DNA of 64,000 bases from Steroidobacteraceae bacterium (GTDB taxonomy: Bacteria > Pseudomonadota > Gammaproteobacteria > Steroidobacterales > Steroidobacteraceae): positions 1 to 64,000 of the forward strand of contig JAQSWD010000018.1 of assembly GCA_029266835.1 (NCBI GenBank). Reading direction: 5' to 3'. Below are positions 1 to 64,000 of the stretch, piece after piece. Position 1 is the first letter of the stretch. Every line of letters begins with the position of its first letter. The translations under genes were made by a program, and so were the position numbers. The notes under the pieces were generated by a model, which searched no databases, was not told where the DNA came from, and saw nothing but the letters and a program-made list of their open reading frames with translations.

Positions 1-9
1 GGCGCGTCG

Positions 10-1644
10 GTGCCGAAGTGGTTCCCGGATTCCAGGCGCATCGCCTTCGTCAGCGAGATCTGGACCGACCTCGTGCGCTGGGAAGACCAGGCGGCGCGCA
101 AGAAGGAGCGCGCGGATTCGAAGATGACCGCGAAGGTCTGGACCAAGGCGCCGATCTCCTACTTCGACCACTACCTGGACGATCGCGAGCCGCATCTCTT
201 TTCCATCGGCATCGATGGCGGAGAACTCACGGCCATCACGAGGATGTCCGGATTTTTCCTGTCGAAGGCCGAGGTCGGCTCCTCTTCATATGACATTTCG
301 CCGGACGGCCTCGAAGTCGCGTTCGCGTCCAACGTCGACCGCAGCGGCATCGACAGCAATTTCGACGTCATCCTGGTCGCGGCCTGCGGTTGCAAGCCGC
401 CGCGCAACATCACCGAGGCCAGCAAGAGCGACGACGGCTTCCCCAGGTACAGCCCGGACGGCCGCCGCCTGGCCTTCACACAGCAGCGTCTCAAGGGGTT
501 CTACGCGGATCGCGAACGCCTGATGATGCTCGACCGCAGCACCGGCACCACTGTCGGCCTCACCGAGGACTGGGACCGCGCCGTCGACGGCCTGGTGTGG
601 GAGCGCGACTCGCGCAGCTTGTTAGGCACCATCGATGACGCCGGCACGCGACGCGTGTACCGCTTCCGGCTCGATGGTGGCACGCCGACCGCCGTGACCA
701 AGGCCGCCACGTTCGGCGCGCTGGCGCTGTCGGCCAATGGCAAGGGACTGGTGGCGATCCGCCAGACCTTCATCGAGCCTCCCACGCTGGTGTCTCTGAA
801 CGCGCGCAGCGGCGTCTCGACCAAGCTCACCACGTTCAACGACGCGGCCCTGGCCGGCATCGACCACGGCAAGTACGAGAGCGTCACCTACAAGGGCGCG
901 CGCAACGAAGACATCCAGATGTGGGTAACCTATCCACCCGGCTTCGACGCCACGAAGAAGTACCCGGCGTTGATGCTGCTGCATGGCGGCCCGCACAACG
1001 CCATCACCGATGCGGTGCAGTGGCGCTGGAACGCGCAGGTGTTCGCGTCCTGGGGCTATGTCGTGACCTGGCACAACTTCCATGGCTCCAGCGGGTTCGG
1101 CAACGAGTTCGCCGATTCCATCAATCCCGACCGCATCAGCATGCCGTACGAGGACACCATCAAGGCGGCCGAGTGGCTCAAGGCGAAGCCTTTCATCGAC
1201 GCCGACCGCATGGTGGCCGCGGGCGGCAGCTACGGCGGCTTCCTCGCCGCCACGTTGTTGGGCCGCGAGCATCCGTTCAAGACGCTGGTGGCGCACGCCG
1301 CCGTGTACAACAACTTCACGCAGATCGGCGCCGACTACGGCGCGGAAAAGGAACGCTTCTTCGACTTCTGGGACAAGCCCGAGGAATTCGCGAAGTATTC
1401 GCCGCACACCTCGGCGGGCAAGTTCAGGACGCCCACGCTGGTGATCCACAATCTCAATGACCTGCGCGTGCCGCTGAACCACGGCATCGAGCTGTTCAAC
1501 ACGCTGCAGAAGCGCGGCGTCGCCTCGAAGCTGGTGTATTTTCCGGACGAGAACCACTGGGTGCTGAAGCCGCAGAATTCGCTGTTCTGGTACAAGACCG
1601 TGCGCGAGTGGATCGCGCAGTACGCCGCGCCCGGCGCGAAGTGA
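10..1644 (+). CDS. S9 family (prolyl oligopeptidase-type) peptidase with WD40-like beta-propeller; 5' end probably outside the window
   Basis: ORF 544 aa; propeller repeats (SPDG..AF), catalytic-domain motif GGSYGGF, C-terminal DENHW histidine region. Confidence 0.9.
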   Translation: MPKWFPDSRRIAFVSEIWTDLVRWEDQAARKKERADSKMTAKVWTKAPISYFDHYLDDREPHLFSIGIDGGELTAITRMSGFFLSKAEVGSSSYDISPDGLEVAFASNVDRSGIDSNFDVILVAACGCKPPRNITEASKSDDGFPRYSPDGRRLAFTQQRLKGFYADRERLMMLDRSTGTTVGLTEDWDRAVDGLVWERDSRSLLGTIDDAGTRRVYRFRLDGGTPTAVTKAATFGALALSANGKGLVAIRQTFIEPPTLVSLNARSGVSTKLTTFNDAALAGIDHGKYESVTYKGARNEDIQMWVTYPPGFDATKKYPALMLLHGGPHNAITDAVQWRWNAQVFASWGYVVTWHNFHGSSGFGNEFADSINPDRISMPYEDTIKAAEWLKAKPFIDADRMVAAGGSYGGFLAATLLGREHPFKTLVAHAAVYNNFTQIGADYGAEKERFFDFWDKPEEFAKYSPHTSAGKFRTPTLVIHNLNDLRVPLNHGIELFNTLQKRGVASKLVYFPDENHWVLKPQNSLFWYKTVREWIAQYAAPGAK

Positions 1645-1660
1645 ATCGGGAGCCCCAACC

Positions 1661-2776
1661 ATGAAGACCCTCATCAAACGCCGCACGCTGTTGTCACTCG
1701 CCGCGGCCGGTGCGCTCGCACAGGTCACACCCGCCTGGGCGGCGAAGAAGCCCAAGCCCCTGCGCATACTCATACTGGGCGGCACGCGGTTCATTGGATT
1801 GCACATGACGGCCCTGGCTCTCGAGCGTGGCCACCAGCTCACGTTCTTCAATCGCGGCAAGACCAAGACCGACCGGTATCCCGACGTGGAACGCATCAAG
1901 GGCGACCGCAACGGCGAGATCGACGGACTCAAGGACCGCGAGTGGGATGCGGTCATCGACAACTCGGGTTATGTGCCGCGGCACGTCCAGCTCTCGGCCG
2001 AGCTGCTGGCGCCGAACGTGAAGCTGTACGTTTTCACTTCGTCCATTTCCGTGTATCCGGATTTCAGCGTGCCGCGCGATGAGTCGTCCCCCGTGGGCAA
2101 GCTCGCCGACGAATCCACCGAAAAGGTGGATGGCGAAACCTACGGACCTCTCAAGGCGCTGTGTGAGCAGGCCGCGGAGCGCGCCATGCCCGGCCGCACC
2201 TGCATCATCCGCCCCGGCCTGATCGTGGGGCCGGACGACAACACGGATCGATTCACTTACTGGCCGGCTCGCGCGGCCCGGGGCGGAGAATTCATCGCGC
2301 CGGGTTCCCCCGCCGATGCGTTCCAGGTGATCGACGCGCGCGATCTCGCCGCCTTCGCGATCAATGCCGTGGAGAACAACCACAGCGGCATCTACAACCT
2401 GGTTTCGAACGTCAATGAGTTCAAGTTCGGCCAGCTCACCGATGCCTGTATCGCGTCCGCCAACAAGCGGGCGAAACCCAAGGACAAGCCACGCGCCACC
2501 TGGTTGCCCGCCGAGTTCCTCGAGGAACAGCAGGTAGCACCGTGGAGCGACATGCCCGTGTGGCTGCCGGCCAAGGGTGACGAAGCCGCGTTCGCCGGCA
2601 CCAGCAACAAGGCGGCGGTCGCCAAGGGCCTGAAGATCACGCCGCTCATGAAGACTGTGGACGACACCTTGGCCTGGCATCTCTCCCGTCCCGCCGAAGA
2701 GCGAGATAAACTGAAGTCCGGCATCGCGGCGGACAAGGAAGCGGCGGTACTGGCGGCGTGGAAGGCCAAGGCCTGA
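1661..2776 (+). CDS. NAD-dependent epimerase/dehydratase family protein with Tat-like signal (KRRTLLSLAAAGALA)
   Basis: RILILGGTRFIGLHMT Rossmann motif; full-length 371 aa ORF. Confidence 0.85.
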   Translation: MKTLIKRRTLLSLAAAGALAQVTPAWAAKKPKPLRILILGGTRFIGLHMTALALERGHQLTFFNRGKTKTDRYPDVERIKGDRNGEIDGLKDREWDAVIDNSGYVPRHVQLSAELLAPNVKLYVFTSSISVYPDFSVPRDESSPVGKLADESTEKVDGETYGPLKALCEQAAERAMPGRTCIIRPGLIVGPDDNTDRFTYWPARAARGGEFIAPGSPADAFQVIDARDLAAFAINAVENNHSGIYNLVSNVNEFKFGQLTDACIASANKRAKPKDKPRATWLPAEFLEEQQVAPWSDMPVWLPAKGDEAAFAGTSNKAAVAKGLKITPLMKTVDDTLAWHLSRPAEERDKLKSGIAADKEAAVLAAWKAKA

Positions 2777-2848
2777 CCAGACATAAACACACAATTCCAC
2801 GCCGGAAACGGCTATACGCTTCGTGCGAACCCAGGGTCACCGGGAGAG

Positions 2849-3394
2849 TTGGACATGCCTGGCTCGATTTCGACACGACGCCCGATGGTCATCGGCCTTT
2901 GCTTCATGCTGTTCGGGCTGCAGAGCTGTGGCGGTGGTGGCGGTGGCGATGCCGGGGGCGGCGGCACCAACTCGGGCTTCAGCGTCGACCTGACGACGCG
3001 CGGAAACAATAGCGCGCAGACGTCGACCTTCATTTTCGGCAATAACATCGTCTTCGACATCAGTGTGACGAGCCGTTCCGGCGGGACGCAGGTGCTCACG
3101 CTACCGACCAGCCAGGTTTACGATCTCGCCGTATTCACCGAGGGCGCTCAGGCTCCGATCTGGCGCTGGTCGTTCAACCGTACATTCACGCCAGCAGCGA
3201 CGACTCTCACGTTCGGGTCCCACCAGTCCATCAACTATCTGTTCATCTGGGATGGCGTGCTCGAAGACGGCACCCAGATCATGCCGGGCACGTACGAGGT
3301 GCGCGGGGCGCTGGCCTACCCGCAGTACGCGAACGACTGGCGGGGCAACGACGAGTTCGCGAGCCCCTTCCGAAAGTTCACGGTTACCAATTGA
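2849..3394 (+). CDS. Putative lipoprotein with BsuPI-like (intracellular proteinase inhibitor) domain
   Basis: Lipobox-like LQSCGGGGGG; FDISVTSRSG...VYDLAV...WRWS pattern resembling BsuPI. Confidence 0.6.
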   Translation: MDMPGSISTRRPMVIGLCFMLFGLQSCGGGGGGDAGGGGTNSGFSVDLTTRGNNSAQTSTFIFGNNIVFDISVTSRSGGTQVLTLPTSQVYDLAVFTEGAQAPIWRWSFNRTFTPAATTLTFGSHQSINYLFIWDGVLEDGTQIMPGTYEVRGALAYPQYANDWRGNDEFASPFRKFTVTN

Positions 3395-3403
3395 GCCCGC
3401 TTT

Positions 3404-3880
3404 TCACAGCGGGCCAAAGGGCCTGGAGTCCGCCTCGTCGTAGACATCGACGCGCTTGCCGGACTTGACCATGCGCTTGCCCAGCTTCGGGAATTCCGCG
3501 ACGTCGAACTCGCGGTTCTCGCCGCCGGATAGATAGACCAGGTCGCCGGGCCCGGGATTGCGCATCAGGTGCGCGACGGACGGCGCCGGGAAGCCGATGA
3601 AATCGCCGGCGCCCACTTCGTATTCCACATCGTCGATGAGCGCGATGGCGCGTCCCGCCAGTACGTAGATCCACTCTTCTTCATGCTGGTGCGAGTGGTA
3701 GACGTACGATTCGCGGCCGGCGGGCACGCGGATGAAGTTCACGCCCGTGCGCTTCAGGCCTACGCTGCGCGCCAGCTGCGTGCCGTGCATCTCGGAGTTG
3801 GGATTCCACGGATGTGAAAACTGCTGGGAATGCGCGGTGATGTCCGCGGCGCGAACGATGTTGAGGCTGGGTTTGTCCAT
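3404..3880 (-). CDS. Cupin domain protein
   Basis: YHSHQHEEEWIYVLAG and GDFIGFPAPSVAHLM cupin motifs. Confidence 0.85.
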   Translation of the reverse strand: MDKPSLNIVRAADITAHSQQFSHPWNPNSEMHGTQLARSVGLKRTGVNFIRVPAGRESYVYHSHQHEEEWIYVLAGRAIALIDDVEYEVGAGDFIGFPAPSVAHLMRNPGPGDLVYLSGGENREFDVAEFPKLGKRMVKSGKRVDVYDEADSRPFGPL

Positions 3881-3948
3881 GCCGCAACCTTAGCGGTTTT
3901 CGGCGGCGGCGGAGAAGACGGCGCGCCGGAGACGCGCCGTCCGCGATT

Positions 3949-4149
3949 TCAGGCTGGCGGAGACTCGGCTGACTTGCGGCCCAACAGCCAGAGGATGCCG
4001 CCCACCACGATCATCGCGATCCGGATGCCGTTCCCGACCCCGGTGCCCCAGTTGTCCACCCAGCTGACCAGGATGAATTCCATGTTGATCAGGTGCAACA
4101 CGAAGGACCCGGCCCCCATGAGGACCAGAAAGCCGCCAAAACCCTGCAT
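3949..4149 (-). CDS. Small two-TM hypothetical membrane protein (66 aa)
   Basis: Two hydrophobic segments in a short ORF in an otherwise non-coding gap. Confidence 0.5.
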   Translation of the reverse strand: MQGFGGFLVLMGAGSFVLHLINMEFILVSWVDNWGTGVGNGIRIAMIVVGGILWLLGRKSAESPPA

Positions 4150-4238
4150 GTGTTTCCCCTCGTCGTAGGTTGTAGTTGTTGTCGACGAAGCAGGACCTTA
4201 CGCCGCGGCGATAGCTAGGGCAAGCCCGGAAGAAATGT

Positions 4239-4577
4239 CTATAGATAGACTCTTGCCAGGCTGTACGCCAGCATGCCCACGGCCAGGCAGCCCACGATGT
4301 TGCGCGACCAGATGAGCCACAGGCCGCTGGCGAAGACGCCGACGAGCCGCGGGTTGAACAGGCTGGTGTCCAGCGCACTGCCGCCGTGGATCAACACGTC
4401 CGGCGCGATGATGGCGGCCAGCGTGCACACCGGCGCGTAACGCAGCGCCACCTCGGCCCGGTGGCTCAGCTTGATCTTCGCGCCCGCGACGAAGAAGGAC
4501 GTGCGCGTCACCAGCGTCGACAGCGTGAGTCCAACTACCACCGCCGCCATCGCGATGCCCGATAACGGATCAATCAT
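4239..4577 (-). CDS. azlD: AzlD family branched-chain amino acid export subunit
   Basis: 112 aa, TM-rich, overlaps azlC stop by 4 nt. Confidence 0.8.
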   Translation of the reverse strand: MIDPLSGIAMAAVVVGLTLSTLVTRTSFFVAGAKIKLSHRAEVALRYAPVCTLAAIIAPDVLIHGGSALDTSLFNPRLVGVFASGLWLIWSRNIVGCLAVGMLAYSLARVYL

Positions 4578-5317
4578 GCGGCCTCCGCGGCGCTTGGATC
4601 ACGCGGCCGGAATCGATCCGTGAGCGTCGCGGCCAGGATGCCGGCGATGGCGCCGGCGAACAGTCCCAGCTTGTAAGGCAGGCCGTGCGCCAGCAGCGCG
4701 ACCAGGGCGCCAGTAATCGCGCCCACCACCGCGGGCCTCATGTTGAGCGCGGGCCCCACCAGCGCCACCAGCGCCAGTGTCCCGGTGAACTCCAGTCCCC
4801 AATCGGTGGGGATGTAGCTGGCGCCGACGATGCCGGTGAGCGCCGAAACATGCCAGGTGACCAGGTTCATGCTCACCATGCCCGCGAACCAGGAATCGCG
4901 ATGCGTGGCAGGCAGCGTGTTCTCCTGCGCCGCGCGCATGAAGCGCACGAAGGTGAAGTCGGTCATGAAGAAACCGAGCGTCATGCGTCGTTTGAGCGCC
5001 AGGTGCGCGAAGTGCGGACGCATGGCGGCGCTGTAGATGACGAACCGGAGGTTGGTGATGAACCCGGTGGCGATGATCACCCACAGTGGCGCGCCGGCGA
5101 CGATCAGCGGCAGCGCGGCCAACTGGGCCGAGGCCGCGTTCACCATCATCGACATGGCGATGGCCCAGGGCACGTCGAGGCCGCCCTTCACCATGGCGAC
5201 GCCGCTGACCAGGCCCCAGGCACAGGAACCGGGTAGATAGGGAAGGATGGCGAGACGCCCGGCGCGGAATGCGGCGTGCCGCGCGGCGGCGTCGGAGCCC
5301 GGTCCGGACGCGCTCAC
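4574..5317 (-). CDS. azlC: AzlC family branched-chain amino acid permease
   Basis: PGSCAWGLVSG, NLRFVIYSAAMRPH; GTG start at 5317 overlaps the gloA stop (GTGA). Confidence 0.85.
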   Translation of the reverse strand: MSASGPGSDAAARHAAFRAGRLAILPYLPGSCAWGLVSGVAMVKGGLDVPWAIAMSMMVNAASAQLAALPLIVAGAPLWVIIATGFITNLRFVIYSAAMRPHFAHLALKRRMTLGFFMTDFTFVRFMRAAQENTLPATHRDSWFAGMVSMNLVTWHVSALTGIVGASYIPTDWGLEFTGTLALVALVGPALNMRPAVVGAITGALVALLAHGLPYKLGLFAGAIAGILAATLTDRFRPRDPSAAEAA

Positions 5318-5733
5318 CAGGCGCCGGTATTGGGCATCGACGCCCAGGGCTCGCATGGCGGCAGCGACCCGTCCTTCTGCAATAGTTCGATGGAGATGCC
5401 GTCGGGCGAACGCACGAAAGCCATGCGCCCGTCGCGCGGCGGTCGATTGATGGTGATGCCGTGCTTCTGCAGGCGCTCGCAGGTGGCGTAGATGTCGTCC
5501 ACGGCATAGGCCACGTGGCCGAAATTGCGGCCGCCGCCGTACTGCTCGGGCTCCCAGTTATGGGTGAGCTCGATCTGCGCGCCGGAATCACCCGGGGCGG
5601 CCAGGAAGATCAGCGTGAACTTGCCCTGCGGATAATCGTTGCGCTTGATGACCTCGAGGCCGAGGGCCTCGCAGTAGAACTTGAGGGAGGCATCCACGTC
5701 CGTGATGCGCACCATCGTGTGCAGGTATTTCAT
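5314..5733 (-). CDS. gloA: Lactoylglutathione lyase (glyoxalase I)
   Basis: MKYLHTMVRITDVDASLKFYCEALGLE; ELTHNWEPEQY; FVRSPDGISIELLQK. Confidence 0.9.
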   Translation of the reverse strand: MKYLHTMVRITDVDASLKFYCEALGLEVIKRNDYPQGKFTLIFLAAPGDSGAQIELTHNWEPEQYGGGRNFGHVAYAVDDIYATCERLQKHGITINRPPRDGRMAFVRSPDGISIELLQKDGSLPPCEPWASMPNTGAW

Positions 5734-5826
5734 GCCAGGCGCTCGATTCTCAGGCGCTCACACGCCACTTCAAACGGCGTCGAAGCGACGCCGTCCGTGC
5801 AGCTTGGAGCGGTTCTCCATGACTCC

Positions 5827-7716
5827 TTAGAACATCTCCGAGGCGCCAGGCGGCTTCACGTCCACCTTCTTGCGCGACGGAATCCAATCGCCCGTGATCA
5901 TGGCCTCGTAAGGCTGGCCCGGGCCGACCATGGGGTACACGCCCGCATCGGGATCGATGATGACCTCGAGGAAAGCCGCGCCCTTGAAGGCGAGGAACTC
6001 CGCGATCACGCGTGGCACATCCGCCTTCTTGTCCAGACGCACGGCGTACTTGTATCCGTCAGCCTGCGCGGCCTTGATGAAGTCCTTGGTATGCAGAGTC
6101 TTTTCGGACGCCGAGAGGCGGCCCTTGTGGAACAGCTTCTGCCACTGCTTCACCATGCCGTCGCCGTTGTTGTTGAGCACCACGAGCTTGATGGGCAGGT
6201 TGTAGGTAGTCGCCGTTTCCATCTCGCCGATGTTCATGCGCACCGAGGCGTCGCCGTCGATATCGATGACCAGCTTGTCGGGATTGGCGAACTGCGCGCC
6301 GATGGCCGCCGGCAAACCGAAGCCCATGGTTCCCATGGAACCCGAGGTGAGCCACAACCGCGGCTTCTTGAAGTCGAAGTATTGCGCCGACCACATCTGG
6401 TGCTGGCCCACGCCGGTGGCGATGATGGCCTCGCCCTTCGTGACCCGATTGATCTCTTCGAGTACGTAGTAAGGCTGGATCTGCTCGCTGGCGCGGTCGT
6501 AATTGAACGCGTACTTGCTGCGCATCTCGTCGAGATACTCCAGCCACTTGGATCGATCGCGCTGGAAACCCATGCGCTTGCCGTGCGCGGTGAGCATGCG
6601 CAGCGCCTCGGGCAGTTCGCCCACGTGGCTCCACTGCACGCGCTTCACCTTGTTGATCTCGGCGCGGTCGATGTCGAAATGCGCGATGGCCTTGGCGTTC
6701 GGCGCGAACCTGGCCGGCGTGCCGGCAACGCGATCGTCGAAACGCGCGCCGATGGCGATGAGGAAATCGCAATCGTCCACGGCGTAGTTGGCGAAGGCCG
6801 CGCCGTGCATGCCCAGCATGCGCATCGAAAGCTTGTCGGTGGTGTCCACGGCGCCGATGCCCATGAGCGTGGTGACCACGGGGATGTCGAAAGCGCGCGC
6901 GAACTCGCGCAGTTCTTCCGCGGCGTTGCCATTGACGACGCCGCCGCCGGCGTAGATCAGCGGACGTTGCGACTCGCCCAGCATCTCGAAGAAATGGTTG
7001 GCCTCGGTGCCGTCGATGATGTCGGTAGTGAGGCTCTCGAGACGTTTGCGGTATCCCGGCATGGGCAGCGTGCCCGTGCCCTTGAACTCACCCTGCCAGT
7101 TCTGCACGTCCTTCGGCACGTCGACGACCACCGGGCCGGGACGGCCGGTACGCGCAATCTCGAAGGCCGTGCGCACCGTGGCCTCGAGCTTCTCGGGATC
7201 GGTGACCAGAAAGACGTGCTTGGCCACCGAACCCATGATCGATGACACCGGCGCTTCCTGGAACGCATCGCTGCCGATGGCGCTGCGCGGCACCTGTCCG
7301 CAGATCACCACCATGGGGATGGAATCGGCCATGGAATCGCGGATGGGCGTCACCGTGTTGGTGGCGCCGGGACCCGACGTGACGACGGCAACTCCCACGC
7401 GGCCGCTGGCGCGCGCGTAACCCGCGGCCATGAAGCCCGCGCCCTGCTCATTGGCGGGAACGATGAGCGGCATCTGCGGCTCGCCCTTCTTCGCGCGATC
7501 TTCGTTGAAGCAGAACACCGCGTCGTAGGTGGGCAGGATGGCGCCGCCCGAGTACCCGAAAATCGTCGTGACACCCTCGTCCGCCAATACCTGCACGATC
7601 ATCTCGGCGCCGGTCATCTTCTTGCCGGCCAGCGGGTGCTGGATGGAGGGCGCGCTCGACTGCGTCGACCGCGTCAAGTCACGGTACTTGTCTGTTTTCG
7701 GGGGGGTTTTTGCCAT
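5827..7716 (-). CDS. ilvB: Acetolactate synthase large subunit
   Basis: ThDP-enzyme motifs (GYSGGAILPTYDA; GPGATNTVTPIRDS; IDGDASVRMN); 629 aa. Confidence 0.95.
   Translation of the reverse strand: MAKTPPKTDKYRDLTRSTQSSAPSIQHPLAGKKMTGAEMIVQVLADEGVTTIFGYSGGAILPTYDAVFCFNEDRAKKGEPQMPLIVPANEQGAGFMAAGYARASGRVGVAVVTSGPGATNTVTPIRDSMADSIPMVVICGQVPRSAIGSDAFQEAPVSSIMGSVAKHVFLVTDPEKLEATVRTAFEIARTGRPGPVVVDVPKDVQNWQGEFKGTGTLPMPGYRKRLESLTTDIIDGTEANHFFEMLGESQRPLIYAGGGVVNGNAAEELREFARAFDIPVVTTLMGIGAVDTTDKLSMRMLGMHGAAFANYAVDDCDFLIAIGARFDDRVAGTPARFAPNAKAIAHFDIDRAEINKVKRVQWSHVGELPEALRMLTAHGKRMGFQRDRSKWLEYLDEMRSKYAFNYDRASEQIQPYYVLEEINRVTKGEAIIATGVGQHQMWSAQYFDFKKPRLWLTSGSMGTMGFGLPAAIGAQFANPDKLVIDIDGDASVRMNIGEMETATTYNLPIKLVVLNNNGDGMVKQWQKLFHKGRLSASEKTLHTKDFIKAAQADGYKYAVRLDKKADVPRVIAEFLAFKGAAFLEVIIDPDAGVYPMVGPGQPYEAMITGDWIPSRKKVDVKPPGASEMF
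7696..7702. repeat. Seven-base G/C homopolymer within ilvB codons 4-6 (approximate position)
   Basis: Reverse strand ATGGCAAAAACCCCCCCGAAAACA. Confidence 0.85.
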
Positions 7717-7802
7717 AGATTCAGGGAGCCTAGCAGTTTGCAGGCCGGCTTCAAACCGCTATCCTCGGCGGCGTGCAGACACAGCCACAGACCCTACAGA
7801 AG

Positions 7803-8303
7803 ATGCGTCATATCATCGCCATCCACCTGCAGAACGAGGCCGGCGCGCTCACCCGCGTCACCGGGCTTTTCTCGACGCGTGGCTACAACATCGAGTCGCT
7901 GTCGGTGGCGGCCACGGATGACCCGCTGGTATCGCGCGTCACGCTGGTGACCAAGGGCGCGGACGGCGTGATCCTGCAGATCGTCAACCAGCTCAACAAG
8001 CTCATCGACGTAGTCGCGGTCGAAGACCTGACGCGCGGCGAACACATCGAGCGTGAACTGGTGGTGCTCAAGCTGCGAATCGAGCCACAGCTCGTGGATT
8101 CGGTGCGCGGTTATGTCGTGCGGGCCGGTGGCCGCGTGCTCGAACCTTCGCCGGATGGCTTCGTCGTGGAGCTCACGGCGTCCGAGGCCGAGGTGAACCA
8201 GTTCGTCTCCGACCTGGGCGGGCGCACCGACATCGTCGAAGTAGTTCGATCGGGCGCGCTGGCCGTCGGCCGCAACGCGCGCGCGCTGCACGTAGTCAGG
8301 TAA
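7803..8303 (+). CDS. ilvH: Acetolactate synthase small subunit (ACT domain)
   Basis: MRHIIAIHLQNEAGALTRVTGLFSTRGYNIESLSV; start chosen at the internal ATG. Confidence 0.93.
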   Translation: MRHIIAIHLQNEAGALTRVTGLFSTRGYNIESLSVAATDDPLVSRVTLVTKGADGVILQIVNQLNKLIDVVAVEDLTRGEHIERELVVLKLRIEPQLVDSVRGYVVRAGGRVLEPSPDGFVVELTASEAEVNQFVSDLGGRTDIVEVVRSGALAVGRNARALHVVR

Positions 8304-8327
8304 CGCGCGCGCCCGCACGGCGCGCCT

Positions 8328-9212
8328 TCAGGCGGCGCGCGGGCCGGAGTCCTGCCGCGCCGCGGGTGGCGCGGCATTCGCCGCTTCCGGCACCAGCAAT
8401 ACGTCGCACTCCGAATTCTGCAGCGCTTCGTGAGCCGTGCTGCCCAGCAGTGCCCGCCGGAAGCGCCCATGGCCACGCGTGCCCAGTATCAGCAGGTCCG
8501 GCCGCACTTCGGTCATCGCCTGGCGGATCGCCGGGGCGGGCCGCGCATCCATCAACATGACGCGATAGCGCCCGGGCTCGCGGCTGTACTGCTGCAGTTC
8601 CGCGTGGATCATCGCGGCGGCCTGCGACATCGACGCCGAGGCGTAACGCGCCACGCTGAGATTACCCACGCCGACGGTGTTCATCATGGCCTCGTACGGC
8701 GGCTCGTGCGCATGCACCACGGCCAGCCGCGCACCTTCGGCAAGCGGCAGCCGTTCGGCCAGGCGCACCACCTGCTGCGTGGCGGGTGACCCGTCCAGCG
8801 CCAGGAGCACGGAGTCGTAGGCGGCGCGTCCGGGGCGTCGCACGACCAGCACGGGACGGCGCGCTTCCGAGAGCAGCCTCTCGGTCAGCGTGCCGCGCAA
8901 CGCGTCGGCCGTCTTTTGCTCATGAGGCCCGATGACCACCAGATCCACGTTGGCCGCTTCCTCGCAGACCACCGTGGACGGACGACCGCAGCGCAGGACC
9001 AGCTGGATGCCATCGCCGGCGTGCCGCGCGCGATGCGCGAGCCGGCCGCTGGCACTCAGCAGCCGCTGCTCCAGTGTGCCGTTCTCGGCGCCCATGGGCG
9101 GCACCACGTGCACCAGCGTCAGGCTGGCGCGCAAGGCATCGCGAAGCTGGCAGGCACGGTCGACGGCCGCCTCGCTGCGAGGTTCGAGATCAGTGGCGCA
9201 CAGCAGTTTCAT
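8328..9212 (-). CDS. Universal stress protein, two Usp domains
   Basis: Two repeats ending VVIGPHEQ... and LLILGTRGHGRFRRALLGSTAHEAL. Confidence 0.88.
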   Translation of the reverse strand: MKLLCATDLEPRSEAAVDRACQLRDALRASLTLVHVVPPMGAENGTLEQRLLSASGRLAHRARHAGDGIQLVLRCGRPSTVVCEEAANVDLVVIGPHEQKTADALRGTLTERLLSEARRPVLVVRRPGRAAYDSVLLALDGSPATQQVVRLAERLPLAEGARLAVVHAHEPPYEAMMNTVGVGNLSVARYASASMSQAAAMIHAELQQYSREPGRYRVMLMDARPAPAIRQAMTEVRPDLLILGTRGHGRFRRALLGSTAHEALQNSECDVLLVPEAANAAPPAARQDSGPRAA

Positions 9213-9624
9213 GGGAGCTCCTTACTTTTTCTATGCGCAGGCGGCGGATTCCGCCTGGCATGAGCCACTCCACCTCGTCACCTTCGCGGTAACCGAGCAA
9301 CGCGGTGCCGAGCGGCGCGAGCACGGAAATCCGGCCCTCCGCGGGCTGGGTCTCGTGCGGATACACCAGCGTGATCTCGCGGCGATCGCCTGCGGTCACG
9401 TCGACCACCGTGGCCACGCTGTACATGGTGATGACGCCGGGCGGAATGTCGTCCGGAGACACGATGATGGCGCGCTCGAGTTCGGCGCGCAGTTCGCGCA
9501 GGTGCGCGAGATCGTGCGCTCCCTCGCGTCCCCCGTCGAGCAGGAACGACAGGCGGCGCGCGTCGCCTTCGGCGACGAATATGGCGGGGCGGCCCGCGGG
9601 CAGGTGCAATGGTGAAAAGCTCAT
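9190..9624 (-). CDS. rnk: Rnk/GreA-GreB C-terminal domain protein (nucleoside diphosphate kinase regulator-like)
   Basis: AELERAIIVSPDDIPPGVITMYSVATVVD...ISVLAPLGTALLGYREGDEVEW; start at 9624, overlaps usp. Confidence 0.85.
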   Translation of the reverse strand: MSFSPLHLPAGRPAIFVAEGDARRLSFLLDGGREGAHDLAHLRELRAELERAIIVSPDDIPPGVITMYSVATVVDVTAGDRREITLVYPHETQPAEGRISVLAPLGTALLGYREGDEVEWLMPGGIRRLRIEKVRSSHETAVRH

Positions 9625-9699
9625 GCGGGCAATTCTGGCCAAACCGCATGCTTCGGACAATTTGAAAGATTCGCCAAATCGGTTAGCTTTTGTCGAACC

Positions 9700-10605
9700 A
9701 TGGCGATCTCGCGAAAACTCAACTACCAGCACCTGCTCTACTTCTGGTCGGTGGTGCGTACCGGCAGCCTGACGCGCGCCGCGAACGAACTCGCCCTGTC
9801 GCCGCCCACGGTGAGCGCGCAATTGCGCACGCTGGAGGAACGGCTCGGCGCCAAACTACTCACCAAGTCCGGGCGCAAACTCATCCCCACGGAAGTCGGC
9901 CGCGTGGTGTTCACGTACGCGGACCAGATCTTCGACGTCGGACGCGAGTTGCTCGACGCGCTCGAGCAGCGTCCTTCGCAGCGGCCACTGCGATTCACCG
10001 TGGGCATCGACGACGTGGTGCCCAAGGAAGTCGCGCAACGCCTGCTCGACCCCGCGATGCGCATGGGCCAACCCGTGCGCATCACCTGTCATGAAGGCAC
10101 GCTCGAGCGGCTGGTAGCCCGTCTCGCCATGCACGAGCTCGATGTCGTCATCTCGGACGCGCCTGCGTCACCGACGCTGAACGTGCGCGCCTACAATCAC
10201 CTGCTCGGCAGCTGCGGAATCACCTGGATGGCGACTCCGGCGATCGCCGCCAGCCTGCGGCGCGGATTCCCCCGCTCCCTCTCCGGTGTGCCCATGTTGC
10301 TGCCCACCGACGACACAGCCATCCGCCGCGCCCTCGATCAATGGCTGGAGCAGCACGATCTGCGCCCGGTGCTGGTCGGCGAATTCGAGGACTTCGGACT
10401 GTTGCGCGAGTTCGCGCGCGCCGGGCACGGCTTCGCGCCCGTCCCCGCGGTGCAGGAGTCGCAGTTCCGCCGGGAATACGGCTTCCAGCGCATCGGGGCG
10501 GCGCGTCCCGTCACGGCGCAATTTTTCGCCATCTCGTTGGAACGACGCATCCGACACCCCGCGATGGCGGCGGTGGTGGCCGGGGCGCGCGAGTTGTTCA
10601 CGTAA
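9700..10605 (+). CDS. nhaR: LysR-family regulator, NhaR-like
   Basis: [44 protein letters not shown]; immediately upstream of the Mrp antiporter operon. Confidence 0.8.
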
Positions 10606-10615
10606 TATCACCTGC

Positions 10616-13549
10616 ATGAGCCGATCCCTGGTCCTCGCGGTGATCCTTCTGCTGCCTTTCGTCGGCAGCCTGTGCGCCGCGATGCTGCCGCGGAACGCCC
10701 GCAATGGCGCCGCGACGCTGGCAGGCGCGTTCGCGCTGGCGACTGCGGTGCTCGCGGCCACGCTGTACGGCGACGTGAGCGATGGCGGTGTGGTCCGCGC
10801 GGGGCTTGCCTGGCTGCCACAGTGGGGGCTTTCGCTCAGCCTGCGGCTCGATGGACTGGCCTGGGTGTTCACGCTGCTCGTGTCGGGCGTGGGGACGTTG
10901 GTGGTGTTCTATGCCCGCTACTACATGTCTCCCGCGGATCCCGTGCCGCGTTTCTTCTCATTCCTGCTCGCCTTCATGGGCGCGATGCTGGGCATCGTGC
11001 TGTCGGGCAACCTGATCCAGCTCGCGGTGTTCTGGGAGCTCACCAGCTTCACCTCGTTCATGCTCATCGCGTACTGGTATCACCGCGGTGAAGCGCGGCG
11101 TGGCGCCGGCATGTCGCTCACGGTCACGGCTGCGGGTGGCTTGTGCCTGCTCGCCGCGGTGCTGCTCATCGGCGAGATCGTCGGCAGCTACGAACTCGAC
11201 GACCTGCTGGCCGCGGGCGACACCGTGCGCACGCATGCCTGGTATCCGACCCTGCTGGTGCTGCTGCTCATCGGCGCTTTCACCAAGAGCGCGCAGTTTC
11301 CGTTCCACTTCTGGCTGCCGCATGCCATGGCCGCGCCCACTCCGGTTTCGGCCTATCTGCACTCGGCCACCATGGTGAAGGCGGGTGTTTTCCTGCTGGC
11401 CAGGTTGTGGCCGGTCCTGTCGGGCACGGATCTGTGGTTCACGCTGGTGTGCGGCGCCGGCTTGATCACGCTGCTGCTCGGCGCCGTCGCGGCGCTGTTC
11501 CAGCGCGACATCAAGGGTGTGCTCGCCTACTCGACGATCAGCCATCTCGGACTGGTCACCCTGCTGCTGGGCATGAACAGCGCGCTGGCGCTGATCGCCG
11601 CCGTGTTCCACATGATGAATCACGCCACGTTCAAGGCTTCACTGTTCATGGCGGCCGGCATCGTCGATCACGAGTCCGGCACCCGCAACCTGAAGAGACT
11701 GGGCGGGCTCGCGGCCGTCATGCCGATTACGGCGACGCTGGCCACGGTGGCCGCCGCGGCCATGGCCGGCGTGCCACTGATGAACGGATTCCTGTCCAAG
11801 GAAATGTTCTTCGCCGAAACCATCTTCGCGAGCGCCAACCCCTGGCTGCGCTTCGGCCTGCCATCGGTGGCGACACTGGCCGGCGTGTTCAGCGTGGCGT
11901 ACTCGCTGAGACTCGTGCATCGCACGTTCTTCGGTCCGATGTCGCAGAATCTTCCGCGCGAGCCGCACGACCCCACGCGCTGGATGCTGGCGCCGAGCGC
12001 GCTGCTGGTGGCGGCCTGCCTGCTGGTCGGCATATTCCCTGCGCGCACCATCGGACCTTTCCTCGACGGTGCGGCGAGGGCCGTACTCGGGTCGGACATG
12101 CCCGGATACAGCCTGGCCGTGTGGCACGGGCTCACGTTGCCGTTGATCATGAGCGTGGTCGCGCTCATCGGCGGCACGCTGCTCTATCTACTGCTGTACC
12201 GGCGTCGCGATGGCGCGCTGGCGCCCGCGCCCTTCAGCAAGCCGCTGGATGGCAAGCGCAGCTTCGACGTCTCCATGGTGGTGCTCATGCGCACCGCGGA
12301 CCGGTTGCTGAACACGTTCTCGACCCGCCGCCTGCAACCACAGCTCGCGCTCATCGTGCTTGCCGCCGTGGCCGTCACCACTTACACGATCTGGCATCAG
12401 AGAGCGCTGGCTCACAGCATCGTGTCGACGCCGCTGAATCCCACGTTCGCGTTGTTATGGGTGGTCGGCGGGGCCTGTGCGATCGGCGCCGCCATGCAGG
12501 CGAAGTTCCATCGTCTCGCGGCGCTCATCATGACCGGCGGCGCGGGTCTCATCACCTGCCTCACCTTCGCGTGGTTCTCGGCGCCCGACCTCGCGCTCAC
12601 CCAGGTGAGCGTGGAAGTGGTGACCACGGTGCTGCTGGTGCTGGGACTGCGCTGGCTGCCGAAACGGCTGGAAAGCGAGGAGCCGGATCGGGGCACCTGG
12701 TCGCGCGCGCGTGTGCGGCGCATGCGCGACGCGGTGCTCGCCGTGATCGGCGGCACGGGGCTCGCGGCCATCGCGTACGTCATCATGACCCGCCCGCGCA
12801 CGCCGGGCATCGCGGAATATTTCCTGACGAACGCGCTGCCGGAGGGCGGCGGGCGCAACGTGGTCAACGTCATCCTCGTCGACTTCCGCGGCTTCGACAC
12901 CCTCGGCGAGATCACCGTGGTCGGCATCGTGGCGCTGGCGGTGTACAAACTGCTGCGGCGGTTCCGCCCGGCGCCCGAGAGCATGCCACTGCCGCGCGCG
13001 CAGCTCGCGGATGGTGACGGATTCTCCCCGGTGCCCAGCGGCGATTCGCTGCCGCGCGGCACCATGCGCGTGCCCGCGGTGCTCGGAAGATTGTTGCTGC
13101 CGGTCGCGGGCGTGATCTCGGTGTTTTTTCTACTGCGCGGACACAACGCACCCGGCGGCGGATTCGTCGGCGGCCTCGTGCTGGCCACGGGCTTCATCGT
13201 GCAGTACATGGTCAGCGGCACCCTCTGGATCGAGTCGCGCATGAACATCCATCCGCAGTACGCGATCGCACTCGGCCTGCTGTGCGCCGCCGGCGCGGGT
13301 GTGGCAGCGTGGCTGCTGCCCGGCAACTTCCTCACCAGCCTCGAATGGCACGCCGCGCTGCCGCTGCTGGGCGAGGTGCACCTGTCGAGCACGCTGCTGT
13401 TCGATCTCGGCGTCTATCTTCTGGTCGTGGGCGGGAGCACGCTGATTCTCATCGCGCTGGCTCACCAGTCCCTGCGCAGCTATCGCCGGCCCGTCGAGAC
13501 CTCCTCGACGCATGTGCGGCCTGCCGCGCCCGGCGAAGGGAGCCAGTAG
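10616..13549 (+). CDS. mrpA: Na+/H+ antiporter subunit A, fused with MnhB/MrpB domain
   Basis: NADH-ubiquinone/Mrp family TM core ([34 protein letters not shown]) plus C-terminal MrpB-like [18 protein letters not shown]. Confidence 0.93.
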
Positions 13550-13553
13550 TCAG

Positions 13554-13892
13554 ATGGAGATGGTCGTCGCCCTCGCCATCGGTGTGCTGGCAGCCTCGGG
13601 CATCTGGCTGCTGCTGCGGCCACGCACCTTCCAGGTCATCATCGGCATGTCGCTGCTGTCCTACGCAGTGAACCTGTTCATCTTCTCGATGGGCAGGCTC
13701 AAAGTCGACTCGCCGCCCATCCTGGATGGCGCGACCGACCTGTCGCGTCTCGCCGATCCCGTGCCGCAGTCGCTGGTGCTCACCGCCATCGTCATCGGCT
13801 TCGCCACCACGGCCCTGTTCCTCGTCGTCATCATCGCCACGCGCGGCATGACGGGCACCGACCATGTCGATGGCCAGGAGCGTGACTCGTGA
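13554..13892 (+). CDS. mrpC: Na+/H+ antiporter subunit C
   Basis: MrpC/NuoK-like, 3 TM; operon position. Confidence 0.9.
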   Translation: MEMVVALAIGVLAASGIWLLLRPRTFQVIIGMSLLSYAVNLFIFSMGRLKVDSPPILDGATDLSRLADPVPQSLVLTAIVIGFATTALFLVVIIATRGMTGTDHVDGQERDS

Positions 13893-15520
13893 TCGACTGG
13901 GCCCGCCACCTGCCGGTATTGCCCATCGTGATCCCGCTGATCACGGGCGCGGTACTGCTGCTGCTCGCGGAGACGCGACGCGTGCCGCGGCTGGTGCTCA
14001 CGTTGTCGAGCACGCTGGCGCAACTGGCCGCCGCAATCGCCATGGTGTGGATCACCTCCGACCTCGTGCCCGGCATCTGGCCCGAAGGAATCGGCGTCTA
14101 TGCCATCGGCGACTGGCGCGCCCCGGTCGGCATCGTGCTCGTGGTCGACCGGTTGTCGGCGCTCATGGTGCTGGTGAATTCCATCCTCGCGCTGGCGTCG
14201 GTGGTGTATTCCATCGGCCGCTGGGATCGCATGGGAGTGCACTATCACTCACTGGTGCAATTCCTGCTGATGGGGCTCAACGGCGCCTTCCTCACGGGCG
14301 ACCTGTTCAACCTGTTCGTGTTCTTCGAGGTCCTGCTCGCGGCCTCGTATGCGCTGCTGCTTCATGGCGGCGGCCCGCAGCGCACGAAGATGTCGCTGCA
14401 TTTCGTGGCGGTGAACCTCACGGCCTCGTTCGCCTTCCTGCTGGGCGTGGCGATGATCTACAGCGTCGTGGGCACGCTGAACATGGCGGAGATCGCCGTG
14501 CATTGGCGCGGCATGTCCGAGGGGGACCACAACATTGCCGAGGCCGGCGCCGCCATCCTGGCCATTGCGTTCCTCGTGAAGGCGGCGGGCTGGCCGCTGA
14601 GTTTCTGGCTGCCGGGCGCGTATCACGCCGCGGGCGCGCCCGTCGCGGCGATGTTCGCCATCACCACCAAGGTGGGTGTGTACGCCATCCTGCGCGCGGC
14701 CTCGCTGCTCGAGGACGCCAGCACTCCGTTCGGTGGCGTGTGGCTGTACTACCTGGCGCTGGCGACGATGGTGTATGGCATCCTCGGCATGCTGGCATCG
14801 CGCCAGTTGCCGCGCCTGGTGGCGTTCGTGGTGATCCTTTCCTCCGGCACGATACTGGCGGCCGTCGGCTCGGGCGTGCCCGCGATGCTCGCGCCCGCGC
14901 TGTTCTACATGCTGGGCTCGGTGTTCGCGACCGCGGCGTTCTTCCTGCTCACCGGCATGGCGGAGCGCCTGCGGTCCGCGCCCGTGCGCGAGGAAGAGAC
15001 CGCCGCCACGCCGCCGCCTACCTACTCGGCATTCGCGGTGGGCGAGCCACCCGACCCCTATTCTCCCGACGACGAAGTGGGCGTGGCGCTGCCCGCGGCC
15101 ACCGCGTTCCTCGGCCTCACCTTCGTCTGCTGCGCGCTGCTGGTCACCGGCCTGCCACCGCTGGCGGGGTTCATCGCGAAGTTCGCGCTGGTCGCGGCCG
15201 CCATCGACGCCCTGCCGCCGTTCGGCGCCTTCGGGCGCGAATGGCTGCTGGTGATCGCCCTGCTCGGCGGCGGTCTCGCGGGTCTCATCGCGCTGTCGCG
15301 CGTGGGGATGCGGCTGTTCTGGAGCGTGGCGGGCCGGCAGACGCCGCGCCTGTGGATCAGCGAAGCGGCGCCGGTGGCGTTCCTCATACTCATCTGCATT
15401 GCGCTCACGGTGGCCGCGGGCCCCGCCATGACCTATCTCGACTCCGCGGCTTCGGCGCTGGAAAACCCGGAGGCCTACATCCGCAACGTGCTGGCGCCGA
15501 CCGATGGAGCCGCGGAATGA
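13889..15520 (+). CDS. mrpD: Na+/H+ antiporter subunit D
   Basis: FNLFVFFEVLLAASYALLLHGG; WPLSFWLPGAYHAAGAPVAAMFAITTKVGVYAI. Confidence 0.93.
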   Translation: MIDWARHLPVLPIVIPLITGAVLLLLAETRRVPRLVLTLSSTLAQLAAAIAMVWITSDLVPGIWPEGIGVYAIGDWRAPVGIVLVVDRLSALMVLVNSILALASVVYSIGRWDRMGVHYHSLVQFLLMGLNGAFLTGDLFNLFVFFEVLLAASYALLLHGGGPQRTKMSLHFVAVNLTASFAFLLGVAMIYSVVGTLNMAEIAVHWRGMSEGDHNIAEAGAAILAIAFLVKAAGWPLSFWLPGAYHAAGAPVAAMFAITTKVGVYAILRAASLLEDASTPFGGVWLYYLALATMVYGILGMLASRQLPRLVAFVVILSSGTILAAVGSGVPAMLAPALFYMLGSVFATAAFFLLTGMAERLRSAPVREEETAATPPPTYSAFAVGEPPDPYSPDDEVGVALPAATAFLGLTFVCCALLVTGLPPLAGFIAKFALVAAAIDALPPFGAFGREWLLVIALLGGGLAGLIALSRVGMRLFWSVAGRQTPRLWISEAAPVAFLILICIALTVAAGPAMTYLDSAASALENPEAYIRNVLAPTDGAAE

Positions 15521-16005
15521 GAGACCGCAAGCCCTGGTTGCTGGTGGTGGGACTGACTCTCACCTGGCTACTGCTCGCGGCACAGGTGTCGCTGACGCAA
15601 CTGCTGCTGGGCATGGCCGTGGCGTTGCTCATGGTGTTCCGTTTCCGTCCCGTGCGGCCGGTGCAACCGAGGTTGCGACGGCCGGCGAGCGCCTTCCGGT
15701 TGCTGGGTCGCGTGACGCTGGACATCCTCCGGTCCAACTACAACGTCGCGCGCATCGTGCTGGGCCTCACCGGCGGGCGGGAGATCCGCCCCGGCTTCGT
15801 GGACATTCCGCTGAAGCTGCGCGACCCGCACGGCCTCGCCACGCTCTCGGCCATCGTCACGTCGACACCCGGCACGGTGTGGGCCAATCTGTCCGAGGAC
15901 GGCTCCACGCTCACGTTGCACGTACTCGACCTGACCGAAAACCAGCACTGGATAGACACCATCAAGCAGCGCTATGAAAGCCTGCTCATGGAGATCTTCG
16001 AATGA
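15517..16005 (+). CDS. mrpE: Na+/H+ antiporter subunit E
   Basis: MnhE-like; ATGA overlap with mrpD. Confidence 0.9.
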   Translation: MRDRKPWLLVVGLTLTWLLLAAQVSLTQLLLGMAVALLMVFRFRPVRPVQPRLRRPASAFRLLGRVTLDILRSNYNVARIVLGLTGGREIRPGFVDIPLKLRDPHGLATLSAIVTSTPGTVWANLSEDGSTLTLHVLDLTENQHWIDTIKQRYESLLMEIFE

Positions 16006-16283
16006 ACGGCATCCTCGATTTCGCCATCGGCTTCGCGCAGCTGTGCTTCGTGCTGGCCATGGCCTTCGCCGCGATCCGCGTACTGCGGGGCCCCCGCGCG
16101 CAGGATCGCATCCTCGCGCTCGATACTTTCTACGTGAACGGCATGATGACGCTGCTGGCGCTGGGCATCCGCTCCGGCTCTACCATGTACTTCGACGTCG
16201 CCCTGCTGATCGCGCTGTTCGGCTTCGTCGGCTCGATCGCGCTGTCGAAGTTCCTGCTGCGCGGCGAGGCCATCGAGCCATGA
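16002..16283 (+). CDS. mrpF: Na+/H+ antiporter subunit F
   Basis: RVLRGPRAQDRILALDTFYVNGM; ATGA overlap. Confidence 0.9.
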   Translation: MNGILDFAIGFAQLCFVLAMAFAAIRVLRGPRAQDRILALDTFYVNGMMTLLALGIRSGSTMYFDVALLIALFGFVGSIALSKFLLRGEAIEP

Positions 16284-16603
16284 CCGGCGACTCGCTTCCG
16301 GCCTGGGCGTCGATCATCGCCGCGGTGTTGCTCGTCGTCGGTGGGCTGTGCACCGCCCTCGGCTCCCTCGGGCTGCTGCGGCTGCCAAGTTTTTACGCGC
16401 GCATGCATGGGCCCTCCATGGGCAACACGCTGGGGCTGGGATGCGTGCTGCTGGCATCCATGCTTCTGGCGTCGGTCACGAGCGGCAAGGCCGTGGTACA
16501 CGAGGTGCTCATCACCGTGTTCGTGGTGACCACCTCGCCCATCACGGCCATGCTGCTCATGCAGGCCTCCGTTCGGCGTCCGAAGGTCCCGCCCGCCGGC
16601 TGA
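16280..16603 (+). CDS. mrpG: Na+/H+ antiporter subunit G
   Basis: LGSLGLLRLPSFYARMHGPSMGNTLG; ATG overlaps the mrpF stop. Confidence 0.9.
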   Translation: MTGDSLPAWASIIAAVLLVVGGLCTALGSLGLLRLPSFYARMHGPSMGNTLGLGCVLLASMLLASVTSGKAVVHEVLITVFVVTTSPITAMLLMQASVRRPKVPPAG

Positions 16604-16609
16604 ACGCTT

Positions 16610-16671
16610 ACTACTAGACTTATAGTTGACAAGTCGTCGCTGTCGGCGTTAACTACTAGACATCTAGTAGT
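16610..16671. promoter_or_regulatory. BlaI-type operator region: perfect palindrome ACTACTAGA-CA-TCTAGTAGT (16652-16671) and a degenerate copy (16610-16629)
   Basis: 9-bp inverted repeats directly upstream of a BlaI-family gene. Confidence 0.75.
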
Positions 16672-16683
16672 GAGGCGCCCCAC

Positions 16684-17061
16684 GTGACCAACGACATCTA
16701 TCTCACCGATCGCGAAGCCGACGTCATGCAGGTGCTCTGGGAGCACGGCCCGTCGGTGGTCAACGAGGTCAAGGAGAAGCTGGCCGACGATCTGGCATAC
16801 ACCACGGTGCTCACCATCCTGCGCACGCTGGAGCAGAAGGGGTACGTGAAGCACGAGGAGGAGGGGCGCGTGCATCGCTACTTCGCCACGGTGAAGGAAG
16901 ACGCCGCGCGCAAGAGCGCCTTGCAACACCTCACCGGCAAGTTGTTCAAGGGCTCGGCGGAACTGCTGTTCACTCACCTGGTGTCGGACAAGAAACTCTC
17001 CGCCGACCAGATCCAGCGCATGCGCGAGCTGCTCGCCAGCACCGGGAAGAAGGAGAAGTAG
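16684..17061 (+). CDS. BlaI/MecI/CopY family transcriptional repressor
   Basis: LTDREADVMQVLWEHGPSVVNEVKEKL..YTTVLTILRTLEQKGYVKHEEEGRVHRY. Confidence 0.93.
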   Translation: MTNDIYLTDREADVMQVLWEHGPSVVNEVKEKLADDLAYTTVLTILRTLEQKGYVKHEEEGRVHRYFATVKEDAARKSALQHLTGKLFKGSAELLFTHLVSDKKLSADQIQRMRELLASTGKKEK

Positions 17062-18648
17062 ATGCTGGCCTGGATGTTCTACGCGATCATGGTCTCGCTG
17101 CTGCTGTCGGTGGGCGCGTTCCTCGCCGAGCGCGCGGCGCGGCTCAAGCAGGCGGGCACGCGCTGGGTCTGGATCACCGCCATCGTCGCATCGCTGGTTC
17201 TCCCGACGCTGATGTCGTCGGTCACCTTCGAGGTGCCCGATGTGCTCGGCGACCAGGTGAGCAGCAAGATCGTCGCGCTGCGCCAGACCACCACGCTCAC
17301 GCTCTCTCCCGCCGTGTGGATCACGGGCGAACCGGAGCCGCGGAGCTGGCGCGTCGCCGATGAGACCATCCGCCGGCTCTGGCTGGGCGTGTCCGTCGCG
17401 ATGCTGCTGGCGCTGTTCGCGAGCGGAATCCAGCTGGCGGTCCGCAAGCGCCGCTGGCGGCGCGAAACAGTCGCGGGAATTCCTGTCTACCTGACCGCCG
17501 ACGTCGGCCCCGCGGTGGTGGGCCTGCTGCGCCCGAGCATCGCGCTGCCCGAGTGGGTCGCGAACGCCTCCTCGCAGCACCAGACCTCCGTGCTGGCGCA
17601 CGAACAAGCGCACCTCGATGCACGCGACCCGCAGCTATTCACGTCCGCGCTCGCATTACTGGTCTTCATGCCGTGGAACCTGCCGCTCTGGTGGCAGCTG
17701 CGGCGATTGCGCTACGCCATCGAGATCGATTGCGACGCGCGGGTTCTCAGGGCCGGAGTCGACCCGGCGCATTACGGCGAGACGCTGATCGTCGTGGGTG
17801 AACGTCAGTCAGCGTACATCGGCGCGGTCGCGGCGATGTCGGAATCCAAGTCATTTCTGGAAGAAAGGATCGAACACATGATCAGAAAGCCCGTGAGGTG
17901 GCGCCGGCTGGGCGCGGCCACTCTCGCATCCGTCTCAATCGCCCTGACCGCGGTGGCCGCGCAGGTGGCCCCACCGAACGCGGACGCTCCGGCGCCCGTG
18001 GCCGCGGCGCAGCCCAAACAGGAGCGGCAGGAGATCAAACTACCCGCCGCCACGCTGGATCGGTATGTCGGCACCTACCTGTTCGTCGATGGGCAGGTCT
18101 TCACCGTGACCCGCAAAGGCGACGGCCTGCAGTCACAGATGGCGGGCCAGCCAGCGGTCGACATCTACGCGGAGAGCGATAACGCGTTTTTCCTGAAGGT
18201 GGTGGACGCACAGCTCGTGTTCGCCGACGACGGCGGCCCCGCCAGTTCGGTCACCCTGACCCAGGGTGGCGCCCGCTTCATCCTGCCGCGCGTCGACGAG
18301 GCCAGCATCGCGCAGGCCAAGGCGGAAATAGCCGCCCGCGTCGCGAGCAATACACCTGCTCCCGGCAGTGAAGCGGTGACGCGGAAGTACGTGAACGCAA
18401 TGTCCGCGGGATCGCCCAACTACGAAGACATGGAAAGCCACCTCGCCGAGACCGTGCGGACGCAGTTGCCGCACCTGAAGCAGACCATGGAATTCCTCGG
18501 CGCCATCAAGTCGATCGAATTCGTGAAAGTCGGTGATGGCGGCTGGGACGTCTATCGGGTCAAGTACGCCAATGGAACATTGCTCTGGCGGATCGGCCTC
18601 GCGCCGGACGGCAGGATCAGATATTCCCTGTTGCTGCCGGATGCGTGA
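17062..18648 (+). CDS. M56 family (BlaR1-type) metallopeptidase with C-terminal extracytoplasmic domain
   Basis: SVLAHEQAHLDARDP (HExxH) after N-terminal TMs; adjacent to BlaI gene. Confidence 0.88.
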   Translation: MLAWMFYAIMVSLLLSVGAFLAERAARLKQAGTRWVWITAIVASLVLPTLMSSVTFEVPDVLGDQVSSKIVALRQTTTLTLSPAVWITGEPEPRSWRVADETIRRLWLGVSVAMLLALFASGIQLAVRKRRWRRETVAGIPVYLTADVGPAVVGLLRPSIALPEWVANASSQHQTSVLAHEQAHLDARDPQLFTSALALLVFMPWNLPLWWQLRRLRYAIEIDCDARVLRAGVDPAHYGETLIVVGERQSAYIGAVAAMSESKSFLEERIEHMIRKPVRWRRLGAATLASVSIALTAVAAQVAPPNADAPAPVAAAQPKQERQEIKLPAATLDRYVGTYLFVDGQVFTVTRKGDGLQSQMAGQPAVDIYAESDNAFFLKVVDAQLVFADDGGPASSVTLTQGGARFILPRVDEASIAQAKAEIAARVASNTPAPGSEAVTRKYVNAMSAGSPNYEDMESHLAETVRTQLPHLKQTMEFLGAIKSIEFVKVGDGGWDVYRVKYANGTLLWRIGLAPDGRIRYSLLLPDA

Positions 18649-18675
18649 AGTCCGGATACGGACCGAGCGCTCAAC

Positions 18676-18788
18676 CCTGCTGGAAAATGGGGACATTCCT
18701 CATTTCCTGCAAACGGGGACGTGCCTGGAAGGCGCGTCCCCGTTTTGCCGTGCCGGCGAAATGAGGAATGTCCCCATTTTCCAGCAGG
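18676..18788. repeat. Nested inverted-repeat element: perfect 31-bp outer arms (18676-18706 / 18758-18788), 11-bp inner arms (18711-18721 / 18735-18745)
   Basis: CCTGCTGGAAAATGGGGACATTCCTCATTTC ... GAAATGAGGAATGTCCCCATTTTCCAGCAGG; inner AAACGGGGACG/CGTCCCCGTTT. Confidence 0.92.
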
Positions 18789-18805
18789 TTTGCGCGTTTG
18801 GGTAG

Positions 18806-19786
18806 CTAGGGCAACAGCACGCTGGCGCCGGTGGTCCGGCGCGACTCGAGATCGCGATGCGCCTGAGCGGCGTCGGCGAGCTTGTAGCGCTGATGAATAC
18901 GGACCTTCACCCACTTCTTCTTCACGGCGGCGAAAGTCTCCCGCGCCAATGACTCCAGGTCGGCGCGGTCGGCCGTGTAGTCGAACAATGTCGGGCGCGT
19001 GACGTACAGGCTGCCACGTTTCACCAGCTCCGCCGGTGAAAACGGCGCGACCGGCCCTGACGCACTGCCATAGCTCACCATGAGACCGCGCTTGCGCAGG
19101 CAGTCGAGCGACTCGAAGAACGTGTCCTTGCCCACGGCGTCGTAGACCACCTGTGCGCCAACGCCCCGGGTCAGCTTCTTCACGGAGGCGGCAACATCGT
19201 CGCGGCCGCGCACCAGCACGTGCTTGCAGCCGTTTTTCTTCGCGAGCTTCGCCTTCTCGTCGTTGCCGACGATGCCGATGACGGTCGCGCCCAGCGCCCT
19301 GCCCCATTGCGAAAGCAGCAATCCCACGCCGCCCGCCGCCGCGTGCACGACGATCACTTCGCCGCGTTTCACGCGCCAGGTGTGGCGCAGCAGGTAGCAG
19401 GCGGTTAGCCCCTTGAGCATGAGCACCGCGGCCTGTTCGTCGCTGATACCCGCTGGAATCTTCACCAGCCGCGACGCCGGCACATTGCGCCGCTCGCTGT
19501 ACGAACCCGGCACCGAATGTACGTAGGCCACGCGGTCGCCAGTGTGAAAACCGCGCACCTTCCTGCCCACCGCTTCGACGATTCCGGCGGCTTCGCGGCC
19601 CAGGCCCGCGGGCATGTTCTGCGCGTACAAACCCGAGCGGTCGTACACGTCGATGTAGTTGAGCCCGATGGCGGTGTGGCGCACGCGCACCTCACCGACA
19701 CCGGGCTCGCTGACTTCCTGCTCTTCGAGGCGCATCACCTCCGCGCCACCGGCTGCGTGAATGCGGATGGCGCGCGGCATGGTCAA
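18806..19786 (-). CDS. qor: Quinone oxidoreductase (zinc-type ADH superfamily)
   Basis: RAIRIHAAGGAEVMRLEE; GLTACYLLRHTWRVKRGEVIVVHAAAGGVG. Confidence 0.9.
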   Translation of the reverse strand: MTMPRAIRIHAAGGAEVMRLEEQEVSEPGVGEVRVRHTAIGLNYIDVYDRSGLYAQNMPAGLGREAAGIVEAVGRKVRGFHTGDRVAYVHSVPGSYSERRNVPASRLVKIPAGISDEQAAVLMLKGLTACYLLRHTWRVKRGEVIVVHAAAGGVGLLLSQWGRALGATVIGIVGNDEKAKLAKKNGCKHVLVRGRDDVAASVKKLTRGVGAQVVYDAVGKDTFFESLDCLRKRGLMVSYGSASGPVAPFSPAELVKRGSLYVTRPTLFDYTADRADLESLARETFAAVKKKWVKVRIHQRYKLADAAQAHRDLESRRTTGASVLLP

Positions 19787-19805
19787 CCTCGAAGAGCGTC
19801 AGGGA

Positions 19806-21110
19806 TCAGGGAGAGTAACCCCGCTCCCCATGCTCGGCGAGATCGAGACCCTCGGTCTCTTTCTCTTCCGACACGCGCAGCTTGAACAGCGCATCGCACA
19901 ACTTGAGAATCGACCACGTGACGAACGCACACCAGGCTGCGGTGGCGACCACGCCCAGCGCCTGCACGCCCACTTGCGCGAGCATGCTGGTCTGTACCGT
20001 GAAACCCGTGCCGCCCAGACTCACCGCGGCAAACACGCCGGTGAGCAGCGTGCCGATCACACCGCCCACGCCGTGCACCGGCGACACGTCCAGCGAATCG
20101 TCGATCTGCAGCTTGCGCTTGAGGAGCTGCGTGGCGAAGAAGCAGACCGTTCCTGCGCAAAGGCCGATCACCACCGCGCCCAGCGGGCCCACGAATCCGG
20201 ATGCCGGCGTGATGGTGCCCAAGCCGGCGACGACGCCCGTGGCCACACCCAGCATCGAAGGCTTACCGTACTTCTTCCACTCGATGAACATCCACGCGAG
20301 TGCTCCGGCGGATGCGCCCATGTGCGTGGTCAGCATGGCCATGCCCGCCGACCCGTTGGCCGCGAGCGCGCTGCCGGCGTTGAAGCCGAACCAACCCACC
20401 CAGAGCATGCCGGCGCCCGCCACCGTGAATGGCAGGCTGTGCGGCGTCATCGCCGTGTGCGGAAAGCCGCGGCGCCGGCCGACCACCACCGCGCAGACCA
20501 GCGCGGACACGCCCGCGCTCACGTGCACCACGATGCCGCCCGCGAAATCCATGACGCCGAGATCGGCCAGCCAGCCGCCGCCCCAGACCCAGTGCGCCAA
20601 CGGTACGTAAACCAGCAGCAGCCACAGCGCGCTGAAGGCCAGCACGGCGGAGAAGCGTTTGCGCTCGGCGAAGCCACCGATGACCAGCGCCGGCGTGATG
20701 ATGGCGAACGTCATCTGGAACATGAAGAACAGCGTCTCGGGGATGGTCCCGAAGACGGAGTCGCGCGTCACGCCCAGCAGGAAGGCCTTGTCGAGTCCGC
20801 CGATGAAGGCCTGCGCGGAGCCGCCATCCGAGAACACCAGTGAATAACCCACCGCCAGCCACAGCAGCGACACCACGCCGGTGATGGCGAAACATTGCAT
20901 GAGGATGGAAAGCACGTTCTTGGCGCGCACCAGGCCCGCGTAGAACAGCGCGAGACCGGGCAGCGTCATGAACAGGACCAGGGCGGTGGCGGCGATGATC
21001 CAGGCGGTGTCGCCGGTGTCGATCGTGGGTGCCGCGTCCTGGGCATGGGAAAGTAACGGGCACAGCAGCAAGCCGAGCGCCGCCGGCACCCGGTAGATAG
21101 GCAATCTCAT
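19806..21110 (-). CDS. amtB: Ammonium transporter
   Basis: DTAWIIAATALVLFMTLPGLALFYAGLVRAKNVLS; LDVSPVHGVGGVIGTLLTG; signal peptide. Confidence 0.95.
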   Translation of the reverse strand: MRLPIYRVPAALGLLLCPLLSHAQDAAPTIDTGDTAWIIAATALVLFMTLPGLALFYAGLVRAKNVLSILMQCFAITGVVSLLWLAVGYSLVFSDGGSAQAFIGGLDKAFLLGVTRDSVFGTIPETLFFMFQMTFAIITPALVIGGFAERKRFSAVLAFSALWLLLVYVPLAHWVWGGGWLADLGVMDFAGGIVVHVSAGVSALVCAVVVGRRRGFPHTAMTPHSLPFTVAGAGMLWVGWFGFNAGSALAANGSAGMAMLTTHMGASAGALAWMFIEWKKYGKPSMLGVATGVVAGLGTITPASGFVGPLGAVVIGLCAGTVCFFATQLLKRKLQIDDSLDVSPVHGVGGVIGTLLTGVFAAVSLGGTGFTVQTSMLAQVGVQALGVVATAAWCAFVTWSILKLCDALFKLRVSEEKETEGLDLAEHGERGYSP

Positions 21111-21254
21111 TGTTCAAACCCCTCTTGTCAGTGGCTCGCGCCACACTCTCAACGCCGGCCCGTCGCTGTCACGACGGGCATTCTTCTAGTCAACGGCCCA
21201 CTGCCGAATCGGCAGCGGGCCGTCGTTCATCAAACGTTGCTCGCGGGTATGCCT

Positions 21255-22947
<1,693 letters not shown>

Positions 22948-22951
<4 letters not shown>

Positions 22952-23574
22952 GCAGCCTGCGCGAGGGCGGCGCCGGCCAGGGCCTCGATCTGCGCACGCG
23001 CCTTGACCAGCGCGGCCGCGCGCGCCTCGGGTCCGTAGCCGATCTTCTCGGCATGCACGAACGTGACGTCCGTGATGCCGATGAAGCCCAGCAGGTGCCG
23101 GAGGTAGGGCTCCTGGAAGTCGATGGCCGCGGCGGGCCCTTCGCTGTACAACCCGCCGCGCGACTCGATGACGATGACACGCTTGTTGGTCATCAGGCCC
23201 TTGGGGCCTTCCGCAGAATACGAAAAGGTCTCGCCCGCGCGCAGCACGTGGTCGAACCAGGCACGCAGCGACGTGGTGACACCGAAGTTGTACATGGGCG
23301 CGCCGATCACGATGGTGTCGGCGGCGCGCAGCTCGGCGATGAGTTCGTCGGACAGTGCCCGCGCCGCCTGTTCCACCACCGTGGTGGGCGTACCGCGCAC
23401 GCCGTTCAGGGTGGCCACTTCGAGATGCGGCACCGGGTGGGTGCCGAGATCGCGGCGCTGCACGCCGGCCTGGGGCGCGTCCTGCAGCAGACGGTCCACC
23501 GCAAATTCCACCAGCTCGCGCGACACCGAGCCTTCACGGGCGGCGCTGCTATTGATGACCAACAAAGACTTCAT
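22948..23574 (-). CDS. azoR: FMN-dependent NADH-azoreductase
   Basis: LLVINSSAAREGSVSRELVE; GAPMYNFGVTTSLRAWFDHVLRAGETFSYS. Confidence 0.9.
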
Positions 23575-23689
23575 GGGCCTCTCCTTTTCTATTGATTCCT
23601 TGCCTCGGTGGCAGCATCTTCACGTTCCGTAACGAGCGACAGTAGCCCCGAGAAATGCAACTCGGCGTCGCATAAAGTGGAACGCAAGC

Positions 23690-24512
23690 ATGGAAATTGA
23701 GGATATTCAGGCCTTTGTGGCCGTTGCCGATGCCGGGGGACTGAGCCCGGCGGCCGGCCGGCTCGGGGTGAGCAAGTCCATCGTCAGCCGCCGGCTGGCG
23801 CGGCTCGAGAAGTCGTTGGGCGCGACCCTGCTCACGCGGAATACGCGCGGCGCGGCGTTGACCGAGGCCGGCGCCACCTTTCGTGAACATGCGGCGCGCA
23901 TCGCCGCCGAAGCCGACGCCGCGCGCGATGCGCTTTCACCTACCGGCAGCGTGCGCGGACGACTGCGCGTAGCGCTGCCGCTTTCCTTCGGCGCCACGCA
24001 TTTCGCCCCGGTGCTGGCGCAACTCGCGGCACGTTATCCCGAGCTCGAAATCCAGGCCTCATTCAGCGATCGGCTGGTGGACCTGGTGTCCGAAGGATTC
24101 GACGCCGCGATCCGTCTCGGCGTGCTCGACGACTCGAACCTGGTGGCGCGGCGCATCGCGCCTTTCGGCGGCAAGCTGGTCGCAGGCCCCGACTACCTGG
24201 CGAAACACGGCACGCCGCGCAGCGTCGACGATTTGCTGGAACACGCCACCATCAATCGCATCAACGATGAGTGGCCACTCATGCACGAGGGCAAACGCAT
24301 CACCGTGCATCCGCGCAACACGCGCTTCAGCGCCGACAATGGCGCTCAACGAGCACCTGCAGAGCGGCGCCCTGGTGGAAGTGATGCCCGAATACCCCAT
24401 GCCCGAGGCCGGGGTGTACGTGGTGCGGCCGCCCGGTGGCAGCGCCCCGTGCAAGGTGCGCGTGCTCATCGACATCATGGTCGAGCGGTTCGGCGACCGG
24501 GAGAGCTGCTGA
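23690..24512 (+). pseudogene. LysR-family regulator with internal out-of-frame deletion near 24340
   Basis: N-terminal HTH and substrate domain to FSADNG in one frame; LNEHLQSGALVEVMPEYPMPEAGVYVVRPPGG continues in another frame. Confidence 0.75.
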
Positions 24513-24524
24513 GCGGCCGTCTGA

Positions 24525-26626
24525 CTATCTGTCCTCGCCAACGGATCCTGTGCGCCAGCGGGCGAACATCTTCTCGATGTCGCCGTCATCGCCGACGATG
24601 CCGGCCATGAGCTGGCGGCCGAGCTCGCGATAGCTGTCGAACTGCAGCTCGCCGTAGAACTGGTTGGAGGTAGGCTGGTTCGGGAACTCCGGGTTGGTGC
24701 GCTGGTGCGCCAGTAGCCGTAGATGTCGGCCCCCAGGTGTTCGCGTAACAGCGCCTTGAGATAGAGGATCTCGCCATGGCTGCCATCGCTGTAGGTGACC
24801 TGGCCGACGAGATGCGCGCGCTTGCGGATGTCACCATTCAATGGCCCATTGTCGTGGAACAGCGGGTCCGCGCAGATATCGACTTCCGCGCCGAGATCCG
24901 CGCGCGCGCGTTGCACGGCTTGGCCGAGGTCCGCGAGTGTGCAGGCCGGGTCCGCGCCCGCATCGCTGACGACGATGTAGCGGCAGCGCCGCCGCAGCAG
25001 TTCGTACAGGCCCAGGTTCTCGAAGTGGCCGCCATCGGCCAGGTGGATGCGTGAGTCGCTTTCGCTCAGGCCGACGCCGAGCATCTCGCGAAGCATGAGC
25101 TGGTACCAGGCGGGGAATCTCCAGCGCTTAGGCTCGTGCCGCGGGTTGCGCACCCAGACACCCAGCCGCACGTTGAGCAGCGCCATGAGAAAGCTGACTG
25201 GCCGTGATTTGGTCGCATACGTGTCCGGATCCACGGCCGCACCGGACACCGAGAACGCCGTCGACAACGTGAGTTCGCCGCGCAGGTAGTCGGTGGTGCG
25301 GCGATAACCCGTGGCGGTGGAACCGCAGTACAGCGGTGTCAGCACCATGTTTTCGCCATTGCGCGCGCGCAGCTTCGCATTCGTGGAGCTGGTGGTGTTC
25401 AGCGTGGTGTTGATGATGTGGAAGGGGCCGCCGGCGTCCGCGCGCACGTCGGTGAGCCTGAACAGCAGCGGATGGCGCTGGCGATGCTGTTCGCCGGCCC
25501 TGGCGTCGGCAGCCACTTCGGGCAGAAAGGCTTCGGCCAGCCGGCTGCGGTAGTAGCTGTGCATGGAGATGGCGTTGATGTCGCAGACGAATGCGAACAG
25601 CACTGAAAGTCCCAGCCAGATCATGAAGGCGCCGGTCTCGAGCAACCGCGTGTGGTGCGCCAGGTGATAAATCGCGGTGAACAGTCCGATCATCACCAGC
25701 ACCAGGCCGAGCATGGCGAAGGTGCCGGCGTGCGCGCCCTGCTTGTTGGCCTGGCGCACGGAAAACGCGCCGGTGATCAGCGGGACCAGCCAGGTGGCGT
25801 GGCGCGTGATGTCGTCGGCCGCGTCCATCCGGACAAGGTGCAGCGCGGTTTCTTCGATACCCGCCAGCACCGGCAACATGCCGGCGCCGATACAGGCGGC
25901 CGCACCGCCCAGCAGGACGCCCAGGCGCTGGCGGATGTACTGCCCCGCGCTCAGCTGCCGCAGCGCCGGCAGCACCGTGCTCAATGCGAACACCAGCGTG
26001 GCGAGTAGATAGGTTCCGAGCAACGCCAGGCCCACGATGGTCAGCACCATGAAACCGTCGTGCGCATTCACTTTGCCCGCGCCCGGCAGGTGCAATTGCG
26101 GCGGCCAACTGAACTCGAACCAGTCGCCAGACGCCAGGCCGATGGCCAGCAGGAAGATGGGGAGGAGCACGAACAGGTTGAGCAACGTGCCGGAAACGAT
26201 GCTCGCGGCCAGTGTCCACCCCGAGAGCCCCGTTCCCGTGATGAGATAGCGGCCGTGCGCGCGCAGCCAGTCGAGCACCGTGCCGGTGCCGTCGGCCAGC
26301 GGGATCGCACCCAGTTTCTGCGACTCGCGGGCCGGCACGTGGGCACGCAGCCAGGTGAGGCAGGAGCCGATGTAGCCGCCACCGGAAACGGTGGATAGAT
26401 AGTCGATGCGGTCCAGCAGCCCCGTGCGGGACAGTGCCTGCAATACACCCATGTTGAACGCCGCGGAGCGGATGCCGCCACCCGACAGCGCCAGGCCCAC
26501 CACGGGCGCGTCGGCCGGCACGGAACCGGCGGCCAGGCGCCGCTCGGCTATCCACTTCGCTTCGTCGCGCGCGACGTCGGCGAAGTGCGCGGTGTAGTTG
26601 TCGGAAGCCTGCTCCGGCGCGCTCAC
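24525..26626 (-). pseudogene. Patatin-like phospholipase with multiple TM segments; frame broken by an 8-bp tandem duplication at 24695-24710 (or sequencing error)
   Basis: VVGLALSGGGIRSAAFNMGVLQAL, STVSGGGYIGS, LADGGHFENLG; C-terminal ..TNPEFPNQPTSNQFYGELQFDSYRELGRQLMAGIVGDDGDIEKMFARW recovered in another frame. Confidence 0.75.
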
Positions 26627-28893
26627 AGGTCGCGGCCCCAAAGCCTGCACACCGGCGGCTGGTAGTCCGGCGGCGTCCCGGGGTCCTCGTGCACCTTGAG
26701 GTATTCGATCAGCGCGAATCGCTCGTCGTCGGTGAATTCAGGCCCGATCACGCCGCTCGGCAGCGGATTGTTCTTGCGATCGGCGAGGAATTTCTTCCAG
26801 GTGTCTTCATCGGCCGCGAATGCGTGGCCAGAGTTGTGGTTGCCCTTCAACGAGGTGTCGAGCCAGAAGCCGTCGTCGTCGCCATCCGCGTCGGGCGCGG
26901 TGACGTAGCCCACGTGCTTCGGGTCGTACTCGCGCCGCCCGACGAAAAACCGCGCATCGCGCTTCGCCGGCGGCAGCAGCATCTGGTACAGCGTGGGCAC
27001 CGAACCGTTGTGCAGGAATGGCGCCGTGGCCCATACGCCGGCCAGCGGCCGCGGCTTGTATCCGGAAATTTCCTGCGGCAGGTCCAGCGCGCCGAAGCCC
27101 TCCAGGCACTGCTGGGTGGCGTAGTCGATTCCATAGTCCGCGTAGTAACGGTTCTTGATGAGGATGCCGACGATGTTCAGCGCCAGACCTTCGCTGAGCT
27201 TCGTGACCTCGAGCGTCGACAGGAATTTCTCGTTGCCGGCGGCGCCCTGGCGGATGTCCCAGAGCAGATTGACCAGGTGGCAGCTCTCCGCGCACTTGAG
27301 CGGATCGTCGGGACGATGCGCCGCATCGGGCACTTCAGGCAAAGGCGAGATGCCCGCGACCAGCGCCGCATCGATGGCCTGAAGCGCGGCGATGTCCAGT
27401 GAGGGCACGGCATTCGCGTCCGGATCCGGATAACTCGCCAGCAAGGCGCCCAGCCCGGCGTCGGGCGCGCCGCGCTCGGCGCGCAGTCGTACGAGTTCGC
27501 GCAGGCGGAAGAGCGCGTCGCGCGCCAGCGCGCGGGTCAGCAGCGGACGCAGTGTGGCCTGCAGCTGCGCGTTGGTCAGGCCGGTCTCCGCGATGTCATA
27601 ACGGCGCTCCATGAAACCTTGCGCGGCCGTCGGGTCGGTGCCGATGTGATCCAGCGGGATCACCTCGATGCGCCACTCCTGGCCCTCGGGCTTCAGTGGC
27701 GCCGATGCCTGTGCGCGCGCCGGTTCGGCGACATGCGGGCCATGGCATCCGCGGCAGCGCTGCTCGAACAGCTCCTTGCCGCGTGCGGCCTTGTCGTAAT
27801 CGACGGTGCCGAGAATATTTTCCGGCCAGCGTGGCGGCTTCAGCATCTGCAACACGTGTTCGATGCGCATGAGGCCGGGGATGTCCACCGAGCTGCGGAA
27901 CCGCTGGTCATGCGGCAGCGGCTCGTTCATGTCGCTGCGCAGGGGCGCGATGGCGCCCACGCCCAGCGCCTCGCCCACGTTGCGCGCCAGCGGCTGTGCC
28001 ACCGACCCGTTGTACTGCACCCAGTCGAATTTCCAGATGTTCCACAGATACGGGTAGCTCACCGGCGCGTCGCCGGTTTGATAGTTGGCCGGCACGAGGT
28101 GATCGCCGAACGCGGTGTTGCCGATGCGGCCCAACGCATCGGTGCGGCCGAAGCCCTCGTGCACGGGATACAGCTTGCGCAGCGGATTGTTCTGGCCGCT
28201 GTGAAGCATCGTCGAGATCGACGCACGCAGCGCCGCACGCAATTGGGGCTTGGCACGCGGATAACCGGCACCCAGCACCTTCTTCGCGAAGCGATCGAAC
28301 TTCCACGGGCTGGCGAGCGTGTTGATCAGCGACGCCGCGAGTTCGGGCACGAAATTCCCGCGCGACATGTCGGTGAAGGCGTGCATGGCCGGGCCGCCAT
28401 CGATGCGGATGGCCTGCGTGCGCCCCTCGCGCGTGTAGTGGATCTCTCCGGTGTGGCAGGCCGCGCAGGTGATGTCCAGCACGTACTCGCCGATGCGTGC
28501 ATCGAAATGACGCGTGAAACCGATGGGCAACTGGTCGGGGTTTGCCGCAGAAGGCGCTGGATCGACCAGGAAGCGGTACCGGCGCATGTGTTCGGGGTCG
28601 GCGAAGCGCTTCGTGGAGAACGGCAGCTCGAGATTCACGAACCAGTCGTAACGAACTGCGCCGGTCGACGCGCCCTGGGGCATCGAAGTGCCCTGGGCCG
28701 TGTAGTAATAGGTCTCGCGAGATGGCGAATCCTGCGTTTCGCCCCATCCCTGGTCCAGCCACACATACTCATCCACGCGTTCGAGCGCGGGAATGGTGTG
28801 CACTGGCCACCAGACGAACCAGGCGAAAAGGCCGACCGCCACCGCCACAACCACCGCCGCAATCCCTGCACTCCATCCGAGCCACTTACGCAT
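26623..28893 (-). CDS. Membrane-anchored multi-domain cytochrome c (two CxxCH sites)
   Basis: TCAACHTG and RCRGCHGPH haem-binding motifs; N-terminal TM; 756 aa. Confidence 0.8.
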   Translation of the reverse strand: MRKWLGWSAGIAAVVVAVAVGLFAWFVWWPVHTIPALERVDEYVWLDQGWGETQDSPSRETYYYTAQGTSMPQGASTGAVRYDWFVNLELPFSTKRFADPEHMRRYRFLVDPAPSAANPDQLPIGFTRHFDARIGEYVLDITCAACHTGEIHYTREGRTQAIRIDGGPAMHAFTDMSRGNFVPELAASLINTLASPWKFDRFAKKVLGAGYPRAKPQLRAALRASISTMLHSGQNNPLRKLYPVHEGFGRTDALGRIGNTAFGDHLVPANYQTGDAPVSYPYLWNIWKFDWVQYNGSVAQPLARNVGEALGVGAIAPLRSDMNEPLPHDQRFRSSVDIPGLMRIEHVLQMLKPPRWPENILGTVDYDKAARGKELFEQRCRGCHGPHVAEPARAQASAPLKPEGQEWRIEVIPLDHIGTDPTAAQGFMERRYDIAETGLTNAQLQATLRPLLTRALARDALFRLRELVRLRAERGAPDAGLGALLASYPDPDANAVPSLDIAALQAIDAALVAGISPLPEVPDAAHRPDDPLKCAESCHLVNLLWDIRQGAAGNEKFLSTLEVTKLSEGLALNIVGILIKNRYYADYGIDYATQQCLEGFGALDLPQEISGYKPRPLAGVWATAPFLHNGSVPTLYQMLLPPAKRDARFFVGRREYDPKHVGYVTAPDADGDDDGFWLDTSLKGNHNSGHAFAADEDTWKKFLADRKNNPLPSGVIGPEFTDDERFALIEYLKVHEDPGTPPDYQPPVCRLWGRDL

Positions 28894-28951
28894 CGCGTTA
28901 CTCCCTGGCGAATCTGCCGCATACTCCCAAACAAACTACGCCGACGACAGG

Positions 28952-30700
28952 ATGGCGATTGTGAGCTGGCTCAAGGATGTTGCAACAGCGCGCGCAGCAC
29001 GGCGCGCCATATATTGTTTGTTAGTTAGTTTGGCGGCGCCGGTTTTCGGGGATTCCCCCAACGTCATCGCTTTGTCCACCGACCGCCCGCTGCACATCGA
29101 GAAGCTGGCCGGCTCCATCGAGCTGCTGGAGGACCGGAGCGGGAAGCTAGGCATCGCCGAGGTCGCCGTCCACCCGGGATTCGTCGCCGGATCGCCCGAG
29201 GCGGCCAATGTGGGCTTCACGGCCTCGGCCTGGTGGGCGCGGGTGACGTTGCGCAATCCGTCGGATGCCCCGCGCCTCGTGTACCTGCGCCAGGGCTATC
29301 CACTGATTGACTCGCTCGACTTGTACTCGCCGGACACCCGGGGCGGGTGGCGCCGGCTGTCCACGGGCGACCGCCAGCCTTTCGATACACGTCCCGTGAA
29401 TCACCGCGACTATCTGTTCCCGCTGAACCTGCCGCCGCACGGCCAGCACTCCTATTACCTGCGATTCGCTTCACAGGGCCCGGTGGACATCCATCTGTCC
29501 TTGCTGGACGCCAGTGAGCTCACCGGGGTGGTGAGCCGCGAGCAGACGGCCTATGGCATCTACTTCGGCTGCGTGCTCATGCTGTTGGTGTGGAGCGGCC
29601 TGGTGTTCGTGGCGGTGCGCGATGGCGCATTCCTCGCCTATTTCGCCTACGTCGCGGCCTTCGGCCTGTACATGGCGGTGAACACGGGCCTCGCCTTCCA
29701 GTACCTGTGGCCTGGAAGCCCGCAATGGGCCAACGCCTGCCTGCCGATACTGCTCAACGTGTCGTTGATCACGGCGCTGCAGTTCTCCATCACCATCCTG
29801 CGGGCGCGCGACTTCACGCCGAAGCTCGAGAAGGTCGCGCGCGTTCTGCAGGTGCTGGCGTTGCTTGGTGTGGCCTTGAACCCGCTGTTGCCGTACTCGG
29901 TGCTGGTGCGGCCGGTCACGTTCCTGATCCTGGTGTCGGTGGTGTTCATGATTGCCTTCGGCATCGTGAGCCTGCTGGCCGGCTCACGGCCCGCCCGGTT
30001 GTACGTGATCGCGTGGTCGGCCTTCCTCACCGGGTCCATCATCTTCCTGCTGAAGAACTTCGGTGTGCTGCCGCATACCTTCATGACGCAGCACAGCTGG
30101 CAGGTCGGGTCCCTGCTCGAGATGATCCTGCTGTCCATGACGCTCAGCAGCCGCATGAACGAGCTGAAGGAGCAGAGCCGCACCGATGCGCTGACCCTGC
30201 TCGGCAACCGACGTCTGTTCGACGACAAACTACCGTCGGAATTCGAGACGGCACGGGAGAACGGCTCGCCGCTGTCGCTGCTGGTGCTCGACATCGACAA
30301 CTTCAAGTCCTTCAACGACAGCCACGGGCACGCGCAGGGCGACGAGGCCGTGAAACTGGTGGGCGTTGCGCTGCGCCGCCATGCGCGCAAGCCCGTGCTG
30401 GCGTGTCGCTATGGCGGCGACGAGTTCTGCGTGATCCTGCCTGGTGCCGGCGAAGACGCGGCAGCACGCGTCGCAGAGCGGCTGCGCGCCACCGTGCAGA
30501 ACTCGCGGCAGGCGGATCTCGCCATCACCATCAGCATCGGCTACGCATCGTTCACGGGCCGCGAGTTCGCCACGCACGACCAGCTCTTCCAGGCCGCCGA
30601 CGCTGCGCTGTATACCGCGAAGGAAGCGGGTCGCAATCGTGTGGCCGGCTACCAGGGCGGCCGCCGCGCCGATGACCCGCTGGCCCGCCGGGTGACATAA
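28952..30700 (+). CDS. 7TMR-DISM sensor diguanylate cyclase (GGDEF)
   Basis: RTDALTLLGNRRLFDD...CRYGGDEFCVILPG; periplasmic DISMED2-like N-terminus and 7 TM. Confidence 0.88.
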   Translation: MAIVSWLKDVATARAARRAIYCLLVSLAAPVFGDSPNVIALSTDRPLHIEKLAGSIELLEDRSGKLGIAEVAVHPGFVAGSPEAANVGFTASAWWARVTLRNPSDAPRLVYLRQGYPLIDSLDLYSPDTRGGWRRLSTGDRQPFDTRPVNHRDYLFPLNLPPHGQHSYYLRFASQGPVDIHLSLLDASELTGVVSREQTAYGIYFGCVLMLLVWSGLVFVAVRDGAFLAYFAYVAAFGLYMAVNTGLAFQYLWPGSPQWANACLPILLNVSLITALQFSITILRARDFTPKLEKVARVLQVLALLGVALNPLLPYSVLVRPVTFLILVSVVFMIAFGIVSLLAGSRPARLYVIAWSAFLTGSIIFLLKNFGVLPHTFMTQHSWQVGSLLEMILLSMTLSSRMNELKEQSRTDALTLLGNRRLFDDKLPSEFETARENGSPLSLLVLDIDNFKSFNDSHGHAQGDEAVKLVGVALRRHARKPVLACRYGGDEFCVILPGAGEDAAARVAERLRATVQNSRQADLAITISIGYASFTGREFATHDQLFQAADAALYTAKEAGRNRVAGYQGGRRADDPLARRVT

Positions 30701-30730
30701 ACCCGCGACCTGCGGCCACTTGCGCTGATT

Positions 30731-30765
30731 ACTACAACTGTCATAGGCTAGGCCACAGTTGTAGT
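30731..30765. promoter_or_regulatory. BlaI-type operator: ACTACAACTGT-N13-ACAGTTGTAGT
   Basis: Perfect 11-bp inverted repeat just upstream of a BlaI-family gene. Confidence 0.75.
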
Positions 30766-30778
30766 GACCGAGACGGCG

Positions 30779-31192
30779 ATGCCCCAGATCCAACCCAAGT
30801 TGAGCGCGCTCGAGCTGCGCATCATGAATGAGCTGTGGACGCGCGGGCCCTGCTCCATCCGCGAGATCCACGAGGCAGTCGTGAAGAAGGATCGCCCCGC
30901 CTACACCACGGTGCAGACCATGGTGTATCGGCTGGAGACCAAGGGCGCGCTGCGGCGCACCCGCAAGATCGGCAATGCGCACGTGTTCGAAGCCACCACG
31001 ACGCGCGCCTCGGTGCAGACACGTCTGCTCAAGGAACTGCTGGGCCTGTTCGGCGGCAGCGCGCGGCCGGTGATGGCGCACCTGGTCGAGATGGGCAAGA
31101 TCTCCAAGGAAGACATCGACGACGCGCAGAAGCTGCTGCGCGAACAGTCGACCCGTGCCGACAAGGACGGGAAGATCAAGGACGCGACATGA
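30779..31192 (+). CDS. BlaI/MecI family transcriptional repressor
   Basis: LSALELRIMNELWTRGPCSIREIHEAV..YTTVQTMVYRLETKGALRRTRK. Confidence 0.92.
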   Translation: MPQIQPKLSALELRIMNELWTRGPCSIREIHEAVVKKDRPAYTTVQTMVYRLETKGALRRTRKIGNAHVFEATTTRASVQTRLLKELLGLFGGSARPVMAHLVEMGKISKEDIDDAQKLLREQSTRADKDGKIKDAT

Positions 31193-32487
31193 CACACGCG
31201 TTGATCAACCACCTGTGGCAATCGACGCTGTTCTGCGCCGTGGTGTGGTTGATCACGTTGACGCTGCGCGCCAATGGCGCGGCACTGCGCCACTCGCTGT
31301 GGCTGATCGCCTCGTTGAAGTTCCTGGTTCCGTTCTCGGCGCTGTACTACCTCGGCACCCTGGCTGGCCTGCCTACCCCTGTCGGCGGCCAGCCATCGTT
31401 GTTGGCGCAGGCGCTCGAAGTCACGACGCCGGTCATCTCGCCGACGACGTCGCTGATCACGCTCTCGCCGGTGTCGACCGCGAACTGGGGATCGTTGTTC
31501 GCGCTGCTCTGGGCGGTGGGCGCGCTGGTGATCGCGCTACGCTGGTTCATGGCGTGGCGCGCGGCTGATTCCATGGTACGAGCGGCGCGGCCGGTGCCGG
31601 GCTCGCTACTGGATGCGCGTGTCACGGACGCCGCCATCGAGCCGGCGGTGGCACGGGTTTTCCATCCAGTGGTGTTGCTGCCGTCCGCGCTGCTCGGGAG
31701 GCTCTCACCGCAGCAGCTGGGCGCCGTGCTGGCGCACGAACGCGAGCACATCGCGCGCCACGACAATCTCACCGCGCACCTGCATCGGCTGGTCCAGACG
31801 CTGTTCTGGTTTCATCCGCTGGTCTGGTGGATAGGCCGGCAAATGCTCGAGGAACGCGAGAACGCCTGCGACGAAGCGGTGCTGGAACACGGGCATGACG
31901 CGCGGGAATACGCCGAGGGAATCCTCGCCGTGTGTCGCCACTGCCATGAGCTCGCGTACGCGGAACACACCGCGTCCGCGATTTCCGGCGACCTCACGCG
32001 CCGCATCCGCGCCATCGTTCGCCACGTGCCGCCGGTATCGCCAGGGTTCTGCAAAGCCTTCGCGCTTTCGGCGTGCACGCTGGCACTGGGTTTCGGCCCG
32101 CTGTTCGCCGGCGCGCTCGATGGCGCTGCGCGGCGCCACGCGCAGGTGATCAGCGACGCGCGCAATCTCGACACGGCGGACATCACTGTCGGCCCTTCAT
32201 CCGAGGGCCTGGGCAGGCGCATGAGGGTGCTGGCCGATGCGCGCAGCGTGACCATCCGCAACAGCACGCTGCGTGAGCTGGTGGCCATGTCGTATGGCGT
32301 CCACCTCGCCGATGTGAGCGGCGGAACCTGGCTCGACAACTCGCGCTACGACATCCGCGTCGAAGCGCACGACACGATGGTGGATCCCGACGACTTCGAT
32401 CCGGTCGCGCTGCGCGGCGTCGTCAACAAGCTGCTCGCCTCACGCTTCGATCTGCAGATCCACGTCAAACCGATGATTTCGCGCTGA
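31189..32487 (+). CDS. M56 family metallopeptidase with C-terminal TIGR03435/DUF3738-like domain
   Basis: LAHEREHIARHDNLTAHLHRLVQTLFWFHPLVWWIGRQMLEERENACDEAVL; C-terminal VTIRNSTLRELVAMSYG...YDIRVEA; ATGA overlap with blaI. Confidence 0.88.
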   Translation: MTHALINHLWQSTLFCAVVWLITLTLRANGAALRHSLWLIASLKFLVPFSALYYLGTLAGLPTPVGGQPSLLAQALEVTTPVISPTTSLITLSPVSTANWGSLFALLWAVGALVIALRWFMAWRAADSMVRAARPVPGSLLDARVTDAAIEPAVARVFHPVVLLPSALLGRLSPQQLGAVLAHEREHIARHDNLTAHLHRLVQTLFWFHPLVWWIGRQMLEERENACDEAVLEHGHDAREYAEGILAVCRHCHELAYAEHTASAISGDLTRRIRAIVRHVPPVSPGFCKAFALSACTLALGFGPLFAGALDGAARRHAQVISDARNLDTADITVGPSSEGLGRRMRVLADARSVTIRNSTLRELVAMSYGVHLADVSGGTWLDNSRYDIRVEAHDTMVDPDDFDPVALRGVVNKLLASRFDLQIHVKPMISR

Positions 32488-32534
32488 CGGTCGCCTGCCG
32501 GAAGCCGCGGTCGCGCAGTCACTTGCCGCTAACT

Positions 32535-32569
32535 ACTACAACTGTATTAGGCATGACCACGTTTGTGGT
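32535..32569. promoter_or_regulatory. Second copy of the BlaI-type operator: ACTACAACTGT-N13-ACGTTTGTGGT
   Basis: Left half-site identical and spacing identical to 30731-30765; 9 nt before the ATG at 32579. Confidence 0.65.
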
Positions 32570-32578
32570 TGCCACGCC

Positions 32579-33544
32579 ATGAACGCGTTGATCGACCATC
32601 TCTGGCAATCGTCGCTGTGCGTGATACTGCTGGGCGGACTGCTGGCCCTGGCGCGCCGGCATTCGGCGCAGGTGCGCCTTTGGCTATGGCGCCTGCTGGC
32701 GATCAAATTCTTAGTTCCCTTCAGCCTGTTCAGCGCCATCGGTGGCTGGTTCGGATTCCCGGCCCGTTTCCCCGGCGACCCGCCGCCCGAGTCCGCGGTG
32801 CGCCTGGTCGACGAGCTTTCGTCATGGTTTTCGATCAGCGCAGCACTCGACGGCGCCGGCTCGACAGGGATCGTGCTGGCGATCCTGCTGGTGGCCGCGG
32901 TGGTCACGGTTCGCTGGAGCTTCTGGAGAATCCACCGCGAATCACTGCGGTCGCGCGTGGAAGAACTCCGCATCGAAGCCGACCCCGACGACCGCGAACC
33001 CAGCCTGGGCTTTTTCCGCGCCGCCTTGTTCACGGCCTGCGCGTTGGCCGTCGTCACCGTGCCCATGATCGGCGGCGCGGTACGCGCCAGCGTCCACGCC
33101 CACCAGGTGCTCGAAGCCAACACGCGCACCATGGGCGAAGCGCGCGTGACGCTCCGGCCCGCGCGGCCCGGCCTGGGCTCGCGCTACTTCGTGAACGTGG
33201 ACGCCCGAGGCGTGACCATCAGCAACATCACCGTTCGGGAGCTGACGGCCATGGCCTATGGCGTCAATCGTTTCTTCGTCCGTGGCAAGCACTTCCGCGA
33301 CGGCGATGACGAGGACTGGCTGGTGGACTCGCGCCATGACGTGCGCATCGATGGGCCCGTGATCGAGCCAGAGCGCTTCGACACCTACGCACTGCGCAAT
33401 GTGATCACGCGCGAGCTGGCAACCACTTTCGGCCTCGAGATCTACGTCAACAGCGAGTGTCAGAAGCCCTGTGGCAAATGGGGTGATCGCGTGCTGCTGC
33501 AGGTGGCGCCCGACTCCTGGGCGCTGGTGGAGACCAAGCCATGA
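32579..33544 (+). CDS. M56-like membrane N-terminus + DUF3738-like C-terminus, lacking the HExxH peptidase lobe (paralogue 1)
   Basis: MNALIDHLWQSSLCVILL..LWLWRLLAIKFLVPFS parallels MTHALINHLWQSTLFC..LKFLVPFS of 31189; C-terminal VTISNITVRELTAMAYG; no HExxH found. Confidence 0.8.
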   Translation: MNALIDHLWQSSLCVILLGGLLALARRHSAQVRLWLWRLLAIKFLVPFSLFSAIGGWFGFPARFPGDPPPESAVRLVDELSSWFSISAALDGAGSTGIVLAILLVAAVVTVRWSFWRIHRESLRSRVEELRIEADPDDREPSLGFFRAALFTACALAVVTVPMIGGAVRASVHAHQVLEANTRTMGEARVTLRPARPGLGSRYFVNVDARGVTISNITVRELTAMAYGVNRFFVRGKHFRDGDDEDWLVDSRHDVRIDGPVIEPERFDTYALRNVITRELATTFGLEIYVNSECQKPCGKWGDRVLLQVAPDSWALVETKP

Positions 33545-33597
33545 GAAACGGGCGCAATTCTTGAAATGGAATGCTCTGCGCGATGACTGGGTGACGT

Positions 33598-34548
33598 ATG
33601 GCGCAACTGATCGATCACGTTTGGCAATCAGCCGGCGTCGTGCTGCTGATCTGGTGCCTGGCCTCGATGACCCGGCGCAACTCGGCCGGGCTTCGCCTGT
33701 GGCTGTGGCGCATCGCCGCGCTGAAGTTCCTCGTCCCCTTCAGCGTCGTGTACGCACTGGGTAGCCGGGTCGGATTTCCCACGCGGCACAGCGCCATTCC
33801 ACCGCCTTCGGGCCTGCTCGACGCGGTGGCATCCGCGACACCCTGGGCGACGCCGATGCAGGTTTTCGCTGCGTCGGGTTTCCCCTTCATCGGCGGACTG
33901 CTGCTGATCTTCGGACTGTCAGCGCTCTGCGTCTGGGCCACTGCTCACGAGTTGCAGCTGGCCGGCCGCCAGCGGACAGAGGAAATCGCGCGCGCCGAAG
34001 GCGATGCATATTGGCAACCCGTACCCCTCGGCATGTTGAAGGCCACCACGCTGGCCGCGGCCGTGTTCAGCAGCCTGGCCGCGCCACTGGTCGCGGGCGC
34101 GCTTCACGACCGCGTATTGCGGCAGGAAGCGCTGGCGCTCGACATCGAATCGCTGCGCACGGCACCCGTCTCGCTGACTGAAGCCAACTGGCGATTCGGC
34201 GACCGGCCGGAAATCCGCGCGGTGGAGGGCGGCGTGACCATCCGCAATGTGAATCTGCAGGACCTGGTGGCGATGGTGTATGGCATCGATCACTTCGAAG
34301 TCTTCGGTGGCGCATTGCCGTGGCTGGAATCGCCTCACTACAACGTCCAGGTGAGTGGCCCGCTGCATGCACCGGGGATGTTCGATCCGTACTCTTTGCG
34401 CCAGCCTGTCACGCAGTACCTGTACGACCAGTACGGCGTGTCGATCCGCGTCAATGGCAATTGCCAGGAGCCGTGCCTGAACCAGGAGTCGTTCGTCGTC
34501 GAGCGCATCCCCTGGACGCTGTCGAAAATGATCTCCGGCAAGAAATAG
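33598..34548 (+). CDS. M56-like membrane N-terminus + DUF3738-like C-terminus, lacking the HExxH peptidase lobe (paralogue 2)
   Basis: MAQLIDHVWQSAGVVLL..LWLWRIAALKFLVPFS; VTIRNVNLQDLVAMVYG; no HExxH found. Confidence 0.8.
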   Translation: MAQLIDHVWQSAGVVLLIWCLASMTRRNSAGLRLWLWRIAALKFLVPFSVVYALGSRVGFPTRHSAIPPPSGLLDAVASATPWATPMQVFAASGFPFIGGLLLIFGLSALCVWATAHELQLAGRQRTEEIARAEGDAYWQPVPLGMLKATTLAAAVFSSLAAPLVAGALHDRVLRQEALALDIESLRTAPVSLTEANWRFGDRPEIRAVEGGVTIRNVNLQDLVAMVYGIDHFEVFGGALPWLESPHYNVQVSGPLHAPGMFDPYSLRQPVTQYLYDQYGVSIRVNGNCQEPCLNQESFVVERIPWTLSKMISGKK

Positions 34549-34617
34549 GTCTGGCGCAGCCACGCGGCCTGTCGAATCGCAAACCAGGGTGCTGGCCGGC
34601 AGTTCGGTTGCCGGCCG

Positions 34618-35561
34618 TCAGTTGGCGTCCTTGCCGCCGATCAGGTCGAGCTGCCCGCGCCGCGCCACGCGCCGGTCGAAGAGTCCCCACGCGCCCTCGT
34701 TGCCATGCCAGGCACCACCCGTGGCCGCCTTGGCGTACTCGGTGGCGCGTGTTTCGAAGAAATTCGCGTGTTCGACGCCGTTCAAGATTTCCGTGAGCCA
34801 TGGCAGCGGATGCTCCTGGATGCCGAACAACTGAGGCAGGTTGAGCTGCTTCAGCCGCCAGTCGGCGATGTAGCGGATGTAACGCTTCACTTCGACGGCG
34901 GACAGGCCCTGCACCGGCCCCATCTCGAAGGCCAGGTCCACGAACCGGTCTTCGAGCTTCACCACCGTGCGTGCGCATTCGACGATGTCGTCCTTGACGG
35001 ATTGCGTGAGCGCGCCGGTTTCCTGCGCGAAGGTGTGGAACAGGCGGATGATGCCTTCGCAATGCAGCGTCTCGTCGCGCACGCTCCAGCTGACTACCTG
35101 CCCCATGCCGCGCATCTTGTTGTGGCGCGGGAAGTTCAACAGGATGGCGAAGCTGGCGAACAGCTGCACTCCCTCGGTGAAGCCGCCGAACATGGCCAGC
35201 GTGCGCAGCACGTCGGCGTCGGTGTCCACGCCGAAGCCCTGTAGATAGTCGTGCTTGTCGCGCATGGCGGAGTAGTCCATGAACGCGGTGAACTCGCTGT
35301 CCGGCATGCCCAGCGTTTCCAGCAGCAGCGCGTAGGCCGCGATGTGCACGGTCTCCATGTTGGCGAAGGCCGCCAGCATCATCTTGATCTCGGTGGGACG
35401 GAACACGCGCGCGTAGCGCTCCATGTAGTTGTCCTGCACCTCGACGTCGGACTGCGTGAAGAAGCGGGGCGCCAGTACTCGATGGCCCAGGGGTACCGGA
35501 AGGGTTTGTAGCTCTTAGAGGGCGTGAGCAGGCCGGGCTTGTTGATGAGTTCGATTTGCAT
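34618..35561 (-). pseudogene. nrdB: Class Ia ribonucleotide reductase beta subunit, broken by an out-of-frame deletion near 35475
   Basis: MQIELINKPGLLTPSKSYKPFRYPWAIEYW in one frame; RFFTQSDVEVQDNYMERYARVFRPTEIKMMLAAFANMETVHIAAYALLLETLGMP in another. Confidence 0.85.
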
Positions 35562-35570
35562 GTGGTTCAC

Positions 35571-35663
35571 GGTGCCGGGTGGGGAAAGTGGGGAAAAGGC
35601 GCGCGGCGGTGGGGCGAGCGGAAAGGGCATCTCGCCTTTTCCCCACTTTCCCCACCCGGCACC
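35571..35663. repeat. Perfect 31-bp inverted repeat with 31-nt loop in the nrdA-nrdB intergenic region
   Basis: GGTGCCGGGTGGGGAAAGTGGGGAAAAGGCG / CGCCTTTTCCCCACTTTCCCCACCCGGCACC. Confidence 0.93.
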
Positions 35664-35667
35664 ATGA

Positions 35668-37325
35668 TCATTGGCAGGCCAGGCATTCGTCGTACTTCGC
35701 TTCGTCATTCTCCAGCGGCTTTTTGGGCCACGCGCGCGTGTTGTCGGCTTCGACACCGGCGAACCCCGCGCGCTGCACGCTCTTCGAACGGCAGTAGTAC
35801 AGCGACTTCACGCCGCGCTCCCAGGCCGTCCAGTGCAGCATGAGCAGGCACCGATCCCTCATGCGCGAGGATGGACTGCCAGGTGTCCTCGGTGTTGATG
35901 CCTTTTGCCTCCAGCAGCCTGGTCAGCGCCGGGTTGCGCACGCTGAACGACCCCGACAGCGTCTTGTGCGTGTAGATGTTCGCCGGAATCGGCTCGATGC
36001 AGGCGCTGGTGCCGCCGCAGATCACCGAGATGCTGGCGGTGGGCGCGATCGCCAGTTTGTGGGAGAAGCGTTCGGCGACGCCACGCTCGGCGGCATCCGG
36101 ACAGGCGCCGCGTTCTTCAGCCAGCACGCGCGACGCTTCATCGGCGGCTCGACGCAGATGCTTGAACATGCGCAGGTTGGCGGCACGCGCCAGGGCACCC
36201 TCGAACGGGATGCCGTTGTTCTGCAGCCAGGAGTGAAAGCCCATCGCGCCCAACCCCACCGAGCGTTCACGCGAGGCGGAATACCTGGCGGCATTCATCG
36301 AATCCGGGGCATTGTCGATGAAATCCTGCAGCACGTTGTCGAGCATGCGCAGCACGTCTTCGATGAAGCGCGGCTCCCGACTCCACTCTTCCCAGGTCTC
36401 GAAATTCACCGAGCTCAGGCAGCACACCGCGGTACGCGCCTTGCCGTGGTGATCCACGCCCGTGGGCAGCAGGATCTCGCTGCACAGATTCGATTGGCGC
36501 ACTTTCAGGCCCAGCTCCTGCTGATGCGGCGCGAGCTGCCTGTTGGCGGTGTCGCTGAACAGCAGATAGGGCTCGCCCGTCTGCAGGCGGGTCTCGAGGA
36601 TTTTCTGCCAGAGCTTGCGCGCGTTGATCGAGCGCAGCGTCTCGCCGTTCTTCGGGCTCCTGAGCGCAAACGGCAGGTCGTCGCGCACCGCCTGCATGAA
36701 CTCGTCGGTGACGTTGACGCCATGGTGCAGGTTCAGGCTCTTGCGGTTGAAGTCACCCGAGGGTTTGCGGATCTCGATGAACTCCTCGATCTCCGGGTGA
36801 TGCACATCAAGTCTGGCCGCAGCCCTTCACCGTCTCGCCGATCGAGCGCACGCCGCCCCAGTAGGTGCCGATGCCACCACCGTTCGAGGCCAGCCACACA
36901 TTCTCCGTCCAGGTATTCACGATGCCGTCGAGGTTGTCCTCCACGGCGTTCAGGAAACAGGAGATGGGCAGACCGCGCTCGGTTCCGCCGTTCGAAAGAA
37001 TGGGCGTGGCCGGCATGAACCACAGCCTGGACATGTAGTCGTACAGCCGCTGCGCGTGCGCGGCGTCATCGGAATAGGCGCGCGCGACGCGCGCGAACAA
37101 GTGCTGCGGCGTCTCGCCCGTCAGCAGGTAGCGGTCGACCAGCGTGGCTTTGCCGAAGTTGGTGAGCAGCGCGTCACGCGAAGGGTCGATGGTGACTTCA
37201 ATGGCGGCGCGTGCGGCCTTCGCGGAATCGATTCCAGGAGTTGCGCTCGCGAGATCATTCGCGCGGGATTTCCCGGGCTCGCGCGCAAGTTTCGCGCGCA
37301 TGCCGGATACGGTTTGAATTGCCAT
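35668..37325 (-). pseudogene. nrdA: Class Ia ribonucleotide reductase alpha subunit, broken by two out-of-frame deletions (near 36808 and 35850)
   Basis: Three collinear NrdA segments in different frames: ..GGVRSIGETVKGCGQT / DVHHPEIEEFIEIRKPSGDFNRKSLNLHHGVN.. / LHWTAWERGVKSLYYCRSKSVQRAGF..DECLACQ. Confidence 0.87.
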
Positions 37326-37429
37326 TCACTGCTCCTTGGCCAAGGTCAGGGAATGGAGCAGCGCGGTTCTGCAGCGGCAGATTCACGCTACTGCCGGCAC
37401 ACCCCGTCCGATCAGAAGATTTCAAGTTG

Positions 37430-37640
37430 TGCGCCGGCAGGTCTCCTGGCTCACCGCTCCATCGCGACTTGTTAGGCCTTCCCGAGACTCCGTCTCAGTG
37501 ACCTCGACACATTTTCACAGGGAAAATGTCACATTTCGCTTGCGGTCTACAGTTGCGGGGGCAGCTGCGGATTCAGCGAGTCACTACGATTCGCCTCACC
37601 GCATTCCCTTTTCATCGCGCTTTCGCGCGAACCGATGCAC
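37430..37640 (-). ncRNA. Cobalamin (B12) riboswitch upstream of nrdA (boundaries approximate)
   Basis: Reverse strand: AAAAGGGAATGCGGTG...CCGCAGCTGCCCCCGCAACTGTAGACCGC...GTCACTGAGACGGAGTCTCGGGAAGGCC...GAGCCAGGAGACCTGCCGGC, in the canonical order. Confidence 0.9.
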
Positions 37641-37698
37641 GACGAGATGTTGTGTTTCGTGACGGGAATTTGTCAACCGCTTGTGTGAAAGGAAAATC

Positions 37699-38544
37699 GT
37701 GAAGAAGTTTTTGAAATGGACGGGATTCGTCGTCGTTGGAGTCGTCGCCGTGGCGCTGGCCGCATTCGCATGGCTGTATCTCGCGTCCGAGCGCGTGCTG
37801 GCACGCGAGTACACGGCCACCGACCCGGTGTCGCTGACCATTCCCGGCGAAGCCACCGAAATCTCGGAGGGTCATCGTATCGCGCAACTGGCCGGTTGCC
37901 TGCATTGCCATGGTGACAACCTCACCGGAAGCGTTGTCGACGACATCCCGAATTTCGTGCGCCTGGTGGCACCGAACATCAGCACCCTGCTGCCGGCTTA
38001 CTCGGACGCGCAGCTCGCCACGATGTTGCGCAAGGGCGTGAAGCCGGACGGCCACAGCGTGCTGTTCATGCCATCCGAAATGTTCCGGCATCTGGGGGAC
38101 GCCGATCTCGCGCGGCTCATCGCGTGGTTGCGCACCATGCCTGCGATCCCCGAGGGTGTTGAGGAGAAGACCCAGGTTCGCATCATCGGCCGTCTCATCC
38201 TCGCCAATGGCGACTACCAGCCGGGAGCGCTGGCCATCGAGTCGTTGCCTGCCGCGGTCAACACCTTCGATGCCAATGACCCCGTGAGTCACGGCCGCTA
38301 CCTGACCATGAACTTCTGCAGCGAATGCCACGGGCAGGATCTGCAGGGCTTCGCGCCCATCAACGCGCCCGCACTGGCCGTGGCCAAGGGATATTCCCCG
38401 GAACAGTTCACGCGGCTCATGCACGACGGCGTGGCGCTGGGAAACCGCGAGCTCAAGCTCATGGGCCCCACGTCGCGCGCGCGTTTCGCGAACCTCACGC
38501 CGGATGAAACCGCCGCCGTGCATGCATTCCTGCGAACACTCTGA
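37699..38544 (+). CDS. Membrane-anchored di-haem cytochrome c
   Basis: GCLHCHGDN and CSECHGQD; GTG start with AAGGAAA SD. Confidence 0.85.
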   Translation: MKKFLKWTGFVVVGVVAVALAAFAWLYLASERVLAREYTATDPVSLTIPGEATEISEGHRIAQLAGCLHCHGDNLTGSVVDDIPNFVRLVAPNISTLLPAYSDAQLATMLRKGVKPDGHSVLFMPSEMFRHLGDADLARLIAWLRTMPAIPEGVEEKTQVRIIGRLILANGDYQPGALAIESLPAAVNTFDANDPVSHGRYLTMNFCSECHGQDLQGFAPINAPALAVAKGYSPEQFTRLMHDGVALGNRELKLMGPTSRARFANLTPDETAAVHAFLRTL

Positions 38545-38553
38545 CGCTTCCGC

Positions 38554-39300
38554 TCAGGCGTTGTAACCGCCATCGACCGCGATGGTCGCGCCGGTGATGA
38601 AGCTGGCGCCCTGGCTCGCGAGAAACGCGACCGTGGCGCCGACTTCCTCCGGCTTGCCGTAGCGGCCGAGCGCGGTGCCCTGCTTCAGCACCTGGACAAA
38701 ATCGCGCTCGTCGTCGCGATTCATGTCGGTATCGATGGGGCCCGGCTCGATCACGTTGACGGTGATGCCGCGCGGACCGAGGTCGCGCGCCCAGCCGCGC
38801 GTGTACGCGGCAACCGCCGCCTTGGTGGCCGAGTAATCGGCGATGCCGGGCCAGGGCGAGGACGTGCCGCCCATCGAGCCGATGGAGATGATGCGACCGC
38901 CGTCCTGCATGATCTTCGCGGCTTCGCGCACCGCCGTGTTCACGCCGCCGACATTCACGGCGAACTGCCGAGCCACGTCCTCTTCAGTCACTTCGCCGAT
39001 CGGGCCGGTGATGAACACTCCGGCGTTGTTCACGAGGATGTCGAGGTGACCGAAATGTTCGGCGGTCCTTCGCACGAGGCTGGCCACTTCATCGGACCGG
39101 GCCTGGTCCGCCTGGAAGGCGACCGCGCGCACGCCTTTCTCCTGCAACTGACGCACCAGTGCTTTTGCCTTGTCGGCGTTCGATACGTAACTGATCGCCA
39201 CATCCGCGCCATCTTCGGCCAGCGAGCGGGCAATGGCCGCGCCGATGCCGCGGGACCCGCCGGTCACCAGCGCGACCTTGCCCGTGAGCTTATTGTTCAT
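38554..39300 (-). CDS. SDR family 3-oxoacyl-ACP reductase-like oxidoreductase
   Basis: GKVALVTGGSRGIGAAIARSLAEDGADVAISY; YSATKAAVAAYTRG. Confidence 0.9.
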   Translation of the reverse strand: MNNKLTGKVALVTGGSRGIGAAIARSLAEDGADVAISYVSNADKAKALVRQLQEKGVRAVAFQADQARSDEVASLVRRTAEHFGHLDILVNNAGVFITGPIGEVTEEDVARQFAVNVGGVNTAVREAAKIMQDGGRIISIGSMGGTSSPWPGIADYSATKAAVAAYTRGWARDLGPRGITVNVIEPGPIDTDMNRDDERDFVQVLKQGTALGRYGKPEEVGATVAFLASQGASFITGATIAVDGGYNA

Positions 39301-39405
39301 GACCTTCTCCGTGGGTGATTGGGATGGAAAGCCTATTGATGGCCTGCTTGGCGATAAATCCGCCATTCGTGACATCTTTGTTTCCAATCGTGAATAATCA
39401 GCGAC

Positions 39406-40341
39406 ATGTCGAGCCCCACCTTCAACCAGATGCTGGCGATGCGCGTGTACGTCCGCGTGGTCGAAGCCGGCACCTTCACCAAGGCGGCGGATTCGTTGCG
39501 CATCCCGAAGCCGACGGTGACCAAGCTGGTCCAGGCGCTGGAGAACCACCTGCGCATCAAGCTGCTGAATCGCACCACCCGGCGTGTGACCGTGACGCCC
39601 GATGGCTCGGCGTACTACGAACGCGTGGTGCGGTTGCTCGACGATCTGCAGGACATCGAGTCCAGCGTGACTTTCGCCAAGGAAAAGCCGCGCGGCCGGT
39701 TACGCATCGACGCCGGCGCGGCCGTCACCAATTTCATCCTGCTGCCCGCGCTGCCCGAGTTCCTCGATCGTTACCCCGACATCGCCGTCGAATGCGGCGT
39801 CAGCGACCGGCCCGCGGATCTCATTGGTGACAACGTGGACTGCGTGATCCGTGGCGGCCCGCTGCTCGAGCCCTCGCTGGTGGCGCGGCACATCGGCGAC
39901 ATGCGCTGGATGACCTGTGCCACGCCGGCGTATTTCGCGAAACACGGCAGGCCTACCCACCCGAACGACCTGCTCACCGGCCACGTGCTCGCGGCATACG
40001 TGTTTCCGCGCAGCGGCCGCATACGTCCGCTGCTGTTCGAGCGTGACGGCAAGCGCATCGAGATCCCGCCAAATCCACGCGTCGCGGTGAACGACAGCAG
40101 CGCCCACCTCGCATCACTGCGCGCCGGCACCGGTCTCGGCCAGCTCATCTCGTTCATGGTGTCGGCGAGCGGCGCGTCGCGGGAGCTCGTGCCCGTGCTC
40201 GAGGAATGGCAACCGCCGCCGTTGCCCGTGCACGTGCTGTATCCGGCGAACCGCCATCTCTCCAGCAAGGTGCGCGTGTTCATCGACTGGGCGGCGCAGT
40301 TGTTCGCGAGAAGCCCGTGTACCCGTCTACTGTCCGGCTGA
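39406..40341 (+). CDS. LysR-family transcriptional regulator
   Basis: MRVYVRVVEAGTFTKAADSLRIPKPTVTKLVQALENHL; divergent from the SDR gene. Confidence 0.92.
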   Translation: MSSPTFNQMLAMRVYVRVVEAGTFTKAADSLRIPKPTVTKLVQALENHLRIKLLNRTTRRVTVTPDGSAYYERVVRLLDDLQDIESSVTFAKEKPRGRLRIDAGAAVTNFILLPALPEFLDRYPDIAVECGVSDRPADLIGDNVDCVIRGGPLLEPSLVARHIGDMRWMTCATPAYFAKHGRPTHPNDLLTGHVLAAYVFPRSGRIRPLLFERDGKRIEIPPNPRVAVNDSSAHLASLRAGTGLGQLISFMVSASGASRELVPVLEEWQPPPLPVHVLYPANRHLSSKVRVFIDWAAQLFARSPCTRLLSG

Positions 40342-40417
40342 AAGCGGGGGCATGCTAACTACCCGAGACCCGGTGCGCCTCGAGGCGTACGCGGCATGCC
40401 TGCCAGGCGATGACCGG

Positions 40418-43400
40418 TCAGTTCAGGACGATGAGCAGGTCCTTGGCATCCACCTGCAACCCCGGCTTCGCCAGCACCTCCGCGACGGTGCCTTCGACTT
40501 CCGCGCGCACGCTGGTCTCCATCTTCATGGCTTCCATCGTGAGCAGCAGTTCGCCCTTCTGCACGACACGGCGACGAAGCGAACGATCAGCGTCTTGCCG
40601 CGCTCGATGTCGATGCTGACTTCGTCACCCGGCTCCATGCCATAGAAGAACACCGGCGTGGGCAGCACGGCGCAGTCGCCGTAGGCAGCGCGGTCCCGGG
40701 CGTAGTCCAGGAACACCTTGGGATACATGAGATACGACGCGAACTGCGTGTCGGTGGCGGCGCGGCCTAACTTCTCGTCCAGCTTCTTGCGCTCGGTTTC
40801 CAGGTCCAGCGGCGCCATGGTGGCGCCGGGACGCTGCTCCAGCGGCTTCTGCCCTTTCAGCACCTTCTTCTGGATGCCCTCAGGCCAGCCGCCTTCGGGC
40901 CGGCCGAGATCGCCGCGCATCATCTGCACCACGGATTCGGGAAACGCGACTTCGTAGTTCGGGTCCAGCACCTGCTCGCGCGTGAGCCCCGAGGACACCA
41001 TCATGATGGCCAGGTCGCCGACCACCTTCGACGACGGCGTGACCTTCACGATGTTGCCGAACATCTGGTTGACGTCGGCATAGGCCTGCGAGACCTCGGG
41101 CCAGCGCGAATCATCGAGCCCCACCGACCGCGCCTGCTCCTTGAGATTCGTGTACTGGCCGCCCGGCATGGCGTGCACGTAGACCTCGGAGGCGCCGGCG
41201 CGCATGTCGCTCTCGAAAGCCAGGTAGTTTCTGCGCACCTGCTCCCAGTACATGGAGATGGCGCGCACCGCGGCGTGATCGATGCCGGGGTCGCGGTCGC
41301 TGAATCTCAGCGCTTCAATGATCGATCCAAGGTTGGGCTGCGAGGTGAAGCCCGACATCGCATCGATGGCGCCGTCCACGGCATCGCAGCCCGCGGCCAC
41401 GGCCGCCAGCACCGAGGCCGCGGCGATGCCCGAGGTGTCGTGCGTGTGGAAATGCACGGGCAGACCGAGCTCCGTCTTGAGCGCCTTTACCAGCGTGAAC
41501 GCGGCGTTGGGCTGGCACAGGCCCGCCATGTCCTTGATGCCGAGGATATGCGTGCCCGCCGCCTTCAGCTTGCGGCCCATCTCGAGGTAGTAGTCGAGCG
41601 TGTACTTGGTCTCCTGCGGCGAGGAGAGATTGCCCGAGTAGCAGATGGCGGCTTCGCACAGCTTGCCGGTGTCGACCACGGCGTCGATGGCGACGCGCAT
41701 GTTGTCCACCCAGTTCAGCGAATCGAACACGCGGAACACGTCGATGCCCGAAGTCGCCGCCTGCTTCACGAAGGCCTTGACCACGTTGTCCGGGTAGTTG
41801 GTGTAGCCCACCGCGTTCGAGGAACGCAGCAGCATCTGCAACAGCAGGTTCGGCATCAGCGCGCGGAACTGCTCGAGGCGCGACCACGGGTCTTCCTTGA
41901 GGAAACGCATGGCCACGTCAAAGGTGGCGCCGCCCCAGCATTCAACCGAGAACAGCTGCGGCAGCATGTGCGCGTAATACGGGGCGATCGCCGCCATGTC
42001 GGGCTGGCGCATCCGCGTGGCCAACAGCGACTGATGCGCGTCGCGCATCGTCGTGTCGGTGATCAGCACCTGCTTCTGCTCGAGAAGCCACTTCGCGAAC
42101 CCGGCGGCGCCCAGCTCATCGAGCTTCTGCTTGGTGCCCGCCGGCGGCGTCTTGGCAACATTCACCTTGGGCAGGCGCGCCAGCGTCATCTGCTTGGGTT
42201 TGAGACGCCCCTTCACTTCCGGGTTGCCGTTGACGATGACGTCGCCGATGAAAGTGAGGATGCGCGTGGCACGATCGCGCTTCTTCTCCCACTTGAAGAG
42301 CTCGGGCGTCTGGTCGATGAACTTGGTGGTGTAGTCGCCGTGCGCGAACTTCGGGTGCGTGATCACCTGGTCGAGGAAGCGCAGGTTGGTGGCCACGCCA
42401 CGGATGCGGAATTCCCAGAGCGCGCGATGCATGCGCGCGATGGCTTCCAACGGGTTCGGCGCCCAGGCCGTCACCTTCACCAGCATGGAGTCGTACGAGC
42501 GCGTGAGAATGGCGCCGGCATAAGCCGTGCCCGCGTCGAGGCGAATGCCGAAACCCGCGGGCGAGCGATACGCGGTGATCTTGCCGTAGTCCGGCGAGAA
42601 GTTGTTCTCGGGGTCTTCCGTGGTCACGCGACACTGCAGCGCGTGCGCGGTGATGTGGATGTCCTTCTGCGCGGGCACGCCGCTGTTCTCGTCGCCTATC
42701 TTTGCGCCATCCGCAATACGGATCTGCGCCTTCACCAGGTCTATGCCGGTGATGGCTTCAGTGACCGTGTGCTCCACCTGGATGCGCGGATTCACTTCGA
42801 TGAAATAGAACTTGCCGCTCTCGGCGTCCTGCAGAAACTCGACGGTGCCGGCATTGCGGTACCTGACCGCGTTGCCGATCTGCAGCGCGTAACCGCAGAG
42901 CTCATTGCGCTGCGCCTCGGTGAGGAATGCCGCGGGCGCACGCTCGACCACTTTCTGGTTGCGGCGCTGCACGGTGCAGTCGCGCTCGAACAGGTGCACG
43001 AGGTTGCCGTGCGTGTCGCCGAGGATCTGCACTTCGATGTGCCGCGCCTGGCGAACCAGCTTCTCGAGGTACACCTCGTCGTTGCCGAAGCCGGCCTTGG
43101 CTTCGCGGCGCGCCACGGGCAGCAGCTCGGTCAACTGCGCGTCATTCTCGATGATGCGCATTCCGCGACCACCCCCGCCCCACGACGCCTTGAGCATCAC
43201 CGGGTAGCCCACCTCGGCCGCCTGCTTCTTGCAGGCTTCCATGTCGGCGGGCAGCGGCGGCGTGGCCGGCATCACCGGCACCTTCGCGCGGGTAGCTAGA
43301 TTGCGCGCAGCGACCTTGTTGCCGAGATCGCGCATGATCTCGGGCGTGGGTCCGACGAAGATGACGCCCTCGCGATTGCAGGCTTCGACGAATTCGGGAT

Positions 43401-43674
43401 TCTCGGAAAGAAAACCGTAGCCCGGATGAATCGCATCGACCTTGGCCTCCACCGCGATGCGCAGGATGTCCTCGATGTCGAGGTACGCGTCCACCGGCGC
43501 CTTGCCGCGGCCCACCAGGTAGGCCTCGTCGGCCTTGGTCCGGTGCAGGGAGAAGCGGTCTTCCTGCGAGTAGATCGCGATGGTGCGGATGCCCAGCTCG
43601 TTGGCGGCCCGCATGACGCGGATGGCGATCTCACCGCGATTGGCGACGAGCAGGCTCTTGATGCGAGTCAACAT
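40418..43674 (-). pseudogene. pyc: Pyruvate carboxylase; main ORF ends at 40525, biotinyl segment continues in another frame to 40418
   Basis: Biotin carboxylase and carboxyltransferase domains intact; MEAMKMETS biotin motif is out of frame after VRFVAVS. Confidence 0.85.
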
Positions 43675-43808
43675 GGATCTCTGTCTCTGCTTCTTTCTAG
43701 TATCGTGCCGGACGCGGAATTGTAACGAGATCGGCGGGCCCTTCTGGCGTCAATTTCGGTGCTGATACCGCTCGCATGCACTCGCTTCGTGCGCGAAATG
43801 GAGCTCAC

Positions 43809-44747
43809 ATGTTTGCCATCGCCATCCACGGCGGCGCCGGAACCTTGTCCCGCGCCGGGACATCGGCCGATCAGGAGGCCGCCTATCTGCAGGGCCTTGA
43901 GTCCGCGCTGGATGCGGGTTATTCGCTGCTGCACGAGGGTGGCAGCAGCCTCGACGCGGTAACCGCCGCGGTTGTCTCGCTGGAAGACAATCCGTTGTTC
44001 AACGCGGGACGCGGCGCCGTGTTGTCGCGTGACGGACTGGCCGAACTGGATGCGTCGATCATGGACGGCGCCACGCTGGCCGCGGGCGCGGTGTGCGGCC
44101 TCAGGCACATTCGCAACCCGATCACGCTGGCGCGGCGCGTGATGGACAGATCACCGCACGTCATGCTGGTGGGTGAAGGTGCCGAAGATTTCGCGCGCAA
44201 CCAGGGAGTGGAACTGGTTTCCAACGAGTACTTCCGCACGGACATCCGGCAAAGACAACTGCATCGCCTGCTGCAGGGTGCGGCGGAGAAAGAGAACGAT
44301 CTGCTGGCGCATGGTCCGGCCTCCGGCATCGATGCGGGGATGGGAACCGTCGGCGCGGTGGCGCTGGATGCGCGCGGCAACGTGGCCGCGGCGACGTCCA
44401 CGGGCGGCATGACGGGCAAACGATGGGGACGCGTGGGCGATTCACCCATCATCGGCGCCGGCACCTACGCGTCGAACGGCGGCTGCGCGGTGTCGGCCAC
44501 CGGGCACGGCGAATACTTCATCCGCGCCGTGGTGGCGCATGACATCAGCGCGCAGATGCAATACGCGAAGCTGACGCTGGCGGAGTCCGTGAAGAACACG
44601 CTGGCGCGCATGAAGGCGCTGGGCGGCAACGGCGGCGTGGTGGCGATCGCACCGGATGGCGAGATCGTGCTGGATTTCAACAGCGAGGGGATGTTCCGCG
44701 GCGTGCGCTCGTCGGGCGGGCGACGCGAGGTGTCTATCTATCGCTGA
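43809..44747 (+). CDS. iaaA: Isoaspartyl peptidase/L-asparaginase (Ntn hydrolase)
   Basis: IAIHGGAGTLSRA; GTVGAVALDARGNVAAATSTGGMTGKRWGRVGDSPIIGAGTYA. Confidence 0.93.
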   Translation: MFAIAIHGGAGTLSRAGTSADQEAAYLQGLESALDAGYSLLHEGGSSLDAVTAAVVSLEDNPLFNAGRGAVLSRDGLAELDASIMDGATLAAGAVCGLRHIRNPITLARRVMDRSPHVMLVGEGAEDFARNQGVELVSNEYFRTDIRQRQLHRLLQGAAEKENDLLAHGPASGIDAGMGTVGAVALDARGNVAAATSTGGMTGKRWGRVGDSPIIGAGTYASNGGCAVSATGHGEYFIRAVVAHDISAQMQYAKLTLAESVKNTLARMKALGGNGGVVAIAPDGEIVLDFNSEGMFRGVRSSGGRREVSIYR

Positions 44748-44777
44748 CGCGAAGCCGGAAGCGTGTACCGCACCTGG

Positions 44778-46025
44778 CTAGCTACCCGACGCCTCGCGGA
44801 AAGCTTCACCGCGGAGCGGCAACACCGTGGTGGCCGCCGGGTCCACCTTGGCCGGCACATGCTCCGTGACCACGAAGCGGTCGCGGCCCTGCTTCTTGGC
44901 GGCGTACAGCGCCTGGTCGGCGAGGCCCACGGCGGCGTCATGCGTGGCCATGCGATAGGCATCGACCGAGACCACGCCCACGCTCACGGTGACGTAGGGC
45001 TGGGTCTGCGAATCGGCATGCGGAATGCGCAGTTCGCGCACCGCGGTCAGCAGTCCGCGCGAAATGCTTTCGCCGTAGGCCTTGTCTGCGCCGTACAGCA
45101 CGGCCACGAGTTCCTCGCCGCCATAACGGGCGACGAAATCGAGAGGTCGGCGCCGCGCCGCGTCGCGCAGCGCGCTGGAGACGCGTCGCAGGCAGTCGTC
45201 ACCGGCGATGTGGCCATAGCGGTCGTTGTAGGCCTTGAAGTAGTCGATGTCGATCATGATGACCGACACGGTCTGGCGGTCGCGCTGCGCCTGCTGCCAC
45301 ACGCGGCGGATCTGGTCCTCGAACGCGGCGCGGTTCAGGAGGGTGGTCAGTCCATCATGCGTCGCCACTTCCGTGAGCTGGCGATGCTCGAGGAAGGCGG
45401 TGCGATTCGCGTGTTCGAGCGCGTACGAGCCGACGATGCCGATGAGATTGGCGACGAACAGCGTGAACAGCAGGTAGCCCGCGGTGGTGCCCGGCATGGC
45501 CGTGGCCAGCGACGCGACTGTCAGCGCCGCGAACACGATGAGATTGGCGCGCAGCGCCTCGCGGAAGCGCAGGCCGATCATGAAATAGAAGAAGAACGCC
45601 ACGAGCAGCAGCCGTCCACCCACCAGCGGGACTTCCGCGGGTGGCGAGAACGCGGCCATGAGAACGATGCCGATGCCGAACAGGGGCGCGACCAGACTGA
45701 TGCCCAGGTCGTACCAGCGCGTGTAGAACCGCTTGGACGTGCAGATGAGCATGATGACGACCGCGGGCACGTGCATGGCGAAACGCACGATGTGCGTGAC
45801 GCGCGCATGTTCGGTCGACAGCACGAAGTGATCGAGCACCGCATAACCCAGCACGGTGCAGGCGGAAAGCCAGATGGCGACGCGATTCCAGCCGCGCATC
45901 CGCGCGCGATGTTCCGCGCGGAATTCGCTTTCGAGCGGTTCGTCAAAACGAAGGGAACGAAAACCCTTGGCTAGAGTTCGCGCTGCGTCCGAGCTGCTTG
46001 GCGACGAGGGTTTCGTGAGCGCCAT
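44778..46025 (-). CDS. Diguanylate cyclase, GGEEL-type GGDEF domain with TM sensor region
   Basis: HDGLTTLLNRAAFEDQI...ARYGGEELVAVLYG. Confidence 0.9.
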   Translation of the reverse strand: MALTKPSSPSSSDAARTLAKGFRSLRFDEPLESEFRAEHRARMRGWNRVAIWLSACTVLGYAVLDHFVLSTEHARVTHIVRFAMHVPAVVIMLICTSKRFYTRWYDLGISLVAPLFGIGIVLMAAFSPPAEVPLVGGRLLLVAFFFYFMIGLRFREALRANLIVFAALTVASLATAMPGTTAGYLLFTLFVANLIGIVGSYALEHANRTAFLEHRQLTEVATHDGLTTLLNRAAFEDQIRRVWQQAQRDRQTVSVIMIDIDYFKAYNDRYGHIAGDDCLRRVSSALRDAARRRPLDFVARYGGEELVAVLYGADKAYGESISRGLLTAVRELRIPHADSQTQPYVTVSVGVVSVDAYRMATHDAAVGLADQALYAAKKQGRDRFVVTEHVPAKVDPAATTVLPLRGEAFREASGS

Positions 46026-46119
46026 ACGTCCGAGCCTGAAGGGTCTCCCTGGGTGAGACTGCTTTGTATGTGTTCAGCCGCCGCGGCGCAAGCCGGCGAC
46101 CGATGCCCGGACGACTAAA

Positions 46120-46311
46120 TCAGACTTGCGCTGGTTCGGTGCGTTGGGAAGGCGTCTTGACGCGCGTGCGCCAGACTTCGAGCGGGCTCCAGGACGGCTT
46201 GCGCGCATTCACCACTTCACGAGGGGTGCCTGACGAAAAGCCATCTTCGTTAGCCGCCTTGTTGATCGCCAACTCGAGCAACGAGTGCTCGGTCTGATTA
46301 TTGGTTTTCAT
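46120..46311 (-). CDS. Small hypothetical protein (63 aa)
   Basis: ATG-initiated ORF behind an AT-rich leader; no competing gene. Confidence 0.4.
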   Translation of the reverse strand: MKTNNQTEHSLLELAINKAANEDGFSSGTPREVVNARKPSWSPLEVWRTRVKTPSQRTEPAQV

Positions 46312-46441
46312 TTCTAGCCCTGAACCGTTTGGACCTTGAGGTCTTCTGGGCAGGGATTCTAGTACGCCGATTGTTAAAAAATAGGCTGCGAAACCAAGAT
46401 TTTACGGATATGTCAACAGAGTAGGACGTGCGTCACAATTT

Positions 46442-48034
46442 TCACGGCGCGCTGTAGTCAGCCAGATATTGTTCAAAACTCAGCCTGTCGGCGGCTTCGA
46501 TCGCGGCCTGCGCCCTTAGGGATTCATCAGCCGCGGCCTTGAATTCGGTTTGGCGCTCCACGTTGGGCGGATACAACGCGAGGAAATACTCCTTGTGAAG
46601 CCGTGACATGCGCAGCGCCAGGTCGAAGAATGACTCGCCGGTGGACTCCAGCTCCCGAAGCATTCGCGCCGAGGGAGTGCGGTCGACATCCTGGACTTTG
46701 GCCGCTTGCACCGCCAAGGCGGCCTGGTAGGGCCGCACGCGGTCGCCCTGGTCGAAGATCTCGGCGATGCCCTGCATGGAATCGATCAGTTCGCGAGCCC
46801 AGGTGTTCATCGGCACCGCCCTGCCATCTCGCTGCAATGTCAGGCCGGGCTCGCGGCCGCGGCGAGCGACGGTGAGGTGATTGGCGTCCAGCACCTCGTG
46901 CTCCCACGTGGCGATGGGTGGCGAGTCCTTCATCAGGCACATCGTCAGGAACACTTCGAGGAAGCGCAGCTTGTTCTGGTTGACGCCCACCGGATCGAAA
47001 GCGCTCACGTCCAGCGCCCTCACTTCGACGTATTCGACGCCCGCGCGCAACAGTGCCTTGGTGGGGCGTTCGCCCGAGCGCGCGACGCGCTTGGGACGGA
47101 TGAAGCTGTAGTACTCGTTCTCTATCTGCAGGATGTTGGCGTTGAGCTGGCGCCACTCGCCGCCCACTTCCACGCCTAACTGCTCGTAAGGCGGATGCAC
47201 CGTGGTGACGGCGCGCGACAGGTCGCGCACGTATTCGTCCAGGCTGTTCACCGACACCGACAAACCCGCCTGGTTGCGGTTGCGATAACCGAGATCGCTC
47301 ATTCGAAGCGAAGTGGCATAGGGCTCGTACGAGGTGTCGTTCGACAGCCGCGGCAGCGTCACGTTGCGGCCGCGCAGGAACGAGTTGCAGACCACGGGCG
47401 AGACACCGAACAGGTACAGCACCAGCCAGCCGTGGCGCCGGTAGTTGCGCAACAGGTGGAAGTAGCGATCCGAAATGAAATGCTGCCCGCGTTCGCGCGA
47501 CTGCATGAGATCGGCCCACGGATCCCACATGTTCACCGGGAACGAGTAGTTGTAATGCACGCCGGAGATGGCCTGCATCATGCGCCCGTAGCGGTTCGCG
47601 AGGCCGCTGCGGTAGGCGGTCTTCATGCGTCCGATGTTGGACCTGCCGAACTGCGCGATCGGGATATCCGCGTCGCTGTCGATGCGCGACGGCATGGACG
47701 TGGCCCAGAGCAGTTCATCGCCCATGTGCTGGTAGACGAACTGGTGCAGGTCGAGCAGGTATTGCAGCAGTTCCCAGCTGGTCTTGAACGTGGGCGAAAC
47801 CAGTTCGATCAGCGCTTCGGAAAAATCCGTGGTGATGTTGTCGTTGGTGAGCGCGCTGCCCAGCGCCGCGGGATGCGGCGTCTGCGCGATGCGTCCCCCG
47901 GGAGTGACCCGCAGGGATTCCTTTTCGACGCCCTTGCGGCCGCCCTGGATGATCTGCGGCTCGCCGCTGTTGATCAGAGCCGCGAGTGTTTGTTCGAACT
48001 TGCGATCGATGGCGGCGCTCATGAGGGCCGGCAT
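46442..48034 (-). CDS. gshA: Glutamate-cysteine ligase
   Basis: GRKGVEKESLRVTPGG; ITTDFSEALIELVSP; QAISGVHYNYSFP. Confidence 0.95.
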   Translation of the reverse strand: MPALMSAAIDRKFEQTLAALINSGEPQIIQGGRKGVEKESLRVTPGGRIAQTPHPAALGSALTNDNITTDFSEALIELVSPTFKTSWELLQYLLDLHQFVYQHMGDELLWATSMPSRIDSDADIPIAQFGRSNIGRMKTAYRSGLANRYGRMMQAISGVHYNYSFPVNMWDPWADLMQSRERGQHFISDRYFHLLRNYRRHGWLVLYLFGVSPVVCNSFLRGRNVTLPRLSNDTSYEPYATSLRMSDLGYRNRNQAGLSVSVNSLDEYVRDLSRAVTTVHPPYEQLGVEVGGEWRQLNANILQIENEYYSFIRPKRVARSGERPTKALLRAGVEYVEVRALDVSAFDPVGVNQNKLRFLEVFLTMCLMKDSPPIATWEHEVLDANHLTVARRGREPGLTLQRDGRAVPMNTWARELIDSMQGIAEIFDQGDRVRPYQAALAVQAAKVQDVDRTPSARMLRELESTGESFFDLALRMSRLHKEYFLALYPPNVERQTEFKAAADESLRAQAAIEAADRLSFEQYLADYSAP

Positions 48035-48079
48035 CTTGCCGGTTAGCCGATGAATTCCGCAATCAGTCTAAGTGGATAC

Positions 48080-48745
48080 TCAGTAAGGAAAGATGTTTGC
48101 GTGGGTCCGGTCCCGTTGCTCAGACTCGCAGTGCTGCCTGAGCTGGGCCAGCATCCGGGGAAGTTCGCGTTTGAACGAGGAACGTGCCAGCCAGTTCGGG
48201 ACATAACCGGGCGGGTCGATCTCCACGCGATACCGAAGCACTGTCCGCAGGCCGGCGGGTTCGAATTCCCAGATGCCCTGGTTGGCCTTGAAGTCCCCAC
48301 GCACCTGCCGGAAGGCGATGCTCCGGTCGGGCACGAAGTCCGCGCGGAACACGTAGCTGAGCCGCGGGGCGTACCAGCCGAAATCGATCTCGTGCTCGAC
48401 GAGACGGGAGTCGACCCCGGCGGATTGCGGCAGTTCGCGACAGGCACGCAGGTGCGGCACGTACTTCATCGCGTCGTCGCAGTTGGTCATGGCCTGGAAG
48501 ACCACGTCGGGCGGCGCATTGATCAGCATGGCCGCGCGCACCGTGCCTCGCCGCTGCGAGGCATCCAGGCTGGCGCGAATCACGGTTTCACCTCGATTCA
48601 TGCGCGCGGTTTCCTCCGGCGTGAGCACGAAATCGGCGGCCGGGGCGGGAAGACTCAGCAGGAACGAGGCCATCACGAAGCCGGCTGCCCGCACCACGCG
48701 GGTGGCGACCCACGGCAAGCCTGTTCTCTTCGTGCTGACATCCAT
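48080..48745 (-). CDS. SRPBCC/START domain protein with signal peptide
   Basis: MLINAPPDVVFQAMTNCDDAMKYVPHL. Confidence 0.7.
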   Translation of the reverse strand: MDVSTKRTGLPWVATRVVRAAGFVMASFLLSLPAPAADFVLTPEETARMNRGETVIRASLDASQRRGTVRAAMLINAPPDVVFQAMTNCDDAMKYVPHLRACRELPQSAGVDSRLVEHEIDFGWYAPRLSYVFRADFVPDRSIAFRQVRGDFKANQGIWEFEPAGLRTVLRYRVEIDPPGYVPNWLARSSFKRELPRMLAQLRQHCESEQRDRTHANIFPY

Positions 48746-48829
48746 GACACTGAGTGGGGCCAGCGCGGGAAAAGGTTCGTGCGGCGGTGTTCATTGTCGG
48801 TTAAGCCCGACCAGCCTAAGGTGGGAGCC

Positions 48830-49171
48830 ATGAAACGCGCGGCCGCCGTCGTAGTCCTGGGCCTGCTGGCCTGCTCGCCGGCTTTCGCCTTCCGGTGCGG
48901 CAACAAGCTCGTGTCCAAGGGCGATTCGCGCACCGAAGTGGCGGCGAAATGCGGTGAGCCCACCGAGGTTTCCGCCCAGCGCAGCGTCTATCGCCGCCCG
49001 GTGATCTGGTCACACGGCCGGCCCTACTATCTGGGCCAGGACTTCATCGAGGTACCGGTGGAGAGCTGGGTCTACAACCTCGGCCCGCACAAGTTCATGC
49101 GCCGCGTGATCTTCGAGGACGGCGTGGTCGCCGAAATCGAGACCCTGGGGTACGGGTTCAATCCTGACTAA
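48830..49171 (+). CDS. DUF2845-like secreted protein
   Basis: Signal peptide; FRCGNKLVSKGDSRTEVAAKCGEPTEV...WVYNLGPHKFMRRVIFEDGVV. Confidence 0.8.
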   Translation: MKRAAAVVVLGLLACSPAFAFRCGNKLVSKGDSRTEVAAKCGEPTEVSAQRSVYRRPVIWSHGRPYYLGQDFIEVPVESWVYNLGPHKFMRRVIFEDGVVAEIETLGYGFNPD

Positions 49172-50946
49172 TTGGCCCTGACTAGTTTGGCCTCGAGCCA
49201 GCGGTCGATCTTGGCGCTCAGCACGTCCATGGGCACCGCGCCGTCGCGCAGCAGCTGGCTGTGGAATTCGCGCACGTCGAATGCCGCGCCCAGTTCCTTC
49301 TGCGCCTTGGCGCGCAGCGCGGTCATGTGCAACTGGCCCAGCTTGTAGCCCAACGCCTGGCCGGGCCACACGATGTAACGTTCCACTTCCGCGGTCACGT
49401 CGCTCTCGGCCAGCGACGAGTTGTCCAGCATGTACTTGATGGCCTGCTCGCGCGACCAGCCCTTGGCATGCAGGCCCGTGTCCACCACCAGCCGCATCGC
49501 GCGCAGCATCTCGTCCGAGAGACGCCCGTACCATTGGTAGGGGTCGGTGAACAGGCCGAGTTCCTTGCCCAGCGACTCCGCGTACAGCGCCCAGCCTTCC
49601 GCGTACGAGGTGTAGTTGTTGAAGCGGCGGAAACGCGGCAGTCCGTCGAGTTCCTGCTGGATGGAAATCTGGAAATGATGTCCCGGCGCGGCTTCGTGCA
49701 GTGACAGCGTCTCGAGACCGAAGCGCGGCTGCGCCTTCAGGTTGTACGTATTGATGTAGAAGATGCCCGGCCGCTTGCCGTCGGCCGAAGGGGCCTGGTA
49801 CGAACCTCCCGCAGCGGAAGCCGCGCGGAACGGCTCCACGGCGCGGATCTCGTAATCGGCCTTGGGGAAATCCGCGAACATCTTCGGCAGCAACTCGTCG
49901 ATGTGCTGCTTCACATCGCGATAGGCGTCCAGCAGCTCACCCTCGCTGGTGAAGTAGAACTTCGGATCGTCCTCGAGATGCGTGAAGAACGCGTCGAGGT
50001 CGCCCTGGAAGCCCACCTGCTCTTTCACCGCCAGCATCTCGCCGCGGATGCGCGCCACTTCCGACAGACCGAGGTCATGGATCTGCCCGGGTTCCATGTT
50101 CATGGTCGTGGACTCGCGTACGCGCCAGCGATACCAGGCCGCGCCATCCGGCAGGTCCGACCAGCCGACAGTGGTGCGCGCGGCGGGTAGATAGTCGCGC
50201 TCGATGAAGTCGGCCAGCCGCGCGTAGGCCGGCAGCACTTCCTGCGTGAGCGCGGCGCGATACTCGGCCGTGATGCGCTCGCGATCCTTGGCGGCAATGC
50301 TCGTCGGCAGCGCCTCGATGGGCGCCCAGAAGATGTTGTCCTCGATCCTGGCCGTGATCATGTCGCGCAGTTGCGGCACCACCTTGGCCATGGCGGGACG
50401 GGGCACGGTGATGCCGCGCGACATACCCTCGCGCATCAGCGCGATCGCGCCATCCGCCCAACGCGGAAACTCGCGCACGCGGGCGAGGAATCGGTCGTAG
50501 TCCCGCGCAGTGCCGAAGGGCTGCGGGCCCGAACCCGACCCGAACATCGCGAGGGTCATGGGCAGGCCGCCCATCTGGTTGAAGGGCATCAGCTCTTCCG
50601 GGAATTTCTGCCCCGCCAGCGCCAGCTCGCGCTCGCCGACGAAGATCTCCCAGGTGATGCGGGCCGAAGGCGACAGCTTCGTGGCGTCGATGCGCCGCGC
50701 GCGATCGAGGAAGGCACGCTGGATGCCGAGCTCCTTCTCGCGGAAGCCCGGGCTGGTGGTTTCATCGAGTTTGTCGTCATAGCGCGTATCGCCGATGGCG
50801 GTGGCGTTCAGGGGAGACAGCTCGAGCTGAACGTCGAAGTACTCCTCGACCAGCGCATTGAGCGCGGCATCGGGCCCGCGCGCGCTGGGGGCCGAAGCGC
50901 AGGCGGTGAGCAACGTCAGCACCGTCAGAAAAGCGTATTTCTTCAT
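49168..50946 (-). CDS. DUF885 family lipoprotein (putative peptidase)
   Basis: Lipobox LTACAS; SLHEAAPGHHFQ; start at 50946. Confidence 0.88.
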   Translation of the reverse strand: MKKYAFLTVLTLLTACASAPSARGPDAALNALVEEYFDVQLELSPLNATAIGDTRYDDKLDETTSPGFREKELGIQRAFLDRARRIDATKLSPSARITWEIFVGERELALAGQKFPEELMPFNQMGGLPMTLAMFGSGSGPQPFGTARDYDRFLARVREFPRWADGAIALMREGMSRGITVPRPAMAKVVPQLRDMITARIEDNIFWAPIEALPTSIAAKDRERITAEYRAALTQEVLPAYARLADFIERDYLPAARTTVGWSDLPDGAAWYRWRVRESTTMNMEPGQIHDLGLSEVARIRGEMLAVKEQVGFQGDLDAFFTHLEDDPKFYFTSEGELLDAYRDVKQHIDELLPKMFADFPKADYEIRAVEPFRAASAAGGSYQAPSADGKRPGIFYINTYNLKAQPRFGLETLSLHEAAPGHHFQISIQQELDGLPRFRRFNNYTSYAEGWALYAESLGKELGLFTDPYQWYGRLSDEMLRAMRLVVDTGLHAKGWSREQAIKYMLDNSSLAESDVTAEVERYIVWPGQALGYKLGQLHMTALRAKAQKELGAAFDVREFHSQLLRDGAVPMDVLSAKIDRWLEAKLVRAN

Positions 50947-51054
50947 GCCCCGGATGGTAACAGGCCATATGGCTGGGCCCGGTCGCCCGCGCCGAAGCGC
51001 CGCGTCGCATCGACGAACCGCGCGAGCGCGTGGCATCCTAGCCCGAAAGCCCCA

Positions 51055-51093
51055 GTCCGAAAGAATCGTCCGAAAGAATCGTCCGAAAGAACA
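51055..51093 (+). repeat. Three imperfect tandem copies of GTCCGAAAGAATC in the leader of the thiolase gene
   Basis: GTCCGAAAAGAATC-GTCCGAAAGAATC-GTCCGAAAGAACA. Confidence 0.85.
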
Positions 51094-51109
51094 GGCGGAG
51101 TTTCCCCCA

Positions 51110-52407
51110 TGCTCGTTGGATCCCAGGTTCGTCGCGTCGCAGTAGTCGGCGGAATGCGCGTCCCGTTCGCGCGCGGCCACGGCGCGTACTCCAAGGTCGG
51201 CAACCAGGACATGTTCACCGCGGTGTTGCAGGCGCTGGTAGCGAAGTGCCGCATCGCCGGGGAAAGGCTGGGCGACGTCACCGGCGGCGCGGTGCTCAAG
51301 CATTCCAAGGATTTCAACCTCGTGCGCGAGTGCGTGTTGTCATCGGGACTCGACCCGGCGACTCCGGGCATAGACATGCAGCGCGCCTGCGGCACGGGCC
51401 TCGATGCCGCCATCTCCATCGCGATGAAGATCGCGCTGGGCCAGATCGACGCCGGCATCGCCGGTGGCTTCGACACCGTCAGCGACCCGCCCATCGTGTA
51501 TCCGCGCGAGTACCAGCAGATCCTGCTGCGCGCTTATCGCGGCCGTTCGCTGGGGCAGCGCATCAAACCTTTCTTCTCGATTCGTCCGCGGCATTTCAAG
51601 CCGGTGATGCCCGGCGTGCTCGAGCCGCGCACCGGCCTGTCGATGGGCGAGCACTGCGAGCAGATGGCCAAGACCTGGAAGATCGCGCGTGCCGACCAGG
51701 ACGAACTCGCCAACCTCTCGCATGTGAATGCGGGCAAGGCCTGGGCCCGAGGTTTCTTCAGCGACCTGGTAGTTAGCGAGTACCAGGGCCTGAAAATGGA
51801 CAACAACGTGCGCGCCGACAGCACGGTGGAGAAACTCGCCTCGCTCAAGCCCGCCTTCGACCGCCGCAGCGGCCTTGGCACGCTGACCGCGGGCAATTCC
51901 ACGCCGCTCACCGACGGCGCGTCGGCCGTGCTGCTGGCCAGCGAAGAATGGGCGCGCGCGCGCAACCTGCCCATCCTCGCGTGGTTCAGCTTCAGCAAGC
52001 AGTGGGCCGTGGACTACGTGGGCGGCAAGGAAGGGCTGCTGATGGCGCCCGCCTACGCCGTTCCCGCCATGCTCAAGGACGCCAACCTCACCCTGCAGGA
52101 TTTCGATTTCTACGAGATCCACGAGGCATTCGCGGCGCAGGTGCTGTGCACGCTCAAGGCCTGGGAATCACCCGACTACTGCAGGGAGCGCCTGGGCCTG
52201 GACCGGCCGCTGGGCAGCATCGACCGCTCGAAACTCAACGTGAATGGCTCCAGTGTGGCCATTGGCCACCCCTTCGCCGCCACGGGCACGCGCATCGTCG
52301 CGTCGCTGGCGAAGCAGTTGTCGGAATCACCCACCGCCAGGCGTGGGCTCATTTCCGTGTGCACCGCGGGTGGCATGGGCGTCGTGGCGATCCTGGAGAA
52401 GGCCTGA
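51110..52407 (+). CDS. Acetyl-CoA acetyltransferase (thiolase, FadI-like)
   Basis: DMQRACGTGLDAAI; NVNGSSVAIGHPFAATGTRI; SVCTAGGMG. Confidence 0.93.
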
Positions 52408-52473
52408 GGGCACTCCGCGCCCCGGAAGGCCATGGGCCTTCCCATTGGTTTCATTTGAAACTAAATTGGCCGC

Positions 52474-53597
52474 ATGAAGCGGTACGTCCATTTCCCGAAG
52501 GTCGAAGGCCAGGCTTCGCGCCAGGCGCATGCCGACCTGCCGGAAGGCACCTATGAACGCGAGATCAGCAAGGAAGGGTTTTTCGGGCCCGCGGCTCATC
52601 TCTATCATCGCCACCCGCCCACGGGCTGGGTGGATTTCGAAGGGCCACTGCGCCCCCACGCCTTTGACTGCACCAGGCTCGCCGACCGCCATGAATCGCC
52701 GTGGTCCGCGACGGAGCTGCTGCACAACGCCTCGGTGCGCGTCCGCTTCTGGCGGTGCGAGAAACGCATGCCGGCGCTGGCGCGTAATGCGGACGGCGAC
52801 GAACTATTGTTCGTTCATGCCGGCAGCGGCGAGTTCTTCTGCGACTATGGCCACCTGACCTTCGCGGCCGGCGACTACATCCTGATTCCGCGCGGCACCA
52901 TGTGGCGGGTGGAATGCGCCACGCCGCTGGCGGCGCTGCTCATCGAGGCCACCAACAACTCCTATCGCCTGCCTGACAAGGGGCTGGTCGGCCCGCACGC
53001 CATTTTCGATGCGGCCATGCTGGACACGCCGCGCATCGACGAAGCGTTCAAGGCGCAACAGGAGGAGACCGCGTGGCGCTTGGAAATCAAGCGGCGCGGC
53101 GCGGTGTCGACGGTCACCTATCCATTCAATCCGCTGGATGCCGTGGGCTGGCATGGCGATCTGGCGGTCGCGCGCATCAACCTGCGCGACCTGCGTCCGC
53201 TGATGAGCCATCGCTACCATCTTCCGCCCTCCGCGCACACCACTTTCGTGTCGGATCGCTTCGTGGTCTGCAGCTTCGTGCCTCGCCCTTTCGAAACCGA
53301 TCCGGGCGCGATCAAGGTGCCCTTCTTCCACAACAACGACGACTACGACGAAGTATTGTTTTATCACGCGGGGAATTTCTTCAGCCGCGACAACATCCAC
53401 CCGGGAATGATCACGCTGCATCCCGCGGGATTCACGCATGGGCCGCACCCGAAGGCGCTCAAGAACGTCCTCACGCAGAGCAAGCCAGCCACCGATGAAT
53501 ACGCGGTGATGATCGACACGCGCGATGCGCTGGAGGTCTCGCCGGCCGCCACCAGCGTCGAGTGGGCCGGCTACATCGACAGCTGGAAATCACCGGC

Positions 53598-53601
<4 letters not shown>
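52474..53601 (+). CDS. hmgA: Homogentisate 1,2-dioxygenase
   Basis: FHNNDDYDEVLFYHAGNFFSRDNIHPGMITLHPAGFTHGPHP. Confidence 0.9.
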
Positions 53602-54579
<978 letters not shown>

Positions 54580-54587
<8 letters not shown>

Positions 54588-55062
54588 TGGCCACGTCCAC
54601 GGACGTCGGCTTCAGCACGCGAAACAGATCCTTCGGCTCGAGCCCGACGAGGAATCCGCGCGCGCCGCCGTTGATGTAGATGCGCGGCATCGTTTCGATC
54701 GACTTTTCGCAGTAGATGGGCATGGCGCGCTTGAGTCCGAAGGGCGAGGTGCCACCCACCTGGTAGCCGGAATGCCGGTCCGCCACTTCCGGCGCGCAAG
54801 GGGACACGCTCTTGCACCCGATCTGCCGCGCCAGGTTCTTGGCCGACACTTCGCGGTCGCCGTGCATCAGGATGCACATCGGCTTCTTCGCTTCGTCCTC
54901 GAATATGAGCGTCTTGATCACCGCGTGTTCGTCCACGCCCAGCTGCTCGGAGGACACGCGCGTACCGCCGCGCGCCTCGTACGCGTAGAGGTATGGCGTG
55001 AATTCCACCCCGTTCTGGCGAAGCACGCGGATCGCCAGGGTGACCGGGTAGTCGGTGGCCAT
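54580..55062 (-). CDS. ybaK: Cys-tRNA(Pro)/Cys deacylase YbaK/EbsC
   Basis: KTLIFEDEAKKPMCILMHGDREVSAKNLARQIG; SGYQVGGTSPFG. Confidence 0.92.
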
Positions 55063-55071
55063 GCGCCGCAG

Positions 55072-57417
55072 CTAGCGGAAATCGGCGGCGCGCAGAGTTC
55101 GACGTTCGCCCTTGCGCAACCCGCGCCTGACCAGCTTGTCGCGGTAGCGAAGCCGCGCTTCGTTGTTGACGGCCGCCCGCAGCTGCGCCGTAATCAACTC
55201 GCCATCGCGCCACTCGATGTCCACCTCGAAGCCCCCGCGCGCGCGCAGGCCCCGCACCGAACCGGCGGGCCAGGCGCGCGGCAACGCGGGCAGCAGTTCG
55301 ATCTCGCCGTCGACGCATTGGAGCAGCATCTCCGCGATGCCATTGGCGCCGCCAAAATTTCCGTCGATCTGGAATGGCGGGTGCGCGTCGAACATGTTCG
55401 GGTAAGTGCGCGACGGATCCAGCAGGAGCTTGATCACGCCATGCGTGTGTTCGGCTTCGCGCAGCCTCGCCCAGAGGTTGATGCGCCAGGCGATGGCCCA
55501 GCCGGTGGACAGATCACCGCGCAACTCCAGCGATCTCCTTGCCGCCGCCGCCAGTTCCGGCGTGCGGCGCACCGTGATCTGCTCGCTGGGGAACAGCGCG
55601 TAGAGATGCGAGACATGCCGGTGGTCGCGTTCGGGCGCTTGCATGTCCCAGTCCTCCAGCCATTCCTGCAGCTGCCCGGCCTTGCCCACCTGGTCAGGCG
55701 GTAGTTTGGCGCGTTTCGCGGCGCAGTCGCCGCGGAATTCCGCATCGACGCCCAGCAGCGTCGAGGCGCGCATGCAGTGGTCGAACAGGTCGCGCAGGAT
55801 CTGGCTGTCCATGGCCGGTCCGGCGCAAACCGCCGCGTCGAACGGATGCAGGTTCTCCGGAGAGATGGAGGGACTGGTGACCAGGTATCTGCCCGAAGGA
55901 TCCGGCACCAGTGTGTCGAGGAAGAACTCCGCCGCGCCCTTCATCAGTGGATAGACGTCGGCGAGGAAGGCGAGGTCGCGCGAGTAGTCGTAATGGTCCC
56001 AGAGGTGTTTGCACAGCCATGCGCCGCCCGTGGGCCACATGCCCCAGTGGGCGCCATCGATGGGCGCCGTGGCGCGCCACAGGTCGGTGTTGTGATGGGC
56101 GACCCAGCCGCGCGCGCCGTAGTTCACGCGCGCGGTGCGCGCTCCCGTGACCGCCAGGTCCCTGACCAGCGCGACGAGCGGCTGCACGCACTCGGGTAGA
56201 TTGGCCGGTTCTGCCGGCCAGTAGTTCATCTCGGTGTTGATGTTGATGGTGTACTTCGAGCCCCAGGGGGCGGAGACCTTGTCGTTCCACAACCCCTGAA
56301 GGTTCGCGGGCTGTGTGCCCGGCCTTGAACAGGAGATGAGCAGGTAGCGCGCGTACTGAAAATACAGGGCGGCGAGTTGCGGATCGTCGCTGGTCTGGGA
56401 TTGCCGGATGCGCTCGTTGGTGGGCAGATCGGCCGCGGCCGTGGAGCCCAGGTCCAGCGTGACACGCCGGAACAGGCGCTGGTGTTCGCTCAGATGCGCG
56501 GCGAAGAGCTGGTCGAAGCTCTTGCCCGACGCTGCCGCGAGCTGAGCGCGCGTGATCGGCGCCGGGTCCCCGCTCACGTCGTCGAAGCGCTTGAAGCTGG
56601 TCGCCATGGCGACCAGCACCAGCACCGAGTCCGCGCCCGTTACCGATAGCGCACCTTCATCGCTCGCCAGCGAGCCACCCTGTGGGATCAGCTTGACCCG
56701 TGCCTCGTAGCGCAGCCCCGCCGGAATGCCTTGTTGCGAAGTATTGGCACCGGACAGCACGAGCATTCCGTCTTCGACCCTCACCGCGCCCGGCATGGGT
56801 GTTTCGAAGCTGGCGCGGAAATCCACCGCGGCGGCGCGATCGGCGGTGACGCGGATGACCAGCACCTGGTCCACCGGTGAAGCGAAATACTCACGGCGGA
56901 ACGTCACGCCATCCTGTCGATACCGCACGCCTCCCAGCGCGCGATCGAGGTCGAGATCGCGCACGTAGTCTTCGCACATCGATGACGCGCCGAAGCCCAG
57001 CATGAGATCGCCGACGGTCTGGTATGACGGCATGCGCATGGGCCGCCCCATCATCTTTTCCTGCGCCAGGTTCTGCGCCTCGCGATATTTTCCGGCATTG
57101 ATGAGCTCACGCACGCGTGGCAGCGCGACAAGCGCTTCGGGATTCGACGGGTCGTAGGGCCCGCCCGCATACAGCGTGTCCTCGTTGAGCTGCAGGCGTT
57201 CGCGCGCCACGCCGCCGAAGATCATGCCGCCGAGACGGCCATTGCCGATGGGCAGCGCTTCGGTCCAGAGCTCAGCCGGCTGGCGGTACCAGAGACGCAG
57301 CGGGTTGCGTGCCGCGCTGCCGGCGCCTTCCTGCCCGAACGTATTGCCGCGCAATGCGCCAGCCGCGATTGCGCCCAGCGCCATGCCGCTCTTCAGTGCA
57401 GTCCTGCGTGTGACCAT
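55072..57417 (-). CDS. Glycoside hydrolase family 95 (alpha-L-fucosidase-like) with Tat-type signal
   Basis: EALPIGNGRLGGMIFGGVARERLQLNEDTLYAGGP; NINTEMNYWPAEPANLPEC; 781 aa. Confidence 0.93.
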   Translation of the reverse strand: MVTRRTALKSGMALGAIAAGALRGNTFGQEGAGSAARNPLRLWYRQPAELWTEALPIGNGRLGGMIFGGVARERLQLNEDTLYAGGPYDPSNPEALVALPRVRELINAGKYREAQNLAQEKMMGRPMRMPSYQTVGDLMLGFGASSMCEDYVRDLDLDRALGGVRYRQDGVTFRREYFASPVDQVLVIRVTADRAAAVDFRASFETPMPGAVRVEDGMLVLSGANTSQQGIPAGLRYEARVKLIPQGGSLASDEGALSVTGADSVLVLVAMATSFKRFDDVSGDPAPITRAQLAAASGKSFDQLFAAHLSEHQRLFRRVTLDLGSTAAADLPTNERIRQSQTSDDPQLAALYFQYARYLLISCSRPGTQPANLQGLWNDKVSAPWGSKYTININTEMNYWPAEPANLPECVQPLVALVRDLAVTGARTARVNYGARGWVAHHNTDLWRATAPIDGAHWGMWPTGGAWLCKHLWDHYDYSRDLAFLADVYPLMKGAAEFFLDTLVPDPSGRYLVTSPSISPENLHPFDAAVCAGPAMDSQILRDLFDHCMRASTLLGVDAEFRGDCAAKRAKLPPDQVGKAGQLQEWLEDWDMQAPERDHRHVSHLYALFPSEQITVRRTPELAAAARRSLELRGDLSTGWAIAWRINLWARLREAEHTHGVIKLLLDPSRTYPNMFDAHPPFQIDGNFGGANGIAEMLLQCVDGEIELLPALPRAWPAGSVRGLRARGGFEVDIEWRDGELITAQLRAAVNNEARLRYRDKLVRRGLRKGERRTLRAADFR

Positions 57418-57555
57418 GGAATCCGCGCCGCCCCGTTTGCCGTGGAAGTTCTCCCATGAAAACCATTTTCATTCGAGAACGACGGTAAAGTAGCCCGCGG
57501 ATCACGGTGTTGCAACCGGCGGCCTGCGCGTCGTGCCGTGGGGTCCGGCGTCTGT

Positions 57556-58056
57556 CTAACTACCTGCCCTGGCGGCGGGCTGGTCCGGCCTGGCGCCACT
57601 CTGGCAGGCCTGGCACACCAGGCAACCACGATCGAAGATGACCTTCCACTCTCCCGAAGCCTCACGCCGCCAGATCGAGGTGAATATGCTGATACGTTTG
57701 CCTTCCGGATCGAACACCGGGCCGGTGGTCAGCGCGAGCTTGCCGCCATCCTGTACTTCCACGAGTTCGGGCGCCCACGAGAATGGCGGATTCGGACCTT
57801 CGAAATAGCCCTTCCAGCGCTCGACAACGGCCGCACGGCCGCGTAGCGGCTCGTTGCCCAGCCAGATCGTGTCGGGCGCGAGCATGGCCGTGAATTTTCG
57901 GATGTCCCGATCCGCCAGTGTCTTCGCGAAAGCGATTTCCGTGGCCCGTACCTGCTCGGTGAGCTCGGCAAGCGATTCGGCGGCATGAAGCCCCGCCGCG
58001 AATGTTCCCAGAAACCAGATGACCAACACGCGGGTGAGAAGCGGCTGGATATTCAT
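57556..58056 (-). CDS. SnoaL/NTF2-like (DUF4440-type) secreted protein
   Basis: RATEIAFAKTLADRDIRKFTAMLAPDTIWLG; start at 58056 with signal peptide. Confidence 0.75.
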   Translation of the reverse strand: MNIQPLLTRVLVIWFLGTFAAGLHAAESLAELTEQVRATEIAFAKTLADRDIRKFTAMLAPDTIWLGNEPLRGRAAVVERWKGYFEGPNPPFSWAPELVEVQDGGKLALTTGPVFDPEGKRISIFTSIWRREASGEWKVIFDRGCLVCQACQSGARPDQPAARAGS

Positions 58057-58199
58057 GAAATGACCCTCACATCTGTCTTCGTCCCATCTTCGCCCTACAG
58101 GGGATATGGCCGCATTATTACCTTCGAGGGAGAGGCGAGGCCGTCCCCCGGTGGCACAATGGCGTCCTCTCACCGCAATCTACTGCAGGAGTCACCCGC

Positions 58200-58871
58200 A
58201 TGGGTGAATTCACCACTCTCATGGCGCGTGATGGCCATGAGTTCAACGCCTGGCTTTCGCCCGCCCCCGCGGGCGCGCGTGGCGCCGTGGTCATCGCGCA
58301 GGAAATCTTCGGCGTGAACCGCCACATCCGACGCGTGGCCGATGACTACGCGGCGCAGGGTTACGTCACCATCGCGCCTTGTTTGTTCGACCGCATCCGT
58401 CGCGGCATCGAGCTGGGTTATTCGGAGAAGGAAGTCCAGGAAGGCCGTGGCTACCGGCTGCAGATCCCGAAAGAGAAGTCGATGCTGGACCTGGCGGCAT
58501 CCATCAATGTGGTGAAACACGCGGGGCGTGTCGCGGTCGTGGGTTACTGCTGGGGCGGGACGCTGGCGTATCTCGCCGCCTGCGAATTGCCGGTTTCCTG
58601 CGCCATCGCCTACTACGGCGGGCAGATCAAGGATCACCTGGCCAAGTCACCGCGGCGGCCGGTGATGTATCACTTCGGCGAGAAGGACCCGCATATCCCG
58701 GCGGGCGACATCGATCGCATCCGCGCTGCGGATCCCGACGGCATCTTCCACCTGTATCCCGCGGATCACGGTTTCAATTGCGAGGATCGCGGCACCTACG
58801 ACGCGGCGAGCGCGCAGCTCGCCCGCGAAAGGTCGCTGGCATTCATCGCCGAGAGGTTCGCAAGCAAATGA
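58200..58871 (+). CDS. Dienelactone hydrolase family protein
   Basis: VVIAQEIFGVNRHIRRVADDYA; VGYCWGGTLAY. Confidence 0.92.
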   Translation: MGEFTTLMARDGHEFNAWLSPAPAGARGAVVIAQEIFGVNRHIRRVADDYAAQGYVTIAPCLFDRIRRGIELGYSEKEVQEGRGYRLQIPKEKSMLDLAASINVVKHAGRVAVVGYCWGGTLAYLAACELPVSCAIAYYGGQIKDHLAKSPRRPVMYHFGEKDPHIPAGDIDRIRAADPDGIFHLYPADHGFNCEDRGTYDAASAQLARERSLAFIAERFASK

Positions 58872-60322
58872 TCAAGCTCACCGACGCGTCGCTCTGGAAG
58901 GAGCAAGGGTTCATCAACGGAACGTGGACGGCCGCGGATTCCGGCCAAACTACCGGCATCCGCAACCCGGCCAGCGGCGAAGCGCTGGGCGCCGTCCCCG
59001 ACATGGGCGCCGCGGAAACCCGGCGCGCCATCGAAGCCGCGCATGCGGCGCTGCCGGCGTGGTCGCGGAAAACCGCCGGCGAACGCGCGCGCGTCATGCG
59101 CAAGTGGTTCGATCTCATGCTGGCCAACCAGCAGGATCTCGCCGTCATCATGACCGCCGAGCAAGGCAAGCCACTGGCGGAGTCAAAAGGCGAGATCGCT
59201 TATGCCGCTTCGTTCATCGAATGGTTCGCCGAGGAAGGCAAACGCGTGTATGGCGATGTGATCCCCGGCCACCAGGCTGACAAGCGCATCCTGGTGCTGC
59301 GGCAGCCCATCGGCGTGGTCGCGGCGATCACGCCGTGGAATTTCCCGGCCGCCATGATCACGCGCAAAGCCGCACCCGCCATCGCCGCGGGTTGTCCCAT
59401 CGTCGTGAAGCCGGCGCCGCAGACGCCATTCTCCGCGCTCGCCATGGCCGAGCTCGCGCATCGCGCCGGCATTCCACCCGGCGTGTTCAACGTGGTCACC
59501 GGTGACGCCGTGGCCATCGGCGGTGAGTTCACCGGCAACGACAAGGTGCGCAAGCTTTCGTTCACCGGCTCGACGCCGGTGGGCAAACTACTCATGTCGC
59601 AGTGCGCGGGCACGGTCAAGAAGGTGGCCCTGGAACTCGGCGGAAACGCACCCTTCCTGGTGCTGGACGACGCCGACCTGGATGCCGCCGTGGCCGGGGC
59701 CATCGCCAGCAAGTATCGCAACACCGGCCAGACCTGCGTCTGCGCCAACCGGTTCATCGTGCAGTCCGGCATCTACGATGCCTTCACCGCCAAGCTCACC
59801 GAGGCCGTGAAAAAGCTGCGCGTGGGCGACGGGCTCAAAGGCGAAACCGACCAGGGCCCGCTCATCGACGAGAAGGCCCTCAAAAAGGTGGAGGCGCACA
59901 TCGCGGATGCGCAGTCGAAAGGCGCCCAGGTGGTCACCGGTGGCAAGCGGCACGCATTGGGCGGCACGTTCTACGAACCCACCGTGCTCACCGACGTGTC
60001 GACGAAGATGACGCTGGCGCGCGAGGAAACCTTCGGGCCCGTCGCGCCGCTGTTTCGCGTGGACACCGACGAGGAAGCCATCCGCCTGGCCAATGACACC
60101 GAATTCGGCCTCGCCGCCTATCTTTACACCAGGGACCTGGCCCGCTCCTGGCGCGTCACCGAGGCACTGGAGTACGGCATCGTCGGCCTGAACACCGGCC
60201 TCATCTCCACGGAGGTGGCGCCATTCGGCGGTGTCAAGGAAAGCGGTATCGGTCGCGAAGGTTCGAAGTACGGGATCCTGGAGTTCACTGAGATGAAGTA
60301 CGTATGCGTGGGCGGTATCTGA
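58868..60322 (+). CDS. gabD: NAD(P)-dependent succinate-semialdehyde dehydrogenase
   Basis: ITPWNFPAAMITRKAAPAIAAGC; ALELGGNAPFLVLDDADLD; NTGQTCVCANR. Confidence 0.93.
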   Translation: MIKLTDASLWKEQGFINGTWTAADSGQTTGIRNPASGEALGAVPDMGAAETRRAIEAAHAALPAWSRKTAGERARVMRKWFDLMLANQQDLAVIMTAEQGKPLAESKGEIAYAASFIEWFAEEGKRVYGDVIPGHQADKRILVLRQPIGVVAAITPWNFPAAMITRKAAPAIAAGCPIVVKPAPQTPFSALAMAELAHRAGIPPGVFNVVTGDAVAIGGEFTGNDKVRKLSFTGSTPVGKLLMSQCAGTVKKVALELGGNAPFLVLDDADLDAAVAGAIASKYRNTGQTCVCANRFIVQSGIYDAFTAKLTEAVKKLRVGDGLKGETDQGPLIDEKALKKVEAHIADAQSKGAQVVTGGKRHALGGTFYEPTVLTDVSTKMTLAREETFGPVAPLFRVDTDEEAIRLANDTEFGLAAYLYTRDLARSWRVTEALEYGIVGLNTGLISTEVAPFGGVKESGIGREGSKYGILEFTEMKYVCVGGI

Positions 60323-60371
60323 CATCGCGCGCATAGGCAGCGCGCGAGTTCCTGCGTAAACTCGCGCGCCA

Positions 60372-61091
60372 GTGCTAGGGAAGTTCCACGAAATCAGCGT
60401 CGAGACGGCGGACATCGCCGATTCGGTCGCCTTCTATGAGCGGCTGGGTTTCAGCCACTGCGGCACCACCGATACGTGGCCGCATCCTTATGGCGTCATG
60501 ACCGACGGCAAACTGTTCATCGGCCTTCACCAGTTCAAGTTTCCCTCGCCGGTGATCACGTACGTCCATCCGGGTGTCGCGCAGCACTCGCACGTGATCG
60601 GGAAGCTGGGCGTCGAGATCGCCTGGAAGCGGGTCGGTGACGACTCGTTCAACGAATTCGGGTTTCTCGATCCCGCCGGCCAGCCAGTGCGCGTGCAGGA
60701 AGCCCCCACGCATTTTTCCAGCAACGCCGAACATGGCGTCACATCACTGTGCGGCGATTTCGCCGAGTTCAGCATCGCCTCTGCGGACTTCGAGCGCATG
60801 CGCGAGTTCTGGGAGCCGCTGGGCTTCGTGGCGCTGGGCGAATCGGACGAGCCCTATGTCCGCATGTCCATGACCAGTGACCACATCGACCTGGCCGTGC
60901 ATCGCCCGCGCACGCTCGACCAGCCCATGCTGGTGTTCGCCGAGGCGGACATGGGCGAACGCATCGAGCGGCTGAAAGCGCTGGGCGTGGAACTGGCCGA
61001 AGACCTGCCGCGCGGTCTGGATCCGCGCCAGAGCGCCCTGCTGCGCGCGCCCGAAGGTACGGCGCTGCTGCTGATCACGTCGATCGACTGA
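60372..61091 (+). CDS. VOC (glyoxalase/bleomycin resistance) family protein, two modules
   Basis: FHEISVETADIADSVAFYERLGFSHC. Confidence 0.82.
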   Translation: MLGKFHEISVETADIADSVAFYERLGFSHCGTTDTWPHPYGVMTDGKLFIGLHQFKFPSPVITYVHPGVAQHSHVIGKLGVEIAWKRVGDDSFNEFGFLDPAGQPVRVQEAPTHFSSNAEHGVTSLCGDFAEFSIASADFERMREFWEPLGFVALGESDEPYVRMSMTSDHIDLAVHRPRTLDQPMLVFAEADMGERIERLKALGVELAEDLPRGLDPRQSALLRAPEGTALLLITSID

Positions 61092-62385
61092 CCTCCGCGC
61101 GGCGGGTCAGCCGCAGGCCGAACACGAAGATCGCCAGGTTCACGCCGGCCAGCAGGAAGAAAGGCCCACCCTTCGATACCGAGTCATAGAGCCAGCCACC
61201 CAAGGCATTGGTGAACAGGATGGCCGCGGAGGCGCAGATGCCAGCGAGGCCGAACACCGCGCCGCGCACGTCGCGCGGCGCCTCCTGCCCTAACAAGGTC
61301 TGCCCGGCGATGATCGCGGCGATCTGGCCCATGCCGAGCAGTACGGCGACGGCGGCCAGCAGCAGATCCTGCGTCGGGTCGTCGATGAACCCGCACAAGG
61401 TGTAAGCCAGCGCGGCCAGTGCCATGGCGACGACGCCGACCCGCACGCGGTCGACGCGATCGAGCAGCGCGCCCACCACCGGCGCGGTGATCAGCCCGGC
61501 GATCATCGCGGCGACGAAGGGCCAGCGCGCCCGGTCCGCCGCGTCGGCCATGCCCACGCCTTTGTCCAGCCAGGCCTGCTGCAGCCGCAGCGAAAGGAAC
61601 GTGCCCAGCACCACGCGGTCGCCGAACGAACCGAATTGCAGTAGATAGGCGAACCAGATGCGCCGGTTGCCGCGCGCCGCGGCCAGGCCTTGGACGACAA
61701 TGCGCCGAAGCGGCAGTGCAGCCGCGGAGTCGCTGGGCGTGCCACGGCGCAGGCCGGCGAACACCACCACCGCGGACACCGCGCACAGCGCCGACGCCAG
61801 CCACAGGGTGATCGCGCCCGCGCGCATTTCCTCGACGCCGGCGTCCTGCAGCCATTTGGGCAGATGCGCCAGCACCAGGATCAGCACTGCCGCCCCCGAT
61901 CCCTGGAAAAACCCGGCCACTCCCACGAAGCGGCCGCGGGAGGACTCCGCCGGCGTGTCGGCCAGCACGGTGCCTAACATGGTGCCGACCGCAGCCACGC
62001 CCACCGAAAAGAACAACGCGCAGCCCGTGAGCTGCGGCACCGTCCGCGCCAGCGGATACAGCAGGAACCCCGCCGCCAGCCACAGGAAACCGAAGGCGTA
62101 GACAGGGCGGCGGCCGATCTTGTCGGCCAACGCCCCGAAGGGCGCCACCAGCGCCAGCGCCACGAGTTCGTTGGCGAAGTTCAGCGCGGAAACCGTGCGG
62201 CCCTGCAGGTGCTCGGGCAGCCTCAGGTTCACGTTCAGCAGCCAGGCCTGGAAGAAACTGACGAAGGCCAACAGGCCCACGGTGATGAAGGCCGCATATA
62301 GATAGATGAGCGCGTGGCGCGGCAAGTACCCGGGCGCCAGGCGGATGCCGGCGAGTCGCCCGTGGTCTGGGGTGGGCTCGTTCAC
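61075..62385 (-). CDS. MFS transporter
   Basis: 12-TM pattern; APFGALADKIGRRPVYAFG; GTG start at 62385. Confidence 0.9.
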   Translation of the reverse strand: MNEPTPDHGRLAGIRLAPGYLPRHALIYLYAAFITVGLLAFVSFFQAWLLNVNLRLPEHLQGRTVSALNFANELVALALVAPFGALADKIGRRPVYAFGFLWLAAGFLLYPLARTVPQLTGCALFFSVGVAAVGTMLGTVLADTPAESSRGRFVGVAGFFQGSGAAVLILVLAHLPKWLQDAGVEEMRAGAITLWLASALCAVSAVVVFAGLRRGTPSDSAAALPLRRIVVQGLAAARGNRRIWFAYLLQFGSFGDRVVLGTFLSLRLQQAWLDKGVGMADAADRARWPFVAAMIAGLITAPVVGALLDRVDRVRVGVVAMALAALAYTLCGFIDDPTQDLLLAAVAVLLGMGQIAAIIAGQTLLGQEAPRDVRGAVFGLAGICASAAILFTNALGGWLYDSVSKGGPFFLLAGVNLAIFVFGLRLTRRAEVSRST

Positions 62386-62557
62386 GTCGCCCCATGATGG
62401 CACGGACGCCCGGCCCCGGCGGGGCGCGCCGAAACGACAGCGATGCGCGGCGCCCGGGTAGGCGCACGGCCGCGAATGTGGCCAAAATCGGTGATAATCG
62501 CCACAACACCGCGGCCATCCCATGGGCGGCGGCACCCAGAACAACGGAGTCTTTCCC

Positions 62558-64000
62558 ATGACGCGATCCATGACCGCGGCGGCGTCCGCGCTGCTGGTGC
62601 TTCTCTGTTCCTCCGTGCATGCCGATGAAGGCATGTGGACCTTTCACGGCTTTCCCTTCGACAAGGCGAACTCGGCGCTCAAGACCAGGCTCGACCAGGC
62701 CTGGCTGGATCGCGTGCGCCTGGCCACCGTGCGCCTGAGCAATTGCACGGCCTCATTCGTTTCCGGCAATGGATTGATGCTCACGAATCACCATTGCGTG
62801 GAGTCCTGCCTCGCGGAGCTTTCGTCCAAGGAAAAGAGCCTGGTGGAAGACGGCTTCCTCGCCACCAAGCCTTCCGATGAAAAGAGGTGCCAGACCCAGG
62901 TGGCCGACGTGCTGGTGGGGATGGAAGACGTGACCGCCAGGATCGGCGCCGCCGTCGCGGGCAAGGACGAGATGGCCGCGAACGAAGCGCGCAAGCAGAC
63001 GCTCACGCAACTCGAGTCCGATTGCGAGAAGTCGAGCAAGCGCAAGTGCCAGGCCGTGACGCTCTACGAAGGTGGCCAGTACTGGATGTACCAGTACCAG
63101 CGCTACACCGACGTGCGCATCGTGTTCGCACCCGAAGGCGACATCGCCGCCTTCGGTGGCGACCCTGACAACTTCCAGTTCCCGCGCTGGTGCCTGGACA
63201 TGGGCATCCTGCGCGTCTACGACGCCGCCGGCAAACCGGTGAGGACACCTAACCACCTGAAGATCAACTTCGCGGGCCCCGCTGCCGGCGACCCGGTGTT
63301 CGTGTCGGGCCATCCCGGCTCCACCGATCGCCTGCTCACGGTGACGGAGCTGCAGGCGCAGCGCAACTACGAGCTGCCGAACTGGCTGCTGCGTTATTCC
63401 GAGCTGCGCGGCCGCTACATCCAGTTCTCGGCGGAGAACCCCACCAATGCGCGCATCACGGCCGACCAGCTCAATGGCATCGAGAATTCCATCAAGGTGC
63501 GCCGCAAGCAGCTGGATGCGCTGCACGAAGATGCGTTGTTCGCGCGCAAGCAGGCCGAAGAGGACAACCTCAAGAAGCAGGTGGCCGCCAGCGCGGACTT
63601 GCGCGCCAAAGTCGGCGACCCCTGGGCGGACATCGCGCGCGCGGAGTCGGTGAAGCGTGGCGTGTTCTATCCATACACGTTCATCGAGAACAACGCCGGC
63701 TTCCAGGGCCGCCTGATCACCTGGGCGCGCGCGCTCGTGCGAGGCGCCGAGGAGCGCTCCAAGCCCAATGCAGAACGGTTCCGCGAGTTCACGGACGCCG
63801 CGCTGCCGCGCATCGAACAGCAGCTCGGCGCCGCGGTGCCTACCTATCCCGAGCTCGAAACCCTGCGCCTGACGTTCGGCTTCGAACGCATGCGTGAGTG
63901 GTTAGGTCCCGATCACCCGGTCGTACGCCAGCTTCTGGCCAAGGAATCACCGGCCGAGCTCGCGAAGCGGCTGGTCGCCGGTACGAAGCTGGCCGATCCG
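62558..64000 (+). CDS. S46 family peptidase (DPP7/DPP11-like), truncated by window end
   Basis: Signal peptide; DEGMWTF; GLMLTNHHC; FGGDPDNFQFPRW; open to the last base. Confidence 0.92.
   Translation, partial: MTRSMTAAASALLVLLCSSVHADEGMWTFHGFPFDKANSALKTRLDQAWLDRVRLATVRLSNCTASFVSGNGLMLTNHHCVESCLAELSSKEKSLVEDGFLATKPSDEKRCQTQVADVLVGMEDVTARIGAAVAGKDEMAANEARKQTLTQLESDCEKSSKRKCQAVTLYEGGQYWMYQYQRYTDVRIVFAPEGDIAAFGGDPDNFQFPRWCLDMGILRVYDAAGKPVRTPNHLKINFAGPAAGDPVFVSGHPGSTDRLLTVTELQAQRNYELPNWLLRYSELRGRYIQFSAENPTNARITADQLNGIENSIKVRRKQLDALHEDALFARKQAEEDNLKKQVAASADLRAKVGDPWADIARAESVKRGVFYPYTFIENNAGFQGRLITWARALVRGAEERSKPNAERFREFTDAALPRIEQQLGAAVPTYPELETLRLTFGFERMREWLGPDHPVVRQLLAKESPAELAKRLVAGTKLADP

Follow-up and report, generated by a model that had tools for sequence, protein, structure and literature searches.

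A BlaI-family repressor gene and an M56 receptor-protease gene are followed, in the 64,000-nucleotide stretch of DNA analysed here (the window), by two genes that resemble the receptor and lack its protease lobe, which raises the question of what a proteolytic switch would do with receptor copies that cannot cut. A preliminary description of the locus had given its coordinates and reading frames, which proved correct, and had proposed a multi-receptor variant of BlaI/BlaR signalling. The features considered below, with the evidence on which each assignment rests, are the following:

30726..30768, + strand: operator region 5′ of blaI, candidate BlaI-type (pattern matches, layout in relatives)
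30779..31192, + strand: blaI-family repressor gene (Penicillinase_R, PDB matches, identity to relatives)
31189..32487, + strand: M56 receptor-protease P0002 (Pfam, NCBIfam, AlphaFold2, Foldseek, BlaR1 alignment, motif positions)
32529..32574, + strand: operator 5′ of lobe-less paralogue A, candidate BlaI-type (pattern matches, G002 ortholog)
32579..33544, + strand: lobe-less paralogue A, P0003 (alignment, AlphaFold2, orthologous copies in G001 and G002)
33598..34548, + strand: lobe-less paralogue B, P0004 (alignment, tree)

The repressor encoded at 30779–31192 matched Pfam Penicillinase_R above the cut-off (5.7e-24), its PDB sequence matches were BlaI/MecI, and it shared 75–82% identity with the BlaI of two relatives from the same genus (G001 and G002). 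An alternative GTG start at 30764 is also open, but lies inside the second operator dyad, and comparison with the relatives makes the ATG at 30779 the likely start. The M56 gene, starting at 31189, overlaps the blaI stop codon, which ends at 31192. Its product, P0002, scored 116.9 bits against Pfam Peptidase_M56 (cut-off 31), 26.7 bits against Pfam DUF3738 (cut-off 22), covering only the first 62 of 190 model positions, and 43.2 against NCBIfam TIGR03435 (cut-off 40), covering only the first 97 of 241. Its earlier characterization as a complete M56 protein with an HEREH site and a DUF3738/TIGR03435-like C-terminus was thereby upheld, the C-terminal domain being partial. The motifs H183EREH and E224xxxD228 align with the zinc ligands (H201/E242) and the gluzincin Asp of S. 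aureus BlaR1, and R271/R272 align with its Arg293/294. An AlphaFold2 model of P0002 (pLDDT 86.9) matched BlaR1 (8ext) in a Foldseek search of the PDB with E 2.7e-5 and probability 1.00, with low whole-chain TM-scores (0.34/0.28). P0002 thus combines four TM helices with a partial DUF3738-type extracytoplasmic domain; no penicillin-binding sensor domain was detected in Pfam or NCBIfam, the C-terminus being of the DUF3738/TIGR03435 type.

Subsequently, we compared the two downstream proteins with P0002. Both aligned with it over its full length but for a single gap of 143 columns, where the protease lobe lies, and neither contained HExxH, in agreement with the initial report that a lobe of about 140 residues was absent and that an M56-like N-terminal TM region and the C-terminal module had been kept. 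The same report had the last TM helix replacing the lobe; this does not hold, as P0002 carries the same helix behind its lobe, so that the paralogues have lost the lobe alone and still have four TM helices. A hydropathy scan likewise placed four TM segments in each of P0002, P0003 and P0004. The AlphaFold2 model of P0003 (pLDDT 83.2) has long helices at residues 2–24, 30–45, 96–134 and 145–185, then a beta-rich C-terminal domain, and in the P0002 model the helices follow the same order with the protease lobe inserted between the last two long ones. The last TM helix is thus retained in the lobe-less proteins without the a9 segment, which holds R271/R272 in P0002, and the scaffold signature residues HxWQS, R, W, K, P and G are invariant among them. 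Standard models recognized these proteins poorly: P0003 had no Pfam match, P0004 reached 17.9 bits against Pfam M56, below the cut-off of 31, and the TIGR03435 matches of P0003 and P0004 remained below threshold (E 0.13 and 9e-5, respectively). An N-terminal M56-type profile, into which both sequences had gone, recovered P0003 at E 5e-34 and P0004 at E 3e-37 in a genome search; the sub-threshold Pfam M56 match of P0004 and the alignments with P0002 do not depend on that profile. Unrelatedness to M56 N-termini, checked by profile and alignment, can be set aside, and P0003 and P0004 are by these comparisons true M56-receptor paralogues minus the protease lobe, linked to BlaI. Foldseek found nothing like the lobe-less model among solved structures, nor a match there for the sensor-domain fold, while in the PDB sequences the lobe-less profile matched designed coiled coils, which were dismissed as compositional. 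We also observed a C-x3-C motif (CQxPC) near the C-terminus (P0003 residues 294–298, window 33458–33472) that is invariant in all four lobe-less proteins described below and present in the G002 M56 protein, and is absent from the M56 proteins of the window and G001 (two of three).

The order blaI, M56-DUF3738 gene and one lobe-less copy was found in both relatives, G001 and G002, the latter a single-contig closed chromosome of 4.65 Mb. An assembly artefact or decay was ruled out by this closed genome, and the gene at this position carries no HExxH lobe in either relative. Given this recurrence in two other genomes, the arrangement is far beyond chance. In the tree, the four lobe-less proteins formed one ancient clade (support 100/99), whose sister group is the genus's own three M56 proteins, with a joint clade at 99/98. 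All four frames are open over 312–321 codons in three species, at a protein identity of 33–45%, and the copy number varies from two in the window to one in each relative. The pN/pS of the lobe-less genes was 0.69–0.80, with pS at 0.58–0.60 and near saturation, so that these ratios overstate the true ones; BlaI gave about 0.3 and M56 about 0.5. By these values the lobe-less genes are the fastest-evolving of the locus, yet they are kept. Between M56 and lobe-less proteins, mean identity was 37% in the sensor vs 29% in the N-terminal TM part; among M56 orthologues the order was opposite (45% vs 56%). This comparison draws on twelve pairwise values that share sequences and are not independent, and serves as a hint rather than a test. 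The better-kept sensor hints that a shared ligand may matter more than a tight TM interface.

We then considered how far such proteins extend beyond the genus. We searched 217 genomes of the family, 369 sampled from the class and 396 from the Acidobacteria with a profile built from the four lobe-less proteins. Full-length matches were confined to the genus, where three of its four genomes contained them; the fourth, without a match, is 67% complete. A broader N-terminal profile, applied to the family and the Acidobacteria, recovered 99 ORFs with lobe and HExxH (counts include repeat loci), and apart from a few broken M56 fragments the only matches without a lobe were the four proteins. Every intact-frame M56-type N-terminus examined there, save these four, has the lobe and HExxH, and a search for M56 N-termini without HExxH, of the kind suggested at the outset, thus returned only four intact proteins, all of them BlaI-linked. 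A profile scan of genome contigs returned the G001 copy and acidobacterial M56 proteins, and nothing else. Among the papers searched, our literature search found no text mentioning DUF3738 or TIGR03435 and no description of the arrangement blaI, M56, lobe-less gene.

The sequence upstream of blaI and of paralogue A bears on the role of the lobe-less genes. A dyad, TACTACAACTGTCATAG, lies at 30730–30746, 5′ of blaI, faced some 20 bp downstream by a copy, CCACAGTTGTAGTG, and another, TACTACAACTGTATTAG, at 32534–32550, 5′ of paralogue A, with a second dyad, GACCACGTTTGTGGTTG, in the same region; the sites at 30730 and 32534 share TACTACAACTGTNNTAG. Exact matches to the dyad pattern occurred in the window against 0.07 expected by shuffling (both strands, up to three mismatches). 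Paralogue B begins 53 bases past the end of A and has no dyad of its own; A and B are probably co-transcribed. The dyad layout upstream of blaI is identical in G001, and the first dyad is also present in G002, where the orthologous position before the lobe-less gene reads TACTACATATGTGGTTG. In a scan of the G002 genome, the blaI and lobe-less sites were the only ones with at most one mismatch, with a pattern that was built from this locus, so that the scan shows where else it occurs and is no independent discovery. A wide regulon was rejected: the loose pattern yielded fewer matches than a reversed control, and weak sites therefore mean nothing. The lobe-less gene of G001 directly adjoins the M56 gene, and its sole dyad-like sequence lies within the coding start, which makes separate control uncertain in that genome; an exact 12-base match, TACTACAACTGT, at L015:3951-3962, inside the 5′ coding part of the lobe-less gene, is possibly a candidate operator shifted into the gene. 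No sigma-70 promoter close to the consensus emerged from a simple scan; by eye only, TTGC-type −35 boxes stand some 4–5 bases before the dyads. As matching candidate dyads precede blaI and the lobe-less gene, the latter occupies the slot of a regulated target, and the lobe-less genes are likely the BlaI-regulated output of the switch, not extra input receptors beside it. This repressor-site placement is the main new point, the preliminary description having had no operators. Its term multi-receptor remains apt for several proteins sharing one kind of sensor domain, and in no further sense.

In another genus of the family (g4), an identical or near-identical dyad lies in the stretch that separates blaI from a divergent MotA/TolQ/ExbB-family gene (L081, L083, L084 and L085), without a lobe-less copy at these loci. 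The site thus goes with this lineage of BlaI, and the gene beside it varies by genus. As a separate observation, the g4 placement is a hint that M56-DUF3738 sensing may be connected to envelope energisation, the MotA/TolQ/ExbB family being one of proton channels. The window itself holds a second BlaI/M56 pair at 16654–18648 (BlaI at 16684–17061; M56 with a DUF3471 domain at 17062–18648), preceded immediately at 16654 by TACTAGACATCTAGTAG, a palindromic dyad of different sequence, so that two BlaI switches with distinct operator sequences stand 14 kb apart. A third M56 protein of this genome (L018:3725-5314, G000:C66) is a fusion to a transglycosylase SLT domain.

The staphylococcal and B. licheniformis systems BlaI/BlaR1 and MecI/MecR1 share with the window locus a BlaI-family repressor, a receptor of the M56 gluzincin type that has four TM helices and carries a C-terminal extracytoplasmic domain, and dyads before the repressor gene and an adjacent target gene. 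Unlike BlaR1 and MecR1, the window receptor has no penicillin-binding sensor domain, and the target next door is a lobe-less receptor copy rather than beta-lactamase (blaZ) or PBP2a (mecA), as in staphylococci. The mec locus has a third component, MecR2, an anti-repressor that binds MecI directly (PMC3406092). Like MecR2, the lobe-less genes would be additional genes modulating a BlaI/MecI-type switch; MecR2 is not described as a receptor copy (PMC3406092), whereas the lobe-less proteins are receptor paralogues. Set against these systems, the window locus is a novel version of the BlaI/BlaR1-type switch, whose function we infer from sequence.

We propose, at a probability of about 0.42, that the repressor controls protease-dead receptor copies which bind the same ligand as the receptor and thereby limit and end the response. 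A periplasmic ligand would engage the DUF3738-type domain of the M56 protein, whose protease lobe would then cut BlaI, opening the promoters of both blaI and the lobe-less gene. The induced lobe-less proteins would take up the same ligand as the M56 protein, and may also pair with M56 protomers via the common membrane scaffold, giving dimers unable to cut BlaI; either way, these pseudo-receptors would limit and end the response. BlaR1 cuts BlaI directly, and its dimer is domain-swapped via helix a9 and the last TM helix, with Arg294 of a9 extending to the active site of the other protomer (PMC9834060). Since the lobe-less proteins have neither the lobe nor the a9 arginine, a mixed dimer would be expected to cut poorly, with one side lacking an active lobe and the other lacking the partner arginine. 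The loss of the lobe with the rest kept, the single clade and the dyads in the window and G002 speak for such pseudo-receptors. Conversely, their fast evolution also fits weak constraint, and the TM part, being less well conserved than the sensor between M56 and lobe-less proteins, argues against a strict heterodimer interface. The uncertain separate control in G001, the promoter scan without a near-consensus match and the lack of a solved structure resembling the lobe-less model also count against the proposal; the sensor/TM pattern makes ligand uptake at least as likely as mixed dimers.

Other functions would suit parts of the same evidence. The lobe-less proteins could be protective effectors, membrane-anchored periplasmic binders that sequester or pass on a harmful ligand with no feedback role, analogous to beta-lactamase in the staphylococcal system. 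Their place in the target slot, the sensor as their best-kept part, the C-x3-C shared by all four and missing from two of three M56 proteins, and the quite different gene that the same operator precedes in g4 would agree with this; a plain binder, however, would not need a full four-helix receptor scaffold with invariant signature residues, and we regard the idea as rather unlikely. Scaffold and sensor, being common to M56 and lobe-less proteins, would also serve co-receptors that pair with the M56 protein to widen or sharpen sensing and raise the signal, and BlaR1 does act as an intimate dimer (PMC9834060). With both lobe and a9 helix gone, a mixed dimer would instead be less active, and a sensing gene is not expected behind its own repressor operator, separate from that of the blaI-M56 operon, which leaves co-receptors improbable. 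Least probable of all are duplication relics drifting under weak constraint: fast evolution and variable copy number would fit, but four intact frames across three species at this divergence, invariant residues in the TM and sensor parts, and operators that have been kept do not.

A parallel from another phylum bears on the proposed feedback by protease-dead receptor copies. In an acidobacterial MAG (L020:5456-11671), blaI, two M56-DUF3738 genes and two genes for lobe-less DUF3738 proteins have adjacent or overlapping frames. The latter proteins are 44–46% identical to the adjoining M56 protein and have kept the sensor together with the last TM helix, without the lobe or the N-terminal TM helices. 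Acidobacterial DUF3738/TIGR03435 and M56-DUF3738 proteins share with the window the kind of extracytoplasmic domain and the order blaI, M56; there DUF3738 is full length and the stand-alone proteins have no N-terminal TM helices, whereas in the window the domain is partial and the scaffold complete. Stand-alone members of TIGR03435 are already known as a family of paralogues (NCBIfam model type 'paralog'). In L020, lobe-less sensor proteins seem to have arisen independently, again behind a switch of this kind. That built-in negative feedback, through ligand uptake and non-cutting mixed dimers, evolved at least twice is a more doubtful proposition, which we hold only tentatively.

To our knowledge, few BlaI/M56 switches have an established ligand or target beyond the beta-lactam cases. 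If the proposed role is true, the lobe-less proteins would represent a pseudoprotease feedback element in bacterial proteolytic signalling. The locus would offer a clean natural test of two points: whether both protease lobes are required in a BlaR1-type dimer, and what is bound by DUF3738-type domains.
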